NCBI GenBank assembly: GCA_963170155.1 | Contig: CAUJGP010000009.1 | Span: 1 to 64,000, forward strand | Length of the DNA stretch: 64,000 nucleotides | Reading direction: 5' to 3' | Origin: Bdellovibrionota bacterium | GTDB taxonomy: Bacteria; Bdellovibrionota; Bdellovibrionia; Bdellovibrionales; Bdellovibrionaceae | Shown here: positions 1-64,000 of the stretch, in pieces | Layout: each line of letters begins with the position of its first letter | How positions within the stretch are numbered: position 1 is the first letter of the stretch | The notes under the pieces: generated by a model | The model's database searches: none | The model's input: the letters and a program-made list of their open reading frames with translations, nothing else | Told to the model about the DNA's origin: nothing | Program-made: the position numbers and the translations under genes

Positions 1-564
1 CAAACGAATAAAAGAAGTGCTGTTTACATATCTAGTCTTGGCGCGAACACCGGGGATGCAAGTCGCTGGAATCGGCCACTACCCCAAAACTGGGGCAATG
101 GAGAGGTCTATCCAAAATCAACTTGCTTTCTTACAGAAGAAGAAACACAAGAGTCTGATGTTGAGTCAGCCATAGGTAACCTCAAATCACGACTTGAGGC
201 TTTCCGCAGGGGATGGAAAAAATCGACCCCAACTGCACGCAAGGCTTTGATCAAAGATTTGATCTTTGGGATCATCGTTAACCCCAGCAATGGCCTTAGT
301 ATCCAGTTCAGATTGTCAGGGAGCCTGAATTCTGATGCCACTACTCCCGTAGTCGCTATTCCAGAAGAAAATCAAAAGAACGTCATTGATTTAGACAATA
401 GAAGACCGCAGCAACAGCCACCGGCTGACGCTGGGACCGCCGAGGGCGGTCAGTCTTATAATTTGGGTATTTTTGGTTCGCAAGTTGTAGAATTTGGTAG
501 GGAGTACAGGATTCGAACCTGCGACATCCACCTTGTAAGGGTGGCGCTCTACCAACTGAGCTAA
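1..564 (+). CDS. C-terminal part of a probable serine recombinase (5' end outside window)
   Basis: The reading frame is open from base 1 to the TAA at 562-564, so only the C-terminal part is seen. The segment read from about 187-309, with the motifs KSRLEAF, KALIKDLIFGIIVNP and IQFRL, resembles the helical and beta end of large serine recombinases. No catalytic domain lies in the window. The last 23 codons or so run antisense through the tRNA-Val gene, as recombinases do when they end at their own attachment site. The middle part is not recognised, and a pseudogene remnant is possible. Moderately sure of the family. Confidence 0.5.
   Translation, partial: QTNKRSAVYISSLGANTGDASRWNRPLPQNWGNGEVYPKSTCFLTEEETQESDVESAIGNLKSRLEAFRRGWKKSTPTARKALIKDLIFGIIVNPSNGLSIQFRLSGSLNSDATTPVVAIPEENQKNVIDLDNRRPQQQPPADAGTAEGGQSYNLGIFGSQVVEFGREYRIRTCDIHLVRVALYQLS
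431..455. repeat. GC-rich hairpin between recombinase and tRNA-Val
   Basis: GACCGCC at 435-441 and GGCGGTC at 445-451 form a perfect 7-bp stem with a 3-base loop. It lies about 44 bases past the 3' end of the tRNA on the minus strand and inside the recombinase frame. No T-run follows in either direction, so a role as tRNA terminator is only possible. Confidence 0.4.
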
Positions 565-570
565 CTCCCT
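495..570 (-). tRNA. tRNA-Val (anticodon TAC)
   Basis: The minus strand folds as a 76-base tRNA with the 3' CCA encoded. The acceptor stem AGGGAGT (570-564) pairs with ACTCCCT (505-499), followed by ACCA. The D-arm contains TAGCTCAGTTGGTAGAGC and the T-arm contains GGTTCGAATCC. The anticodon loop CTTACAA gives anticodon TAC, reading GUA valine codons. The recombinase frame overlaps it on the other strand, which fits use of the tRNA 3' end as an attachment site. Confidence 0.97.
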
Positions 571-601
571 ATAAAATTTTAATAAAGCTAAAGACTGTAT
601 C

Positions 602-1123
602 TTAATGATAGATAAAATCGTCGCAGTGGGGACCTTTATATATTTTAGTATTTGCTGGAGTCAATGGTAAATCACTGATTTTAAAAATTTCAAAGTAGGT
701 GAGTAAATCATTATCTAAAGATTCAATAGTGACTCCAATAAAGTCATGCCCATTTATGCAGTTGATATTTTGCATAGAGCGGATGGTGAGAGTGAATTGT
801 CCTAGAGGGCCACCGCTCATGGCTGCAACAACAATCCGAGAAGAATTTTCACTGCCTAGGCCACGAGCTATTACTTTGCCGGTTTCAGAGTCAATTTGGT
901 GAATTTTAATAAGGTTTTCTCCAGCAGTATTTTTAATCACTTGAAAAGAGAGGGTGTATTCATCACTTTTTTCAGTCCATGTCCCTTGAATGCTCTTCCA
1001 AGGAAAGGGTTTGGGGCTTGCCCATGGCCATGGATGGATTTGAGCACTACAGATATTTTGAGCTCCAAGTGGAACAATAATAGAAAAAGCTAATAAAGTT
1101 AGTAGATATAAAACTCTTTGCAT
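602..1123 (-). CDS. Exported protein of unknown function
   Basis: 173 residues. The first 27 or so form a signal peptide (MQRVLYLLTLLAFSIIVPLG, then a likely cut after CSA), so the mature protein should be periplasmic or outer-membrane associated. The mature part is short beta-rich sequence with two cysteine regions (NCING, HCDDF) and no domain I recognise. The ATG follows GAGGGG. It starts 13 bases after the TPR/winged-helix regulator on the same strand, so the two are probably co-transcribed and this could be its target or partner. Confidence 0.7.
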   Translation of the reverse strand: MQRVLYLLTLLAFSIIVPLGAQNICSAQIHPWPWASPKPFPWKSIQGTWTEKSDEYTLSFQVIKNTAGENLIKIHQIDSETGKVIARGLGSENSSRIVVAAMSGGPLGQFTLTIRSMQNINCINGHDFIGVTIESLDNDLLTYFEIFKISDLPLTPANTKIYKGPHCDDFIYH

Positions 1124-1136
1124 AATAACCCCTCAA

Positions 1137-2234
1137 TTATTGATCCATTAAAATTCTTGCAGTTCTATTTAGAAAGTAGCCATTTTTAGAACGAAAGATA
1201 TACTTTGGTTTGTCAAAATCAGGCTCGATCATTTTTCTCAATCGTTTAATCGTCACATAGATTTTATTATCGTGAACAGCGGGGTTATAAGGTTGGCGCC
1301 ATATCTCTTCAACCAGATCTTCTTTGGAAAAAATTTTGCCTGGATTCATTAAAAACAGTTTCAGTAGGTCCAATAGAATAAATTGATTCTTAAAATCAAC
1401 TTTGCCGATTTTATTTTCAATTATAGTATTATTTTCTCCATCAAAAATAATATCATAGTTATTAGTTTCAGCATGACCCATTTGCCCCATGAGCTCTGTT
1501 AACTTCCGGTGAATATACTTCATGTTGACAGGATCTACGGATTTTAAAACAAGCTGCAAATAGGTTTTAGCAAGATTTTTATCACCCATATCAAGATATG
1601 TTTGCCCTAGTTCATAAAGCACATAGATGTAATAACGAAGGCTTTTAGTTTCTTTTAGAATCTCGTAGCAAGACCAAAAAATAACAAGGGCTTCTTCTGT
1701 TTTTTTCAAATCACGCAGTATTCTGCCATTGATAAGTTGAGAGGACATTTTAAGGTCCGGTAAATCAAGAACTTGAAAGAAAACTTGAAGATTATAAATT
1801 TCTCGGAGAGCGTCTGTGTGTCTTCCAAGAATATTGTAACAAATGGCCAAGCCACAGATGGCGTAACACATGTCCACCTTGTTGTCAGTAGCTAAAGCAA
1901 TGGAAAGTGATTTTTGCAGATATTCCAGAGAGGTATCATATTGAAGTTTGTAGGCCGCGCAGAGAGCTAAAGTGTAGTAAGTTTTAGCGTTAAGTTCAAA
2001 ACCTTCCTTCAGAACAAGATCTTGGAGTACTTCTTTGGTGTCATTAATCTCATCAAAATCTTCTCTTTCAGCGTACATCCGCAAGATCATATTTTGACAC
2101 TTTAAATACTCACCAAATTCTCGATGAAAAAAGAATGAAGTCGCGGCTTCTTTGAGTTTGGGAATCGCTAAATGAAAGTCCCCTCTTTCAAAATAGAGCA
2201 TTCCGATTTCTAGGGCTTGTTTTGCTTGAACCAT
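1137..2234 (-). CDS. TPR protein with C-terminal OmpR/PhoB-type winged helix
   Basis: 365 residues. Residues about 1-240 are TPR-like helical repeats (GMLYFERGDFHLAIPKL, YELGQTYLDMGDKNLAKTY). Residues about 265-360 match the Trans_reg_C winged helix: a beta start (NNTIIENKIGKVDF), then FSKEDLVEEIW, the recognition-helix region KIYVTIKRLRKMI and the wing YIFRSKNGYFL. There is no receiver domain, so the input is probably protein or peptide binding by the TPRs rather than phosphorylation. The ATG at 2234 has GGAGA upstream. It precedes the exported protein by 13 bases and lies downstream of lon, separated by a hairpin. Target genes are unknown. Confidence 0.8.
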   Translation of the reverse strand: MVQAKQALEIGMLYFERGDFHLAIPKLKEAATSFFFHREFGEYLKCQNMILRMYAEREDFDEINDTKEVLQDLVLKEGFELNAKTYYTLALCAAYKLQYDTSLEYLQKSLSIALATDNKVDMCYAICGLAICYNILGRHTDALREIYNLQVFFQVLDLPDLKMSSQLINGRILRDLKKTEEALVIFWSCYEILKETKSLRYYIYVLYELGQTYLDMGDKNLAKTYLQLVLKSVDPVNMKYIHRKLTELMGQMGHAETNNYDIIFDGENNTIIENKIGKVDFKNQFILLDLLKLFLMNPGKIFSKEDLVEEIWRQPYNPAVHDNKIYVTIKRLRKMIEPDFDKPKYIFRSKNGYFLNRTARILMDQ

Positions 2235-2305
2235 ATTTCTCCACGCAAGGGCGACAGAAAATTAGCAAATATAAAGTAATAAGAGTTTTATATTTCTTAC
2301 ATTAT

Positions 2306-2341
2306 CTTAAGAGCAGGTCAATCAATACCTGCCTTTTTAAG
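2306..2341 (-). terminator. Hairpin after lon
   Basis: GCAGGT (2313-2318) pairs with ACCTGC (2327-2332), and outer CTTAA (2306-2310) pairs with TTAAG (2337-2341). It begins 18 bases past the lon stop. The T-run (CTTTTT) lies on the plus-strand side, so the minus-strand terminator is weak on sequence alone. Confidence 0.45.
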
Positions 2342-2358
2342 TATATCAAAAAGAAATT

Positions 2359-4827
2359 CTAATGCGTGGCATGAACTGATTGACCTGTGTATTGAGCCTT
2401 GAGGCCGCTTTCTGCTCCACCTCTGCTTTTAAAGAGTTCCTTAGCATTTTTGATATCCAAGGCATTGACCAGAACTTGATCTACATGGTCCACAAGAATA
2501 ACTTTAAGATCTTTTAGAATTTCTTTTGGAATATCTTTTAAGTCTTTTTCATTTTCTTTAGGACAGATGATAATCTTTATGCCTCCACGGTGAGCAGCTA
2601 GGATTTTTTCTTTGAGACCTCCGATGGCCAGAACTTTCCCGCGAAGGGAAATTTCTCCGGTCATTGCAACCATTCTTTTCACGGGAATTTTAGTAATAGC
2701 TGAAACAATACTTGTTGTTAAAGCAATCCCTGCGGAAGGACCATCTTTGGGAACAGCACCTTCTGGAAGGTGAATATGAACATCAATATTTTGAAAATAC
2801 TCTTTGCTAAGGCCAAAAAGAGGTCCTCGGGATCGCACGTAGCTCATCGCCGCAGTGCAAGATTCCTTCATGACATCTCCGAGTTGACCTGTGATTGTAA
2901 ACTTACTTGCTCCAGGAACAACACTGACTTCAACAGCAAGAAGGTCACCACCCACTTCAGTCCATGCCATACCATTGGTTAAGCCAATTTCGTTTTTTTC
3001 TTCGATAATACCAAACTTATACTTATGAGGGCCTAAGAGTTCGACAAGCTTTTTAGGCGTGACAACATATTTTCCTATGGTGGGTGCAGAGGATGTTGTT
3101 ATTTTTTTTCCTTTTTTCTCAGGCACAGCCATCATATCTGCTTTGACGATATCACGAGCCACTTTACGGCTGACATTGGCTAATTGTCGTTCAAGATTTC
3201 GGACCCCAGCTTCACGTGTGTAATATCGAATGATATTCTTAATAGTCTGATCCTGAATCTCAATCTTGCGGTCCTTCAATCCATGAGCTTCAATTTGTTT
3301 GGGGACTAAATAATTTTTGGCAATATGAAACTTTTCAGTTTCAGTGTAACCTTCAAGAGTGATCAGTTCCATCCGATCGAGGAGGGGACGAGGCACTGTA
3401 TGAAGCGTATTCGCCGTTGCAATGAACATGACTTTAGATAAATCATAATCTACTTCTAAATAATGGTCTTGAAACGTGTGGTTTTGCTCAGGATCCAAAA
3501 CCTCGAGCATGGCGGAGGCTGGGTCACCTCGGAAGTCTGAAGCCATTTTATCAATTTCATCGAGAAGTATCAGAGGATTTCCTTGATCTACTTTTCGTAG
3601 GGCTTGTAGGATTTTACCAGGCATAGCGCCTACGTAGGTTTTTCGGTGTCCTCGGATTTCAGCTTCATCGCGCACCCCTCCGAGGGAAATTCTGGCAAAA
3701 GGGCGATTGAGGGCCTGGGCAATTGAGCGGGCGAGTGAGGTTTTACCGACACCGGGAGGTCCCACCAAACATAAAATAGGCCCCTTCATATTTTTGGAAA
3801 GAGCAAGCACTGAAAGAAACTCGATAATTCTTTCCTTAACTTTTTCGAGACCCCAATGATCATGGTCGAGGATTTTCTCAGCCTCATTGATGTCATGACG
3901 GTCTTCGGAATACTCTTGCCAAGGAAGAGACAAAATCCAATCGATATAGTTGCGAACCACGGTGGCCTCCGCACTCATCGGAGACATCATTTTTAATTTT
4001 TTAATTTCTTTGTGAACTTTGTCTTTCGCTTCTTTGCTCATCTTTTTTGCTTTAGTTTTTTCTTCCAGCTCTTGAAGCTCCGCTTGGTAGTCGTCTTTTT
4101 CGCCAAGCTCTTTTTGAATCGCTTGCATTTGCTCGTTCAAATAATATTCTTTTTGGGATTTTTCCATTTGCTTTTTGACACGACTACGGATTTTACGCTC
4201 GACTTCAAGAATTTCGATTTCGCCAGTCATTAGATTGAGAAGATGTTCTAGGCGTTTGGCCGGATCAAAAATTTCAAGAACCTTTTGTTTTTCTTCTATT
4301 TTAAGATTCAGTTGAGCAACAATAATGTCCGCGAGCTCACCTTCGCTTTCAATAGTGGAAACTCGCATAAGGATTTCTGGCGGAATGCGTTTATTGAGCT
4401 TAACATAGGTTTCAAAAGTGGCTTTCACTGAGCGGATTAAGGCTTGAGCTTCTAGTTTGCTGCCGATCGCTTCTTCGATGATATCCACGTCTACGCGGAA
4501 AAAAGGTTCGGTAGACTGATAAGATTTAATAACAACTCTTTTTTTACCTTCAACTAAGACTTTAACTGTACCATCGGGAAGGCGCAAAAGCTGGATGATG
4601 GTGCCTACGGTTCCAACATCGTAGATATCTTTGGGGTCTGGGTTATTTGTCTTTGCATCTCTTTGAGCGGCAAGAACAATATCTGTTTGCTTACTCATTG
4701 CTTCTTCGAGGGCGCTGATGCTTTTTTCTCGCCCAACAAAGAGAGGCATCATCATGTGAGGAAAAATAATGAGGTCCCGAAGGGGAAGAAGAGGGAGAGA
4801 GTTGTTTTTTTTAGTATTTTCGCTCAT
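2359..4827 (-). CDS. lon: ATP-dependent protease Lon
   Basis: 822 residues, normal for bacterial LonA. The N-terminal substrate domain starts [15 protein letters not shown], followed by a coiled coil (about 185-260). The AAA+ module has Walker [10 protein letters not shown] and Walker B ILLDEIDK. The C-terminal protease domain has the Ser in PKDGPSAG and the Lys in GGLKEKI, the Ser-Lys dyad. It degrades damaged and regulatory proteins in the cytoplasm. The ATG follows AAGGAG. It lies downstream of clpX on the same strand, but a 406-base gap with hairpins suggests its own promoter. No key residue is missing. Confidence 0.97.
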
Positions 4828-5023
4828 ACAATACTCCTTATTGCATTTAGTGAAATGTGCGTCTCCTTTAGATATTGTCTAAGAAAAATAAATAAAAAGT
4901 AACAAAATATTTTTAACGCAAACTTGTTAGCTCTAAAAATGATTAGAATTTATCTTTATACGTTCATTCTGGACGTATTGTTCTAATCTTGGACAGTTTA
5001 TAATTTAAAAAATAAGGATTAAT

Positions 5024-5125
5024 ATGGGTTCTTATGGGACGAAATTCAGTTTCTTAGTGCTTATTATTATGAGAGGCAGGTCGATAGTGCTTAAAGATGC
5101 ATTTATTTTTTGCTGCTTTGTTTAA
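5024..5125 (+). CDS. Possible 33-residue hydrophobic small protein
   Basis: An ATG at 5024 is preceded by AAGGA with 6 bases between, and by TATAAT at 4999-5004, which would give a leader of about 13 bases. The product is short and hydrophobic (SFLVLII, then AFIFCCFV after a basic turn). No good -35 box is seen and no family is recognised. It is antisense to nothing and could equally be chance. Confidence 0.2.
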   Translation: MGSYGTKFSFLVLIIMRGRSIVLKDAFIFCCFV

Positions 5126-5150
5126 ATATCACATCAAGAGTGAGGAGTCA

Positions 5151-5219
5151 GGCCCCTGTTGAGTATTGAATTTAGGGGCCTTGGGTCTAGATTTCTTTCA
5201 AAACATTTTTGAAAGAAAT
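5151..5219 (-). terminator. Tandem hairpins after clpX
   Basis: Reading from clpX on the minus strand, the first hairpin is a perfect 13-bp A/T-rich stem (5191-5203 with 5207-5219, 3-base loop). The second is a 7-bp GC stem, GGCCCCT/AGGGGCC (5151-5157 with 5174-5180). Neither has a clean T-run after it, so these may be 3'-end stabilisers rather than classical terminators. Confidence 0.45.
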
Positions 5220-5233
5220 CGATGAAAGCGAGA

Positions 5234-6532
5234 CTAAGAGGCCGTTTCGCTTCCATCTTTTTTAACAGCTATAGCAGCTTGCTCTTCGGGAGAGCGAAAA
5301 GTTAATTTTGGTGGCGTTCCCGAATTGACTACATTTTCATCAATAATGCACTCTTTGACGTGAGGTTTGGAAGGAATGTCATACATAATATCCAGCATCG
5401 CTGATTCCAAGACTCCTCTTAAACCTCTGGCCCCTGTTTTTCTCTTAAGCGCCATTTGAGCAACGGCTCGGAGGGCGCCATCCGTAAACTGAAGATCTAC
5501 GCCTTCGTAACCAAACAATCGTTGATATTGCTTAGTGATGGCATTTTTAGGGCGAGAAAGAATATCAATCAATGCGCTTTCTTCCAGTGGGTCTAGAACA
5601 GCTAAGACAGGAAGTCGTCCAATGAACTCAGGGATAAGTCCAAACTTGGCAAGATCATCAGGCTCGATTTTTCTAAGAATATTGTCTTTTGCACTGTCTT
5701 TTTCTGATTGAGTTCGAATATCCGCAGCGATTCCCATAGCTTTATTGGAGATACGGCTTTCAATCACTTTATCAAGACCGACAAAAGCTCCTCCGCAAAT
5801 AAAAAGAATATTAGACGTGTCTACTTGGATAAACTCTTGTTGAGGGTGTTTACGTCCTCCTTTGGGAGGAAGATTCGCAACAGTTCCTTCTAAAATTTTC
5901 AAGAGAGCTTGCTGAACACCTTCTCCGCTGACATCTCGGGTGATGGAAGGATTTTCTGATTTTCGAGAAATTTTATCAATTTCATCGATATAGATAACGC
6001 CTTTTTTACACTTTTCGACATCATAATCAGCAGCTTGGAGAAGGTTCAGAACAACGTTTTCAACATCTTCTCCAACATAACCGGCCTCTGTTAACGTCGT
6101 TGCGTCTGCCATGGCAAATGGAACATTGAGGACCTTGGCAATGGTTTGAGCTAAAAGAGTTTTACCTGAGCCCGTTGGGCCAATCAGAAGAATATTACTT
6201 TTTTGAAGTTCAACATCTTCTTTTTTATTCTTGTTGGCGCTGTTGATTCTCTTGTAGTGATTATGGACGGCGACACAAAGTGCTTTTTTAGCGTAGTCTT
6301 GACCAATGACATACTCATCAAGATAGCCTTTTATTTCTGCTGGTTTAGGAACGCGGAGTCCTCCTTTGGAATGATCTTCTCTGTCTTTTTCTTCGACGAT
6401 AATATCATTGCAAAGATCAATACATTCATCACAAATATAAACCCCTGGTCCAGCAATGAGTTTTTTCACTTCTCGCTGAGTTTTGCCACAAAAGCTACAT
6501 CGAAGGGTTCCAAAAGTTTCACTGCGGTTCAT
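5234..6532 (-). CDS. clpX: ATP-dependent Clp protease ATP-binding subunit ClpX
   Basis: 432 residues. The N-terminal C4 zinc finger (CSFCGKTQ, then CDECIDLC) is followed by an AAA+ domain with Walker [10 protein letters not shown], the pore loop GYVGEDVEN, Walker [10 protein letters not shown] and the sensor region near RKTGARGLR. It unfolds substrates and feeds them to ClpP in the cytoplasm. The start codon overlaps the clpP stop as ATGA (6532-6529), so translation is coupled. The C-terminal tail past about 415 is variable. No defect is seen. Confidence 0.97.
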
Positions 6533-7140
6533 GGGTTACCTCTTTTACTGGCCTTCCTGAAATCAACAACATGGTCAACCAATCCAAAATCTTTGGCTTC
6601 TTGTGCTGTCATAAAATTGTCTCGATCCATGGCTTTCGTTAAAAAATCAAATGGTTTTTGTGTATGAGTTTCATAGATTCGAGTCAATTTTTCTTTCGTT
6701 CTGATCATTTCGCGAGCTTGTATTTCAATATCACTCGCTTGTCCACTAAGGCCCCCTTGGATCAGAGGTTGGTGGATCATGACTCTAGAATTGGGCATAA
6801 TATATCTTTTGCCTTGAGTGCCAGCGGCTAAAAGGAGAGATCCCATGCTGGCAGCCATCCCAATACAGTAGGTCGCTACGTCACATTTAACGAATTGCAT
6901 AAGATCATAGATTCCTAGCCCTGCACTAACACTACCTCCTGGAGAGTTAATGTAAAGATGAATATCTTTTTCAGGGTTATCAACTTCTAGAAAAAGAAGT
7001 TGCGCCATAATGCTATTAGCAACGTCATCTGTGACGGCGCTTCCTAGAATAACAATACGATCTTTGAGAAGGCGTGAATAAATATCGTAGCTTCTTTCAC
7101 CACGAGCTGTTTGTTCGATGACATACGGAATGAGCGCCAA
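6529..7140 (-). CDS. clpP: Clp protease proteolytic subunit ClpP
   Basis: 203 residues. The catalytic triad is visible: Ser in [10 protein letters not shown], His in VMIHQPL and Asp in MDRDNFM. It forms the tetradecameric chamber that works with ClpX. The start is TTG at 7140 behind a strong AGGAGGAG. The usual upstream partner tig is absent; the next gene upstream, pepA, is divergent. The unit is clpP-clpX, with lon downstream after a gap. Confidence 0.97.
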
Positions 7141-7186
7141 TCAATCTCCTCCTGTTGCTTGATTCTCTTGCAGATATTATGGTTTC

Positions 7187-7214
7187 ACAATACACTTTTC
7201 GGTTTTAATCTCAA
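7187..7214 (-). promoter_or_regulatory. Possible sigma70-type promoter of clpP
   Basis: On the minus strand TTGAGA (7214-7209) and TATTGT (7192-7187) are separated by 16 bases, 47 bases before the clpP start. The boxes are imperfect and no heat-shock operator is recognised. Confidence 0.35.
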
Positions 7215-7295
7215 ACACTTTAGAGAAAATAACTTGGTTTTTTTAATCTAAGAGTTTACAACAATCTGCGACATTTTGCTAGAAAGGAACTTTAC

Positions 7296-8807
7296 ATGAA
7301 ATTTGAACTTCAACGAGGGCTTGCACTTCAATCAAACATAACGACTTTAGTTTTATTTGTCACTCAGCCCAAGAGCGAGGGACCAGAAATTCGCAAGGCC
7401 CCATTGAGTCATAATTTACCATCAGAGTTAAAAAAGGTTTTTTCTGAGCTTATTGATGAAAAAACTCTGACAGGAGTCGCCGGGGAGTTTGTTTTTCTCA
7501 GAAATCATGCTGTTCTAGGATTCAAACATATTTTATTTTATTCTCTTGGGATGTGGGGTGGAGAAGACCACGAATCTTTAAGATCGGCAGGAGGAAGTCT
7601 TGAGGGTGTTTTAAATTCTCATAAAATCTCCTCTGCCGCGATTCATTTAGAAAGTCTGGGAAACAAAATATCGCCTATTTTTATACAGGCTCTTGTTGAA
7701 GGCCTCAGTCTTTCGGCTTACCGTTTTGAGGAGTTGATGTCTCCTAAGAAGGACGCGCCAAAAGAGCTAAAGCTCGTTCTTTCCTACCATGATTTTACCA
7801 AAGCGCATAAAGAAGCTTTGGACACAGCTGTGATTACTTCTGAGATGGTTTGCTTTTCAAGGCGCCTAGGAGATCTACCTGGAAATTTAATGACTCCAAC
7901 AATTTTAGCTGAAGAAACAAAACGAGCAAGCAAAGGAAGCAAAGTCATAGTTTCTGTTTGGGATAAGGCGAGGTTGAGCAAAGAAAAGATGGGTGGCATT
8001 CTATGTGTGGCTCAAGGGAGTTCTGAAGAGCCTAAACTCATTAAGATGGAATATAAAGGTGGAAAGGCTTCTCAGAGACCTTTGGTCTTTGTAGGTAAGG
8101 GACTGACCTTTGATTCAGGCGGCATCAGCATAAAACCCTCTGCATCCATGGAAGAGATGAAGTATGATATGTGTGGTGGCGCGAATGTGATTGGCGCTTT
8201 ACTTGCGATCGCTAAGCTTAAATTAAAAGTAAATGCTATTGCTTTGATTCCTACGACAGAAAATATGCCAGGGCCGAGCGCTATTAAACCAGGTGATGTC
8301 GTTCGTGCTAGAAATGGTAAATCCTACGAAGTTAATAATACGGACGCGGAAGGTCGTCTTATTTTATCTGATGCCCTATGCTTAGCTTCGGAATTAAAGC
8401 CGCGGTTGATTGTTGACGCGGCAACATTAACAGGGGCGATGGTGATGGCTTTAGGGAATATTTATACCGGGTTTTTTACCAAGGATACCGAATTAAAATC
8501 TCAGATTGAAAAAGCGGCGAAAGCTTCTGGTGAGTGGGTATGGCATTTACCACTCTGTGATTATCACACTAAAGATATGAAGGGAACTTACGCTGATCTT
8601 TCAAATATGTCTTCTAGTAAGGGGGCCGGCAGTGCTACAGCAGCTGCTTTTCTCGAGCAATTTGTTGCTAAAGGAATTCCATGGGCTCATTTTGACATTG
8701 CAGGAACAGGGTGGGCAACGGGTAGTCGTTTGTCTTATACCTCTAAAAAGGGCGCAAGTGGTGTGATGATTAGAACTTTTGTAGAGCTTGCTAAATTGTA
8801 CGAATAA
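7296..8807 (+). CDS. pepA: Leucyl aminopeptidase, M17 family
   Basis: 503 residues, normal length. The C-terminal catalytic half carries the dimetal-site signature: VGKGLTFDSGGISIKP supplies Lys and Asp ligands, and NTDAEGRLIL is the family hallmark. It removes N-terminal amino acids from peptides in the cytoplasm and could act on fragments released by the neighbouring Lon and ClpXP. The ATG follows AAAGGA. It is transcribed divergently from clpP and ends at a strong terminator shared with the diguanylate cyclase gene. Confidence 0.95.
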   Translation: MKFELQRGLALQSNITTLVLFVTQPKSEGPEIRKAPLSHNLPSELKKVFSELIDEKTLTGVAGEFVFLRNHAVLGFKHILFYSLGMWGGEDHESLRSAGGSLEGVLNSHKISSAAIHLESLGNKISPIFIQALVEGLSLSAYRFEELMSPKKDAPKELKLVLSYHDFTKAHKEALDTAVITSEMVCFSRRLGDLPGNLMTPTILAEETKRASKGSKVIVSVWDKARLSKEKMGGILCVAQGSSEEPKLIKMEYKGGKASQRPLVFVGKGLTFDSGGISIKPSASMEEMKYDMCGGANVIGALLAIAKLKLKVNAIALIPTTENMPGPSAIKPGDVVRARNGKSYEVNNTDAEGRLILSDALCLASELKPRLIVDAATLTGAMVMALGNIYTGFFTKDTELKSQIEKAAKASGEWVWHLPLCDYHTKDMKGTYADLSNMSSSKGAGSATAAAFLEQFVAKGIPWAHFDIAGTGWATGSRLSYTSKKGASGVMIRTFVELAKLYE

Positions 8808-8849
8808 TGCTTTTTGTGACCATGAATCCGCTTATAAATAAAATTTGAG

Positions 8850-8889
8850 AAAGCAGCGAAGTATTTTTTATTTCGCTGCTTTAATTTTT
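8850..8889. terminator. Bidirectional rho-independent terminator
   Basis: AAAGCAGCGAA (8850-8860) pairs perfectly with TTCGCTGCTTT (8872-8882), an 11-bp stem with an 11-base loop. AATTTTTC follows on the plus side, and T-rich sequence follows on the minus side. It separates the convergent pepA and diguanylate cyclase genes. Confidence 0.85.
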
Positions 8890-10256
8890 CAAGCAGCTAT
8901 TTTCTTGCTAAGAAGAGCACCGTTTCGGCCTGAATTTTTAACTTGGTAAAGAGCTTCATCTGCCGCAGCAATAAGATCGATGGTGGTCTTTCCATTTCTG
9001 GGGAAAACACTTAAACCAATACTGGCGGTGATTTTAAGAGGTTTTTCTTGATTAGGAATAGGAATAATAAGGCTTTCAATCGATTCTCGTAGTCTTTCTC
9101 CAATAAGATAGACATGTGACTCTTCGATATTAGGAAGAATGACGGCAAATTCCTCACCCCCGTAACGAGCGGCAACGTCTGTTGAACGGCAGAAATCTTT
9201 CAAGCAGTGAGCCGCGACTTTGAGAACAATGTCTCCGACTAAGTGCCCATAGGTGTCGTTTACTTTTTTAAAGTGATCCAAATCAAGAAGCAAAAGACCA
9301 AAAGTTTTTTTGCGTTCTCCATGCTCTCTGATCTCATTATCCAAGCGAACTTTGAAATACCGATGATTATAGAGATCGGTTAACTCATCGGTCATTGCTT
9401 TTTTAAACAGTTCTCGATTATCAAGAGAAAAGCTGAGGGGCTCACAAATGGTCTCTAAAAGATTTTCATCATTGTAAGAAAACTCCATTTTTTTTGCAAA
9501 AATAAAGTATTTTTGTCTTTCAGAATCATCAAGGTATTTAAAGCTGATCCAGGAATAACCATCTATTTTTTGGTAATGAAGGTCTCCTGCAATTAGGTGG
9601 GGCTTCACATTTTCTGCAAGATCCCGGATTGTTCTTTGTTCTAAGTCCAATTTGTTATTGGTCGTATAAGTGATGAGCTGAAGAGCTCCATTGCGTGTTT
9701 CCTGCTTGATGTACATAGCTAAATCGATATTTAGAATCCCTGAAAGATGAGCAAATAAATTTCTTAACATGACGAGAGGATCATCAAAGGTTGTGGTTCT
9801 TTCCAATACATCTCTAATTAAAGAAATTTGAAATAGATGCTGATCAAGGGCTTTGATAGTTTCTTCTTTTCTAGAGATTTCATCATGGTATTTGCGATTG
9901 AGAACATCTTCTAAAGAAACATCTTTGAGGTAGATTAAGACTTTAAAATCTTCTTCTGAGGTTTTCATGCTTTTCCAAGTTATTTGCAATCGACCGTCTT
10001 TACTTTTTGTCCTGAAGAGGGCCTCTCGAACAGGGGCTTCAAGGAGTGTTTTACAGCCAAGCTTCATTTTTTCCCAGTCAAAATCATCGATTTGTAAAAG
10101 TTCGGGCAAAGGTTTTTTACGAATCAGTGCGAGAGAAGATTCATCGATGAGATTGGCGAAGCTAGGATTAAAATAAACCGGACGTAAATCTTCGCTGATA
10201 ATGCAAATAGCATCAACAAAGTTATCAAAAATGTCTGGTTTAATTTCAAATTTCAC
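8889..10256 (-). CDS. Diguanylate cyclase with PAS-like and GAF-like input domains
   Basis: 455 residues. An N-terminal PAS-like domain (about 8-115, starting DNFVDAICIISEDLRPVYFN) is followed by a short coiled segment, a GAF-like region (about 150-280) and a GGDEF domain (about 290-450). The active-site loop is GGEEF (about 365-369), the metal-binding region reads LLLDLDHFKKVNDTYGH, and an inhibitory I-site RSTD sits five residues upstream. It should make cyclic di-GMP from GTP and be product-inhibited. No transmembrane segment is seen, so it is cytoplasmic. It is last in the cheY-cheX-pseudoCheA unit, 54 bases after the preceding gene, which suggests control by that phosphorelay. Confidence 0.9.
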   Translation of the reverse strand: MKFEIKPDIFDNFVDAICIISEDLRPVYFNPSFANLIDESSLALIRKKPLPELLQIDDFDWEKMKLGCKTLLEAPVREALFRTKSKDGRLQITWKSMKTSEEDFKVLIYLKDVSLEDVLNRKYHDEISRKEETIKALDQHLFQISLIRDVLERTTTFDDPLVMLRNLFAHLSGILNIDLAMYIKQETRNGALQLITYTTNNKLDLEQRTIRDLAENVKPHLIAGDLHYQKIDGYSWISFKYLDDSERQKYFIFAKKMEFSYNDENLLETICEPLSFSLDNRELFKKAMTDELTDLYNHRYFKVRLDNEIREHGERKKTFGLLLLDLDHFKKVNDTYGHLVGDIVLKVAAHCLKDFCRSTDVAARYGGEEFAVILPNIEESHVYLIGERLRESIESLIIPIPNQEKPLKITASIGLSVFPRNGKTTIDLIAAADEALYQVKNSGRNGALLSKKIAA

Positions 10257-10310
10257 AAAAAATGCTCCTTTTGCTTTCCAAAAATTAATATATACACATT
10301 AAAAATACAT

Positions 10311-11954
10311 TTAACTCACGGGTCTTAATGAGACTTTTATCTCTGAACCACCACCACTAATCCAATTCACTAAATCAGAATTAATTTCACTTACAAAAGG
10401 CAAGTGAATGTTTAACGAAACTGAAAACTCATCTTCGGATTTTATTTCTAACAACCCCCCAATATGATTAACGGCTTGATTAAGGGTTTCAAGTAATTCT
10501 TTTTCGGCAGTATCATTGGGGTTATTTATTTTTGATCCAAAAAAATAGTAGGCGGATATTAGGATTTTTTTATTTTTTTCTTCTCCAGAAAGATCAACGT
10601 GAATTTCAAGTTTACAGTTATTGTTCTCGTTTTCATTTTTGTGATTGATAATGTGATTAAAAATAGGATTTAGTTGATCGAAAAAATAAGAATAAAATTC
10701 GGGAATCACACGTATTTTCTTGGGGTCTGACAAGTGATATTCGATATTATTACTTTGGCTGATTGATTGCGCGTAGATTTTTGCTTCAAGGGGAGCGAAA
10801 AGACTTGCAAAAGGTACGGCTACAATTTCATCCACATAGTAATCTAGCAAGTCTGTAAGGCCCATTCTTAAAAGCTCTGCGCAAAACTTATAGATGTTTT
10901 CAACAGGAATTTCTTTGGTATAAGTTATTTTATTATCGAAAATAAAAATATGACGATATTTGTTTAAAAACCCATCAAGAGAGTCATAGATTTCTTGCCC
11001 CAGTAAATGAACTAAGTTTTCGCCTTCTTGAGGGTTCAGATTGATTTTAAAAAAAGTAAGAATTTCATCTTCAATTTGATGTATTTTATATCCGAGTGAA
11101 TACATACTTAAATTATTGAGTTCTAATTTAAGATGATGAAGACGATCCGTGAGGATTTTAGATTGATCTTGGACATCTCCTGTGCTGCCAAAGGTCCAGG
11201 AATTCAAAGTGTCCGCTGTTTCACGTGTTGCTTGGATCAGTCTGATAAAATTGGGTTTATCATTGAGGTATTTCATCACCATATCTGTGAATAGCCGATG
11301 CTCGTTGATGAGTTTTTCTGTTTCAAATAAATCAGATTGATCATGGAGGATCATTGCAATTTTTGTCAGAGCGTTGTTTTTGGGATGACGAATGGGTCTG
11401 AATTTTACATCAATAATTTTATTTTGTATACCAAAGTGGAAACCCTTGGGCGCCAAGCGAGCCAGTTGTTGAAAGGGGATTGCTTCCATAAAAACAAGAT
11501 TAAGCCAGTCTTGAAAGGATTCTTTTTTTTCTTGGGGGATAGAAATTATATCAATCAGTGATTCTCCCGTTGGATCTTTTCCTAAAAATTTTTTTGCTAC
11601 GGAAGAGGCTAGTTCCACTTTGGCATTGTCACGCTTAATGATGAGGTAGCCGTCGTCTAATGTATTTAACAAGGAGTCAAGTTCAATGAGGTCGTCAGTG
11701 TTAGTTTTATGATTTGAAGGCAATGCTTGATTTAAGTGGGAATCATCCCTATTTATTTTTTTTTCGAACTCTAGGTATGTTGAATCAACAAGGTTAAAAA
11801 AAGATTCTAAATGGGAGATATGGTCAAGTGCTTTAGAATGCTTGGTTAAGGAATACTCTTTTTTAACAAAAATTAAAAAATCATGGATTTCTTGGTTGAC
11901 GCCAACAGAGTCGAATATCTTTTTGAATTGCTCTTGAAGAATATTACTTTTCAT
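10311..11954 (-). CDS. Degenerate CheA-like protein (PAS, Hpt-like, pseudo-kinase)
   Basis: 547 residues. A helical N-terminus (1-60) and a PAS-like domain (about 90-205) precede an Hpt-like helical segment with HHLKLELNNL around His273-274, where CheA has HxLKG. A stretch reading AVPFASLFAPLEAKI aligns with the CheA segment just before its kinase domain. Where CheA has the N-box HLxRNAxDHG, this has NPIFNHIINHKNENEN. The G1 box DxGxG is absent, yet a terminal strand-helix region (HIGGLLEIKS, NIHLPF) still resembles the kinase fold. So it is a CheA relative that probably cannot bind ATP. It lies between cheX (40 bases) and the diguanylate cyclase (54 bases). A role as phosphoacceptor or scaffold is inference. 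Confidence 0.65.
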   Translation of the reverse strand: MKSNILQEQFKKIFDSVGVNQEIHDFLIFVKKEYSLTKHSKALDHISHLESFFNLVDSTYLEFEKKINRDDSHLNQALPSNHKTNTDDLIELDSLLNTLDDGYLIIKRDNAKVELASSVAKKFLGKDPTGESLIDIISIPQEKKESFQDWLNLVFMEAIPFQQLARLAPKGFHFGIQNKIIDVKFRPIRHPKNNALTKIAMILHDQSDLFETEKLINEHRLFTDMVMKYLNDKPNFIRLIQATRETADTLNSWTFGSTGDVQDQSKILTDRLHHLKLELNNLSMYSLGYKIHQIEDEILTFFKINLNPQEGENLVHLLGQEIYDSLDGFLNKYRHIFIFDNKITYTKEIPVENIYKFCAELLRMGLTDLLDYYVDEIVAVPFASLFAPLEAKIYAQSISQSNNIEYHLSDPKKIRVIPEFYSYFFDQLNPIFNHIINHKNENENNNCKLEIHVDLSGEEKNKKILISAYYFFGSKINNPNDTAEKELLETLNQAVNHIGGLLEIKSEDEFSVSLNIHLPFVSEINSDLVNWISGGGSEIKVSLRPVS

Positions 11955-11994
11955 GAGAATCGACTTTCTGCGCTTAACACACGTTGCTTTCTTA

Positions 11995-12507
11995 TTATTG
12001 TTGTTTGTGAAGTACTAGCTCAATAATAGCTTCTTCACCTTCTAAATCATATTTCATTACCAGTTTATGTCCACTGAGAGCACTAACGACAGTGTGATTA
12101 TCGCCAATAATGACAACAGGAAGGCACATTTGATAATGATAACCTTGCATGTTTAATTCTTCTTTCGCAATACCATGAATGACATTTGATATTTCAGCCA
12201 CGCCGCCAATAACTTTATTATCCAAAGTCGTTAGTTCTTCTCCGTAGACGCGACTCAATAGTTTGAGAATGGTGTCTTGTTTGAACCGAATGGCAAGAGT
12301 TCCTTCTATGGATTCTTGGATAAAAGCGATGATACCTGAAATTTCATATCGTTCTTCGATGGCTTTATTATGCCTTTCTGAGCTTTTAAGAACGGGAATA
12401 ATACCTGTGAATGCCCCAAAGGTTTCAGTTATCGCTTTGTTGATAATGCGAGAGATATCTTCATCTAGAGTTAAATGGCTATCGTTGAGTTTGGGTGCGG
12501 CACTCAT
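11995..12507 (-). CDS. cheX: CheX-like chemotaxis phosphatase
   Basis: 170 residues from the ATG at 12507, chosen because AGAGAGGG precedes it; a longer frame from 12540 overlaps cheY and has no ribosome site. The CheC/CheX/FliY-family motif ExxN is seen in AEISNVIHGIAKEEL, followed by LPVVIIGD. CheX dimers dephosphorylate CheY-P. It starts 13 bases after the cheY stop, so the CheY/CheX pair is encoded together and this protein probably resets that regulator. Confidence 0.85.
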   Translation of the reverse strand: MSAAPKLNDSHLTLDEDISRIINKAITETFGAFTGIIPVLKSSERHNKAIEERYEISGIIAFIQESIEGTLAIRFKQDTILKLLSRVYGEELTTLDNKVIGGVAEISNVIHGIAKEELNMQGYHYQMCLPVVIIGDNHTVVSALSGHKLVMKYDLEGEEAIIELVLHKQQ

Positions 12508-12520
12508 GTTCACCCTCTCT

Positions 12521-12925
12521 CTACGCCGCGCTTGTAGCATTTAAAATTCTCTCAATTTTACTGGATAATTGACGAGGAGAGAATGGTTTGATCACATAAT
12601 CGGAAACTCCAGCTTTAAGAGCGATCACAACGCTTTTTTGTTCTCGTTCTGCGGTAATCATGATGAAGGGTAAACTTTTGTGTTTTTCATCTGACTTGCA
12701 CTTTTGCACCACTTCAATGCCAGTCATTTTTGGCATATTCCAATCAAGAAAAACCAGGTCAAAAGGTTGCCCATCTTCATTTGCTTTATCTATTTTTTCA
12801 ATGGCATCGACTCCGTCAACAGCTTCGGTGAGGTCGGTGTAGCCAAGTTGCTTTAAAGCCTGCTTCAGTAAAGATCTGATCATTTCAAAGTCATCAACAA
12901 GTAGAATTTTTAAAGGCTTACCCAT
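12521..12925 (-). CDS. cheY: Single-domain response regulator, CheY-like
   Basis: 134 residues, receiver domain only. The acidic pocket is Asp11-Asp12, the phosphoacceptor Asp61 lies in LDWNMP, the switch Thr91 in MITAE and the conserved Lys113 in VIKPF. There is no output domain, so it acts by binding a partner. It is first of the unit with cheX, the pseudo-CheA and a diguanylate cyclase. The complete cheA at 19932-21662 is a candidate phosphodonor. Whether it talks to flagellar motors or to the cyclase cannot be told. Confidence 0.93.
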   Translation of the reverse strand: MGKPLKILLVDDFEMIRSLLKQALKQLGYTDLTEAVDGVDAIEKIDKANEDGQPFDLVFLDWNMPKMTGIEVVQKCKSDEKHKSLPFIMITAEREQKSVVIALKAGVSDYVIKPFSPRQLSSKIERILNATSAA

Positions 12926-13141
12926 TGTTCCTCCACAAAGTTCCCATCAGAAATTAAATTAATTTCTTCAATCTTTTCTCGGAATCTTTATTAAAAAACT
13001 AAACAGTGAATGGCATATTGGTTGTTATGAAATCCATTTTGTCTAAAAGTTCGACAATTCACAGGTCCTGAATTGAACTTAAACCCTTCTTAGGTCGGCA
13101 CTTTTTATGCAGGGATGAATTAAGTGATAAAGGAGTTGGAG

Positions 13142-14284
13142 ATGGGTAGTTATTTTTTAGTTTTCAAAATGTCAATGGTTGCATTTTTTTTGTTTATTTG
13201 TGAAAGCCAAGCCACTATTAATTCCGATTTTTCAAAACCTTTGAATGCTCATACTCCTCGTCAACAAGGAAAAAATTTAAAAAGTAAAAAGAATCAGAAA
13301 AAAAAGAATAAAAAATTAAAAAAAATATATATTAATTTTACAGAACCTAAAAAAACATCTTTAATCAGTTCTGAGTCTTTTGGTTATGAATCTGAATCTC
13401 AATCTCAAGAGAGTTATTTGAATGACAATGACAATAATGATTTAAAACCCAGCATAAAAATTAAGTATCAGCGCAAGCAGGAATTGGCATCAAATCTCTC
13501 CAATCAAAACAACCAAAATAAGAAGATCAATTTGATGGAAAAGCAGGAGCTTGGTTTTACCAATCAATTGGTCATTGGGTACAGTAATTCTGCCTTTCGT
13601 TATGAAGGTGAAGAGTTTCCAGCAAAAAGCGTAGATTTTATATGGGTGCCAATGTTGAATTCGACCTGTTTTTCATTAGAATGTGTTTATAGTGCTCGCA
13701 TGATCGGTGGCCTTGATTTGAATCAAGAGGGGAAAAATGAATTTGCCCTTTTGCAATTTGGTGTGCGTTTTCCTCAAACCCCTTGGTGGGGATATCTTGC
13801 TCCCAGCTATGATCTAAGGGGTTTTTTGCCTGCAACTCCTGGAGAAATTAATGATGATAAAATGAGTTATGGTTATGGTGCTGGATTTTCTTTGTCCTCA
13901 ACTCCGGCGCTCTTTGATACTGATATGATCACCGTTACGGCGGCCTTAAGTCTTAGAAAAGATGTCCATGATGCTCCGCTCACCATCCAAAGAAATTGGA
14001 TGGGAAGAGAAGCTCTTTTATTTGACTTCAAATTGTCCAAGTCCGTTTCGGCAACCGTCTTATTTGGGCATATTTATAATGAATATTATAATCAAACGAG
14101 CAGAGATATTTTGGAACTGATTCAAATTGTTCGTTGGAAGACCAATGACTGGCTTGATTTGATGCTCTCTCACAGCAATCTTAAACCGGCTTATGTTGGA
14201 GAAGGAACGCAAATAGATGGTCGTTTTGTGACGCCTGATAACTCCATTATTTCTATCGGTTTGGGCATCACAAACAAATTCTAA
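13142..14284 (+). CDS. Probable outer-membrane beta-barrel protein with basic linker
   Basis: 380 residues from the ATG at 13142, preceded by AAGGAG. A signal peptide (MGSYFLVFKMSMVAFFLFIC, cut near SQA) leads into a lysine-rich stretch (about 40-65) and a serine/asparagine-rich linker to about residue 130. From about 140 the sequence alternates as in a porin-like barrel and ends in TNKF, a phenylalanine terminus typical of BAM substrates. Substrate or role unknown. The cheY unit is divergent from it across a 216-base gap. A GTG at 13124 is a less likely start. Confidence 0.7.
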   Translation: MGSYFLVFKMSMVAFFLFICESQATINSDFSKPLNAHTPRQQGKNLKSKKNQKKKNKKLKKIYINFTEPKKTSLISSESFGYESESQSQESYLNDNDNNDLKPSIKIKYQRKQELASNLSNQNNQNKKINLMEKQELGFTNQLVIGYSNSAFRYEGEEFPAKSVDFIWVPMLNSTCFSLECVYSARMIGGLDLNQEGKNEFALLQFGVRFPQTPWWGYLAPSYDLRGFLPATPGEINDDKMSYGYGAGFSLSSTPALFDTDMITVTAALSLRKDVHDAPLTIQRNWMGREALLFDFKLSKSVSATVLFGHIYNEYYNQTSRDILELIQIVRWKTNDWLDLMLSHSNLKPAYVGEGTQIDGRFVTPDNSIISIGLGITNKF

Positions 14285-14537
14285 AAAACCTTATTATTTT
14301 CTAATGAAATGATGGATTCATCTTTAGATTGAAAGATTTAAATTTAGGTTATATTAGAGTTCATGAATAGAGTCTCAATTCAGCACATTTTTAATAAATG
14401 AATTAGTTTTACAAGAAGAATTCAAGATATACTATTCTTGTTTTTGTATGCATTTTAGAATTTAAAATTCATTTGTATTGTTGTTTAGTTATTGATGAAT
14501 GTATTGTGTTTTATGATTCAGTTGTTAAGGGGTTGCC

Positions 14538-14978
14538 ATGAAGATTCTAAAAAGGTTTTTATCAATGATTGTGGTGATGGGTTTGGTTTGCTCATTTTTA
14601 TCTAGAGAGGTCATGGCGCAAGTTGGAGTTAGTGATCATGGAGCTCTTAAGGAAACTCAGGATTTTTTGAAAGATAAATCTCAAAGAGAAGTGTTATTCA
14701 AAAAAGATCCAAAGGCGCGTGAAGCAGATTCTAAATTGAATTCTGTGACGGGTGGAGATGCTGCTAATCATCAAAAAATTTATGAAGTAACCGCAGATAT
14801 CATGCCGGCATTGATGAATGCTGCAGGCAATGATCCTACAAAAGCGATGGAATTGCTTCAAAAAGCTCAAACAGACCCCGAGGGGTTTTATAAAAGCCTT
14901 CCTCCCGAAGTAAGATCAAAAATAAGAGGCATTGCTGCTGATGTTGAAGCTAAAGGCTCTGTAAAGAAAAGCCCCTGA
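14538..14978 (+). CDS. Exported protein of unknown function
   Basis: 146 residues. A signal peptide (MKILKRFLSMIVVMGLVCSF, cut after MAQ) is followed by a charged helical protein with a low-complexity C-terminus. The segment IYEVTADIMPALMNAAGNDP and the following helices show no recognised family. The ATG follows AAGGGG. It is probably monocistronic, with A/T-rich flanks on both sides. Confidence 0.7.
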   Translation: MKILKRFLSMIVVMGLVCSFLSREVMAQVGVSDHGALKETQDFLKDKSQREVLFKKDPKAREADSKLNSVTGGDAANHQKIYEVTADIMPALMNAAGNDPTKAMELLQKAQTDPEGFYKSLPPEVRSKIRGIAADVEAKGSVKKSP

Positions 14979-15157
14979 TAAAGTTAGGGATTAAGCCTAA
15001 AAAGAATGATCTTTTTCAGGATGGGATTTATTTAAAAAAGCATTTTGATATGATTTTGGAGATAGTTAAACTCATTCATTTTCGATGAATTATGTCCAAT
15101 AAGAGATTCATGAAAATTAAATAGCGCAGTGTGAAAAGACTGACTTTTATCTGAGAG

Positions 15158-16414
15158 TTGGCTCTAATGAGCGCCATGAAATACGATATTTTCTTTTCGA
15201 TTTGTCAAACAGAAGTGGATGGTTATCTTCCTAGTGAAAAAACCATGTGGAAGAATTTTTTTGATCAAGTGCAATGGGCCGATCAGTTGGGTTACGAGAC
15301 GGCATGGGTGGCTGAAACTCATTTGTCATGTCAAACTCAAAAAGAAAACCCGGGAGCAGTGATTCCCAACTTCAAAGGTGAAATTGGGCTTAATACAGAT
15401 ATTCTTCAGTTGGCTCATCTTATTTTTAATCAAACAAAAAAGCTCAATGTGGGCTCAGCGATTCGAAATATTTTATGCAATGGGGGCCCTCTGGCTCATG
15501 CGGAAGCCGTGAAGACTTTTTTATCTCTGCATGGAATGAGGGAGAATGAATCTCGTTTGCTTGAGCTTGGTTTTGCAGCAGGTCGCTTCCCTTTCTCATA
15601 CCATGCTTATGGAATTAAACCTCGTGATTTAGTGGAGGAAGCGGCTTGGGAGGTTGTAAAAAATAAGGTTTTTCAAGAAGCAACTTTAGTCATGTTGAAA
15701 ACTCTTCGTGGAGATCGTTTTGCGAGCCATGAAATCGGACCGCTGTACCTTCGCCCTGAGGATTTTAGAACTTCTGAATCATGGGAAAAAGTTTACAAAT
15801 TGGCCAAGGAAGATCGTCGCCGATGGGATGGCGATAAAATTTTGCACTTGCCTTATTTTGTTTTTGAAAAAGTGGGAGTGATTCCTTTTGAGGCCCCTTT
15901 GGAGTTGTTGCGGCTCACGATTGGCTCTCATGACCCTGAGACTCAATCAATGGCGAATACGATTTTACCAACAGGTGTTTTTAATTTGTCAATCACCCCT
16001 GGTCACATCATTGAGGAAACTCATCAGCGTATGAATCAAGTATTTCATGCCAGTGGGGGAGCTTGGACACGAGCCCACATGCCACGAACAGCTTTAATCT
16101 TTGTCGATGCCACAAAAGGTTTATCTCCAGAGCAACAGTCAGCTCGAGCCCGCGAACAAGCGAAAAAAGCGTGGCACCATTATTGGTTAGCCATGGAAAA
16201 AACTCTTGATCCCAAAAAGATTGAAAGTGCTGTTGAAAATTCCATTGCAGGGCATCCTGAAGAAGTAGCTCAGGCCATTAAAAATAAATATCACCCAGAG
16301 GATCGTTTGATGTTGTGGTTTGATTTTAACAACCACGACAATGAGGCTATCAAAGCAAGTATGCAAGTGTTTATGGAGCAGGTAAAGCCTCGTATTGAGG
16401 AGTTGAATCGTTGA
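15158..16414 (+). CDS. Luciferase-like (LLM class) flavin-dependent oxidoreductase
   Basis: About 415 residues. The start is TTG 15158 or ATG 15167; GAGAG lies just upstream. The bacterial-luciferase barrel is suggested by WADQLGYETAWVAETHL near the start, LNVGSAIRNIL and LELGFAAGRFPFSYHAYGI. Such enzymes use FMNH2 and oxygen, or F420. The substrate cannot be told. The stop overlaps the TTG start of the KynB-type cyclase (TTGA at 16411-16414), so the two are translationally coupled and may act on the same compound. Confidence 0.75.
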   Translation: MALMSAMKYDIFFSICQTEVDGYLPSEKTMWKNFFDQVQWADQLGYETAWVAETHLSCQTQKENPGAVIPNFKGEIGLNTDILQLAHLIFNQTKKLNVGSAIRNILCNGGPLAHAEAVKTFLSLHGMRENESRLLELGFAAGRFPFSYHAYGIKPRDLVEEAAWEVVKNKVFQEATLVMLKTLRGDRFASHEIGPLYLRPEDFRTSESWEKVYKLAKEDRRRWDGDKILHLPYFVFEKVGVIPFEAPLELLRLTIGSHDPETQSMANTILPTGVFNLSITPGHIIEETHQRMNQVFHASGGAWTRAHMPRTALIFVDATKGLSPEQQSARAREQAKKAWHHYWLAMEKTLDPKKIESAVENSIAGHPEEVAQAIKNKYHPEDRLMLWFDFNNHDNEAIKASMQVFMEQVKPRIEELNR

Positions 16415-17049
16415 TTTATGATATTTCACCTCTCATCAGTGAAAGCTTAGCGGTTTTTCCTGGAGATGTTTCTTTTTCTAGGAGCATTTCCATGGCATTT
16501 GGCCAAGGGGATCATTTGAGTCTAAGCTCAGTGACTTCTACCTTGCATATTGGTTCTCATGCAGATGCCCCCTCGCACTATCATAGAGAGGGCAAAAGCA
16601 TTGATCAGAGTTCTTTATCAACATACCTAGGGCATTGTCAGGTGATCGACGTCAGCCATATCTCTGGAGAGATCAATTTGGAGAAAATGGGAAAGCCTTT
16701 TGAGATCGCATCTGAAAGAGTTTTGTTTAAGACAAAATCCATTCAAAATGTTTGTGTTTGGCAGGACGACTTTAGCTATGTGTCTCCAGAACTTGTATAT
16801 TTTTTGGCAGGTAAGGGAGTGAAGCTAATTGGTATTGATACCCCTTCTATGGATTTCTCTAAAAGCAAAGAATTGGAAGCCCATCAGGCTTTTCATCAAA
16901 CAAAAGTTTCCATTTTAGAAGGTTTAGTGTTGGATAACATTCACCCTGGTTTTTATATTTTAATAGCGCTTCCTTTGAAAATTCAGGGTGCGGAAGCGTC
17001 TCCTGTACGAGCTGTTTTATTGGATGAATCGCTTTCAATTCTTCGCTGA
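16411..17049 (+). CDS. Cyclase-family protein (arylformamidase/KynB-like metal hydrolase)
   Basis: 212 residues. The metal-binding family motif HxGxHxDxPxH appears as HIGSHADAPSHY near residue 47, the starting strand is IYDISPLISESLAVFPGD and a later conserved segment is GIDTPSMD. KynB hydrolyses N-formylkynurenine, but related cyclases use other cyclic or formyl substrates. No other kynurenine-pathway gene is in the window, so the KynB role is not proven. The TTG start overlaps the stop of the luciferase-like gene, and purT follows after 25 bases. Confidence 0.75.
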   Translation: MIYDISPLISESLAVFPGDVSFSRSISMAFGQGDHLSLSSVTSTLHIGSHADAPSHYHREGKSIDQSSLSTYLGHCQVIDVSHISGEINLEKMGKPFEIASERVLFKTKSIQNVCVWQDDFSYVSPELVYFLAGKGVKLIGIDTPSMDFSKSKELEAHQAFHQTKVSILEGLVLDNIHPGFYILIALPLKIQGAEASPVRAVLLDESLSILR

Positions 17050-17074
17050 ATTATAGAGAAAAACAAAGAGGTGA

Positions 17075-18235
17075 GTGGTGAAAAAAATTTTACTTTTAGG
17101 AGCAGGGGAACTAGGTAAAGAATTAGTGATTTCAGCAAAACGCTTGGGACAGTATGTGATTGCTGTTGATCGTTATGCGGGAGCACCTGCGATGCAAATG
17201 GCAGATGCCATGGAAGTGATTGACATGCTCAATGGTTCTGAAATTGAACGCATTGTTGTAAAACACAAGCCTGATTTGATTGTTCCTGAGATTGAAGCCA
17301 TTCGAACTGAAAAACTTTTGGAGCTTGAAGGTAAAGGGTATCGAGTGATTCCTACTGCCGAGGCGGCTCATTTAACAATGAACCGTGATGCTATTCGAGA
17401 TGTAGCCTCAAAAGAGCTAAAGTTAAAAACAGCTCGGTATGCTTATGCTACCAGTCTTGAGGAACTAATTGAAGGAGCTCAAGAAATAGGATTTCCTTGT
17501 GTTGTAAAACCAGTCATGTCTTCGTCAGGTAAAGGGCAATCCGTTGTAAAATCAGAGCAAGCTCTCACTCAAGCATGGAACTATGCCTTTGAAGGGATGC
17601 GAGGAGATAAACAGAAGGTGATTATTGAGTCTTTTATTCCTTTTGAATATGAGATTACATTGTTAACGGTAAAGCAAACGCACGGTAAAACACTGTTTGT
17701 TGATCCTATTGGGCATCGGCAAGAGTTTGGAGATTACAGGGAGTCCTGGATGCCCCTTCGCATGAAGCCTGATCTTTTACTTAAAGCAAAAAGGATGGCT
17801 AAGAAAATCACGGATCGCTTGGGAGGAGCTGGGGTTTTTGGTGTCGAGTTTTTCATTACCAAGGATGATGTTTATTTTTCGGAGCTTTCACCTCGCCCTC
17901 ATGATACGGGGATGGTAACATTGATTTCTCAAGATCTCTCTGAGTTTGATTTGCATGCTCGAGCAATATTGGGGCTTCCGATTCCTGAAATTCAGTACTA
18001 TGGGCCTAGTGCGTCTGCTGTGATTCTCTCCCCAGGATCTTCTGACCACTTTCCCATAATCCAGGGAGTTGAGAGGGCTTTGAAATTTAAGAAAGTGGAT
18101 GTACGCATTTTTGGAAAACCCACGGCTCGCCCCTATCGCCGCATGGGAGTGGTTTTGGCCCGAGGTTCAAATATCAAAAATGCTAAAAATTTAGCTATTA
18201 AGGCGGCTAAGAAAATTAAAGTCATCAATCCCTAA
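17075..18235 (+). CDS. purT: Formate-dependent GAR transformylase (PurT-type ATP-grasp)
   Basis: 386 residues, close to the usual 392. The N-terminal Rossmann-like fold reads [20 protein letters not shown]. The ATP-grasp core has [32 protein letters not shown] and the metal/phosphate-site region [16 protein letters not shown]. It makes formylglycinamide ribonucleotide from GAR, formate and ATP in purine synthesis. The start is GTG at 17075 after AGAGG. It lies 25 bases after the cyclase gene; a formate-releasing upstream step would give the cluster a formate link, but that is inference. Confidence 0.92.
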
Positions 18236-18267
18236 AAAGATCAAACTGTATGGTTTTATAGTGAGTG

Positions 18268-18281
18268 ATATTGATCAATAT
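18268..18281. promoter_or_regulatory. 14-base perfect palindrome ATATTGATCAATAT
   Basis: It lies 108 bases before the gene at 18390 and 33 bases after purT. It resembles FNR half-sites joined without the usual 4-base spacer, so FNR is unlikely; another dimeric regulator is possible. Confidence 0.3.
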
Positions 18282-18389
18282 TAATGTCCATGGAAAGAAA
18301 TGGTTTGATTCTAGACTAAAGTCATGAATGGTTTTTACTTATGAATGTTTTGTCGAGAATTTATTTGAACTTTGTTAGATTGATGGAGG

Positions 18390-19145
18390 ATGAGTGAAGA
18401 AGTAAAAAAGAAAGCATCATCGGAACTTATTTTCGTGAAAGGTGGAGACGAGGGGTTGCCCACAAACCTCAAGCTCCTTCAGCACGATGATATCACTCTT
18501 TTAGCTTTGCAATTAGCTTGTCCTATTCGCTGGGAACCTGATACTAAACAACGTTTTGAAAACATTCATGAACTCCTCAATGTTGTCGCGGTTACCGTGG
18601 AAACGCGCTTTTTCTCTAGTCTTATTTTAATTGGTTCCAATAACTCAAAAGTTTCTTTTTTAGATTTAGCGAGTGATTTATCAAAGCAAATTGGAAACAT
18701 CATAAAGACAGCAAAAGAAAAGATCTACTTCATTGAATCTTTTCAGTTGTTAGATCCTGCACAATTGGAATGGAATTTTTTTGTCAAAATGAGTGATTAT
18801 TGTTTTATGCAGGAGACTTCAAAGGGGCCTTTTTTCACGGGATATTTTCGCTTGGAAAAAACAAAAGATGATGAGCGTTTTACAAATCGAACCATTCATT
18901 CCATGTCTGAAGGAGAGGTTGCAGAGCAAGATATATATCTTTATTTTGCTAAAAATGATCGTTACATTAAAATTCTCAAAAAAGGCGAGACTTTAGAGAA
19001 GACTAAAATTGATCGCTTAGAATCCAGAGGGGTTAAAGATCTCTATATCTCATCTGATCAGGATATTGAAACCCAGCAGCGCCGCGTTCGTTTGATTCTT
19101 CTTGATTTATTGGAAGATTATTCTAGTTTGACGGGCGCGAGCTAA
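18390..19145 (+). CDS. Cytoplasmic protein of unknown function
   Basis: 251 residues with no signal peptide. The C-terminal part (about 175-220), IYLYFAKNDRYIKILKKGET then RLESRGVKDLYIS, resembles a small module seen in regulatory proteins of this bacterial group in which a level or state value is stored, but I cannot name it. The N-terminal half is not recognised. The ATG directly abuts GGAGG with no spacer; an in-frame TGA just upstream excludes an earlier start, so the ribosome site is unusual. Confidence 0.6.
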   Translation: MSEEVKKKASSELIFVKGGDEGLPTNLKLLQHDDITLLALQLACPIRWEPDTKQRFENIHELLNVVAVTVETRFFSSLILIGSNNSKVSFLDLASDLSKQIGNIIKTAKEKIYFIESFQLLDPAQLEWNFFVKMSDYCFMQETSKGPFFTGYFRLEKTKDDERFTNRTIHSMSEGEVAEQDIYLYFAKNDRYIKILKKGETLEKTKIDRLESRGVKDLYISSDQDIETQQRRVRLILLDLLEDYSSLTGAS

Positions 19146-19316
19146 TCGTTGCCGTTGAATGGAAAAAATCCAATATTTTTCCTTTAGCTTCAATAAATGG
19201 AGAGACTCTCACGGTTGAAGTGCAGTTTTGCTTGGAGAGTAGAGCTTCTTTCATTCTGAGATAGATGAGCTTGTCACGACAATCAAGATAGATACGATGA
19301 ATTTTGAGGAGGTTCT

Positions 19317-19877
19317 ATGAAGTTAGGTTTAAGTTTTTTTATTTTGTCACTGAGCTGTTTTGGGCCTGCCTTTGCTCAAAAAGCAGGAATTACTTTAGGT
19401 TTTTCTCAGATTCAGATAGAAGGAGATTCCGGCACTGATATTAGCAGCAATGGCAGTTATCAATTGGGTGGGCTTTTTTATCAACCTATGACTGAAATGT
19501 TAGAGGCTCGGGTAGGGGCTTTATTCGGACAACAAAATTTGATTTTTGCAAATGGGGGTAATGAGACCACTATGAATCTTAGCTATGTTCATGTGCCATT
19601 AACCTTAGGCTTTCGTTTTAATGAGCGATTTTTATTATTTCTTGGTCCCGTTATTTCTCTCAATGCCTCCAAATCCTGTAAGGCGACAACGGGAGAATGT
19701 CGTATGAGTCAATATAAGGTTAAAGGAACTGATGTCTTGCTGAGCTTGGGAGGGCATGTCCAGTTGACGGATTCTCTGGGGCTCGAAGTAACAATGGACC
19801 GCATCAATAGTAAACCCTTTGAAGGAGCGACCGGAGGACAAATTATTAATATTAACTTCCAGTATCTTATTGAGTAG
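19317..19877 (+). CDS. Small outer-membrane beta-barrel protein
   Basis: 186 residues. A signal peptide (MKLGLSFFILSLSCFGPAFA) is followed by alternating strands: ITLGFSQIQIEG, YQLGGLFYQPM, LEARVGALFG, VPLTLGFRF, FLLFLGPVISL and LLSLGGHVQL, ending IININFQYLIE. This matches the 8-stranded OmpX/OmpA-like outer-membrane barrel class. Two cysteines (SCKATTGEC) could form a loop disulfide. The ATG follows GAGGAGG. It is convergent with cheA. Confidence 0.75.
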   Translation: MKLGLSFFILSLSCFGPAFAQKAGITLGFSQIQIEGDSGTDISSNGSYQLGGLFYQPMTEMLEARVGALFGQQNLIFANGGNETTMNLSYVHVPLTLGFRFNERFLLFLGPVISLNASKSCKATTGECRMSQYKVKGTDVLLSLGGHVQLTDSLGLEVTMDRINSKPFEGATGGQIININFQYLIE

Positions 19878-19931
19878 TGGGTTGTTGCTGCAAAATTGAA
19901 AAAGAGTTTTGTGATATTCGTTTAGTTACAA

Positions 19932-21662
19932 TCAAGCGTATCTTGTCGTTGTAAATGACTTTGTTCCTTGAATGTAGTCTCTTAAATATCGAAGATCCAG
20001 GATGATCGCTGGATTTCCATCCCCTAGGATTGTAACGCCACTGGCTCCAGGGCAAGTGGTCATTTCTGGGCTAATAGGTTTTTGAACAGTTCTATGAACA
20101 CCAAGGACTTGATTCACTAAAAAACCCACTTTTATTCGATCTATGGTTGCAATTAAAATCATATCTTTTTTAGGGTCTCGGTGATCAACTCCGTCATTAC
20201 GTCCAAGGATACTGCTAATATCGAGAAGTTCTAAGATTTCATCGCGAATTTGAATCACGCGGCTATTAGAGTCTACATTTAATCCTTTGGTATCTTGAGC
20301 CTTAACAATTTCATGAATTTGTGAGGATGGAATAATGAATTTTTGACCACTAATCACAACTAATAATCCATTGAAGAGAGAGAGGGTGAGTGGAAGCTTG
20401 ATCCTAAATAAAGTTCCTTTATTAACTTCAGAAAAAATTTCATAAGAACCTTTGAGATGCAACGTTGTTTCTTTAACGATATTCATTCCTACGCCACGTC
20501 CTGAAAGCTCAGAAGCTTGCTCTTTAGTTGAAAAACCATCTTCAAAGATAAGATTAAGGAGTTCTTCTCGAGTTTTATTATGATTGGGAGGAATAATTCC
20601 AAGAGAAATTGCTTTGTCAGCTAGCTTTTGAGGATTGAGTCCGGTTCCATCATCTTCAATTTCAATGATAAAGGAAACCCCCTCTCGTCGTGCTCGTAAG
20701 TGAATCGTACCGCTTTCTGGCTTGCCTTTGGCTAGTCTCTCGCTGGGAGATTCTAAACCATGATCAACAGCATTTCGGGCGAGATGAATAAGGGGGTCTG
20801 AGAGTTGATCCACAATTACTTTATCTAATTCATTTTCAGCACCGATCAAGACACATTGAGTTTGTTTTCCGGTCACTTGAGCCGCATCCCTGATTGCTCT
20901 TTCGAGTTTGGAAAAAGTGGATTTCAAATTAATCATTCTCAATGTAAGAGTGGATTGTTGTAAGTCAAAAGCCGTTTTTTTAAGATTGAAAATCGAGCGA
21001 ATGATATCATCCCTGTATTTATTCAAATCTTCTTTGTAAAAATCGAGCGCTGATAAATAAATAACCTGTTCTCCAAAAGCATTGAGAAGGTCATCAATTT
21101 TTTTAAGAGGAACCCTAATAAATTCATCAACCGCATCTTTATTAGCATGGTTTTGAGCTTGATTGAGTGTGCTGGGATTTTTAGGGGAATCAGAGGGAGG
21201 AGGGTCAGATATTTTTTTTGTTTCTGATTGAGGCTTCGAGTTGGGCTTAATTGGAGGAGCTTCTTTGTTCTCAGCTTCTGTTTGTACGGCCATAATTTTA
21301 GCTTTGAGCTGGGCATGATCTAGTTTGATAGTTCTATCTTTTTTCAAGAGTTTGACGTCATTTCGGAGGCGATCAATACACTCTAGAAGAGTATTGGTGA
21401 CTTTTGTTGTCAGTGCGGTTTCACCGCTCTTGAGAGCTACTAAAAGGTTTTCTAGATGATGGGAAAAGTTCGCAAGATCATCAAAGCCAACCGCTTTTGA
21501 TGATCCTTTGAAATTATGAAAGACTCTTTTAATTTGATCAAAAGATCCACTATCTCCTTTTGCTTTTTCAATATTAAGACAAAGTGATTCGGCCTGGTCA
21601 ATGAGTTCTTCGGCCTCAACTAAAAAGCCATCCTGCAAGTTCTTAATAAACTCATCATTCAT
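19932..21662 (-). CDS. cheA: Chemotaxis-type histidine kinase CheA
   Basis: 576 residues. The N-terminal Hpt domain has phosphoacceptor His49 in VFHNFKGSSKAVGF. A proline/lysine-rich linker (about 130-180) follows; no CheY-binding P2 domain is recognisable. Then come the dimerisation helices, a kinase domain with N-box HLARNAVDHGLE, G1 EDDGTGLN and G2 GRGVGM, and a CheW-like C-terminus (about 430-560). All catalytic boxes are intact. No receptor or cheW is near. It is a candidate phosphodonor for the cheY at 12521-12925. The gene stands alone on the minus strand, 265 bases downstream of rny. Confidence 0.95.
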   Translation of the reverse strand: MNDEFIKNLQDGFLVEAEELIDQAESLCLNIEKAKGDSGSFDQIKRVFHNFKGSSKAVGFDDLANFSHHLENLLVALKSGETALTTKVTNTLLECIDRLRNDVKLLKKDRTIKLDHAQLKAKIMAVQTEAENKEAPPIKPNSKPQSETKKISDPPPSDSPKNPSTLNQAQNHANKDAVDEFIRVPLKKIDDLLNAFGEQVIYLSALDFYKEDLNKYRDDIIRSIFNLKKTAFDLQQSTLTLRMINLKSTFSKLERAIRDAAQVTGKQTQCVLIGAENELDKVIVDQLSDPLIHLARNAVDHGLESPSERLAKGKPESGTIHLRARREGVSFIIEIEDDGTGLNPQKLADKAISLGIIPPNHNKTREELLNLIFEDGFSTKEQASELSGRGVGMNIVKETTLHLKGSYEIFSEVNKGTLFRIKLPLTLSLFNGLLVVISGQKFIIPSSQIHEIVKAQDTKGLNVDSNSRVIQIRDEILELLDISSILGRNDGVDHRDPKKDMILIATIDRIKVGFLVNQVLGVHRTVQKPISPEMTTCPGASGVTILGDGNPAIILDLRYLRDYIQGTKSFTTTRYA

Positions 21663-21890
21663 GACAAAATCCCTTTCGTCTTACTTACTATGGTCAAGTC
21701 ATTCTCATATTAACGAAAGCTTAGGCCATCATCTAGGTAAAATTTTCAGCTAGAAAAATTAACCTAATGCATCAATAAATTCTGTTTGAAAAGGTCTAGA
21801 TCCGAAAGGCTTGAAATTCCGATCAAACAGAGGAGCAGATTTTTTATTGGGGGTTAAGTGAAGCCATGAAGGCGGCAGAACCTTATCAAG

Positions 21891-21931
21891 CTAATGATAA
21901 ATTTTTTCTATTTATAAACAAAAATCATTAG
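21891..21931 (-). terminator. Hairpin overlapping the rny stop
   Basis: CTAATGAT (21891-21898) pairs with ATCATTAG (21924-21931), which includes the rny stop codon; the loop is A/T-rich. No T-run follows on the minus strand, so termination strength is doubtful. Confidence 0.3.
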
Positions 21932-23508
21932 CCGGACTTGGTGGTTTCTTGAACGAAGGTGTTGCGTATAACAACAACTTTTATTTGTCCTGGATAATTG
22001 ACTTCATTTTCAATCCTGGTGGCTAACTCTTTTGAAAGAGCGAGTGCTTTCACATCATCTAATTGTTTCTCATTAGCGATCACGCGCACCTCGCGGCCTC
22101 CACTCAAAATGTAACAATCGTCAACGCCAGGGTAACTCTTAGCAATGGCCTCTAGTTCCGTCACTTTTTGAGCATAAGATTCCAAGGCGGATCGACGGGC
22201 TCCAGGACGAGCTCCGCTAATAGCATCCGCAGCAATCACTAAATAAGCGAGGTCGGAGTTTGGTTGTTCGTCAAAATGGTGAGCCCTAACGGCATGGACT
22301 ATCTCTTGGGATTCATTTCGTTGTTGGATGAAATCAGCTCCGATAACAGCATGACCACCTTCCATGGCATGGTCCATGGATTTACCAATATCGTGGAGCA
22401 TTCCAGCTCGTCTAGCTGTCGTTACAGGCAGATGTAATTCACTGGCAAGAAGCCCACAAAGCCACCCAACCTCTGAGCAGTGAAAGTGCTGGTTTTGAGT
22501 AAAAGAATATCGATATCGAAGGCTTCCCATCATTTGCCGAATTTCAGGGTGGAGATCTCTAAGGTTTAGTTCTCGAGCGAGGCTATCACCATCTTGCTTA
22601 ATTTGGCGAAAAAGCTCTTTTTTAGCCTCTGCAGTTTTTCTTTTGATGAGTTCTACTGTGATCGACTTTTTTTCTTTTAATATTTTTTCCAAGGATCTTC
22701 GTGTCCACTCTCTTCGGACGGGATCAAAGCCTGCGATATGAATGGTTTCAGAATCGTCTTCCGTCATCAGGTCACAGCCACAGATTTCTTGAATGAGTTG
22801 GATGTTTTTTTTATGCTGATCAAGAAAAAGACGTCTTGCGTGTGGATCTGGAAACTCAACAGAGCCTAAACCTCGCTCGGAGCAATAGGGGCGGGCAAAG
22901 CGATCAATCGCTATGGCAAGAATCCGCTTGGCCCTTTGTTCAATAGAGTTAGAAAGATCGGCAAGGCGTTCTGAACTCTCTTTTAAGCATCGAACCTGTG
23001 CTTCGTTGACGAATTCTTGAACCAGTTCTTGAATAAATAAGCTACGAGAAGAATTTAATTTTGCAGCCAATTGATCAACAAAATGATTGAGTTGTGAAGA
23101 CTGATTTTTTTTGAAGCTTTGTATTCGATCTTCCACTTGGCGTAGTTGTTTTTCTTGAGAGGCTAATTCTTCTTGCTTTGGGCGGATTGAGTTTTTGGCT
23201 TCTTTTTCTTCTCGGGTGATTTTTTCTTTGATTTCATTATACTTGATTTCGAGATCTTCAATATTTTCTTCTAATTTAAAAAGTTCAGGCTCAGTTTTAG
23301 TCCAGATTTCTTCTTCAATTTCCAAAGCCAATTCTTTTTGATCCATTTCAATGAGCTCAGCAGCATCTTTAGCTCTTTCTAGAATTTCCTTAGCTTCAGC
23401 AAGAGCTCTCTTTTTTTCGAGGCTTTTGAGGTAGTTCATTAAAAACCAAGCAATACAGCCGCCCAAAAGAGCGCCAAAAATTAAGGCAAGAATCCATTGT
23501 ATTGACAT
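21928..23508 (-). CDS. rny: Ribonuclease Y
   Basis: 526 residues, the usual length. An N-terminal membrane anchor (WILALIFGALLGGCIAWFL) is followed by a long coiled coil (about 28-180), a KH-like region (about 220-290) and an HD domain with AGMLHDIGK and VRAHHFDE. It starts decay of many mRNAs at the membrane. Odd: the KH loop that in the family reads GREGRNI is DQHKKNI here (near residue 228), so the RNA-gripping GxxG is missing, although the flanking HIAGFDPVRRE is conserved. The HD catalytic residues are intact. The upstream 520 bases are non-coding and structured. Confidence 0.93.
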   Translation of the reverse strand: MSIQWILALIFGALLGGCIAWFLMNYLKSLEKKRALAEAKEILERAKDAAELIEMDQKELALEIEEEIWTKTEPELFKLEENIEDLEIKYNEIKEKITREEKEAKNSIRPKQEELASQEKQLRQVEDRIQSFKKNQSSQLNHFVDQLAAKLNSSRSLFIQELVQEFVNEAQVRCLKESSERLADLSNSIEQRAKRILAIAIDRFARPYCSERGLGSVEFPDPHARRLFLDQHKKNIQLIQEICGCDLMTEDDSETIHIAGFDPVRREWTRRSLEKILKEKKSITVELIKRKTAEAKKELFRQIKQDGDSLARELNLRDLHPEIRQMMGSLRYRYSFTQNQHFHCSEVGWLCGLLASELHLPVTTARRAGMLHDIGKSMDHAMEGGHAVIGADFIQQRNESQEIVHAVRAHHFDEQPNSDLAYLVIAADAISGARPGARRSALESYAQKVTELEAIAKSYPGVDDCYILSGGREVRVIANEKQLDDVKALALSKELATRIENEVNYPGQIKVVVIRNTFVQETTKSG

Positions 23509-24032
23509 ATTTTCAGTTCCTTCAAAGATAACTCAATTTGCATGCTATTGATCTAAACTAAAATCAGCATTTTATTTTAGCCACATGGGAAGCGATCCTC
23601 TCTCGCCACCAGTCTGTAATAGGACCTAAGTGTAGTCGATTTTCGGAATAAGAACGAGCTAAATTCACGAAGCTGCTCTGCTTCAGGTCAGAATAGAGTT
23701 CCCTTGGTGCCGTTGGAACGGGGAAGCTAGAGCCGAGAGGATTCATTTTTCTAGTTCCTAGGCCAAAAGCGTAGTTTCTGCTGCACAAAACTTAATTTTT
23801 ATTAATCACTCCCCGCGGCAGAGAGGTCAGGACGAAAGATAAGTCAGAGTCAACAGGGCTGAGAGCCGCTGTCCGATGATGAATGGAATCATATATGAAG
23901 AATTTACCAAGGAAGAATAGACTTTTTTGGTGCAGTCCAAGGTTAACCTGAAAGAGCAATAGATAAACAAAAAATAGAAAATCCTACGAGCTCAGGACCT
24001 ATTGATTTGAGGGCATTAATCCGAAGAGAGAT
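23509..24032. other. 524-base structured spacer between rny and an HD-domain gene
   Basis: The spacer must hold the divergent promoters of rny and the gene at 24033. Bases 23590-23880 are richer in G+C than the flanks and contain several stems. These include GCGGC (23815-23819) with GCCGC (23865-23869), and inside it a hairpin GGCT-gag-AGCC (23857-23867). A 74-codon minus frame (23564-23788) crosses it, but its codons are unlike those of neighbouring genes. Confidence 0.5.
23594..23746. ncRNA. Candidate structured RNA upstream of rny (6S-like shape possible)
   Basis: ATCCTCTC (23595-23602) is complementary to GAGAGGAT (23735-23742). Exactly midway lies a hairpin GAAGC-tgctct-GCTTC (23669-23684). 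An end-closing stem, poorly paired interior and central hairpin over about 150 bases is the overall shape of 6S RNA, but I see no diagnostic 6S sequence. On the plus strand the closing stem is followed by TCATTTTTC. On the minus strand an A/T-rich hairpin follows (CTAAAAT/ATTTTAG near 23555-23580). The strand is unresolved. Confidence 0.3.
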
Positions 24033-25448
24033 TTGTTGTTGTATAAGAGAAAGGTGAGTAGATTGGCAGGAACTACGATACAAAAACTAGTCAATTTGGT
24101 TGAAAAATCTCTGCTGGATTTGAAAGTAGACTCTTCTCAAGAGTTTATTGAGTCTATTGCTATATTGGTTCACGAGGGGATGTCGGGACCTCATCGTCGT
24201 TTTCATACAACAGAGCATGTTTTTCAAGTGATTGACCCTCAACTTGATCCCGAACTCGTATTATCCGCTTTATTTCATGATTTGGTTTACTATAATGTGG
24301 ATGGTGGATTTATTGATCGTGTGAAAGAGATTGTCGCGCCTTACATCGTTATTGAATTCGAGCAGGTTTTTATAGTAAGAAGGAGTACATCCAACGATCC
24401 TATTTTACCGATTCTATTGAATGTTTTTGGATTTGATTATGGACAGGCATTATCTCCTTCGGCGGGTCTCAATGAGTTTTTGAGTGCGTTGGTGTTTGCT
24501 AAGATTTTTTATCCCATTTTAGGCCGTAAAGAATGGTTGGGAATTATTGCTTGTATTGAAGGTAGCCAACCTTTTCGGGCAAAAGATGAGCAAGGGCGTA
24601 CGTGTTTTGAAGTCTTAGAGGCCCGACTTTTAAAAATGAACCGAACAAGAGGCTTAGGATTTTCTGAAGATGAGATTATTAATTTAATCAAAAAAGCTGT
24701 TCGTTTTGCCAATTTGGACGTGCAAAATTTCTCCTATGAAAGCACGGCTGAGTTTTTGGATAACACATGGAAATTGCTTCCTGAAAACAATCCTTATTTA
24801 TTAACGAATAAAGTCTATACAATTAAAAATTACCGCATGGCTTTAGAGAAAATGGAAATTTTTTTCAATAAAATTAACGTGCTTGATATTTACCATAGCT
24901 ATAAGAATTCTCCAAGTGCAAATGAGCTGCAAAGAATGCAAGATCAGGCTAGGACTAATGTTGAATTAGCTAAATTTTATTTATCAGGAAGGCTATTGGC
25001 GACTGGATTATTGGAGGCATTATGTATGTCCACGGGAGGAGATGCTCCGGTGATGATGCTTATGGGAAATAATTCAAGAGGAAACGTTGAACCTAAATAT
25101 GAATTCAATGATTTAATTAATAAAATTGCAGTTCCTATGGCTCCAGACATTAATGATAAAGTCTTAGAGCTTTTAGAATTTGAAGCCGATATTATTTCAG
25201 TTCTTGATTTTCGAAAAACGCCTTTGGCGGCTTTTGTCTACAAGTGTGTTGGTCAAACAAAGATGTTACAATACTTGGTAGATTTAAAAGAGTACTTTGC
25301 TGGGAGAATCAGTTCGGATGAGTTTCTTTTGAGGATAGATCCGTACCTAGTTAAATCTATTGCTCAGGTTTGCGCAGAAATGATTTCCACAAGGAGAAGT
25401 CATTTTTTAAGTTGGGTAAAACCAATAGATAAAAAGAGGTGTGTTTAG
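24033..25448 (+). CDS. HD-superfamily metal-dependent phosphohydrolase-like protein
   Basis: 471 residues. Residues about 40-95 carry HRRFHTTEHVFQV and LSALFHDLVYY, matching the His and His-Asp metal ligands of small HD hydrolases that begin with a YHNxxH motif. The remaining 370 residues are helical and not recognised, so it is much longer than that family. No signal peptide. The start is one of three TTG codons at 24033-24041, with GAAGAGAG upstream. Substrate unknown. It precedes the binding-protein/kinase pair by 100 bases. Confidence 0.65.
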   Translation: MLLYKRKVSRLAGTTIQKLVNLVEKSLLDLKVDSSQEFIESIAILVHEGMSGPHRRFHTTEHVFQVIDPQLDPELVLSALFHDLVYYNVDGGFIDRVKEIVAPYIVIEFEQVFIVRRSTSNDPILPILLNVFGFDYGQALSPSAGLNEFLSALVFAKIFYPILGRKEWLGIIACIEGSQPFRAKDEQGRTCFEVLEARLLKMNRTRGLGFSEDEIINLIKKAVRFANLDVQNFSYESTAEFLDNTWKLLPENNPYLLTNKVYTIKNYRMALEKMEIFFNKINVLDIYHSYKNSPSANELQRMQDQARTNVELAKFYLSGRLLATGLLEALCMSTGGDAPVMMLMGNNSRGNVEPKYEFNDLINKIAVPMAPDINDKVLELLEFEADIISVLDFRKTPLAAFVYKCVGQTKMLQYLVDLKEYFAGRISSDEFLLRIDPYLVKSIAQVCAEMISTRRSHFLSWVKPIDKKRCV

Positions 25449-25470
25449 TCACGGCCAAACCAGTGGATTA

Positions 25471-25511
25471 ATTTCGCGAAATAAGAATACCAAAGGGAGT
25501 TCATTGGTATT
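25471..25511. promoter_or_regulatory. Palindrome and hairpin before the sensor operon
   Basis: ATTTCGCGAAAT (25471-25482) is a perfect 12-base palindrome. It is followed by AATACCAA (25486-25493) paired with TTGGTATT (25504-25511). Both lie between the HD gene and the binding-protein gene at 25550, the place for an operator or leader hairpin controlling the sensor pair. Confidence 0.35.
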
Positions 25512-25549
25512 GAAGCAATGGCTTAGAGTCTAGGGAGGGAGAGGCTTGA

Positions 25550-26818
25550 TTGTTCCATGTAAAAGTATCTAAAAAACTTTTAGGCCTTTTGATTCTTGCA
25601 TTATTAGTGGGATCGCTGTTTCTTTACTTTCTAAAAAAACAGCGTGCAGAAAACCCCATTCGGATTGGCATACTTTATTCTGAATCCATGATTACATCTT
25701 TCTCGAAAGAGTCTTTTTTAGCTGCTGCTGGTTTAGCAGTTCAAGAGATCAATAAAAAGGGAGGTCTTTTAGGGCGTCTTTTGGAGGTTCGTTCTATTGA
25801 TGGCGACGGCAAGTTCTTTGAACAAGACCTAGAAACTTGGATGGCCGCTGAGAATATTCATTTTCTTTTTGGTTGCTTAACAACTCGTTGTTTATCTCAT
25901 GTCAAACCCATTATTGAACAAAGGCAAGGACTTCTCTTTTTTTTAAATGCCTACGAAGGATTTGATCAATCATCAAATGTTATTTATTTGGGCCCGGTTC
26001 CTAATCAACAAATTATTCCAGGGCTCCGATGGGCCTTGGATCATTTAGGTTTGAATTTTTATTTAGTGGGAGCTAAAAACAGGGAGTCTTGGGTTGCTCA
26101 TCAAATGGCTTTTGACTTGTCTAAAATTTCATCGGCCAAGATTTCAGGAGAGGAATTGATTTCTGAGGAAATTATAGAGGCTAAGGATACAAAGAAAATT
26201 TTTTCAAAATCCATTTCTGAGATAAAAAAGTTAAAACCTCAATTCATATTCAATACCCTAAAAGGGAAAGCTTTAGAGCTTTTTGTACAAAGTTTGGCCG
26301 AAGAGGGCATGAATGATTATCCGCTTTTATTTTCGAATTTAGATGAACAAGTGGCTTACGCTTTAAGCCATAAATATAAAATAAAAAATATTTATAGTTT
26401 AAATGATTACTTTTCTGGGGTTCCCATTGAATCTAATCGCCGATTTGTTGCGAATCTGAAGCAGACTTTAGGCGCAGAGGCTTTTATCAGTGCACCCATG
26501 GAAAGAGTTTATACAGCTATTAATCTTTGGGCTGAAACAGTTAAACAAAAGAAAACATTGGACCCTCTTTATGTCAATACAGAGACTCTTCTGCGCCAAT
26601 CTTATCCCGGGCCTTCTGGAGTGGTCGCAGTGGATGCCGTCAATCGCCATACTTGGAAGTTTTTTATGGTTTTACAGTGGAATAAAAAAGGGAGTTTCGA
26701 GATTTTAGACCGCTCTCTTTTTCCAATCAAACCATCTCCTTGGCCCGTGTATCGGACTCGAGAAGAATGGCGAGAGATAATGAAAGCTAAGCAAAAAAGC
26801 CAGGGGATTTTCAATTGA
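25550..26818 (+). CDS. Membrane-anchored periplasmic binding protein (Peripla_BP_6/AmiC-UrtA-like)
   Basis: 422 residues. A single N-terminal hydrophobic anchor ([18 protein letters not shown]) precedes a type I periplasmic binding fold: [35 protein letters not shown], then an inter-lobe segment around [19 protein letters not shown]. This resembles the amide/urea/branched-chain amino acid binders. The start is TTG behind GGAGGGAGAGG. Its stop overlaps the TTG start of the hybrid kinase (TTGA at 26815-26818), so it is very likely the ligand-sensing partner of that kinase rather than part of a transporter; no permease is near. Confidence 0.8.
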
Positions 26819-29217
26819 TTTCAAGAAAAATTTTTCCAAGATTGATGATTAGCTTTTTTGTCCTTTCTCCTCTACCGTTAGCTTGTTTAGCCTGGTTTTA
26901 TTTAATCACGTTTGAGCCAGAGATGATGGAAACTATTGGGGATAATTTGGTTTCTATTGCAGATAAAAAGACGGATCAAATCAACTCGTATTTGAATGAA
27001 AAGATGACGGAAGTCACAATATTATCCAAAGCGCATTACACTTTTTTGACGCTTCAAAAAATGATGTCGGAATTTAAAGGGCCCAAATCCATTACGGATG
27101 CTTCTTATCAAAAAAGTTTGTTTTTCTACAGACCATTTTTTCAAATGGCTAACGAGACGGCAGGGTATTACGACATCATTCTCATTGATAAAAAAGGCAA
27201 TATCGTTTTTTCAGTGGTCCATGAGTCGGATCTTGGCACGAATCTTTTGGATAAATCCACAGACACGACGGATCTGGCTGTTGTTTTCAGAGATACCATG
27301 CGATTTTTAGATACACAAATTTTATTGAGTAAATCTTATCAAGCGTCCATGGGGCGTCCGGCTATTTTCATTGTTCAGCCTGTATTTCATCGGGATGAGC
27401 TTCTTGGAGCAATCGCGGTTCAACTGGACGTGGATCAAATTGAATCTGTTATCGCGGATAATACAGGGTTGGGAGCCACCGGTGAGACACTTTTAGCACA
27501 GAGAGGCGCGACCGAAGCTCTATATGTGGGACCGTTAAAGTATGAGCGAAATGCTCCGCTGAAGTTTTCTCTTCCTCTCAGTCGATTATCAGAGCCCATG
27601 CATGCCGCTCTAACGGGTGAAAGCAGCACGGGAGTCACTCTTGATGAAAGCAAGAAAGAAGTTTTGGCTGTTTGGAGGTACATTTCACCTTTAAGATTGG
27701 GGATTGTTTCTAAAGTGGATAAGGATGAGGCTTATCAACCCATTTATCGCCTTAGAAAGACTGTTTTTTTATCGTTGGTTTTACTCTTAATTTTAGGAAC
27801 CATTTTTGCCAATGTATTGGCTCGGAGTTTTGTTGGTCCTTTGGAACAGTTCATGCGAGTCACCCGGTTGATTGCCACAGGTCAACTTACAGAGAGGGTT
27901 CCTCAACAGGAGATTGCTGAATTGGACAGTATGGCTCAAAGCTTTAATTTCATGGCTGGGAGTATTGAAGAACAACAAAGTTTATTGGAAGCCAGAGTTG
28001 AAGAGAAAACAAAGGATTTACAAACCGCGAATGAACATTTGACCCAGGCGAAAGAACTAGCAGAGGCCGCAAGTCGTTCAAAGAGTGAATTTTTGGCAAA
28101 TATGAGTCATGAAATTAGAACTCCGATGAACGCTATTTTGGGTCTCACTGAGCTGGTTTTGAACACCCCACTGAATTCAGAACAAAAAGATTTTTTACGG
28201 AAGGTCTATTCATCCTCAAGAGCACTTCTTTTGATGCTGAATGATATTTTAGACTACGCTAAAATTGAATTTGGAAAGATGAATATTGAAAGCATCCCTT
28301 TGAATCTTCGTCGATTGGTTGAAGAGAGTCAGGACCTTTTTTCTGCTCAGGTAAGTCAGAAAGGTTTAGAGTGGAAGCTTGAGGTAGATCCTCATGTACC
28401 GGAAGAAGTCATGGGTGATCCCATGAGATTATCACAAGTGCTCAATAACCTGGTTGGGAATGCCATTAAATTCACAGAGAAAGGGACCATTGCTGTGAAA
28501 GTTTGGTCTCACCAGCTCGAAACGGGAAATTATGAAGTGTCTTTTATGGTTTCAGATACTGGAATTGGACTGAGCCCAGAACAAAAAGCAGGCCTCTTCT
28601 CGGCGTTTACTCAAGCGGATAACTCCATTACACGAAAATATGGGGGGACAGGACTTGGTTTATCCATTTGTTTAAAATTGATTAAAATGATGAATGGGGA
28701 CATTAATGTTCATAGCGAGCTGGCGAAGGGTTCTGACTTTACTTTTCATATCCCGTTTTCACCTGTCCCTAAGAATTTTTCTCACTTTTCAGATCAGCTA
28801 AGTCAAACGCGGATTCATTTGGAACCATCAACTCAAATTAATTTTAACTTTCAGGGAGCGCGAATTTTATTGGTGGAAGATAATTTGGTAAACCAATTAG
28901 TCGCCAATCAATTGTTAAAAAAACTAGGTGTGGATGTTGCTATTGCTAATCATGGTGGTGAAGCCATTGATCGATTAGAAAAAGAAGAGTTTCGATTGGT
29001 TCTCATGGATCTTCACATGCCTATTATGGACGGCTATGAAGCGACGAAAAGGATCAAGAGCAATCCTAAATACCAAAATTTGCCAATTGTAGCTTTAACT
29101 GCAGCCGTCATGCCTCAAGACAGGGATCAATGCATGAAGTTAGGAATTGTTGATTTTGTTGCCAAACCAATTGATTTACAAGGCTTAGGCCTGGTTTTGA
29201 ACCGATGGATTAAATAG
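26815..29217 (+). CDS. Hybrid sensor histidine kinase (Cache-HAMP-HisKA-HATPase-REC)
   Basis: 800 residues. The first transmembrane helix is at about 9-30 and a periplasmic Cache-like region spans about 35-310. The second helix is [19 protein letters not shown], followed by HAMP (about 340-395). The HisKA box has His432 in [16 protein letters not shown]-binding boxes are [16 protein letters not shown] and [11 protein letters not shown]-terminal receiver has Asp732 in [11 protein letters not shown] and the Lys in VAKPID. All key residues are present. It is coupled to the upstream binding protein, a TorT/TorS-like arrangement. No DNA-binding partner is adjacent, so the output is unknown. Confidence 0.93.
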
Positions 29218-29249
29218 AATCCTTCTTGAGAAAGGGGGTTTGAAACGAT

Positions 29250-30146
29250 ATGATGAAAGAGGGAGGGCTCTTGCAGGAACTTATTCAAAAATCTCCTTGG
29301 TTTAAATCGTCAGATATTCGCCCTTATGTGTATGTCAGAGCGGAAAATCATATTCCTACACCGGGTCAAAAACATAATTTAAGTTGGTTTCAGGGCGTGG
29401 AGCCCATTTATAAAAATCCTTTGAGCTTGGATGATTTAGAGTTTGCCGAACAAATTTACTTTATTGAAAGCAGTGCTTTTGGGCCAGCTAATTTAGCAAT
29501 GCCTCGTTGGGTTTTTTATGATTGTGCTGTAGTGCCAGGATTTGTGGCAGGCTTTGCTCACCGAACATCGACACTTCCAGCAGCTTTAAAAAAAATCTTA
29601 CGACATTCGCCTGATTTGGATTGGACGCCATTGAGTTTATTTATCATTATCCCAACGATGGCACGAGGTGAGTGGGCCGCTCACAATTTATGCTCTGTGA
29701 ATTCGCTTTTAGCTCCTGCTGATCAGTTTTATGGTTTGGGCTTTCTTTCGAAGGCTTTTGGTCTTTGGTATGCGAATGTTGAGACCTGTGTAGGAATGAC
29801 TCAGTGGGCCTCTCCTGCTCGAAAGCTCCACTCTCATTATGGCCCTATGGAAATCTTGACGAGTTACACGCCTGTTCATTCTCATGCTGAAACTTTAACC
29901 TATCGTCTTAAAGTCAATGTGAATAGTTGGATGCTTTTTTTTACACGCGAACCAGATTTGGAATTTTTAGAAACCTATCGACCCTCCGGGATGTTTGTTG
30001 ACCCCAAGGATCGAAGTAGCTTATTACAATTGCAAACACAATTAGAGAGAGGCGAAGGACCCTACTATTTAAGCGCGGCTCAAATAGCATCTCAGGGACT
30101 GACGGAACCCCTATCGATTTATACCCCTAAACGGAGTAAAGGATAA
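29250..30146 (+). CDS. Conserved-looking cytoplasmic protein of unknown function
   Basis: 298 residues, no signal peptide or membrane helix. Aromatic-rich segments such as PRWVFYDCAVVPGFVAGF, GLGFLSKAFGLWYANVETC and HSHYGPMEILTSYTPVHSH suggest a compact enzyme-like fold with several histidines, but I cannot place it in a family. It starts at ATG ATG (29250), 32 bases after the kinase gene, and is followed after 4 bases by the zinc-ribbon gene, so it may belong to either unit. Confidence 0.65.
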   Translation: MMKEGGLLQELIQKSPWFKSSDIRPYVYVRAENHIPTPGQKHNLSWFQGVEPIYKNPLSLDDLEFAEQIYFIESSAFGPANLAMPRWVFYDCAVVPGFVAGFAHRTSTLPAALKKILRHSPDLDWTPLSLFIIIPTMARGEWAAHNLCSVNSLLAPADQFYGLGFLSKAFGLWYANVETCVGMTQWASPARKLHSHYGPMEILTSYTPVHSHAETLTYRLKVNVNSWMLFFTREPDLEFLETYRPSGMFVDPKDRSSLLQLQTQLERGEGPYYLSAAQIASQGLTEPLSIYTPKRSKG

Positions 30147-30150
30147 AAAT

Positions 30151-30582
30151 ATGGTTCAATTACCGGCTGTGGCTTCAAGTTATTATTGTCGATGTTCAAA
30201 ATGTGGCTTAGATCGGTATCACAAGGTCGTGACTCACACCAATGAGACGACGGTTCGTTTAAAGTGTGAAGTCTGTGGAAAAACAGGGAATCATAATTTA
30301 GAGGTTAAAAAGTCCACTTCAACCGCAAAATCAAAAGGTCCTAAAGAATCTAAAAAAACAATTTCGGCAAAAGCGGCAGCTCATGCTGCTGAGTTTGAGG
30401 TATTTAAAAATGCAAATAATGCAGATGGTGCTTTGACCTATAGTATGAAAGTCACATTCAAAGAATCCCAAGTTGTGCAGCACCCCAAGTTTGGTTTGGG
30501 TTTGGTACGTTCTGTTCAAGGCGACAAGATCGAAGTTTTTTTTGAAGATGAAGTGCGTTTTTTAGTTCATGGCCGAGTTTAA
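30151..30582 (+). CDS. Zinc-ribbon protein with UvrD/PcrA-tail-like Tudor module
   Basis: 143 residues. The N-terminal ribbon has CRCSKCG and CEVCGKTG (about 12-50). A lysine/alanine-rich linker follows, and then a C-terminal module VVQHPKFGLGLVRSVQGDKI with VFFEDEVRFLVHGR (about 105-143). That module matches the G-x-x-V-x-H-x-x-F-G-x-G pattern of the Tudor-like domain at the C-terminus of PcrA/UvrD, which binds RNA polymerase. The ATG follows GGAGTAAAGGA. The UvrD-type helicase gene begins 12 bases later. The split of this module from the helicase is worth testing. Confidence 0.75.
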   Translation: MVQLPAVASSYYCRCSKCGLDRYHKVVTHTNETTVRLKCEVCGKTGNHNLEVKKSTSTAKSKGPKESKKTISAKAAAHAAEFEVFKNANNADGALTYSMKVTFKESQVVQHPKFGLGLVRSVQGDKIEVFFEDEVRFLVHGRV

Positions 30583-30594
30583 GTTGATAAACTT

Positions 30595-32679
30595 TTGTTC
30601 ATTACTATGAATCAATCACAAGAAAGCCCTTGGGTTCAAGGCCTCAATCCAGAACAAAAAGAAGCGGTCCTTCATAACGAAGGGCCGCTTCTGATTTTAG
30701 CGGGAGCTGGTTCCGGCAAAACCACTGTTTTAGTGGCTCGCGCTGGTCGTTTAATTGCAGAAGGTGTGTGCCGGCCGGATGAGTTGATGGTCTTAACTTT
30801 TACCAATAAAGCGGCCCGAGAATTAAAGCATCGCGTACAGAATCGGCTCGGAAAAGTGGCAAAAAAAATAGGAGCAGGGACATTTCATTCTTTTGGTTTG
30901 CAACTGATTAAAAAATATCATCAGCAATTGGAGTTGCCATCATCACCCGTGATTTTGGATCAAAGTGATTCTCAAGGGATTATTAAAGATCTTTTGAGAG
31001 ATCTCACGGTGGCTGGAAAAGAGAAATTTGCAACAGAAAAGTTATTGAATTTGGTGAATATTAAGAGAGCGGCGTTAGCCGCTCCTCCCGTTGTGGAAGA
31101 CGAATACCATGCTGTGGCCGAGTGGTTGCAACCACGTTATGAAAAAAGACTACAGCTATTGGGAGCGGTTGATTTTGAGGGACTTTTACTTTTGCCGCTG
31201 AAGCTTTTTCAAGAGCATCCTTCGAGCCTCATTGAAGTTCAACAACAGACACGGTTTATGATGGTTGATGAATTTCAAGATACCAATTCTTTACAAATGC
31301 AGTTGATTGAAAAGTTAGTGAGACCTCAATCTAATTTGGCGGTGGTAGGCGACGATGATCAATCCATTTACGGTTGGAGAGGGGCGGTCATCCAGAACAT
31401 CCTGAATTTCCCTAAGCACTTTAATCGAGGAGGCGCTCGCCAGGATTTGAACTGCAAGGTGGTCAAGCTGGAGAAAAACTATCGCTCCACTCCTGCCATT
31501 GTTGCCATTGCCAATAGTGTGATTGAGAAAAACGAACATCGTCATGGAAAAACTTTGAAGGCCCAAGACTCCGAAGAAACACCTTTGCCAGAGATTTTTC
31601 AATGTGAAACAGAGGAAGAAGAGTGTGAGTTCGTCGTACAACAGGTCAAGCATTTCGTTGGTTTGGGTTATAAGCCGTCGGATATCGCCATTCTTTTTCG
31701 TTCCAACGGCCAAGGAGCCCTTCTGGAGGGAACTTTACGGCGCCATCAAATAAAATATAAAATTACTGGGAGCTCCACCCTCTTTGATCGTCGGGAAGTC
31801 AAGGATGGGCTTGCCTTTATCCGCAGTGCTATTGCACCTACGGATTACGCCTTGAAAAGAATTCTGAATATTCCTCCAAGAGGTTTAGGCGATGCTGTGC
31901 TGGAAGCATTGAATGAACGCATCAATGAAACAGGTTTAGATCTTTTGAACGTGATTCAAAAAGAAGTGGATAGTTTATCAATTAAAACTAAAGCTAAAGA
32001 AAGCCTTCAAGAACGATGGGCACAGTTAGAAGAGTTGGGGAAAAAACTGGTGCTTCGCTCCTCTTCATTGACTCCAGGGCAGGAACTGGAGGAGTTCTTA
32101 AGAAAAATTGGTTATCGCGATGAATTGATGGAGCGAAGTGCGGAGCCTCATGCAGCAGAACAAAGGTGGAATTTAGTCGTCATCTTAGGTCGCATTCTTG
32201 ATAGTTTCGTACAAAAGAGTGATCGTAATATTATAACTCTGATGAATTTTTTAGAATCCATGGAGTTAAGAGATTTTGATCACAACGAAGATAATGAAGA
32301 CGAAATACAATTATTAACCATGCATGCATCAAAGGGTTTGGAATACCCCGTCGTTATTATCATTGGGGTTGAGGAAGATTTGATTCCTCATCGCGTGTTA
32401 GGCTCAGATATTACAGAAGAAAGACGGTTGTTTTACGTGGCGGTGACGAGGGCAAAAAAACATCTTTTACTCTCACGCTGTATGAAACGTTTACGGTATG
32501 GGAGACATCAAAATGTGGCTCCTTCGCGATTTTTATTAGAAATTCCTTCTGATCTTTATTTGCAATATGATTCTATATTTCGTCCAGTGAGTGGTTTGGA
32601 ACGACAAAATATGGTTTCTGATTTTATGGAAAAACTTCGTCAAAAAAAACAAGCGCCTAAAGAACGTTCCCCTCTCTGA
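30595..32679 (+). CDS. UvrD/PcrA/Rep-type superfamily 1 DNA helicase
   Basis: 694 residues (688 from the ATG at 30607). The motifs in order are Q-motif LNPEQKEAV, Walker A AGAGSGKTT, TFTNKAAREL, DEFQDTN, GDDDQSIYGWRGA, MHASKGLEYPVV and VAVTRAKKHL. It unwinds DNA 3' to 5' in repair or replication restart. Its C-terminus stops soon after the last motif (ERSPL) and lacks the Tudor-like tail usual in PcrA/UvrD. Rep also lacks strong tail function, so Rep is an alternative name. It is operonic with the zinc-ribbon protein. Confidence 0.93.
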   Translation: MFITMNQSQESPWVQGLNPEQKEAVLHNEGPLLILAGAGSGKTTVLVARAGRLIAEGVCRPDELMVLTFTNKAARELKHRVQNRLGKVAKKIGAGTFHSFGLQLIKKYHQQLELPSSPVILDQSDSQGIIKDLLRDLTVAGKEKFATEKLLNLVNIKRAALAAPPVVEDEYHAVAEWLQPRYEKRLQLLGAVDFEGLLLLPLKLFQEHPSSLIEVQQQTRFMMVDEFQDTNSLQMQLIEKLVRPQSNLAVVGDDDQSIYGWRGAVIQNILNFPKHFNRGGARQDLNCKVVKLEKNYRSTPAIVAIANSVIEKNEHRHGKTLKAQDSEETPLPEIFQCETEEEECEFVVQQVKHFVGLGYKPSDIAILFRSNGQGALLEGTLRRHQIKYKITGSSTLFDRREVKDGLAFIRSAIAPTDYALKRILNIPPRGLGDAVLEALNERINETGLDLLNVIQKEVDSLSIKTKAKESLQERWAQLEELGKKLVLRSSSLTPGQELEEFLRKIGYRDELMERSAEPHAAEQRWNLVVILGRILDSFVQKSDRNIITLMNFLESMELRDFDHNEDNEDEIQLLTMHASKGLEYPVVIIIGVEEDLIPHRVLGSDITEERRLFYVAVTRAKKHLLLSRCMKRLRYGRHQNVAPSRFLLEIPSDLYLQYDSIFRPVSGLERQNMVSDFMEKLRQKKQAPKERSPL

Positions 32680-32937
32680 ATTCTACAGATCGCAGTTGCT
32701 TTCGTTTGATTTTCATCTACGAAGACTTCATGGACCTTTTTCAATAAATATGTTAGCTCTTTGGTATTGCGAAACAGACTTCGCTACCTCGCTCAATGCT
32801 CACTTCGATGTACAGAATGTACGTCTTTCTTCTGCTTGGGGCTCGGACGCTTCGTCTTTTTCTAATTAAAAGGATATCGAGAATCTGAATATCAATCGGG
32901 GTTATTTTCTAGGTTGGATATTAAACAATAAAATATA
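32680..32937. other. Spacer with GTACA-GAA-TGTAC palindrome
   Basis: 258 bases between the helicase and cytochrome genes. GTACA-gaa-TGTAC lies at 32810-32822 and GCGAA-acagac-TTCGC at 32769-32784. A plus-strand frame (32591-32869) crosses it but overlaps the helicase and has no ribosome site. This may be a regulatory region of the cytochrome gene or a decayed repeat. Confidence 0.35.
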
Positions 32938-33618
32938 ATGAGTATGGGTATAAATATGAGTGTGAATCAGTATCATTTTAAAAAAAAACGTTCATTGAGT
33001 TTAAGGATTTGGCATTGGTTGAATGCACTTGTGATTTTAGGTTTGTTGGGAACAGTCTTGTTGCGCAAAACTTTTTTAAGTTGGAGAACTAATTCCGCCT
33101 TAATTCAAAGTGAACTCCAAGAGACCGGTGTTCATATTTCTGCTGATCTAGCGAAGAGTATTGCCGTGCATTTACGGGATCCGATGTGGGATTGGCATTA
33201 TGTTTTAGGTTTTTGTCTCATTGGTTTAATGGTTTTTCGTGTGATTATAGGCTTTACCGCTGCTGCGCAAAGCCCGAGTTTAGAATTTTTTCGCTTGGCT
33301 TCTCAATTTTCAAAAACACCGGCCAAAGATAGATTCAAGGCCATTCATTATGGTTTCGCCAAGTTAAGTTATGGGATTTTTTATTTGATTGTATTTATAA
33401 TGATGATTACAGGGTTGGCTTTGTATTTTAAATCGGACCTGGGGTTAGCTAAAAACTGGATTGATTCTATCAAAGAATTTCATGAATTAATGATGTGGTT
33501 TTTTGTGATCTTTTCTGTGAGTCATTTATTAGGAGTTATTATTACTGAGAACCGAGAGGCTCCTGGTTTGGTGTCCAGCATGATTCACGGTAAGGATGAT
33601 AGCAAAAATCATAATTAG
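32938..33618 (+). CDS. Membrane cytochrome b561-type protein
   Basis: 226 residues with four membrane helices: RIWHWLNALVILGLLGTVLL, the segment after MWDWHYVLGF, GIFYLIVFIMMITGLALYF and MWFFVIFSVSHLLGVII. Candidate heme-ligand histidines sit in RIWHW, WDWHY, AIHYGF and FHELMM/SVSHLL. This matches the cytochrome b561 / Ni-Fe-hydrogenase b-subunit fold, which passes electrons through the inner membrane. The partner protein is unknown. The start could be ATG 32938 or 32956; neither has a strong ribosome site. Confidence 0.8.
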   Translation: MSMGINMSVNQYHFKKKRSLSLRIWHWLNALVILGLLGTVLLRKTFLSWRTNSALIQSELQETGVHISADLAKSIAVHLRDPMWDWHYVLGFCLIGLMVFRVIIGFTAAAQSPSLEFFRLASQFSKTPAKDRFKAIHYGFAKLSYGIFYLIVFIMMITGLALYFKSDLGLAKNWIDSIKEFHELMMWFFVIFSVSHLLGVIITENREAPGLVSSMIHGKDDSKNHN

Positions 33619-33630
33619 GTAGGAGTCTGT

Positions 33631-34623
33631 TTAATTTGTTACAAGGGTTTTGTTAGGTTCTCCTTGGATTTCACGGACCAATTTGGGAACGAGGTAGCCA
33701 GGCAGGTTTGCAAGGAGTTGAGCATAAAGTTCTTTTGCTTTTGTTTCCGGGATATCGAAATGATGAGTTCCTTGGGTTCGGTCCAAAAGGTGAAGGTAAT
33801 AAGGAAGAACTCCATTGTGAAAAAGTTTTTCGCTTAAAAGTTTGAGTGTTTCAAGTTGATCGTTGATTCTATGAAGAAGCACGCTTTGGTTCAAAAGCGT
33901 GATGCCTATGCTTGTAAGCTGACGAAGGGCTGCGGGTACCTCCCTTTTAATTTCATTTGGATGGTTGATGTGGTTGACCAGAATGGTTTTGCGATCTTCT
34001 TTTTGAAAAGAAGCGAGCACACGAAGGAGCCCATCGTCAATCCGCGAAGGTAACACCGAGGCAAGGCGCGTGTGAATTCTCCATCGTTTAATATTAGGGA
34101 GTTGGTGAAGAATTTGTACCCATTCTTCTAACTTTTTATTGGAAAGCAACAGAGGGTCTCCGCCACTAAAAATAATTTCTTCGATGATGGAGGGATTATC
34201 TTGAAGATAAGAAAGGAGTTGATGGGTATCCTGGGGGTTCAAGCTGTTTTCATTGTAGGGAAAGTGACGGCGGAAGCAGTAGCGGCAGTGAACAGCACAA
34301 GCTCCTGTCATCACCAATAAAACACGTCCGTGATATTTTTGGATAAGACCCTTCGATTTGAGGGCGATCAAATCTCCCACAGCATCGTGCTGGTAATTCT
34401 GAGGAGAAAGTTTTTCTTGGAGTTGTGGGATGACTTGGAGAAAAAGAGGATCATGTGGATTGCCTTTTTCCATTCTCTCTGCAAAGGATCGAGGGACTTT
34501 TAATGGGAATTCAGACTGGCTATCGAATTTTTCTTGGATATGAGAATGGGGAATTTCAAGATAGGAGAGTAGCGCCTCCATATTTTGAAACCCTTCCCTG
34601 AGTTCTTGTTGCCAGATTTCCAT
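33631..34623 (-). CDS. epmB: EF-P beta-lysylation protein EpmB (radical SAM, lysine 2,3-aminomutase family)
   Basis: 330 residues, the EpmB length rather than the longer KamA. The radical SAM cysteine motif is CAVHCRYCFRRHF, followed by EIIFSGGDPLLL and the C-terminal PLP-site region with YYLHLLDRTQGTHHF. It converts lysine to beta-lysine, which EpmA attaches to elongation factor P to help prolyl-stretch translation. Neither epmA nor efp is in the window. The ATG follows AAAGG. It is convergent with the cytochrome gene. Confidence 0.88.
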   Translation of the reverse strand: MEIWQQELREGFQNMEALLSYLEIPHSHIQEKFDSQSEFPLKVPRSFAERMEKGNPHDPLFLQVIPQLQEKLSPQNYQHDAVGDLIALKSKGLIQKYHGRVLLVMTGACAVHCRYCFRRHFPYNENSLNPQDTHQLLSYLQDNPSIIEEIIFSGGDPLLLSNKKLEEWVQILHQLPNIKRWRIHTRLASVLPSRIDDGLLRVLASFQKEDRKTILVNHINHPNEIKREVPAALRQLTSIGITLLNQSVLLHRINDQLETLKLLSEKLFHNGVLPYYLHLLDRTQGTHHFDIPETKAKELYAQLLANLPGYLVPKLVREIQGEPNKTLVTN

Positions 34624-34724
34624 TTTTTAACCTTTCTGGTCGTAAATGTTTAAAAATACCTGAGTGTACACAAAGCCAATGAGGTTTTTTGAAAGCATTT
34701 TGAAAACATGAATAAACTATGTAT

Positions 34725-35468
34725 TTAAAAGTATAGTCGAAGACCCAGTGAGGCCCCTTGCATTTTTTTCTGAGAGGTTATTTGAGCTAAAGTTTGGGTT
34801 TCCTTTTCAGAAAAGACACCACCAAAGATTCGAAGGGCTTCAAAATCAATAAAAAGACGAATTGCTTGCTGAGAAGTATTGAGATCACCCCAATCTGCAT
34901 GAGCGATGAGAGGGTAATAGCTTTGGTGGATATAGCTAAAACCAAAATGTTTGTTCATGTAGAGCGTAAGGTCGACTTGCCCGAGGTATTGGGTGCGCAA
35001 AGGTATCGTAAGATTATGGTGTCGGCGTGCTTTTTGTCCAAGACTGAGGGTGAGGTGAGAGCTTTGATCTGCAGAACCTAAAATCCTTATATGAAAAAGG
35101 CTCAGATTATCAGTGAAGTGTTCTGAAGTGTTATTGTGGTGTTTGAACTCCAATCCTACAACAGTTGCATAAGCAGTGAAAGAACCGATAAGGCTTTTAT
35201 GCCGATTCGCATTTTCATTGGATGAGGCTTCATAGTCTACAGACTCTAATTCAAGAAAAAACTCATAAGGAGTGGGAGTGTGAAGCATCAGCCATTGGTC
35301 CATCAGACGATTGCGATCTTTTTGGTTCAACCATTCTTGAAGTGTCCATCGAGAGGCGGCTTTCTTCTCATTATTTTTTCTCCATTCCTGTGCCCAGCTC
35401 GTATTCATGAGTAAAGGATTCAAAAAGAGAAGGGCTAAAAAGTATTTTAGGGAGATGTGCATTGCCAA
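34725..35468 (-). CDS. Probable outer-membrane barrel protein of unknown function
   Basis: 247 residues from TTG 35468, or 245 from ATG 35462. A signal peptide (LKYFLALLFLNPLLMNTSWA) is followed by beta-strand-rich sequence that ends LGLRLYF, a terminal phenylalanine signal for outer-membrane insertion. No family recognised. The 5' end overlaps the upstream lipoprotein gene by 22 bases, so the two are coupled and may form a pair in the outer membrane. Confidence 0.65.
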   Translation of the reverse strand: MAMHISLKYFLALLFLNPLLMNTSWAQEWRKNNEKKAASRWTLQEWLNQKDRNRLMDQWLMLHTPTPYEFFLELESVDYEASSNENANRHKSLIGSFTAYATVVGLEFKHHNNTSEHFTDNLSLFHIRILGSADQSSHLTLSLGQKARRHHNLTIPLRTQYLGQVDLTLYMNKHFGFSYIHQSYYPLIAHADWGDLNTSQQAIRLFIDFEALRIFGGVFSEKETQTLAQITSQKKMQGASLGLRLYF

Positions 35469-35704
35469 ATAGCTCCTGTGGGAAAGGGTTTTCGTTCATC
35501 AACGCTACAATGTTTGTAATAAAACTCAAAATCATTGAGTTCTCGGTTCTTTCTTTCTTTTCCAAAAGTAAAGTGGTCTTGAGAGTAGGCGGCAGGATGA
35601 GCTCTGGCAGACCCTTGAGGCGTAAGGGAGTCTGCACTGGAGGCGCATCCAAGGAGCCAAAGATTAAAGTCCAAAAATAAGGCAAATAAGATTATCTTTT
35701 TCAT
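35447..35704 (-). CDS. Small lipoprotein
   Basis: 85 residues. A signal peptide with lipobox WLLGC (cysteine about residue 20) is followed by a short polar mature part ending TGAIWQCTSP. Function unknown. Its 3' end overlaps the barrel gene. Another frame over the same bases (35371-35685) was discounted because it has no signal sequence. Confidence 0.7.
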   Translation of the reverse strand: MKKIILFALFLDFNLWLLGCASSADSLTPQGSARAHPAAYSQDHFTFGKERKNRELNDFEFYYKHCSVDERKPFPTGAIWQCTSP

Positions 35705-35846
35705 ATGTTATAAATGCCAATTATAGGTGATTAATCGCCATCGCAAAACTCTTTTTTGGTAACACTGGTTAATTATCTATTGAGCTTGTCAATGAATCCA
35801 GGAATATTATAGAAGCAGGCTCAAATTCATGGCCGGAAGGGGATTT

Positions 35847-36752
35847 ATGTTTCTTCAAAGAACTTTGAAACGTTCTTCAACGGTGGCGGGGATCGGTTTG
35901 CACACGGGAAAACCTTGTCAACTTACTTTTCGGCCAGCTCCAACGGACATTGGGGTCCATCTTATAAAAAAAATAGCAGGAACCACGCACTCGGTAAAAG
36001 TCTATGCTAATAATGTCAAAGCTACAACAAATGCCACCACCATTGGAAATACAGAGTTTTCTGTTTCTACAGTGGAACATTGCCTTTCTACTTTAGCAGC
36101 TCTTCGTATTGACAATGCCTTTATTGAAATTGACGGACCAGAGTTGCCTATTTTGGATGGAAGTAGTCTTCCTTTTTTTCATGCGATCCAGGAAGCTGGA
36201 GTGATTGAGCAGGATCAACCGCGAAAATATATTTATATTAAGGATTCCATTAAAATTGAAGAGGGGGATAAGTCTGCGGCGGTGTATCCTTATAACGGTC
36301 TCCGCATTCAGTGCACCATTGATTTTCAGCACAAGAGCATTGGGTGTCAAAGTCTGGATGTGGATATTAATGAGGTTTCCTTTGCTCGTGAGATTGTGGG
36401 AGCTCGAACTTTTGGTTTTTTGAAAGACGTGGAAAAACTCCATTCCATGGGTTTGGCTTTGGGTGGAAGCTTTGATAATGCCGTAGTCTTGGATCATGAA
36501 AAAGTTTTAAACAAAGAGGGGCTGCGATTTCATGATGAGTTTGTTCGACATAAGATTCTTGATGCATTGGGTGATATTGTAACTCTTGGAGCTCCTTTGA
36601 TGGGACACTTGGTGCTTTATAAAGCCGGACATGATTTATTGAATCGACTGGTCAGAAAAATTTTGCAGTTGCCAGAAGCGACAATTCCCTTTGAAATGGC
36701 AGAACCTTCTTACAGAGAAGACGAAGATCGACTTCCCTGGCAGATGATTTAG
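35847..36752 (+). CDS. lpxC: UDP-3-O-acyl-N-acetylglucosamine deacetylase LpxC
   Basis: 301 residues from the ATG at 35847, chosen because GGAAGGGG precedes it; the ATG at 35829 has no ribosome site. The motifs are GIGLHTGKPC, TVEHCLSTLAAL (zinc His), EIDGPELPILDGSS and HKILDALGD with the catalytic HLV later. It commits UDP-acyl-GlcNAc to lipid A synthesis, showing an LPS outer membrane. It appears monocistronic. Confidence 0.96.
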   Translation: MFLQRTLKRSSTVAGIGLHTGKPCQLTFRPAPTDIGVHLIKKIAGTTHSVKVYANNVKATTNATTIGNTEFSVSTVEHCLSTLAALRIDNAFIEIDGPELPILDGSSLPFFHAIQEAGVIEQDQPRKYIYIKDSIKIEEGDKSAAVYPYNGLRIQCTIDFQHKSIGCQSLDVDINEVSFAREIVGARTFGFLKDVEKLHSMGLALGGSFDNAVVLDHEKVLNKEGLRFHDEFVRHKILDALGDIVTLGAPLMGHLVLYKAGHDLLNRLVRKILQLPEATIPFEMAEPSYREDEDRLPWQMI

Positions 36753-36836
36753 TAAAAATATTTTAGATAGATTCTAGAACGTGTTTGAAAAGAGTCCAGA
36801 TCAAACAGGATTTTAGAGCTTTACAGGAGAATGAAA

Positions 36837-37949
36837 ATGATAATAGGTGTTCCGAAGGAAATTAAAATTAGCGAGAATCGAGTGGGTTTGACAGAAGCCG
36901 GAGTTAAACAGCTGGTGAACGAAGGCCATACCGTTTTAGTTGAAACTGAAGCTGGGATGGGAAGTGGGATCACCAATGCGCAGTATGAAAAAGCAGGGGC
37001 TAGAATTATTGGCAGCAAAAAGGAGGTTTATGACTCCGCTGAAATGATTATTAAAGTGAAAGAGCCTCTTCCTGATGAATATGAATTATTACGACCACAA
37101 CAAATTTTATATACTTATTTGCACTTAGCTGCAGAATCAAAATTAACTCGGGTTTTATGCGAGAAAAAAGTAAAAGCGATCGCCTATGAAACCATTCAGC
37201 TCGACAATGGCAGCCTCCCTCTTTTAACGCCAATGAGTGAAGTGGCGGGTCGTATGGCCACTCAGATTGGTGCCTTTTATTTGCAAAAGGATCATGGAGG
37301 AAAAGGAATCCTCCTTGGGGGAGTGACCGGGGTACGCCCTGCTCGTGTCAGTATTATTGGTGGTGGAGTTGTAGGAACCAATGCCGCTAAGATGGCTGTG
37401 GGTTTGGGTGCGGAGGTGACGATTTTGGATGTGAACCATGCTCGTCTTGAATATCTTGATGATATTTTCCATGGGCGTTGTCGCACCTTGTATTCGAATC
37501 CACAAAATATTGAAATGGCAGTCAAGGAAAGTGATCTTTTGATTGGTGCGGTTCTTCTCATTGGGCAGAAGGCTCCTACTTTAGTTTCTAAAGATTTGAT
37601 TGTTTCAATGGGAAAGGGGTCGGTGGTTGTGGACGTGGCAGTGGATCAAGGCGGTTGCATTGAAACCTGTAAGCCAACGTCACATGCGCAACCCACTTAT
37701 GAAATCGAAGGAGTTATTCACTATTGTGTGCCTAATATGCCAGGAGTGGTCTCTCGAACATCCACTTATGCGCTGACAAATATGACCTTGAAGTATGCTT
37801 CAATGTTGGCCGCGTATGGTGTGGAAGACTCTGTAGCTCGAGATAAAGCTCTTTTAAAAGGATTAAATGTTTATAATGGTTCTGTTTGTTATGAGCCCGT
37901 GGCTAAAGATTTAGGACTTGAGTACAAGCCTTATCATCCCTCTAGATAG
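36837..37949 (+). CDS. ald: Alanine dehydrogenase
   Basis: 370 residues from the ATG at 36837, which CAGGAGA serves better than the ATG at 36831 and which gives the family start MIIGVPKEIK. The catalytic region includes ILYTYLHLAAE and AIAYETIQ. The NAD-binding loop is SIIGGGVVGTNAAKMAVGLG and a conserved later segment is CVPNMPGVVSRTSTYALTN. It interconverts alanine with pyruvate and ammonia using NAD. The 3' end overlaps that of the ComEC-type gene on the other strand by 16 bases. Confidence 0.96.
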   Translation: MIIGVPKEIKISENRVGLTEAGVKQLVNEGHTVLVETEAGMGSGITNAQYEKAGARIIGSKKEVYDSAEMIIKVKEPLPDEYELLRPQQILYTYLHLAAESKLTRVLCEKKVKAIAYETIQLDNGSLPLLTPMSEVAGRMATQIGAFYLQKDHGGKGILLGGVTGVRPARVSIIGGGVVGTNAAKMAVGLGAEVTILDVNHARLEYLDDIFHGRCRTLYSNPQNIEMAVKESDLLIGAVLLIGQKAPTLVSKDLIVSMGKGSVVVDVAVDQGGCIETCKPTSHAQPTYEIEGVIHYCVPNMPGVVSRTSTYALTNMTLKYASMLAAYGVEDSVARDKALLKGLNVYNGSVCYEPVAKDLGLEYKPYHPSR

Positions 37950-38719
37950 TGAAGGTGATTCCAATCTTCAGTGCGAATTAAACTACAAAATGGCTTAACA
38001 CGATTACGGACATCTCGGTGGGGATGTCCGTATTTTTTTTCTCTGCTGGAAGAAATGCACTGGCGAAGGCGTGGGAGGTTTTGAAGAAGTTCCAACGAGG
38101 TGCTGGTTTTACTCCCATGATGTCCCAAGAGGAGTTTTTGAATAGTGCTCTTAGAGTGGTGAGAAACGTGTTTCAACCAATCTTTTTCAACGATTTGAGG
38201 AGCATCACCCGGAATAAGCCAATGAGTGGAGTGAAAAATTTGGCTCAGAAGATTTTTATCTTTTTTGGGGATTCTTGGGCGACGTTTTTGAAAAAGAATT
38301 TGTTTCTTTTGAATTTGGTAAAAAGAATTGCGCGTCAATAAGGGTTCAGGAAAAGTTTCTTGAGGGCATTTAGGGATCTGGTGAGCCCCAAGCCGTTTGA
38401 GTGGGAGTTGATTCCATGAAGGTCCTTCCAGGCAAGTTTGTGCAAAGGTTTTATGAATGGATTTTAAGAATATATAGTGGTCACGATCGGGATGTGAAAG
38501 GACCAGGCGATTTTCTCTCCAAGAGCAGTATCGATAAACCTCTTTAATTGGGTTTTTTTCGCCACCAAAATCAAAATGCCAGCAACGATGACCCTGGACA
38601 TACGTGACCCATTGCCCTTGTCCGACGTTCCAGACAATCCACTGGGGAGTCGTTAATTCGAGTTCTATTCCACGAGCATAAAAAAAGAGAATGATAAAAC
38701 AAAGGTATTTTTCTCGCAT
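37934..38719 (-). CDS. ComEC-type metallo-beta-lactamase domain as a separate protein
   Basis: 261 residues from the ATG at 38719, chosen because it follows the upstream stop by 8 bases and begins with a signal-like helix (MREKYLCFIILFFYARG). The fold motifs are IVWNVGQGQW, VLSHPDRDHY, WLIPGDAPQ, LLLGHHGSKTST and YGHPHRDV, as in the C-terminal domain of ComEC/Rec2. In ComEC this domain is joined to the membrane channel; here it is a separate chain probably exported on its own. See the adjoining gene. Confidence 0.8.
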   Translation of the reverse strand: MREKYLCFIILFFYARGIELELTTPQWIVWNVGQGQWVTYVQGHRCWHFDFGGEKNPIKEVYRYCSWRENRLVLSHPDRDHYIFLKSIHKTFAQTCLEGPSWNQLPLKRLGAHQIPKCPQETFPEPLLTRNSFYQIQKKQILFQKRRPRIPKKDKNLLSQIFHSTHWLIPGDAPQIVEKDWLKHVSHHSKSTIQKLLLGHHGSKTSTSLELLQNLPRLRQCISSSREKKYGHPHRDVRNRVKPFCSLIRTEDWNHLHYLEG

Positions 38720-38727
38720 TAACAAAA

Positions 38728-39666
38728 TTATTTCTTGAGTTGGGAAGGTGGCGTGGTGAGACAGTGGATCTTTTTGTTTTTTTGCCTCATGAACAGCGCG
38801 AGAGCTTGTAAACACAAAACATAGATCCAAGCATAAAAAAGAGAGTGATGTGAAAGGCGGTTAAACGAAGAGAGGGAGTATTCATGAGATCCTGCGGATT
38901 GTGTTAAGAGAAACAAAAGGGAGTTTACAAAAAAGTCTGCTAAAGGATGGAGAAATGGAAAAATAATCATCAACAGGCATAGAGGAAAAAGTAAAAAAGA
39001 AAGTGGAGGAGCAAAGATGATATTGAAGAGAAAGCTAAAAGGATGAGGGGTTGAGAACAAGCAAACGACAGGAAAAACTCCGATGGAAAGGCCAAGAGCT
39101 TGTACAAAAAAAGAATAGCGTTGAAGGATCAGAATTAAAATGCCACATAACCAACTGAGTAGAAAAGACCAGGAGTGGCTCCAAGAAGGTAACAATAAAA
39201 GAATCAAACAAGAGCTGTAAAGCGTTCCATATTCAGAGGGGATCCAGAGCTTCCATCGTAAAGAGACAAGGCGCATGATATGATCAACATAAGCTCGAAG
39301 AACTGGAGGTTGTGCTCCGGAGCTCAGTGTGAAAAGAATTAAACCGACATGAGGAATCCACCGTGCCTTAGCTTCTAAGGGCTTCAGAAGCCACAAAATA
39401 ATCTTAAAGTGTCCTGCCGAAACGATAATCAAATGCCAGAGAGAAACCACTTTTAGAATGTCATAAGAAGAATCTTTGACAGAAACTCCACAAGCAATTG
39501 CTTTATAAAGATGCAGGTGACTAGAGGTAAATTGATACAGGTTGGTACAGAGATTTTGGCTTGGCTTAGAAATACTCTCAATTGTGCTTTCTAGTCCACA
39601 GCTCTGTAAATAGGAAAATATAATAAATAAAATACTAAATAACGGCATTTCTTTCCAGATATGCAA
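38728..39666 (-). CDS. ComEC-type competence membrane domain as a separate protein
   Basis: 312 residues from TTG 39666, or 306 from ATG 39648. The competence domain is recognised by LWHLIIVSAGHFKIILWLL (ComEC: HLLAISGxH) and SGAQPPVLRAYV, followed by at least six hydrophobic helices. This domain forms the DNA channel in transformation. The usual C-terminal beta-lactamase fold is encoded by the next gene 8 bases downstream. No com or pil gene is nearby, so active DNA uptake is not shown. Confidence 0.75.
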   Translation of the reverse strand: MHIWKEMPLFSILFIIFSYLQSCGLESTIESISKPSQNLCTNLYQFTSSHLHLYKAIACGVSVKDSSYDILKVVSLWHLIIVSAGHFKIILWLLKPLEAKARWIPHVGLILFTLSSGAQPPVLRAYVDHIMRLVSLRWKLWIPSEYGTLYSSCLILLLLPSWSHSWSFLLSWLCGILILILQRYSFFVQALGLSIGVFPVVCLFSTPHPFSFLFNIIFAPPLSFLLFPLCLLMIIFPFLHPLADFFVNSLLFLLTQSAGSHEYSLSSFNRLSHHSLFYAWIYVLCLQALALFMRQKNKKIHCLTTPPSQLKK

Positions 39667-40081
39667 ACCTATGATTACTCTGAGTGAGAAGCTGAGCCTT
39701 TTTAGAAGACGAATCTTGGATGATCTGTTCGGAAATAGGACATAATAAAGAAAAGCAGATGGGGTTTTTTAAAGAGATCTTTAAGCTTTCTTTTGAGTTT
39801 TTTTTATTCACTATCCGTCAGCGAAAAAATCGTGCATTTCGCTGAAAGGCTTTATTGATAAGGGTTTACGACCTTTGACTTAGGTCTAGTCCACAATCTC
39901 TGTGGATAACTTAAGATAGAAAACTATAGAGGATGGGCAGCGTTAATTTAAGATATTTTAAGATTTTTTGAACTAGCTGTAAGGCTTGTCCAGGTCATCA
40001 TGGACTTGGCGTGTAGAGTGGAGCGTGCCAAACTAAAAAGGCAAGGCGGCATGAATCAAATGATGTTTCCAGGAGGGATCA
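39667..40081. other. 415-base spacer with DnaA box and hairpins
   Basis: This spacer is between divergent genes. It contains CAGCGAAA/TTTCGCTG (39819-39826 with 39837-39844), a consensus DnaA box TGTGGATAA (39901-39909, complement TTATCCACA) next to a weaker inverted copy (39889-39895), an A/T-rich run with repeated TTAAGAT (39940-39975) and GTCCA/TGGAC (39988-40005). The promoters for 39666 and 40082 must be here. One strong box is too little to call an origin. Confidence 0.45.
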
Positions 40082-40789
40082 ATGAATTGGTTTGTTATAT
40101 TTTTAGCTACAGTTCTTCTCAATTTAGTTGCTTGCCAGCAGTTTGAGAAAAGAAGATCCTCTACGGTTTTGCCTGGGAAACAAAATGTTCAGGTTTCCAA
40201 TAAAAATCAAGGCAATGAAAAGAGGAATCCTGCGACAGGACGATCTTTTCCGCGAACCAAAGAAGCTGATGTGAAAAGCTTTGTTTTTAAAGGTGCTAGT
40301 GAATTAAAAGGCAGGCCGACCCATGAGGCACAAAAAATCCAAGGCCCTATTGAATTGACGGAAAAGGAAAAGATTTTTTTTGAGCTTATTGGGGATAAGG
40401 TAGAGAATTTGAATGAGGTCACTATTTATCAAAGAGTGGTGGATAAGTACCGAAAAAATGATGATGTGGCTTTATTTTCTTATGTGAATTTATTACTTAA
40501 AAGATATCCTCGAAGTATTTATTGCGATAATGCCCTTTACCTTCAGGGGATGTTGCTCTTTTCACAAAAAAAATATGGAGAAAGTCTCGCTGCCTTTCAA
40601 AAAATCCTCAACTTATATCCTCAAAGTAATAAAGCTGTTTCCGCTCTTTTCGCTAAGGGTGTTGTCTTTAAGAAGATGAATTTGAATAAACAGGCGTTGC
40701 AGCTGTTGTCACAAGTTATCAATCGTTATCCTGGCAGTCCTGAGTCGGCGAGAGCCGAGATTGAAGTCAAACTCATCACTCAACGATAA
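40082..40789 (+). CDS. TPR lipoprotein (YbgF/BamD-like)
   Basis: 235 residues. A lipoprotein signal (MNWFVIFLATVLLNLVACQQ, cysteine 19) is followed by a polar linker and C-terminal TPRs, e.g. NALYLQGMLLFSQKKYGESL and ALFAKGVVFKKMNLNKQALQ, with the LYPQSNKA / RYPGSPE endings seen in CpoB/YbgF and BamD. It probably sits on the inner face of the outer membrane as a scaffold. The ATG follows AGGAGGG. The LysM gene starts 11 bases downstream. Confidence 0.78.
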   Translation: MNWFVIFLATVLLNLVACQQFEKRRSSTVLPGKQNVQVSNKNQGNEKRNPATGRSFPRTKEADVKSFVFKGASELKGRPTHEAQKIQGPIELTEKEKIFFELIGDKVENLNEVTIYQRVVDKYRKNDDVALFSYVNLLLKRYPRSIYCDNALYLQGMLLFSQKKYGESLAAFQKILNLYPQSNKAVSALFAKGVVFKKMNLNKQALQLLSQVINRYPGSPESARAEIEVKLITQR

Positions 40790-40800
40790 ATGGGAGATCA

Positions 40801-42384
40801 ATGCGTTTTATTGTTTTAGTTCCATTCACAGCACTGATTTTTTTCATGAATCTGGCGCATTCCAAAGAGAACCAGAGTGAGGAGTATTTTCACCAAATTT
40901 ATAAAAAATATCATTCTCAACCGACTCCTCAATTTGTCTGGGAAGGAGCTTTGTCAAAAAGATCCAACCAAGAATATACGGTGATTGAGGGAGACACCCT
41001 TTGGGATGTCAGTCGAACCTTGTTTATGGATGGTTTTTTTTGGTCGAAGATTTGGTCTTTGAACCCTTACATCAAAAACCCCCATCAAATCAAAGCGGGG
41101 CAAATCATTCGCTTTTTTCCAGGAGCGGGATTGGATGCCCCTGGTTTACAGGTTCACTCACCACCTACTGACGTTCCGGTAATAACTCCTGAAACATCTC
41201 TTTCTCAAACTAAGTGGTGGAGCAGCGAAGGTCTGCCTCTGGTCCCAGAAGAAACTTCAAGCGTTAAAATTCCACCCTCTGGAAAACGCTCGGCCACTCT
41301 TGATGATTTTCCTCCTTCTTTACCTAATTGGTATTTTGGTACGGACTCTGAGATAGAAAAAGCACCACTTGAAATTGTTCCCATTCAATTGCCTAAAATT
41401 GAGAACGTATTGAATGTTCCCTTTTATATCTCTGAATTTCCTCAGAACATAAAGGGTGATGTTTATGAAATTGAAAAGAATGCGACAACAGCCTCAGAGA
41501 GAGATTATTTATTTATAGATGCAGAAGAAGAATTGAAAACAGGCGATATTTACACTGTTATAGAAAGTATAGGAACCATTCGTGATCCCGAAGCCGTGGG
41601 TGATTTTCCATTGTCTTACGAGGTTCAAGGTGAAATTAAAATTGTGGGCCGGGTGGAGAACTATTACAAAGCTGTTGTCGTAAAATCATTATTCCCTATC
41701 AAGGTGGGCGCTAATATTGTACCTGGTCCCGGCCCCAAAATGAATCTCACAGAACCGGGAGAGCAAGTTTCTCTCAAAGCCATGATTGTTGGCGGGGAAA
41801 ATGACACAACTAGATCTTTGTTTGGACCGCAATCTATCATTTATATTAATAGAGGTTCTTCAGATGGGGTGAAGGTGAATCAACGGGCTCCTGTTTCAGC
41901 GATTCATCGGTTACGGCATGCCGAGAGCACCATTTTTTCTAATACCTGGAAAATCGGAGAAGTTAAAATTGTAAAAGTTGAAAAAAACTATTCAACAGCT
42001 GTTGTCATGATGGCCACCGAAGGAATTATGCCAGGTGATATCGTGGGAGAACTTCACCCATCTGATATTACAGAAAAATTTAAGCGTTTAGATTCTAACA
42101 CCCAATTTGGTGATGCCTTTGAAAGTGATTTTAGTAAAAAAAGAAAGAAAAAATTATTAGAAAATGATTCTATGGCGTCTGAAGGCGATGATTTTGATTT
42201 TGATGAAGACGAGGGGGATGATTTTTCTGATGAATTTGATCAATCGACAACAGAGGAATCCTCTGCAGAGTCTTCTCTTAAAAGCGATACAGAAGGAAGT
42301 GACAAAGAGGCTTCCACAGTGGATGCCGATCCGGAGAATACTGATACAAGTACAGATTCTGACGAAGATGAAGATGATTTCTAG
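40801..42384 (+). CDS. Exported LysM-domain protein with acidic tail
   Basis: 527 residues. A signal peptide (MRFIVLVPFTALIFFMNLAHS) is followed by one LysM domain (about 60-108: YTVIEGDTLWDVSRTLF, ending KAGQIIRFF) that should bind peptidoglycan. An unrecognised middle region (about 200-430) has repeated beta segments. The last 65 residues are almost only Asp, Glu, Ser and Thr (DFDFDEDEGDDFSDEFD), possibly for calcium or cation binding. It is in an operon with the TPR lipoprotein, so the two probably work at the cell wall. A terminator is built into the last codons. Confidence 0.8.
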   Translation: MRFIVLVPFTALIFFMNLAHSKENQSEEYFHQIYKKYHSQPTPQFVWEGALSKRSNQEYTVIEGDTLWDVSRTLFMDGFFWSKIWSLNPYIKNPHQIKAGQIIRFFPGAGLDAPGLQVHSPPTDVPVITPETSLSQTKWWSSEGLPLVPEETSSVKIPPSGKRSATLDDFPPSLPNWYFGTDSEIEKAPLEIVPIQLPKIENVLNVPFYISEFPQNIKGDVYEIEKNATTASERDYLFIDAEEELKTGDIYTVIESIGTIRDPEAVGDFPLSYEVQGEIKIVGRVENYYKAVVVKSLFPIKVGANIVPGPGPKMNLTEPGEQVSLKAMIVGGENDTTRSLFGPQSIIYINRGSSDGVKVNQRAPVSAIHRLRHAESTIFSNTWKIGEVKIVKVEKNYSTAVVMMATEGIMPGDIVGELHPSDITEKFKRLDSNTQFGDAFESDFSKKRKKKLLENDSMASEGDDFDFDEDEGDDFSDEFDQSTTEESSAESSLKSDTEGSDKEASTVDADPENTDTSTDSDEDEDDF

Positions 42385-42404
42385 CATTCATCTTCATCAG
42401 TTTT
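42367..42404 (+). terminator. Terminator overlapping the acidic-tail codons
   Basis: GATGAAGATGA (42367-42377) pairs perfectly with TCATCTTCATC (42388-42398), and AGTTTT follows. The 5' arm codes for the last Asp-Glu residues and the loop contains the TAG stop. Confidence 0.7.
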
Positions 42405-42472
42405 ATTGAATAGACGAGAAATATTCACTCGCTCATTAGAGTCGCTTCTCTCGACAACTCAAATTGTCATTT

Positions 42473-43777
42473 TTACTGGCTGGAATTGCTCGTAATTGTT
42501 TGGTTTAAGACTGTCGTTGGCTCCAGCTCACTGAAATCATTCTGGATATATCCAATGTAATCCTTCCAAAGATCAGGAATGGAACTCTGTAGTTTGATTC
42601 CTACTTCAGCATGTTGATTCTCGGTCCATTGAATTGTTCCTACTAATTTTATTTGTTGGTTCGGAGAGATCGGAAAGAAAACGTGAACCTTGGTGTTGGA
42701 TTGTAAATCATGCAATAATGGAGATGCAATCTTAAGTCCATACAAAGAAACGTCAAGGATTTGGCAATCATTAAAAAGACGGCCTATGGTTTTTACAGTG
42801 CAATTTCCCGCACTAAAATAACGAAGATCCCGAAGATCTTTTTGCTGTTCTGAAGATTCAAAAGATAGGGTCTGTATGATGCTGGGTGGGTAAAGGTTGG
42901 TTAAGTAGGCTCTTTCTTCAGGAGTCAAAGACTGTATAACATCGCTTTTTTGTATGAAAAAATAGCGAAGCATGTCCGCTGACATGATTGGATCCATAGA
43001 TTTGTTAAAAAGTCGATTTGGAAAAACAAAGTGTGGAAGCTTATTTTCAAAAAAATATTTATGAAGATTTTTTTCGGGTTCTCTTTTTCCATAGATAGTT
43101 TGATATTCTGAACGGGCTAAGCTGAGATCGTAATAAAATCCGACAGCGGGAGCTCCATTTGCAAATTGGTAATGACCAATGGTTTTATTTTTAATTTTTT
43201 GAAAGAGAAGAAAGCATTCATAAAAATCAGCCATTGAGGGATTTACAGCAATAAAAACTTTATTGATCCCCATGTATTGAGTAATGAACTCGTTAAAAAA
43301 TTTGCAGATAGGAAGAAAAACGGCGCCTTTGTTGCCCACAAAATTTTTATCTATGGCAAGAGAGGAAATTTCAGCACAAGGCGCTCCGTTTTGCAGGTAC
43401 TCTGAAAGATCAAAATCTTTTTCCATAGGAAGACCAAGTTGAGTTCTCCTAATAATGGACATGGTTCCAATCACCTTTTCTTGATGAAGCACTAAGATTG
43501 TTGTGGTTGAAGGAAGAAGGAAGTATTTAAGAATACGCATTCCGCTAGAGTGTGGTTTCATGAATTGAGCATCAACATAACTGTCATGAAGAATACGATA
43601 GGCCTGCTCCAAGTCCTCTTTTGTTTGGGCAATTCTAAAACTAAAAGACAAATCAAGTGTCTTTGGTACCTTTAAAAGATTTCTGATAACTTTGAATCGG
43701 AGATATTTAGGTAAGAGAGAAATGGCTCTTCTTGAAATCAATTTTTTATCAAATAGCTTCCCTTTTTTTTCTTTCAT
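42473..43777 (-). CDS. FeeM-like N-acyltransferase fused to a PilZ-like domain
   Basis: 434 residues from ATG 43777, preceded by a run of G. The N-terminal 210 residues resemble the N-acyl amino acid synthase FeeM/GNAT group: FRIAQTKEDLEQAYRILHDSYV, TILVLHQEKVIGTMSII, AEISSLAIDKNFVG and FIAVNPSMADFYECFLLF. Residues about 325-415 resemble PilZ (QILDVSLYGLKIASPL, VGTIQWTENQHAEVGIKL), a cyclic di-GMP-binding fold, although the arginine-rich RxxxR is not obvious. So acyl-group transfer might be tuned by c-di-GMP, which is inference. It stands alone between convergent and co-directional genes. Confidence 0.65.
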   Translation of the reverse strand: MKEKKGKLFDKKLISRRAISLLPKYLRFKVIRNLLKVPKTLDLSFSFRIAQTKEDLEQAYRILHDSYVDAQFMKPHSSGMRILKYFLLPSTTTILVLHQEKVIGTMSIIRRTQLGLPMEKDFDLSEYLQNGAPCAEISSLAIDKNFVGNKGAVFLPICKFFNEFITQYMGINKVFIAVNPSMADFYECFLLFQKIKNKTIGHYQFANGAPAVGFYYDLSLARSEYQTIYGKREPEKNLHKYFFENKLPHFVFPNRLFNKSMDPIMSADMLRYFFIQKSDVIQSLTPEERAYLTNLYPPSIIQTLSFESSEQQKDLRDLRYFSAGNCTVKTIGRLFNDCQILDVSLYGLKIASPLLHDLQSNTKVHVFFPISPNQQIKLVGTIQWTENQHAEVGIKLQSSIPDLWKDYIGYIQNDFSELEPTTVLNQTITSNSSQ

Positions 43778-43993
43778 CAATCCCCCCCAGGTTGTTTAAA
43801 GAAAAATGAATCGTAATATCAATTTTTAAAGAAATCTAAAACAATATCTTTTTATTTATAAAAGTTTAAAAATTTATATTTTCTTATCTTACAGAAATAT
43901 AAAGTTATTATACATAAATTTAAATGATTAATATAAATTTATGAAAAAACGTTTCAAAATGAGAGATCTTGCTCTTGATGATTGAGATATCAG

Positions 43994-44014
43994 ACATGAT
44001 TTTTTCAATCATGT
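43994..44014 (-). terminator. Hairpin after mutS2
   Basis: ACATGATT (43994-44001) pairs with AATCATGT (44007-44014) with a 5-base loop, 18 bases past the mutS2 stop. No T-run follows on the minus strand. Confidence 0.4.
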
Positions 44015-44031
44015 ATTTAATATGAATTGAG

Positions 44032-46449
44032 TTAGTGATTGTTTGTATCAATTTCAACCCAAGTAATGCCATCGCCGCCGGTTTCAGGAGTGCCTGCTTT
44101 CCATTTTTTGACGTAAGGACTTCGTGAAAGATAGGAGCGAAGTGATCGCTTGAGAGCTTCTGTTCCATGGCCGTGAATGATTTTAATCCGGTCTTCACCT
44201 CTTAGAACGGATTGGTCTAATTCACGTTCAATGAGTGTTAAAGCTTTATCAATGGTTTGCCCCCGGATATCAATCGCAGGATCTAGTGGATTCAAACTGG
44301 TATGGAAACTTGTATGTTGCCGAAGAAGACGCGCTGTAGGATTGGCGCTGACTTCAGGAGGTTTCAATTCGCGCCAGGAAATACTAAGGCGTAGTGAATT
44401 GGTGAGAACAGGGATTTCTCCTTTGGCATTGGCTTTTCCTTGAATAATCCCGTCTTGCGAAAGTGAGGGGATATACACTTTGGAACCAGGTGGGTAGCGT
44501 TGCAAAAAATCGTTGGCATCCTGAAGAGGAGCTTCATCATTTGCTGGTCCACCTTTTTTAGATTTAATGATTTCCGGTAGATCTTGTTTAATATTTTCCA
44601 ACTGTTGGTATCTTTTAAAAGAGTCTTCCACTTTAGCGTGGCTGATTTTTTCTTGGATGTCTTTTCGTGCTTCAACTGCAATTCTGTCTAAGACGTGTGA
44701 TTTTTCTTTTTCAAGTTGAGCCAACAGGTTTTCGTATTTTTTCTTTTCTTTTTCAGCTTGATGAGCTCTTTGGTTGAAGTCTTTTTGCGTGCTGATGAGG
44801 TCTTGTTTCAATTTTTCTAATTCATCAAAGGCTTGGCGTTGAGCTCTTTGCTCAGGAGTCAGAAGAGTGTAGGCTCGATCTATGATTTTCTGTGCAACGC
44901 CCACGCGCTTTGCTGTTTGTATGGCAAGGGAGTGGCCAGCAATGCCCGGGATGAACAAGTAAGTGGGACGACCTGATCTTTCATCATATTGAAGGCTTCC
45001 TTGAAGGATGGTGCTTTCCGCGCCCCATCCTGTTTTGAGAGGACCAAGATGAGAAGTGAAAACGCCAAAAATATTTTGTTGAGCATAGGATTCAATAAAG
45101 CTTCGAGCCAGAGCACTGCCTTCTTCTGGGTCAGTAGAACCGCAAATTTCGTCCACAAGAAGGAGCTGGGATTCACCGTGCAGATGCGTGGCTTGATCTA
45201 AAATTTTAAGGTGGGCTGCAAAGGTAGAGAGATGTTCATCGACGCTTTGGGCATCTCCAATGGCTGTTATGATATTTTCGAAGAATGGAATTTCAGACTG
45301 TGATCCTGCAGCAATGGGCATTCCGCAACGGGCCATTTGAGCTGCTAATCCTAAGGATTTCAATAAGACAGTTTTACCACCGGCATTGGGACCGGTCAGC
45401 AGCAAGATTCGTTTTCCTTGATCCAAGGTCAAGGTGTTTGGAACGACAGTGTTGGAGCGAAGACTGAGAAGCGGATGTCGTAAATCTTTTAACTGGATGT
45501 TATGTTGAGAGAAGCGAGGAGGGGTTGCGTTCAGATGTTCTGCTAAATTGGCATGAGCTAAATAAAAATCAACTTCTTGGAGAATTTCGCGGGAGAGAAT
45601 AAATTCATTATTTTTTGAGGATAGATAATGGGATAACTCCGTGAGCAGGCGTTCAATCTCTTGTTCAATACCCCATTCCACTTGTTTAAGACGGCTATTA
45701 AGAGGAATCACTTCTTGCGGTTCAATAAATACTGTTTGTTTACTTTGCGATTGAGACTGGATAATGCCAGGAACATGGTGCTGAAAGCCTCCTTTAATCG
45801 GAATCACCCATCGTCCCTCTCGTGATGTAACGTATTTATCCTGAAGGTAAGTTTCCATGTCAAAATCACGCACCAAACGATCCAAGGTTTGTTGAATTTG
45901 TTTTGTTAAACCTTCTTTTTCTCGGAATAAATTGTACAGGGTTTCACTGGCATCGCTTCGAATCTCTCCTCCGAGAGTGATTAAATTATCGATGGCGGAA
46001 AGAGGCTCATCCGCTTTCATAAGGCGATGGTGAAGGTCTTTCAACCAGGGTGATTGAAACGCCTTCAACACTTCTCGGAGCGCAATGGTTTCTGTACAAA
46101 AATGGCGAATGTCTCTGATTTCAAGAAGAGCAAGCACTGATTGCTTTTTGAGTTTCATGGACCAAGAATCAAAAAAATCAAGACTTTGTGTATGAGGCCG
46201 TATTCCTGTTTTTAGGAGGATGCGAGATTCTTCGATTTTTTCAAAACTTTCTTGAGCCCCTTCTGGGCTTGTTTGTGGACGGAGATTTAAGAGGGCTTCT
46301 TTGGTGGGGCTTCCTGTGGCGAAGGTTTCTAAATGTCCTAGAAGCTCTTTCCAATCAAGATTATTTAGCTCTTTAATAGAAGAGGAATCAGAGGGTGATG
46401 CTATTCTTTTATTCAGTTGATTTTTAGTATCGTCGTCGGAGTAGGACAC
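44032..46449 (-). CDS. mutS2: MutS2 (Smr-domain MutS-family ATPase)
   Basis: 805 residues. There is a MutS-type core with Walker A LLTGPNAGGKTVLLK and LLLVDEICGSTDPEEG, a long coiled coil (about 520-640) and a C-terminal Smr domain with DIRGQTIDKAL and IIHGHGTEALK. MutS2 lacks the mismatch-binding domain; it acts on branched DNA or on collided ribosomes. The GTG start at 46449 lies inside the 3' end of lnt (26-base overlap), so the two are coupled. Confidence 0.94.
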   Translation of the reverse strand: MSYSDDDTKNQLNKRIASPSDSSSIKELNNLDWKELLGHLETFATGSPTKEALLNLRPQTSPEGAQESFEKIEESRILLKTGIRPHTQSLDFFDSWSMKLKKQSVLALLEIRDIRHFCTETIALREVLKAFQSPWLKDLHHRLMKADEPLSAIDNLITLGGEIRSDASETLYNLFREKEGLTKQIQQTLDRLVRDFDMETYLQDKYVTSREGRWVIPIKGGFQHHVPGIIQSQSQSKQTVFIEPQEVIPLNSRLKQVEWGIEQEIERLLTELSHYLSSKNNEFILSREILQEVDFYLAHANLAEHLNATPPRFSQHNIQLKDLRHPLLSLRSNTVVPNTLTLDQGKRILLLTGPNAGGKTVLLKSLGLAAQMARCGMPIAAGSQSEIPFFENIITAIGDAQSVDEHLSTFAAHLKILDQATHLHGESQLLLVDEICGSTDPEEGSALARSFIESYAQQNIFGVFTSHLGPLKTGWGAESTILQGSLQYDERSGRPTYLFIPGIAGHSLAIQTAKRVGVAQKIIDRAYTLLTPEQRAQRQAFDELEKLKQDLISTQKDFNQRAHQAEKEKKKYENLLAQLEKEKSHVLDRIAVEARKDIQEKISHAKVEDSFKRYQQLENIKQDLPEIIKSKKGGPANDEAPLQDANDFLQRYPPGSKVYIPSLSQDGIIQGKANAKGEIPVLTNSLRLSISWRELKPPEVSANPTARLLRQHTSFHTSLNPLDPAIDIRGQTIDKALTLIERELDQSVLRGEDRIKIIHGHGTEALKRSLRSYLSRSPYVKKWKAGTPETGGDGITWVEIDTNNH

Positions 46450-48058
46450 TGGCTAAACCTCCCAAAGTCATCAGTACTACAAATACAGGAAGATAACCAC
46501 CATAGCGAGTGAAGAGAGTCAACTTTGGTGTTTCTTCATAGCTCAGTGTTATGATGTCGGACCACTCTTGATAAATGGGTGATTGGGTCAAGATGATGCC
46601 ACTGGCATCAATAGCCGAAGTAATGCCCGTGTTCGTCACCCGTAGAAGGGGTCTGCGATTTTCAATAGCACGAGCAAAAGTCATGGATAAATGTTGCTGA
46701 GGTTCAAAGCCTGTTCCAAACCAAGAATCATTGGTGATGTTTATCAAAATTTGAGCACCTAGCAGTACGCTGTGACGGTTAAGATCAGGATACAGAGATT
46801 CATAGCAAATTTGGGGAGCAAATTTGAAAAAAGAATAATCTATTACACTCGGTCCGGGACCAGGACTAAAACCAACACCTGAAGGAGAAATCTCATTTAA
46901 ATAAGGAAACCATTGGGCGAAAGGGGTGTACTCTCCAAAAGCAAGAAGCTGATGCTTACGATAAGGGGGGCTAGACAGCGTCCCATCGGCGTCAAAGGCA
47001 AAAAGAGCGTTGTAAGACTTTTCAAGAGAGGAGCTCGGGAACCCTTTTGAGAAGAGTGATTCCCTGGAATAAGCGCCGGTGATGAGGCCTTTTTGTGTTT
47101 GAGAGAGAAAAGTTTTAATTTTTTTAGGACGCCGACGATTGGAATACTCTTGGTCTAAATAATCGGGAATGGCGGATTCTGGCCAAACCAAAACATCGGC
47201 TTCGGGATGCTCACTCAGGGCTTTTTCGCTGAGGCTGATAAATCGATCGAGAATAAAATCTTGAAAACCGAGACCACGTTCTGCCATGATTTTTTCAGTA
47301 TTGCCGATGTTGGCTTGAACGGGGAGAAAGCGAATAGTTTGAGTGGGTTTATAGTTTTCTGTCCATGCTTTGCCGTAGAACCAACTTCCTGCATTGAGAG
47401 TAAGGAATCCCAATAGCGCAAAGGAGAGTCCTCGGAGGCAATGGCGGAGAGAAAAGTGGGAAGGGATGAATGTAAGAACGAGAGCATTGAACAGAAGCAG
47501 GATGAGAGAGAGACCCTGAAAACCAATGATGTCGGCCCCATGAAAGAGGGGGAATCGAGCCCAGAGCAGCGTATAACCCATATTCCACTGAAAAATATAG
47601 GGCCAGTAGATCTCGGCAAGACACCAGAGGCCACAGAGAATCACTAAGAAGCTATAAGTCACTAAAGGAGATAAATTCTTATCATTTAGTTTTAACCTTT
47701 TCTTGAGCTCAAAGATCGCCAGACCCACAAGAGGAACATACACATGCGCCAAGAGAGCAAAGAGAAGTAAAACGGCTAAAGAAATCGGTAAAGGAAGACG
47801 ACCAAATTCATGAGCTGTGTGGAACACCCAATGAAACCCAATCAAGTTGAATACAAATTGAGCTAAGAGGCCGCTCATTAAAATTTGTTTTCTTGAGGTT
47901 GCGCGATAAAGCCAAAACCACCATAGAGGAACGAAATTAAACAGAATAGCCCAGGGAGGAAAGGGGATATAGGACGTTCCAGTCATGACCCCTGAGAGGA
48001 GTCCCGCTGTGAGAGGGAGTTTGTTTTTAAATAAAAAGTATTGGAAGCGATTCATCAT
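46424..48058 (-). CDS. lnt: Apolipoprotein N-acyltransferase
   Basis: 544 residues. Six or more N-terminal membrane helices are followed by a periplasmic nitrilase-like domain with catalytic Glu in WPESAIPDYL, Lys in the region of YRKHQLLAFGEY and Cys in APQICYESLYP, and a final helix. It adds the third acyl chain to lipoproteins, fitting the several lipobox proteins in this window. It overlaps mutS2 by 26 bases. Confidence 0.93.
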   Translation of the reverse strand: MMNRFQYFLFKNKLPLTAGLLSGVMTGTSYIPFPPWAILFNFVPLWWFWLYRATSRKQILMSGLLAQFVFNLIGFHWVFHTAHEFGRLPLPISLAVLLLFALLAHVYVPLVGLAIFELKKRLKLNDKNLSPLVTYSFLVILCGLWCLAEIYWPYIFQWNMGYTLLWARFPLFHGADIIGFQGLSLILLLFNALVLTFIPSHFSLRHCLRGLSFALLGFLTLNAGSWFYGKAWTENYKPTQTIRFLPVQANIGNTEKIMAERGLGFQDFILDRFISLSEKALSEHPEADVLVWPESAIPDYLDQEYSNRRRPKKIKTFLSQTQKGLITGAYSRESLFSKGFPSSSLEKSYNALFAFDADGTLSSPPYRKHQLLAFGEYTPFAQWFPYLNEISPSGVGFSPGPGPSVIDYSFFKFAPQICYESLYPDLNRHSVLLGAQILINITNDSWFGTGFEPQQHLSMTFARAIENRRPLLRVTNTGITSAIDASGIILTQSPIYQEWSDIITLSYEETPKLTLFTRYGGYLPVFVVLMTLGGLASVLLRRRY

Positions 48059-48234
48059 ATAAGTTTATTTCTGCATAATTTTTCTGTGAAAACACGCAAT
48101 TGAAGAGGTTTGATGTTGCGCATAACAACGATTTTTATGAAGGGTAAATAAGGAGTTCTTGATTGTCTTAGGGCGGAAGAGCTTCATAAAATAGAAGGAA
48201 TATCAAAAATGACAGACATGAAGAAGGAGTCTCA

Positions 48235-48867
48235 ATGGATGTTCACCTATTGCATTGCCCGCGTTGTGGAAAAGGTTTTTATGTTGATTCTCAATCCCCA
48301 GCGCTTCCCGTGAGCGAGTTTGTGTGCACGATCTGTCAGTTTCAATTCCGAATGCAGTTTGATAACCACCGTCGTTTATTAATTCCGGTGGTGGATCAGG
48401 ACACTGACTTTGTCCCTGAGCCTGAGTTTCAGCCGCATTTTCATAAAAACAAATCGGAGTCCTCAGATCCTGTGACTTTTCGATTAAAGCAAAAATGGCA
48501 GGACGTTTTAGAAAACTTCACTCATTCAGAAGTCCATACGGAATTTATTCAATTATGCCAAAAGTTGGATCGAACTCAGTTTGCAGAAGAGCGATACCAG
48601 TATTTAAAAAAGGCTTTGGGGGACGATCCGGAGGTGGATAAGCGAATTCGGCAGATTACCATGAGGAATTCTCAGTCGGAGGTCATTAGTGATCGTCTTT
48701 TGCTTGAATCCAATAAAATTCCTCGTTGGCGCAATCTCATCATTCTCTGCGTGATCACTGTTGTCATTATTCTTTCGGGGACTCTTTTGCCTTCTTTGTA
48801 TTGGTTATCTTTTATCGGAATCTTGTTTTTGATTGGTTTGCTTTTTACCTTACATCGATACCATTAG
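48235..48867 (+). CDS. Zinc-finger membrane protein of unknown function
   Basis: 210 residues. An N-terminal finger of the MJ0042 type (CPRCGKGFYV and CTICQFQFRM, about 8-40), a charged middle and two adjacent C-terminal membrane helices (LIILCVITVVIILSGTLL and LSFIGILFLIGLLFTL). Such finger-plus-membrane proteins are frequent in deltaproteobacteria and relatives; the role is unknown. The ATG follows AAGGAG. Confidence 0.65.
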   Translation: MDVHLLHCPRCGKGFYVDSQSPALPVSEFVCTICQFQFRMQFDNHRRLLIPVVDQDTDFVPEPEFQPHFHKNKSESSDPVTFRLKQKWQDVLENFTHSEVHTEFIQLCQKLDRTQFAEERYQYLKKALGDDPEVDKRIRQITMRNSQSEVISDRLLLESNKIPRWRNLIILCVITVVIILSGTLLPSLYWLSFIGILFLIGLLFTLHRYH

Positions 48868-49278
48868 TGAGACTCATATTTTAAGGTTTTTGGTTAATCA
48901 GTGCATCGATTGCATAAAAATATTTTTATCCATTTAAAATTGATCTTTTAGCGACGGCTCATACTATTTTTGTCCTCACGGCTTTTGCGGAGCCGGATAC
49001 CTATGATGGAACCAGTGTCTCATCTTTTTGAAGCAATTTTTTGAACTCTTCTTTTTAATTGCTCTGAGATGTTTCATCTTGAGAATAAAAGTGAGAGGGA
49101 TTTAGACATCTGAATAAAATAAATAAAAATGATTTATAATTAGACGCTTTTTTAAAGTTTTCTATGAAGAGTGTTTGATTCGTAATAAAATTGAATGAAG
49201 AAACGGAGATGAATCGGATCCAGATTAACTTCCCAAAGATCATAAAAGTACGTTTTGAGACAAGGGTAAGGAGGACAA
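48868..49278. other. 411-base A/T-rich spacer
   Basis: Only weak structure is seen: CGGCT/AGCCG around 48980-48997 and GCAATT/AATTGC around 49034-49064. No riboswitch, tRNA or credible reading frame was recognised. It should contain the promoter of the gene at 49279. Confidence 0.4.
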
Positions 49279-50430
49279 ATGGAAAAGAGAGTTTCCTTCA
49301 AGATGGATAAAAAGATTATTACGTTGTTTTTAACAGGTTTCGTGATTGTTTTTTCGCCTATCAAAGTACAATTTCAAAAAAGCGTTTCAAAAATGAATTT
49401 ATTGAGCCAAACAGTCATGAAAAGCTGTTTTACCAATGAAAAAATAGAGTCTATCACAGGAAAAAAACGCTCAGCTATTTCTCCCAAGGTGGTTAAAGCG
49501 TGGAAGTTAGGAAGTTTGGATTTCATGTACAGCAAATCTTGTGGGCTAGTCTTGGATTATAAGACACTTATTTTGGAAAATCTGTTATTTACGTGGGTCA
49601 GTGACAAAAAACAGTTGGAGGAACGCATTGTTTCTGTGATTCCAGCGATTAAAATAGCTCCGGTTCTTGCGCAAAGAAGGGTGAGTTCTGTTGCAAATAA
49701 AAATAAAAAAGAGATTAAAAAAACAAACTTCAGGGGACGCATTAAAGAAAAACCTGAAGATCAAATTGCGCGTGAATTCCTTGATATCTCCGAGAGAATG
49801 AATTTTGCCAGTCGCTGTGAGAAAAAATTTATGGGGTTGCAAGGATTTGGTCCTTTAGGAAAAGCGGTTAAAGAAACTCTCAGTCGGGGATCTACGGGAA
49901 GCATTTTGAAACACAATACTTCTTTTGGGGGAGCGTGCCCGGGCTATAGGAGTATGAATCTTGAACAAAGAAAGAACCTATGGGTTTTTATTATGATGTC
50001 CATGTCCCACTATGAAAGCAGTTGTCGAGAAAGCGTGACGAACCAAGGGCCTTATGGAATTGCCACTGGATTGCTGCAACTTCATGGAGGCAAAGAAGAT
50101 ATTTATGCGAAATGGGACCCTGATTTTCATTGTGATAAAGGGATTTCGAAAAATGGCCGCAGAAGTATTCAATGCGCGTTGACCATGATTGGTGAGCAAA
50201 TTTATAGAGGGGTTCCTCTCTTCAATGAGAACTCCCATTGGCAGGTTTTAAGAAAAGTTGACAAGCCAGGATCTCAAGCCCATCAAATTCGCTATGCCAT
50301 CTCCCAAATCTCGGACTGCAAAGCCAATCCGTTGTATTTTGATTTTGACTTTAAAGTGGAAGTAAAGAAAAAAATCGAAGTGCACAATACTCGTCAAGGT
50401 CCTGGTTATGAAATAGCCAAGTTGGAATAA
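49279..50430 (+). CDS. Exported lysozyme-like (transglycosylase-fold) protein
   Basis: 383 residues. The N-terminus has a hydrophobic segment (IITLFLTGFVIVFSPI) that can serve as signal or anchor. The second half has MSHYESSCRESVTNQGPYGI then ATGLLQLHGG, the arrangement of a catalytic Glu followed by a G-x-x-Q strand in lysozyme-fold lytic transglycosylases. Cysteines in the same half (CEKKF, CPGY, CDKG, CALT, CKAN) may form disulfides. It probably cuts or binds peptidoglycan. The ATG follows AAGGAGG. Confidence 0.68.
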   Translation: MEKRVSFKMDKKIITLFLTGFVIVFSPIKVQFQKSVSKMNLLSQTVMKSCFTNEKIESITGKKRSAISPKVVKAWKLGSLDFMYSKSCGLVLDYKTLILENLLFTWVSDKKQLEERIVSVIPAIKIAPVLAQRRVSSVANKNKKEIKKTNFRGRIKEKPEDQIAREFLDISERMNFASRCEKKFMGLQGFGPLGKAVKETLSRGSTGSILKHNTSFGGACPGYRSMNLEQRKNLWVFIMMSMSHYESSCRESVTNQGPYGIATGLLQLHGGKEDIYAKWDPDFHCDKGISKNGRRSIQCALTMIGEQIYRGVPLFNENSHWQVLRKVDKPGSQAHQIRYAISQISDCKANPLYFDFDFKVEVKKKIEVHNTRQGPGYEIAKLE

Positions 50431-50489
50431 AAGTGAGTCCGTGTTGCAACAATGATGATTCATTTGTTCTTGGAAGTATCTTATGATAC

Positions 50490-51095
50490 TTGATCTCAGT
50501 GGAATATTATTGGCAAGGCCTTCAGGACTATCAGTCTATCTTAGATCATCAAAAAGAATCTCTTTCTTGGCCTCCGGAGAAGGAAGAAATATGGGGGTTG
50601 GAGCATTCCCTTGTGGTTTCTTTGGGAAAACGATCCAATGGCGAACGCGAAAAATTTTCACATCCATGGCCAGTTGTGCAATCAGATCGTGGGGGCTTGG
50701 CGACTTTGCATTCGCCAGGGCAATTGGTTATTTATCCTTTGATTTCTATTGCTAAGCGAGGCTGGGGGCCAAGGCATTATGTGTGTCAATTGCTTAAAGT
50801 CACGCAAACATCTTTATTAGAGTTAGGTCTCCGAACCCAAATCGACGATTTATCTTCAGGGCTCTTTATCGGAGAAAAAAAACTTTGTTTTATTGGATTG
50901 AGAGTGAGTCAAGGACGGGTTTACCATGGGCTTTCCTTGAATGTCTGTAATGATTTGAATTTCTTTGATGGGATCAGTGCTTGCGGTTGGAAGGGGCGGC
51001 CGCTGACAAGTTTAAAAGAGCAGGGAGTCGAGATAACTCCAGAAGAATTATTTAATTTATGGAAAAAGCAAGCATTGCTGCGGGATTGTTTTTAA
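50490..51095 (+). CDS. lipB: Octanoyltransferase LipB
   Basis: 201 residues. The family motifs are SDRGGLATLHSPGQLVIYPL, the lysine in GEKKLCFIGLRV, HGLSLNVCNDLNFF and the cysteine in SACGWKGRPLTSL. It moves octanoate from ACP to the lipoyl domains of dehydrogenase complexes. The start is uncertain: TTG 50490 has GGAAG 13 bases upstream, while GTG 50499 is an alternative. lipA is not in the window. Confidence 0.92.
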   Translation: MISVEYYWQGLQDYQSILDHQKESLSWPPEKEEIWGLEHSLVVSLGKRSNGEREKFSHPWPVVQSDRGGLATLHSPGQLVIYPLISIAKRGWGPRHYVCQLLKVTQTSLLELGLRTQIDDLSSGLFIGEKKLCFIGLRVSQGRVYHGLSLNVCNDLNFFDGISACGWKGRPLTSLKEQGVEITPEELFNLWKKQALLRDCF

Positions 51096-51241
51096 AGCTT
51101 CTCGGTCTGTTTTGTTAGACCTCAAACCAACTTAAATCATTTAGGGTCTTGTTTTGTAAAGATTACCTCGCGGGATTCTCCTTGACCTTTCATTGCAATG
51201 GATGCATGGTACGGCGCTTCCTCAAACAAAAAGGATTAATT

Positions 51242-52984
51242 GTGTCTTCATTTAGTGATTTTAATATTTCCCCTGAAGTGATCTCAACTTTAAACAAAAT
51301 GGGCTTTACGGCTCCGACTGAAATTCAACAAAAAACCTTACCAGTGCTCTTGGATGATAAAGCTCAAGACTTAGTGGCTTTGGCATCCACGGGAACGGGT
51401 AAAACCGCTGCTTTTGGAATTCCCCTGATTGAAAAAATCGATGCTCGATCTCTTCATCCTCAAGCGCTTGTTCTTTCTCCGACACGAGAATTAGCTTCTC
51501 AGGTTGCTGAGCAATTGAAAAAAATTGGGGCTGCCAAAAACATTCAAGTGGCGGTGATTTACGGTGGATCCAGTTACAGAACTCAAATCATGCAATTAAA
51601 AAAAGGCGCTCAAATTGTTGTGGCCACTCCGGGGCGTTTGGTCGACTTGCTTGAACAAGATTTATTGAGTTTAACAAAAGTGAAAATGATGATTTTAGAT
51701 GAAGCCGATGAAATGCTGTCCATGGGTTTTCAAGAGAGCCTTAATTTCATTTTATCAGCCACTCACCCTGAGGATATTGATGACAAGGTTGTAAGAGCAT
51801 CTTGTCAAACTTGGCTTTTCAGTGCCACGATGAATGCCTCGGTCCGACAGATCACTAAGCGGTATTTAGAAAAACCATTTTTTATAGAAGTGAGCACGGG
51901 GAAAGGTCTTTCTCCCACAATTCGGCATTCTTATTTTACAGTGCGCTCAGAATTGAAGACAGAAGGGCTGTTGAGATTATTGCGATCTTTCCCTCAGTTT
52001 TATGGGTTCATTTTTTGCCAGACGAAATTAGAAGTATCAGAATTGGAACAAGCACTCCTTAAAAATAATTTACCTGTAGAATCTTTGCATGGAGACAAGG
52101 TTCAAAGAGATCGAGAGTTTATTTTGAAGCGTTTTCGATCGGGCGAAACTCGAATCGTGGTGGCTACCGACGTTGCGGCTCGAGGGTTGGATATCCAAAA
52201 CCTCACACATGTTATCAATTACTCTCTTCCATGGAATGTGGAGACCTATATTCATCGCGTGGGCCGAACAGGGAGAAATGGCAGTGAGGGTCATGCTTTC
52301 ACTCTTGTTGGTCCTCATGAAATCCGTTCATTGGTTCGATTGCAAAAACAAACAGGAATTGAACTTCATAAGGGAGCTTTCCCCAAAGCTATTGAATATG
52401 CCGTTTCTGAAATGAAGAAAGTTTTGGATTTAATGACTCAGGATTTCAGCGGTGCTGCTTTTCGATCGGCAACTCAAGCCGTTCAGGAAATCCTGAAAGA
52501 AAAAGAGGAATTGTCAGATGCTCACCTTCAAGATTTTCTTCCCAAACTATTTTTATTGTTAAAAGGGGAGTGGTTCAATCAATCGGAGAAAAACCTTGAT
52601 TTCCTTGAAGGCAAAGTGCCTCGAGAGTTTGACTCGACAGAACGATCGTCACGGCAAGGTGGCGGCCGCTCCATTGGATCGAGAAGCCGTTCATCAGGAT
52701 CAGGACCTTCTAGAAGCAGGAGTGGTAGCAGCCGAGGTGAGGGGGGGCGTGAGAGACGTTTTTCTGAGGGGCGCGATTATGATCAGGTTCGCAGTCCAAA
52801 ACGCTCTAGAACAGAGGATCGATCTGAGAGCGGTCAAGGGCGGCCTCCTCGTCGCTTTGATAAAAAAAATGACGAAAATACCTCTCGCGGAAAGCGCTTT
52901 GGACGTCCGAGTAGCAGTGCTCAGAGCCAACGAGTCATTCGTTATGACGATGATGAGTCAGGGCCTTCTTCAAGAAAGCGTTAA
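51242..52984 (+). CDS. DEAD-box RNA helicase (DeaD/CsdA-like) with SR/RG-rich tail
   Basis: 580 residues from GTG 51242, which AAGGA precedes by 6 bases; a frame from 51149 has no ribosome site. The motifs are Q-motif GFTAPTEIQQ, Walker A ASTGTGKTAA, PTRELA, TPGRL, DEAD, SAT, and helicase C-terminal ARGLDIQ and HRVGRTGR. It remodels RNA, for example in ribosome assembly in the cold. The last 115 or so residues are disordered and rich in Ser-Arg and Arg-Gly (SRSRSSGSGPSRSRSGSSRG), an RNA-binding tail. It converges on the barrel gene with a 4-base overlap. Confidence 0.93.
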   Translation: MSSFSDFNISPEVISTLNKMGFTAPTEIQQKTLPVLLDDKAQDLVALASTGTGKTAAFGIPLIEKIDARSLHPQALVLSPTRELASQVAEQLKKIGAAKNIQVAVIYGGSSYRTQIMQLKKGAQIVVATPGRLVDLLEQDLLSLTKVKMMILDEADEMLSMGFQESLNFILSATHPEDIDDKVVRASCQTWLFSATMNASVRQITKRYLEKPFFIEVSTGKGLSPTIRHSYFTVRSELKTEGLLRLLRSFPQFYGFIFCQTKLEVSELEQALLKNNLPVESLHGDKVQRDREFILKRFRSGETRIVVATDVAARGLDIQNLTHVINYSLPWNVETYIHRVGRTGRNGSEGHAFTLVGPHEIRSLVRLQKQTGIELHKGAFPKAIEYAVSEMKKVLDLMTQDFSGAAFRSATQAVQEILKEKEELSDAHLQDFLPKLFLLLKGEWFNQSEKNLDFLEGKVPREFDSTERSSRQGGGRSIGSRSRSSGSGPSRSRSGSSRGEGGRERRFSEGRDYDQVRSPKRSRTEDRSESGQGRPPRRFDKKNDENTSRGKRFGRPSSSAQSQRVIRYDDDESGPSSRKR

Positions 52985-54063
52985 AACTTCCAACCTAGTT
53001 CCCAGCGCCAAAGTGTATAATAATCAGAAATTTGATTATTGGCCCAGTCTTGTCTGGAGTAAGTCAAACTGGCCGAAAGATGTTGATGATTCAAGGCAAG
53101 ACCCACTTGTTGTTCGATTTCACCCAGGTTGGCAAAGATTTGAAAAGGGGAATAGCTGTAATTGATTCCAATGCTTGAATAAAACTTGCTGTTGTCTGGA
53201 TCATTCAGCCAGTGAGTCGTAACTCCAAATTGAAGTTGTTGATCAGGCTCTAATTGAGCAGTCAGAGAAGATCCTATCCGTAGATTAGGTCTCGTATCAA
53301 AAGGCTCATGCTTATCACTTTCTGTACCAAGATTGTCTATGGTGGCGGAGAAGGTAGGGCTCCCTGCGAGATCTCCGGGAGCAAAAAGAATACTGGGTTC
53401 AAGAAAGTACATTTGCTGTCGGTGGTTGCTATAAATATCTTTTGATCCATCGACAAAATGGTCACTAAAATAACCATCATTATAAGAAAAATCTCTTTGA
53501 ACATAGCGCGCTTGCAAGCCCCAAGACCATTCTGAGTTCATGAAGCTGCCCATTTGGAATTGGAACTCAGATTCCCTCGAAGCAAGGAGCGTGATGCGCG
53601 GTAAAGAGGGATTACGTATATTTGTAAATAAAATTAATTTTGAAGGAATGATATTGAAGCCCCAGTTATCTCTGAGATAACCGATCGATAAACTGGATGC
53701 AAAATGCTCATTGGAATTTTTTTTGATCAAATCCAGTAAAAGATCGGCTTTGACGGGAGTTTCAACAATGTTGGCCACGTTCTGAAAGTATTTGAGGTTA
53801 TTATTGCCAAAACTAGAGATCCAGAATTGGGGTTTTCGCCGTAGTCCTAAAAAAGCGGGGTTACAGGGAAGCCCTGGTGATTCCTCTTCATAGGCATAGC
53901 AGAGTTGTTTACTTCGTTTGTGATCCATGTGAACTTGATCTAAAAAGAGGGTGAGCGCTTTGGGTGTAGCGCTGACTTCGAAAGAAAGAAGGCTCAAGCC
54001 CACAAGAAACCCTAGAGTAAATCGATGATAATGAAAAAAAATTTTTAGGCCGCCTTTCTTCAT
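52981..54063 (-). CDS. Probable outer-membrane barrel protein
   Basis: 360 residues from ATG 54063, chosen because AAGGA precedes it by 8 bases. A signal peptide (FTLGFLVGLSLLSFEVSATP) is followed by a beta-strand-rich body with PNLRIGSSLTAQL and FQFQMGSFMNSEWSWGLQAR. It ends LWRWELGWKF, a typical outer-membrane terminus. It follows the TPR lipoprotein gene by 32 bases. Substrate unknown. Confidence 0.7.
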   Translation of the reverse strand: MKKGGLKIFFHYHRFTLGFLVGLSLLSFEVSATPKALTLFLDQVHMDHKRSKQLCYAYEEESPGLPCNPAFLGLRRKPQFWISSFGNNNLKYFQNVANIVETPVKADLLLDLIKKNSNEHFASSLSIGYLRDNWGFNIIPSKLILFTNIRNPSLPRITLLASRESEFQFQMGSFMNSEWSWGLQARYVQRDFSYNDGYFSDHFVDGSKDIYSNHRQQMYFLEPSILFAPGDLAGSPTFSATIDNLGTESDKHEPFDTRPNLRIGSSLTAQLEPDQQLQFGVTTHWLNDPDNSKFYSSIGINYSYSPFQIFANLGEIEQQVGLALNHQHLSASLTYSRQDWANNQISDYYTLWRWELGWKF

Positions 54064-54095
54064 GAAATAATTCCTTTTTGAAAGTACGAATTTAT

Positions 54096-54944
54096 TTAAT
54101 TGCATAAGTTGGAGTGGAGAAGATTGGAAAGACCATTCGTAGTGTTGGAATAATTTTTAAACTCTTTTTCAAAGGGTTCAATTTCAGCCACCTTGCTCGG
54201 ATACGAAATTTTTAAATCAAAAATCAAATCAGAGATAAGAAAGCTTAAATTCTCCAAATTTGTGATCCAATATTTGATTTGCGTGGAGCAGGATTTATTT
54301 CGATCTAAGGCACTCATTATTTGATGAAATTGAGTTAACGACTGATCAGCTTCGTAGCGAATGAGAACCAAGCTCAGGAGAGCTCGATAGAGATGCGTGC
54401 CTCGATAGGCAACATCCTTAATAATGGACCTGGCCATATTCACATCTCCCACTTGATCAATTCGGGTCAAAAGAGGGATTGTTTCAAATCGTGTTTTAAA
54501 ATTCTCTAAATCTTCATAGGATTTGAAAATCTTTTCTTCATTTTGAATTAAGATGTTTTGGACATGGGATGGAAATTTTAAAATCAAAAGTTTCCAATCT
54601 TTTTTGAGAGCGTCTACCTTTGCATTTCGTAGGATCGGCTGTGGTTTAATCAAGGGCAGAATAAGATCCCAATAGCTTTGTACCAATATCCCGGCCCTCG
54701 CAGCGTAGGCCGAAGCTAAACCAATGCGGATGGTGGGAGTGTCCTCGTGTTGTAGTAAGGTCCAAAATAAATCGATGGCTTCAGAGTACTGTCCATCATC
54801 GATGAGCTGATAAGCCACTTCGACTTGTGGTTCATTGGAGCCCTTGGTGTTTGCTCTGTTGCAACCAAAGGATGCTAGAATGATGAGCCCCATGGCTACT
54901 GCAAGCATTTTCATCAATAAGGTTATCGCAAATCCCTTTAGCAA
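54096..54944 (-). CDS. Lipoprotein with TPR-like start
   Basis: 282 residues from 54944, or 272 from ATG 54914. The lipobox ASFGC is clear. A TPR-like pair (VAYQLIDDGQYSEAIDLFWT) is followed by a helical body of unknown type with a cysteine pair at SCS and LCN. It is co-transcribed with the barrel gene, so the two may form an outer-membrane assembly. Confidence 0.7.
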   Translation of the reverse strand: MLKGFAITLLMKMLAVAMGLIILASFGCNRANTKGSNEPQVEVAYQLIDDGQYSEAIDLFWTLLQHEDTPTIRIGLASAYAARAGILVQSYWDLILPLIKPQPILRNAKVDALKKDWKLLILKFPSHVQNILIQNEEKIFKSYEDLENFKTRFETIPLLTRIDQVGDVNMARSIIKDVAYRGTHLYRALLSLVLIRYEADQSLTQFHQIMSALDRNKSCSTQIKYWITNLENLSFLISDLIFDLKISYPSKVAEIEPFEKEFKNYSNTTNGLSNLLHSNLCN

Positions 54945-55275
54945 GGTCCATAAGAGAGTTTTTGAGTTCTGTTTTTTTCATAGTCAGTGCGAAGAATGTC
55001 ACTTTTAATACTATATTTTTTGTTTAGTAGAATTGATTGACATATTTATGTGGTTTAGCGAAGAGCTTTAAATTAAAGGCTTAGTTTTGATCAGGAGCAC
55101 CCTGGAATCAAATATAAAAGTATCATCTCAAAATAAAACAGATTGTGTAAAAAACGTTTCAGAAAAATACAAAATGTTCTTGTTTCATTTCGAGGAACAA
55201 AATGAGTGAGTCTATTTATGCACTTATTATGTTGATTCATCTAAAGTCACAAAGTTTAAAATCCGATAAAAAAGA
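54945..55275. other. 331-base divergent promoter region
   Basis: A/T-rich spacer between the lipoprotein gene (minus) and the metallopeptidase gene (plus). It must contain both promoters. No RNA gene, repeat or credible small frame was recognised. Confidence 0.4.
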
Positions 55276-57090
55276 GTGAGAAATAAAGAATTTATTTTGA
55301 TTCCCATTTTTATTGCGGCTTTGGGATGCGCTCCCAAATCCAAAAATTCTCCTGGAGCTCCAAATAACGCTTCTGAAGTCGCCTACTGTTCAGTTTCTGC
55401 AGCAGCTACAAACCCTGTGACTTTGAGTGGCACAGCTGTTTATCAATATTACAAGGCTGATCAGGATTTGGGTTTGACAACAGACATGGGAGGAGAACCT
55501 TTTGCTAAACCCATTCGGAGAGCTGAAATCAGGGTGACGAATGCTCAAGGCACTTTGATTCATTGCGGAGAGACTGGCGCTACTGGTAACATCTCATTAG
55601 CCGTGGAAAAACCGGCGACAGCTACGACCTATTTTTTAGAAGTCACATCCAGGGCTGACAATACTTATATGAAAGCGAGCATTCTTGATAAGGTGGATAC
55701 GAAAGCCTATTATTCTGTGAAGGTTTCTTTTGATGTATCACCTGGTGCGAGCAATATCACTCTTCCGGCGATTGTAGCCTCAGCAACGGGAACATTGGAG
55801 GGTGGTGCTTTTCATATCTTGGATCGTATTTTGGATGTGAATCATTTTTTGAGGAATAACACAACAGATGTAAAGTGTCCGGCCTGCCAAGGGTTCACCG
55901 TGGCTCCTAAAGTCACTGTGTTTTGGAAGCCAGGATTTAATCCAGCCTCTTATTTTGGAGAAGAATCTCCCCTCAGTTTTTATGATGTTTCCGCTTCCAT
56001 TGATTCAGCTCCAGCCCTTTATCTTTTAGGGGGTGCTGGTGACGATGTCGATTATGCCGATACGGATCATTTTGATGAATCTGTGATTATTCATGAGTAT
56101 GGCCACTTTTTGGAGAATACCTTTTGGAGAAGTGATTCACCTGGGGGTTATCATAATGGCAATATGATCATTGATCCGCGGTTGGCGTTTAGTGAAGGCT
56201 TTGCTAATTTTCTTCCTTCTGCCGTTTTATCACGAGCCACTTACATTGATACTATTGGGTCTCCCAATGGAAGTCCTGATGTGGGAGTTTTTCTCAATTT
56301 AGAAGAAGAAACTGGAATCCACAGCCGTGATCGCATTATCACTAAAACAACTTTAGGAGAGGGTATTTACCGCGAAGTGAGTGTTTCTCGGGCTTTTTAT
56401 GATTATATTGATTCTTATTCTGCTGCAGATAAAACTTATGATATTAATGGGGTTCAGGATCAAGTGAATGAGACCGCAGAGTTTTCTTTCGCTTATCTTT
56501 GGCAGGCGTTGACGAATGCGAGCTTTGGATTGAATGCTCCGGATCAACGCTTTATTTCTATGGGGCAGTTTAATAAATCCCTTTATTCCTCGCTAGAAGC
56601 TTCAAGTTTTTCAGATATTAATGCGGAGAAAGCCAAGTTGGATACCGCTCGCATTGGTGAATTTCAAACTCGTGATACATCGGCATACGCTGCAAAAGTG
56701 GTTAAGAGCGATTCTTCTTGCGGTCGGATTATGACTCCAGTAGGAACGCGAACCTCTAGTGGTGGTGATTATCATGATTATTTTCTTTCTAGTGATTTCT
56801 TTAGAATAGACCATACTGGCGGTGTAATGGATCTTCAATTGTCTTACACTGGTACAGGAGATTTAGATCTTTATGTCTTTAAAGAGGTTCATGCTGTGAC
56901 GGAGCCCAATGATCTGGTGGCTTTGTCAGAAGCTGCCAATGCAACGGCCGGCAATACAGAGTCTATTTCAGTGAATCTTCCTGCTGGAATTTATATGATT
57001 TTTATTAACGTTGATACGAGCGTTTCTTTTTCAAGCAGCTTAACCTACAGCTTGACGTCGGGAGGAAAGTTTTTATGCCCTTCACTGTAA
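55276..57090 (+). CDS. Zinc metallopeptidase lipoprotein with PPC domain
   Basis: 604 residues from a GTG start. The lipobox is AALGC (cysteine 18). A beta-rich N-terminal region precedes the zinc motif HEYGH at 273-277 (VIIHEYGHFLE) and a likely third ligand Glu307 in FSEGFANF, a gluzincin-like spacing. Residues about 510-600 resemble the bacterial pre-peptidase C-terminal (PPC) domain (TGTGDLDLYVFK, LPAGIYMIFINVD). It is probably a surface or periplasmic protease. Its stop overlaps the next start as TAATG. Confidence 0.78.
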   Translation: MRNKEFILIPIFIAALGCAPKSKNSPGAPNNASEVAYCSVSAAATNPVTLSGTAVYQYYKADQDLGLTTDMGGEPFAKPIRRAEIRVTNAQGTLIHCGETGATGNISLAVEKPATATTYFLEVTSRADNTYMKASILDKVDTKAYYSVKVSFDVSPGASNITLPAIVASATGTLEGGAFHILDRILDVNHFLRNNTTDVKCPACQGFTVAPKVTVFWKPGFNPASYFGEESPLSFYDVSASIDSAPALYLLGGAGDDVDYADTDHFDESVIIHEYGHFLENTFWRSDSPGGYHNGNMIIDPRLAFSEGFANFLPSAVLSRATYIDTIGSPNGSPDVGVFLNLEEETGIHSRDRIITKTTLGEGIYREVSVSRAFYDYIDSYSAADKTYDINGVQDQVNETAEFSFAYLWQALTNASFGLNAPDQRFISMGQFNKSLYSSLEASSFSDINAEKAKLDTARIGEFQTRDTSAYAAKVVKSDSSCGRIMTPVGTRTSSGGDYHDYFLSSDFFRIDHTGGVMDLQLSYTGTGDLDLYVFKEVHAVTEPNDLVALSEAANATAGNTESISVNLPAGIYMIFINVDTSVSFSSSLTYSLTSGGKFLCPSL

Positions 57091-57755
57091 TGAAAAGAAC
57101 ACGCCTTAGGACTTTAGGAGTTTTAATTGTTTTTTTGGGATTAGGCGCTGTTGTTTCGAGTTGGATGTTGGTGAGCGTGGCTCAAGAGCCAACGCAGTTT
57201 ACAAAGGAAAAATCGGAACAGTTTTTTTCATCAAAATCAAAATTGTTTTCAAAACAAAATCTTGGCTCTTCTCAGCCCTCTCAATGGACTGATAAGCCAT
57301 GGCATGGTAAATCGATGTCTCCTTTCAAAGCGCAGACTTCTTTTCAGTGGATCGATGAGAGCGCGGGCGTTGGAAAAGTTAGGGTGGAATTGTCGGCAAA
57401 GTCTTTTATAGAGCAAACCTGGACCTACCAGTGGATTTTACCTTCAAATGTCATGACTCAATCCGATCTTTCTGCTCACTTTGAATCATTACGATTTCAA
57501 AAAGTTCAAGTCTTTGAGCTCGAAGTTTCAGGGCTTGATGGAAATCAAAATCAAAATTTATTTTTAAGATTAAAGCCTGTCATGAAAAAAGATTCAGCGA
57601 TGACAATTCTTATTTCCACTCACGAAGCTCAAACCGTAGAGGGGATTACGCAGAAGGCTTTTTCGCAAAGCTCTAAAATTCAATCTTTACGAAAAAATCT
57701 TGGTGCACCAGCTGGTTCTCCTGGGTCTCCTTCTCCGCCGCGCATTCAGTTTTAA
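57090..57755 (+). CDS. Membrane-anchored protein of unknown function
   Basis: 221 residues from ATG 57090, which overlaps the metallopeptidase stop (TAATG), so the two are coupled. One N-terminal helix (LGVLIVFLGLGAVVSSWMLV) anchors or exports it. The remainder is a single beta-rich domain, with a proline/glycine/serine-rich end (GSPGSPSPP). It may be a chaperone, inhibitor or partner of the metallopeptidase; this is inferred from the coupling only. Confidence 0.65.
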   Translation: MKRTRLRTLGVLIVFLGLGAVVSSWMLVSVAQEPTQFTKEKSEQFFSSKSKLFSKQNLGSSQPSQWTDKPWHGKSMSPFKAQTSFQWIDESAGVGKVRVELSAKSFIEQTWTYQWILPSNVMTQSDLSAHFESLRFQKVQVFELEVSGLDGNQNQNLFLRLKPVMKKDSAMTILISTHEAQTVEGITQKAFSQSSKIQSLRKNLGAPAGSPGSPSPPRIQF

Positions 57756-57773
57756 GAGATATTAAAGGGTTAT

Positions 57774-58361
57774 TTATCGGTTAGAAGAGCTGTTATCTTT
57801 GAGAGAGGGAGCTGTGGGAGAACTCACTTCCTCAGCGTAGGGGTGTCCTTTTGGATCAAATTGTTTTTCTGCTGAAGATGATTGTTCAGCATGAGGAGTC
57901 GCGCCAAATGTAGCGCTATAAGTAATTTCGCCACAGACTTTTTTGAGATAGGTCGCAAGATATTTAGCTTTATAATGATTATTAACTTTAAGAGAGTGGG
58001 TTTCATTCGCCCATTTTTGAAAAGCCTCGAAGGTCATTTTCTTTTCAAAAGCCTCTTTTTCTAGTGTTTCTAAAGTGATTTTTTGAGTGAGATCATTCAC
58101 AAAATTGATAATAGAGGCAACAGGGCCAAGGTCTTGTTTGTCCAGCAGCGCTTGTGATTGCAAAAAATGAAGGTGGGCGCAATATTGATCTGAGGGGCTT
58201 TGTTGAGCTGAAAGGAATAGAGGAGTGAATAGGCTGAATCCAAAAAAACAACAATGGATAAAACGAGAGCGTTTTAAAAGAAGAAGTGAGAGAATCTTCT
58301 TCTTTGCAGAAAAAAGAAAGAACGACTTTATTGGTTTTGAAGGAGTGATTTGTCTATTCAT
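57774..58361 (-). CDS. Exported protein of unknown function
   Basis: 195 residues from ATG 58361; a TTG at 58373 is an alternative. A basic N-terminus leads to a hydrophobic segment (IHCCFFGFSLFTPLFLSAQQ) that fits a signal peptide. The mature part is helical and ends in a serine-rich tail. The ribosome site is weak. It converges with the anchored protein gene at 57755. Confidence 0.55.
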   Translation of the reverse strand: MNRQITPSKPIKSFFLFSAKKKILSLLLLKRSRFIHCCFFGFSLFTPLFLSAQQSPSDQYCAHLHFLQSQALLDKQDLGPVASIINFVNDLTQKITLETLEKEAFEKKMTFEAFQKWANETHSLKVNNHYKAKYLATYLKKVCGEITYSATFGATPHAEQSSSAEKQFDPKGHPYAEEVSSPTAPSLKDNSSSNR

Positions 58362-58455
58362 GCTCGCTTTCAATATTTTCAGGTTTAACTTTAGTCTAAT
58401 GAGTGATCAGAGAATCGACAACTTATAATATAAGCCTTATTTTACTTTTTAGTCT

Positions 58456-59106
58456 TCACTCTGTTTTTCGATCAAGATTGATGACTGTAGCTTTTGTTTT
58501 TCGCAGTTTCTCTTCATTTTGATGGCCATCAGCCAAAAGGATAACATCTATTCCTAGGGATTCAGCAACCTCAAGATCGTGATCTGTATCACCAATAATG
58601 AGAGTGTCTTGCGCGGAAACCCCGACATGCTGCATGAGTTCATGGCCTCTTTGCACTTTACTAATGGCATGATGATTGTAGAGACCAAAGGCAGCATCAA
58701 AGTAAGCCCCTAGATTAAAGTCTACTAATTGATCATGTAAGGCGTCATGGTTCAGGGCCGTTAAAATTGAGACTTTAATGGACTCTTTTCGAAGTTGTTG
58801 AACGAGATCTCTAAATCCATGATAGACTTTGCAGCGATGCACATGGCTGAGGTAGAGATTCATGTAGCGACGGCTCAGCTGTTCGAAGCTTTCTCTTTCA
58901 AAATCAAAGCCCATTTGAGTATAAAAACTGGAGATCGGGAAATGAAAACATTCACGGTAAGTCGCTTCATTGACAACAGGGCGACCATGCGATTGCAAGA
59001 GTTGGTTCAGAATTTCAACGCAGATGTTAGTATCGTAAAGAATAGTTCCATTATAATCAAAAATGATATGCTTTTTTTGTTTTATTAAAGGATGGAGTCT
59101 GAGCAT
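58456..59106 (-). CDS. HAD-superfamily phosphatase (phosphoglycolate phosphatase-like)
   Basis: 216 residues. HAD motif I is FDYNGTIL (the second Asp of DxD is Asn here), motif II SILTALN and motif IV IIGDTDHDLEVAESLG. The cap between I and II is helical, as in Gph-like enzymes. A sugar phosphate or phosphoglycolate is the likely substrate. The DxN form occurs in some active HAD enzymes, so loss of function is not implied. Divergent from resB. Confidence 0.82.
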   Translation of the reverse strand: MLRLHPLIKQKKHIIFDYNGTILYDTNICVEILNQLLQSHGRPVVNEATYRECFHFPISSFYTQMGFDFERESFEQLSRRYMNLYLSHVHRCKVYHGFRDLVQQLRKESIKVSILTALNHDALHDQLVDFNLGAYFDAAFGLYNHHAISKVQRGHELMQHVGVSAQDTLIIGDTDHDLEVAESLGIDVILLADGHQNEEKLRKTKATVINLDRKTE

Positions 59107-59248
59107 GATTTACTTCCTCTATTTATTAGCGTTGGATTATGATGTCTAAAATAAACGCCTGTCAAAATGCAATTTTTATTATTCTCTCTGGAAACAAACC
59201 CTGCTATCTTGTGCCTTCAGAGCAAATTTTACAACAAAGGTATCTTCA

Positions 59249-60607
59249 ATGAATAAAAAATCAATATTGAAACGATTAGCCTCACTCAATTTGGCTGTGT
59301 TCATCATTCTTTCTCTTGCGGTTATTTCAGCGGTTGGAACCATTTATGAGGCTCGTTTTGATGCTGAGGTGGCTTCACAAATTGTTTACCGAAGTGTTTG
59401 GATGTATATCGTTTTAGGTTTGCTGACAATTAATTTGACCGCTGTGATGATTGATCGTTGGCCTTGGAAGACAAAGCATGTTGGTTTTGTTTTAGCTCAT
59501 ATTGGTATTATTATACTTTTAGTGGGAGGAATCATTACTCAAAAATGGGGTATTGATGGATCCATGTATTTTGAAATAGGAACCAGCTCTCGTTGGGTCA
59601 CGGTGAGTGAACGGGAACTGAGTGTTTATTCTACATTCGATGGGAACAGTTTTACGAGTTTATTTCATAGGGATGTGAATTTTTTGAAATCCCCCGCGAA
59701 AGATAATAAGATCTCCATCCCTGTGATGGATGGAACCATTGACGTGATCGATTCCATGGATTTTGCGCAATTTTCTGAAAGGATTGTAGCCTCTCAAGAT
59801 CCTTTGGATGGAAGTGGCGTGAGATTTCAATTGTATAATAATCAACTCAATGAACTTCAATGGATGGTTCAATCCCGAAAAGGCAAAACAGCTGTTTCTG
59901 AGTTCGGCCCTTTGCGCTTAGTGTTTGGGGATTCATCGGCGATTACGTCTGAGATGAACCATCTTTTTCTTGAGCCCATCAACAACAGTGATCTAAGGTA
60001 CGCTGTTTATAAAAAAGAAGAGCCTAAGCCGGTCCAAGCAGGCGTTCTTAGAGATGGGGAGGAGATTGATCTCCCCTGGATGGGATTGAAGTTCAAGGTC
60101 TTGAGGTATTTAGCCAGCGCTCATCGTGAATGGGATGTCAAAAAGGTGGAACGACCATCGCCAATGTCCACATCGGCGGCTTTAATTCAATATAAGGATC
60201 AAAAACAGTGGGCTCAGCTCAATGATATCGTTCGATTTTTCACTCCCGCAGGAGCTTATATCGTTAAATATGGTCAACGGCGCGTGGATATTGGTGAAGA
60301 GATCTTTTTGAAAAATTTTTCAGTGGGCCGCTACCAAGGAACTCAAAGAGCAATGGCTTATGAAAGTGTGGTGGAGGTGCCTGGGTTGGGCGAGCAATTG
60401 ATCTCCATGAATGAGCCGCTTAAGTTTAATGGGTACACTTTTTATCAGGCGAGTTTTCAGGAAAGCCCTCGAACAGGAACTCCAACGGCATCGATTTTAT
60501 CTGTCAATAAAGACCCAGGGAGGGCGATCAAGTATTTGGGATCTTTGTTTATTGTTCTTGGCATCATTCATTTGTTTTGGTTTAAACAGAAACAAAAAAA
60601 GAAATAG
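59249..60607 (+). CDS. resB: Cytochrome c biogenesis protein ResB (Ccs1)
   Basis: 452 residues. Membrane helices cluster at the N-terminus (LNLAVFIILSLAVISAVGTI, YIVLGLLTINLTAVMI and HVGFVLAHIGIIILLVGGII), a large periplasmic region follows, and a last helix lies at about 430-448 (YLGSLFIVLGIIHLFWF). This is the ResB layout of System II, which with CcsA delivers heme to apocytochrome c. The ATG follows AAAGG. ccsA is 129 bases downstream on the same strand. Confidence 0.9.
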   Translation: MNKKSILKRLASLNLAVFIILSLAVISAVGTIYEARFDAEVASQIVYRSVWMYIVLGLLTINLTAVMIDRWPWKTKHVGFVLAHIGIIILLVGGIITQKWGIDGSMYFEIGTSSRWVTVSERELSVYSTFDGNSFTSLFHRDVNFLKSPAKDNKISIPVMDGTIDVIDSMDFAQFSERIVASQDPLDGSGVRFQLYNNQLNELQWMVQSRKGKTAVSEFGPLRLVFGDSSAITSEMNHLFLEPINNSDLRYAVYKKEEPKPVQAGVLRDGEEIDLPWMGLKFKVLRYLASAHREWDVKKVERPSPMSTSAALIQYKDQKQWAQLNDIVRFFTPAGAYIVKYGQRRVDIGEEIFLKNFSVGRYQGTQRAMAYESVVEVPGLGEQLISMNEPLKFNGYTFYQASFQESPRTGTPTASILSVNKDPGRAIKYLGSLFIVLGIIHLFWFKQKQKKK

Positions 60608-60736
60608 ATCTAGAACGAGAGAGTTATTAGATTTAGTATGACTGTAAAGGATACTGGTAACTGACTCATGGAAGGTTATCGGGTTGTTGTCGCAAAGTAA
60701 ATTTTCGGTTTCGCCAAGTGTTGAAAAGGAGTGCTT

Positions 60737-62389
60737 GTGAGAAAAATAAATATGTTTTGTTGGTCCATTCTTATTTTAGGGGCGAATTTATTCATGCCTA
60801 TTAATATAGTATTGGCGGGAACCAATACATCTCCCTTGAAATCGATTGCTGTTCAAGCCGAGGGACGAGTGAAGCCCTATGATACTTTGGCGCGAGAAGC
60901 ATTGGCAATGATCTATGGAAAGTCGACTTTTGAAAAAAAACCAGCCTACGAAATCATGTTTACGATGATGTTAGCTCCAGAGACTTGGGGAGAGCGTGAA
61001 ATTTTTGAAATTCAGCATGTGGGTGTGAAAGAGGCTCTGCGTTTTCCTAAGGAAAAAAAATATTTTTCCATTAATGAAATTATGAAGACCGACCGACTGC
61101 CTCTTTTGATGCAAGATTTGAGTGCACGTCGAGAGTCAAAAGAAAAACTGGATCCTTACTTTCAAGCGTTGCAGCGGTTGGAGAACCAAATTTGGACTTT
61201 TAAGGCTATCACCGCGGGCCAGTGGATGGCTCTTTGGCCACCAAAAGAAGGTTCTAAATGGCTTTCTTTGGACGTGGCTGACAAAGATAAACAAGAAATA
61301 TTTGTAGCTTTGACGAAATCCTTTTTAACGGCTTTGACGGCACCTTCAGATGCCGATGGTTCCCTTCTTAAAAAAGATCTTCAGACAAAGGTCGATGATC
61401 TTGTCGCTTCAGCAAAAAATGAGAATCCATCTCTTTACCCGACGCAACAGTTGATGGACCTCGAGGTTCACTATAATGAGTTAAATCCTTTCCGATGGGC
61501 ATGGATTATTTATTTGATTGCTGTTCTTATTTTCGTTGTGTCTTGGTTGTCGGGAAAGCCCCAGTACTTTAAAGCGGTGTGGGTTTTCACACTCTTGGGT
61601 TTAATCATGCATAGTTATGGCTTTGGGCTTCGAATGTATCTCACTGAACGGCCACCGGTCTCTAATATGTTTGAAACAGTCGTTTGGGTCAGTTGGGGAG
61701 CTGTTTTATTCGCACTCTTGTTAGAGAAAATTTATAAGTTTGGGGTGACCCTTTTGGCGGGCCCTCTGGTCGCTGTTTTTTGTTTAATTCTCACAGATAT
61801 GGCACCTTCTATTTTAGATCCCACGCTTCAACCTCTAGAGCCTGTTTTACGCAGTAATTTCTGGCTCACGGTGCATGTTCTCACCATTACAATCAGTTAC
61901 TCTGCATTTTTCATCGCGTTTGTTCTGGGTGATTTAGGTCTGTATTATGTGATCAAAGGAGAATCGCAATGGCAAGACAGGATCAAAGCCATTGTTGCTG
62001 GAATTTACCGATCTTTTCAAATTGGTATTGTGCTGTTAGCGGCAGGAATTATTTTGGGAGGCGTTTGGGCTGATTATTCTTGGGGACGTTTTTGGGGATG
62101 GGATCCTAAGGAAACCTGGGCTTTAATTGCTTTATTGGGATACCTAGCGGTGCTTCATGGCCGAATTAACGGGATTATTCGTGATTTTGGTATGATTGTC
62201 AGTGGTGTTGTCACATTCTCTTTAGTGATTATGGCTTGGTATGGAGTGAATTATGTTTTGGGCGCAGGTCTTCATTCCTATGGTTTTGGGGCTGGGGGCG
62301 TTGAGTATGTTTCTGCCTTTATTTTTGCTCATTTAGTTTATGTGCTTGTTGCATACATTATTCGGAAAGGTCGTATCAGTGCCTCTTGA
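60737..62389 (+). CDS. ccsA: Cytochrome c biogenesis protein CcsA (ResC)
   Basis: 550 residues from GTG 60737, chosen because AAGGA precedes it by 6 bases; GTG 60731 is the alternative. A long periplasmic N-terminal part (about 30-240) is followed by at least seven helices. The heme-handling WWD motif appears as GRFWGWDPKETWALI, with conserved histidines in IMHSYGFGLR, LTVHVLTI and LHSYGFGAGG. It works with ResB in heme attachment. The extended N-terminus is longer than in short CcsA proteins. Confidence 0.92.
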   Translation: MRKINMFCWSILILGANLFMPINIVLAGTNTSPLKSIAVQAEGRVKPYDTLAREALAMIYGKSTFEKKPAYEIMFTMMLAPETWGEREIFEIQHVGVKEALRFPKEKKYFSINEIMKTDRLPLLMQDLSARRESKEKLDPYFQALQRLENQIWTFKAITAGQWMALWPPKEGSKWLSLDVADKDKQEIFVALTKSFLTALTAPSDADGSLLKKDLQTKVDDLVASAKNENPSLYPTQQLMDLEVHYNELNPFRWAWIIYLIAVLIFVVSWLSGKPQYFKAVWVFTLLGLIMHSYGFGLRMYLTERPPVSNMFETVVWVSWGAVLFALLLEKIYKFGVTLLAGPLVAVFCLILTDMAPSILDPTLQPLEPVLRSNFWLTVHVLTITISYSAFFIAFVLGDLGLYYVIKGESQWQDRIKAIVAGIYRSFQIGIVLLAAGIILGGVWADYSWGRFWGWDPKETWALIALLGYLAVLHGRINGIIRDFGMIVSGVVTFSLVIMAWYGVNYVLGAGLHSYGFGAGGVEYVSAFIFAHLVYVLVAYIIRKGRISAS

Positions 62390-62513
62390 TTCGAGGCAAA
62401 AGTTGAGTCGCTATTGCAAAACTGAAAAACGTTTCGTGATGGCGACAAGTTATATTATGGACAAAATAAATTTTATTTGTAACCCTGAGAAGAGAACTCT
62501 TTGAGGGGATAGG

Positions 62514-63326
62514 ATGAAAGAAGATAGTACAGCAGGTTTTTTGATGGCAACGATTCCTCATTCGGGAGAGGAAATCCCTCCCGAGGCGGCATGGTTGCGA
62601 GGACTTGATGAGATCACTTTGATGGGGGATGTGGATCGATATGTGGACCGGCTTTATGAAGAGAGTTTGGCACAGTTAGAAATTCCTTTTGTTAAAACTC
62701 AATGGCATCGTTATGCCGCAGATTTAAATCGGCTAGATACAGATTACGATGAAGAAGCGGTGATTGGAAGTCCTTATCCTCCCGGAACCTTCCCACGCGG
62801 CTTTCATTGGGTTTACTCGACCCACGGTGAAAAAATCCTGCAAGAACCTTTAACTCAAGAGATCCATGAGCGTTTGGTGAAGCGCGTTTATCTTCCTTTT
62901 CATCAAGAGGTTCATGCTTTAGCACAATCATTATTAAATAAAGTGGAGACTCATCAGTTATACCATTTGGATCTTCATAGCATGCCTTCTCAAGGGACTC
63001 ATCAGCATCGAGATCCAGGCGAGTTTCGTAAAGATCTGGTGATCAGTGATTCTAAAGGTCAAAGTTGTTCCTCGGCGTTTAAAGATTTAGTGATTGAGAG
63101 CTTTCAAGCTCAAGGTTTTACAATTGCTTATAATTGGCCTTATTTTGGCGGTCGCTTGACAGAGTACTATGGTCATCCTGAAAAAAAGCATCATGTTATT
63201 CAGATAGAGTTGAATCGAGCCCTTTATATGGATGAAGCAACCAAGAGGTTAAAACCCCAACATGTGGATTTAAAGATTAAATTATTTGAAGCCTTAAGGA
63301 ACATTAAAAGTGGAACTCATCATTAA
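62514..63326 (+). CDS. N-formylglutamate amidohydrolase
   Basis: 270 residues. The family is recognised from ATIPHSGEEIP near the start, DVDRYVDRLYEE, ADLNRLDTDY, YHLDLHSMPSQG and VIQIELNRALYM. It frees glutamate and formate from N-formylglutamate, the last step of one histidine-degradation route, though related enzymes cut other N-formyl compounds. No hut gene is near. The ATG follows GAGGGGATAGG. The next gene starts 17 bases inside its 3' end. Confidence 0.88.
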   Translation: MKEDSTAGFLMATIPHSGEEIPPEAAWLRGLDEITLMGDVDRYVDRLYEESLAQLEIPFVKTQWHRYAADLNRLDTDYDEEAVIGSPYPPGTFPRGFHWVYSTHGEKILQEPLTQEIHERLVKRVYLPFHQEVHALAQSLLNKVETHQLYHLDLHSMPSQGTHQHRDPGEFRKDLVISDSKGQSCSSAFKDLVIESFQAQGFTIAYNWPYFGGRLTEYYGHPEKKHHVIQIELNRALYMDEATKRLKPQHVDLKIKLFEALRNIKSGTHH

Positions 63327-63789
63327 TTTACCTGGCTATGAAAATATTAGCCTTCATCTTGATGACTCCGGAGTCATTCAACATTATCAGCTTTGTTGTT
63401 CGCAGCAGACAACAATACTTTTTAAAAGCTGCTTGGAAAAATACGGAAAAAAGCCCAGTCAATGGCCAAAATCGAATTTATTCAGTTATTCTCAAGGGTT
63501 GGATAAATTCGGTCACAGTGATAATCATCATTCGAGTAATAATGATGAGCGAAGAGCCGCTCTATTGATCCAGGAGATTATTTTACGAGCACGAGGGGAA
63601 TGGAAGCCACCCTATGCTGGTGAGACCGTGTGCAACTGTCGGGGTGTAAGCAGTGAAGAAATTTGTCATGCGATCACTGCAAAAGCCAGTTCTGTGGAAG
63701 AAGTCTCTCAATGGACAACAGCCTCAACTTCGTGCACGACATGTAAAGATAAAATTGTGGAGCTGATTCAGTACCGCTTTTTAAAGTAA
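63310..63789 (+). CDS. [2Fe-2S] BFD-like domain protein
   Basis: 159 residues from a GTG start inside the amidohydrolase gene. The C-terminal 60 residues have the bacterioferritin-associated-ferredoxin cysteine pattern: CNCRGV, then CTTCKD about 33 residues later, for one [2Fe-2S] cluster. The N-terminal 100 residues are not recognised and contain a His/Ser/Asn-rich stretch (SDNHHSSNNDE). The role may be electron transfer to an unidentified redox enzyme. Confidence 0.78.
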   Translation: MELIINLPGYENISLHLDDSGVIQHYQLCCSQQTTILFKSCLEKYGKKPSQWPKSNLFSYSQGLDKFGHSDNHHSSNNDERRAALLIQEIILRARGEWKPPYAGETVCNCRGVSSEEICHAITAKASSVEEVSQWTTASTSCTTCKDKIVELIQYRFLK

Positions 63790-63803
63790 GCTATGCGCGC
63801 ACT

Positions 63804-64000
63804 TTATTTAGGCTTTTTTTCTGATGCTAACGTGGTTGTAGATGGTGGAAATGTTCCTGTTTCCAGAAAGGTTTGCAGAATAGGCGCTATGATGCGCCGG
63901 CAGCTTCCTCCACAAGGACCAACTCCCGCTGAGGTTGCATCATAAATTTCATTGAGTGTGTGGCATCCATTTTTAATGGCTTCTTCAATGGTGGCTCGAG
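63804..64000 (-). CDS. C-terminal part of a BFD-like [2Fe-2S] protein (5' end outside window)
   Basis: The frame runs from the window edge to a TAA at 63806-63804. The readable part includes ATIEEAIKNGCHTLNEIYDA and the second cysteine pair in GPCGGSCRR, the end of a BFD-type [2Fe-2S] domain, then a short tail. Upstream is not seen, so it may be a stand-alone protein or the end of a larger reductase. It converges on the BFD-like gene at 63310-63789 with 14 bases between. Confidence 0.75.
   Translation of the reverse strand, partial: RATIEEAIKNGCHTLNEIYDATSAGVGPCGGSCRRIIAPILQTFLETGTFPPSTTTLASEKKPK

Follow-up and report, generated by a model that had tools for sequence, protein, structure and literature searches.

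The window analysed here, a 64,000-nucleotide stretch of DNA, comes from a relative of the predatory Bdellovibrio and carries a four-gene unit on its minus strand, encoding a CheY (12521-12925), a CheX (11995-12507), a degenerate CheA-like protein hereafter termed pseudo-CheA or pCheA (10311-11954), and a diguanylate cyclase (DGC; 8889-10256). With the cheX start set at the ATG at 12507, which matches the start of its paralogue (a longer open reading frame opens at 12540), the coordinates, common strand, and intergenic gaps of 13, 40, and 54 bases given in the first-pass annotation were all borne out, as was the lack of any CheW or receptor gene inside the unit. The DGC gene begins at a GTG codon preceded by a good ribosome-binding site (AAAGGAG), no intrinsic terminator was called in the 54-base gap between it and the pCheA gene, and a terminator-like hairpin with a T tract occurs only past the DGC gene, at 8850-8882. 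Situated where the DGC gene and an aminopeptidase gene converge, and not assigned to either strand as a feature, this hairpin is likely a shared terminator; its 14-pair stem is listed on the plus strand, and with A and T on its flanks it could work in both directions. The DGC gene would probably be co-transcribed with cheY, cheX, and the pCheA gene.

The four MCP signalling domains of the genome are all encoded outside the unit, and a CheA with a CheW domain is encoded 7 kb away, at 19932-21662. Two genes from the latter, on the plus strand (18390-19145), lies a gene for a 251-aa protein with no Pfam family over the cut-off; also on the plus strand (25550-29217), a periplasmic binding protein gene overlaps the gene for a Cache-HAMP hybrid histidine kinase by a few bases, and the two products likely form a sensor pair.

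The window CheY is a stand-alone receiver with an intact phospho-site (Pfam Response_reg, 1.1e-27), retaining in alignment the equivalents of the DD pair, phospho-Asp, Thr, Tyr, and Lys. Membership of the window CheX in the CheY-P phosphatase family follows from its score above the cut-off for PF13690 (5.9e-13) and its E..N catalytic motif; it matches the CheX/CheC-like structures 3iic, 3h2d, 6vpw, and 1xko, and its AEISN segment aligns with the E..N of the solved structures 3iic and 3h2d, making it a putative CheY-P phosphatase. CheX on its own is widespread (100/140 genomes). Another cheY-cheX pair, with no kinase gene, is found on contig C4 of the same genome (L035, 6803-7737), and a similar pair exists in genomes G017 and G045.

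The DGC has weakly matched PAS and GAF-like (DUF3369-like) domains and a GGDEF domain (PF00990, 9.9e-51), with no receiver domain. Aligned to WspR and to its orthologues, it displays GGEEF with RSTD five residues upstream, i.e., an RxxD I-site, so that the intact active and inhibitory motifs read earlier from the sequence hold up; by the GG(D/E)EF and RxxD criteria it is a predicted active diguanylate cyclase. At its N-terminus, the PAS and linker share homology with the corresponding parts of CheA3-type kinases found across the order (hmmsearch E about 5e-26; hhalign probability 99.8). Kinases of PAS-PAS-Hpt-HATPase architecture with this DGC-like PAS and linker occur at about one per genome in the family, with the window genome's own copy on contig C24 (L036, 8023-10017). 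Sensory modules are therefore common to these kinases and DGCs, and the homology shows that input domains have been exchanged; it does not show physical contact.

The third protein, pCheA, is composed of a PAS domain, an Hpt domain with Leu at the H+4 position, a short P3, and a remnant P4. Taken alone, its sequence scored for no CheA domain in Pfam, giving only a weak PAS match, and a single-sequence scan of the genome contigs with pCheA returned no match. Its origin becomes visible through CheA2, a paralogue that this genome encodes on contig C2 and to which it is 40% identical over residues 3-445 (E 2.8e-102); a profile of the family of that paralogue matches the CheA P3-P4 structures 1b3q and 1i58 (E about 1e-28). 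Judging by this PAS-Hpt-P3-P4 homology, pCheA is a putative derivative of a CheA-like kinase without P5, and indeed the CheW-like P5 family PF01584 was found in none of pCheA, CheA2, and CheA3. An alignment-based scan with the pCheA family recovered only the two modules of genome G077 (Bdellovibrionaceae MAG Jr-16oct17-292) and two distant kinases. When pCheA alone was compared with the PDB, a telomere protein matched, which was rejected as chance. An AlphaFold model built from 3 sequences reached a mean pLDDT of 44.7, with the Hpt helices (residues 233-332) mostly at 70-86 and the rest low, and a PDB fold search with this low-confidence model gave only a general histidine-kinase resemblance.

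The description of pCheA as a CheA-derived protein without ATP-binding boxes was correct and, with the Hpt motif changed as well, understated. Among 54 family members, pCheA is the sole one missing all three of the N, G1, and G2 boxes of P4, with each of the other 53 matching at least two of them. In the Hpt domain, residues 272-278 (11121-11141, minus strand) read L-H273-H-L-K276-L277-E278; H273 and K276 are invariant in the alignments, and the Gly-Gly that follows this Lys in relatives is replaced by Leu-Glu at H+4 and H+5. In the aligned relatives H+4 is Gly or Ala. A regex count over the family also gave Ser or Asn in a few cases; the Ser hits fell outside the true motif and were discarded, the alignment giving LHTLKGG for L055. 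Of the hallmarks of a functional CheA, pCheA thus has neither ATP boxes, nor a small H+4 residue, nor a P5. In Ypd1, a large, hydrophobic, or charged residue at H+4 nearly abolishes phosphotransfer, while binding is reduced only modestly (PMC6341664). A phosphorelay running through pCheA, as first suggested for this unit, is unlikely given the Leu at H+4 as well as the absent kinase site.

What is conserved in pCheA is unevenly distributed. Relative to CheA2, identity is 53% in the Hpt and 53% in the P3-like region, 34% in the PAS, and 31% in P4 (with 53 gapped columns); the first two values compare with 45-47% between active kinases of different species, which suggests that selection still acts on these regions. 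The N-terminal 90 residues are only 16-18% identical to relatives, and the reading frame is open over 547 codons despite about 63% amino-acid difference from CheA2. In the CheA tree, pCheA is sister to CheA2 (90/88) and has the longer branch (1.33 vs. 0.47). The protein is fast-evolving and could be on its way to loss, and its short P3 may not support CheA-like dimerisation; the simplest reading, going by the pattern of conservation, is that of a protein probably retained for binding.

The C2 locus is arranged as cheX-FIST-cheA, with no cheY and with a divergent guaB upstream of cheX. CheA2 has all kinase boxes and an HSLKGG motif, its Pfam matches being Hpt (just under the cut-off) and HATPase. 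The window CheX is 65% identical to the C2 CheX, and the two copies group with the CheX of the G077 module on contig C11 (95/95). The CheY encoded in the FIST module of G077 has the window CheY as its nearest protein in the window's genome (59%), followed by the C4 CheY (41%). By eye, no motif common to the regions upstream of the window cheY and the C2 cheX was evident. The duplication, like the homology, the dead catalytic sites, and the complementary gene content, we take as established; that the window and C2 loci are complementary halves of one duplicated module is the best-supported reading, on account of this gene content, the CheX and (less firmly) CheA groupings, and the proximity of CheY to the G077 module CheY. 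The kinase partner of the window CheY is likely the C2 paralogue rather than the CheA at 19932-21662, and CheA2 could use the C4 CheY instead.

Comparison of about 50 neighbourhoods, with the genus of the window represented by one species, places these halves in a wider context. The order cheY-cheX-FIST-cheA is found on contig C14 of G077 and on contig C131 of G097, which belongs to another family and where the contig ends within cheA; cheY-FIST-cheA-cheX is found in G038, cheY-cheX-cheA on contig C11 of G077 and in G039 and G053, and cheA-cheY-cheX in G009. As a conserved module, the cheY-cheX-(FIST)-cheA arrangement is genuine and occurs in several families of this order. In the C14 module of G077, the cheX frame (L151, about 3290-3854) appears to be broken by a frameshift, either natural or an assembly error. 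In Bdellovibrio-like genomes (L054, L055, and L111), a conserved neighbourhood has a protein of about 720 aa with a FecR domain encoded ahead of a CheW-less CheA3 kinase, with a SpoIIE/HAMP/Cache phosphatase and a CheY nearby; the function of this neighbourhood is apparently undescribed.

The DGC does not share this history. Close orthologues were found in only two of 144 genomes of the class, G017 (61%) and G077 (50% and 49%), where they stand alone, none adjoining che genes and none with local synteny to the window; no GGDEF neighbour, sought by similarity to the window DGC, was seen at the other che loci examined. The four-gene unit is therefore unique in these data, with the DGC a separately acquired and probably late addition. 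Co-occurrence of the DGC and the module across the 144 genomes was set aside as evidence of a link, resting as it does on G000 and G077 only, since in the tree the DGCs of G098 do not belong to the clade of the window DGC. Of the earlier interpretation, the conserved cheY-cheX-cheA core thus stands and extends to other families, whereas the relay through pCheA is unlikely and the DGC has no place in the conserved order.

Our preferred reading, to which we give a probability of about 0.45, is that of a split duplicate in which CheA2 would signal to the window CheY, CheX would reset it, and pCheA would tune the exchange by binding, with c-di-GMP as a possible output. In this scheme, (i) a lineage-specific duplication would have split a cheY-cheX-(FIST)-cheA module over two loci, (ii) the FIST protein would regulate CheA2, (iii) CheA2 would phosphorylate the window CheY, which both CheX proteins would dephosphorylate, and (iv) pCheA, best kept in its Hpt and P3-like regions, would bind CheA2 and/or CheY without passing phosphate and would thereby tune or sequester the signal. 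(v) The downstream DGC would perhaps serve as an output, though separately acquired.

Other explanations differ mainly in the roles they give to the DGC and to pCheA. That CheY-P and/or pCheA directly gate the DGC, making the unit a phospho-signalling-to-c-di-GMP operon as the first-pass annotation proposed, strikes us as unlikely. The shared strand, the 54-base gap with its AAAGGAG site and no called terminator, and the hairpin placed only after the DGC gene would all suit such an operon; FIST-kinase systems do control c-di-GMP enzymes (PMC12570481), and two copies each of the close module and of the DGC family are found in G077, the other genome to have both. However, the DGC has PAS and GAF-like inputs of its own in place of a receiver, its orthologues lie away from che genes both in G077 and in G017 (where no such module was found), and the other che loci examined had no GGDEF neighbour resembling it. 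A bolder version of the binding model, in which pCheA, dead in catalysis and phosphotransfer alike, would be a dedicated binding regulator and the DGC a recruited output, such that CheX would set c-di-GMP without any chemoreceptor through a FIST-CheA-CheX-CheY system split by duplication between two unlinked, complementary loci, we regard as decidedly unlikely.

With respect to pCheA itself, a split kinase would have CheA2 phosphorylating the pCheA Hpt His in trans and pCheA acting as phosphodonor for CheY. The retention of the phospho-acceptor His and the H+3 Lys, in an Hpt domain that is among the best conserved parts of the protein, agrees with this idea, as does the trans-phosphorylation by a partner of a Rhodobacter sphaeroides CheA protein without a catalytic domain (PMC3591291); it is nonetheless improbable, with Leu and Glu in place of Gly-Gly and a bulky H+4 nearly abolishing transfer in Ypd1 (PMC6341664), and with the Hpt of CheA2 itself intact, so that a separate one would not be needed. 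Distinctly improbable, too, is the opposite extreme, in which pCheA would be a decaying remnant, the unit would be kept only for cheY and cheX, and the DGC would adjoin by chance. The absence of all kinase boxes, the loss of Gly from the Hpt, the long branch, and the divergent N-terminal 90 residues are what decay would leave behind, but the long frame has stayed open despite extensive divergence, and conservation of the Hpt and P3-like regions is roughly on a par with that seen when active kinases from different species are compared. We find it very improbable that the window CheY works in chemotaxis, flagellar or gliding, and receives its phosphate from the CheA with the CheW domain; that full-length CheA does lie 7 kb away and the genome does encode four MCP domains, yet both the window CheY and CheX are nearest to receptor-free FIST/CheA modules, and not to the C4 cheY-cheX pair.

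The main interest of the locus lies in a natural dead CheA paralogue within a split module. Dead kinases acting by binding are well known in eukaryotes; to our knowledge, few natural cases have been described of a dead CheA-type protein alongside a paralogue that is active. CheA2 and pCheA, together with two CheX proteins and one CheY, form a clean test set for a purely binding dead histidine kinase. The comparison also reveals that several families of the Bdellovibrio order have a CheA-CheX-CheY module that comes with a FIST sensor and no receptors, and the open-licence literature searched yielded no discussion of FIST and CheA together as one system.

In its logic, the nearest known system is NosP/NosK/NosR, in which a FIST sensor acts with a kinase and a response regulator bearing a c-di-GMP domain (PMC12570481). 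The two have in common a FIST gene beside a soluble kinase gene (at C2), a response regulator, and a possible c-di-GMP output. Unlike NosK, the kinase here is of CheA type, with its Hpt far from the catalytic domain; a bare CheY and a CheX phosphatase take the place of the fused regulator, the c-di-GMP enzyme being separate and without a REC domain; there is no single operon, the FIST and kinase genes lying on C2 and those for CheY and the DGC in the window; and the C2 FIST protein scores far below the cut-off of the NosP model (72 vs. 450 bits). With canonical CheA/CheX/CheY chemotaxis, the module shares a P3 and P4 that match CheA structures at the family level as well as typical CheX and CheY proteins, whereas a PAS input replaces the CheW domain, CheW, and receptors. 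The window DGC resembles Bdellovibrio DgcA-D, free-standing GGDEF enzymes with I-sites and known roles (PMC3271064), in being free-standing with a GGDEF domain and an I-site; it differs in not being their close orthologue (none was found in Bdellovibrio-like genomes except G077) and in having a PAS-GAF input common to CheA3-type kinases. Like the R. sphaeroides CheA3/CheA4 system, in which the active partner trans-phosphorylates a CheA protein that has no catalytic domain (PMC3591291), pCheA keeps an Hpt, has no working catalytic domain, and has an active partner, but in pCheA P3 and a remnant of P4 persist, P5 is missing, and the H+4 residue is bulky, and its partner CheA2 has an intact Hpt. 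The closest parallel for a dead kinase with an active paralogue is the laboratory-evolved pseudokinase ChrS, which forms a pseudokinase-kinase heterodimer with HrrS (PMC9491836); pCheA and CheA2 might likewise form a heterodimer, with the difference that pCheA is natural and CheA-like.
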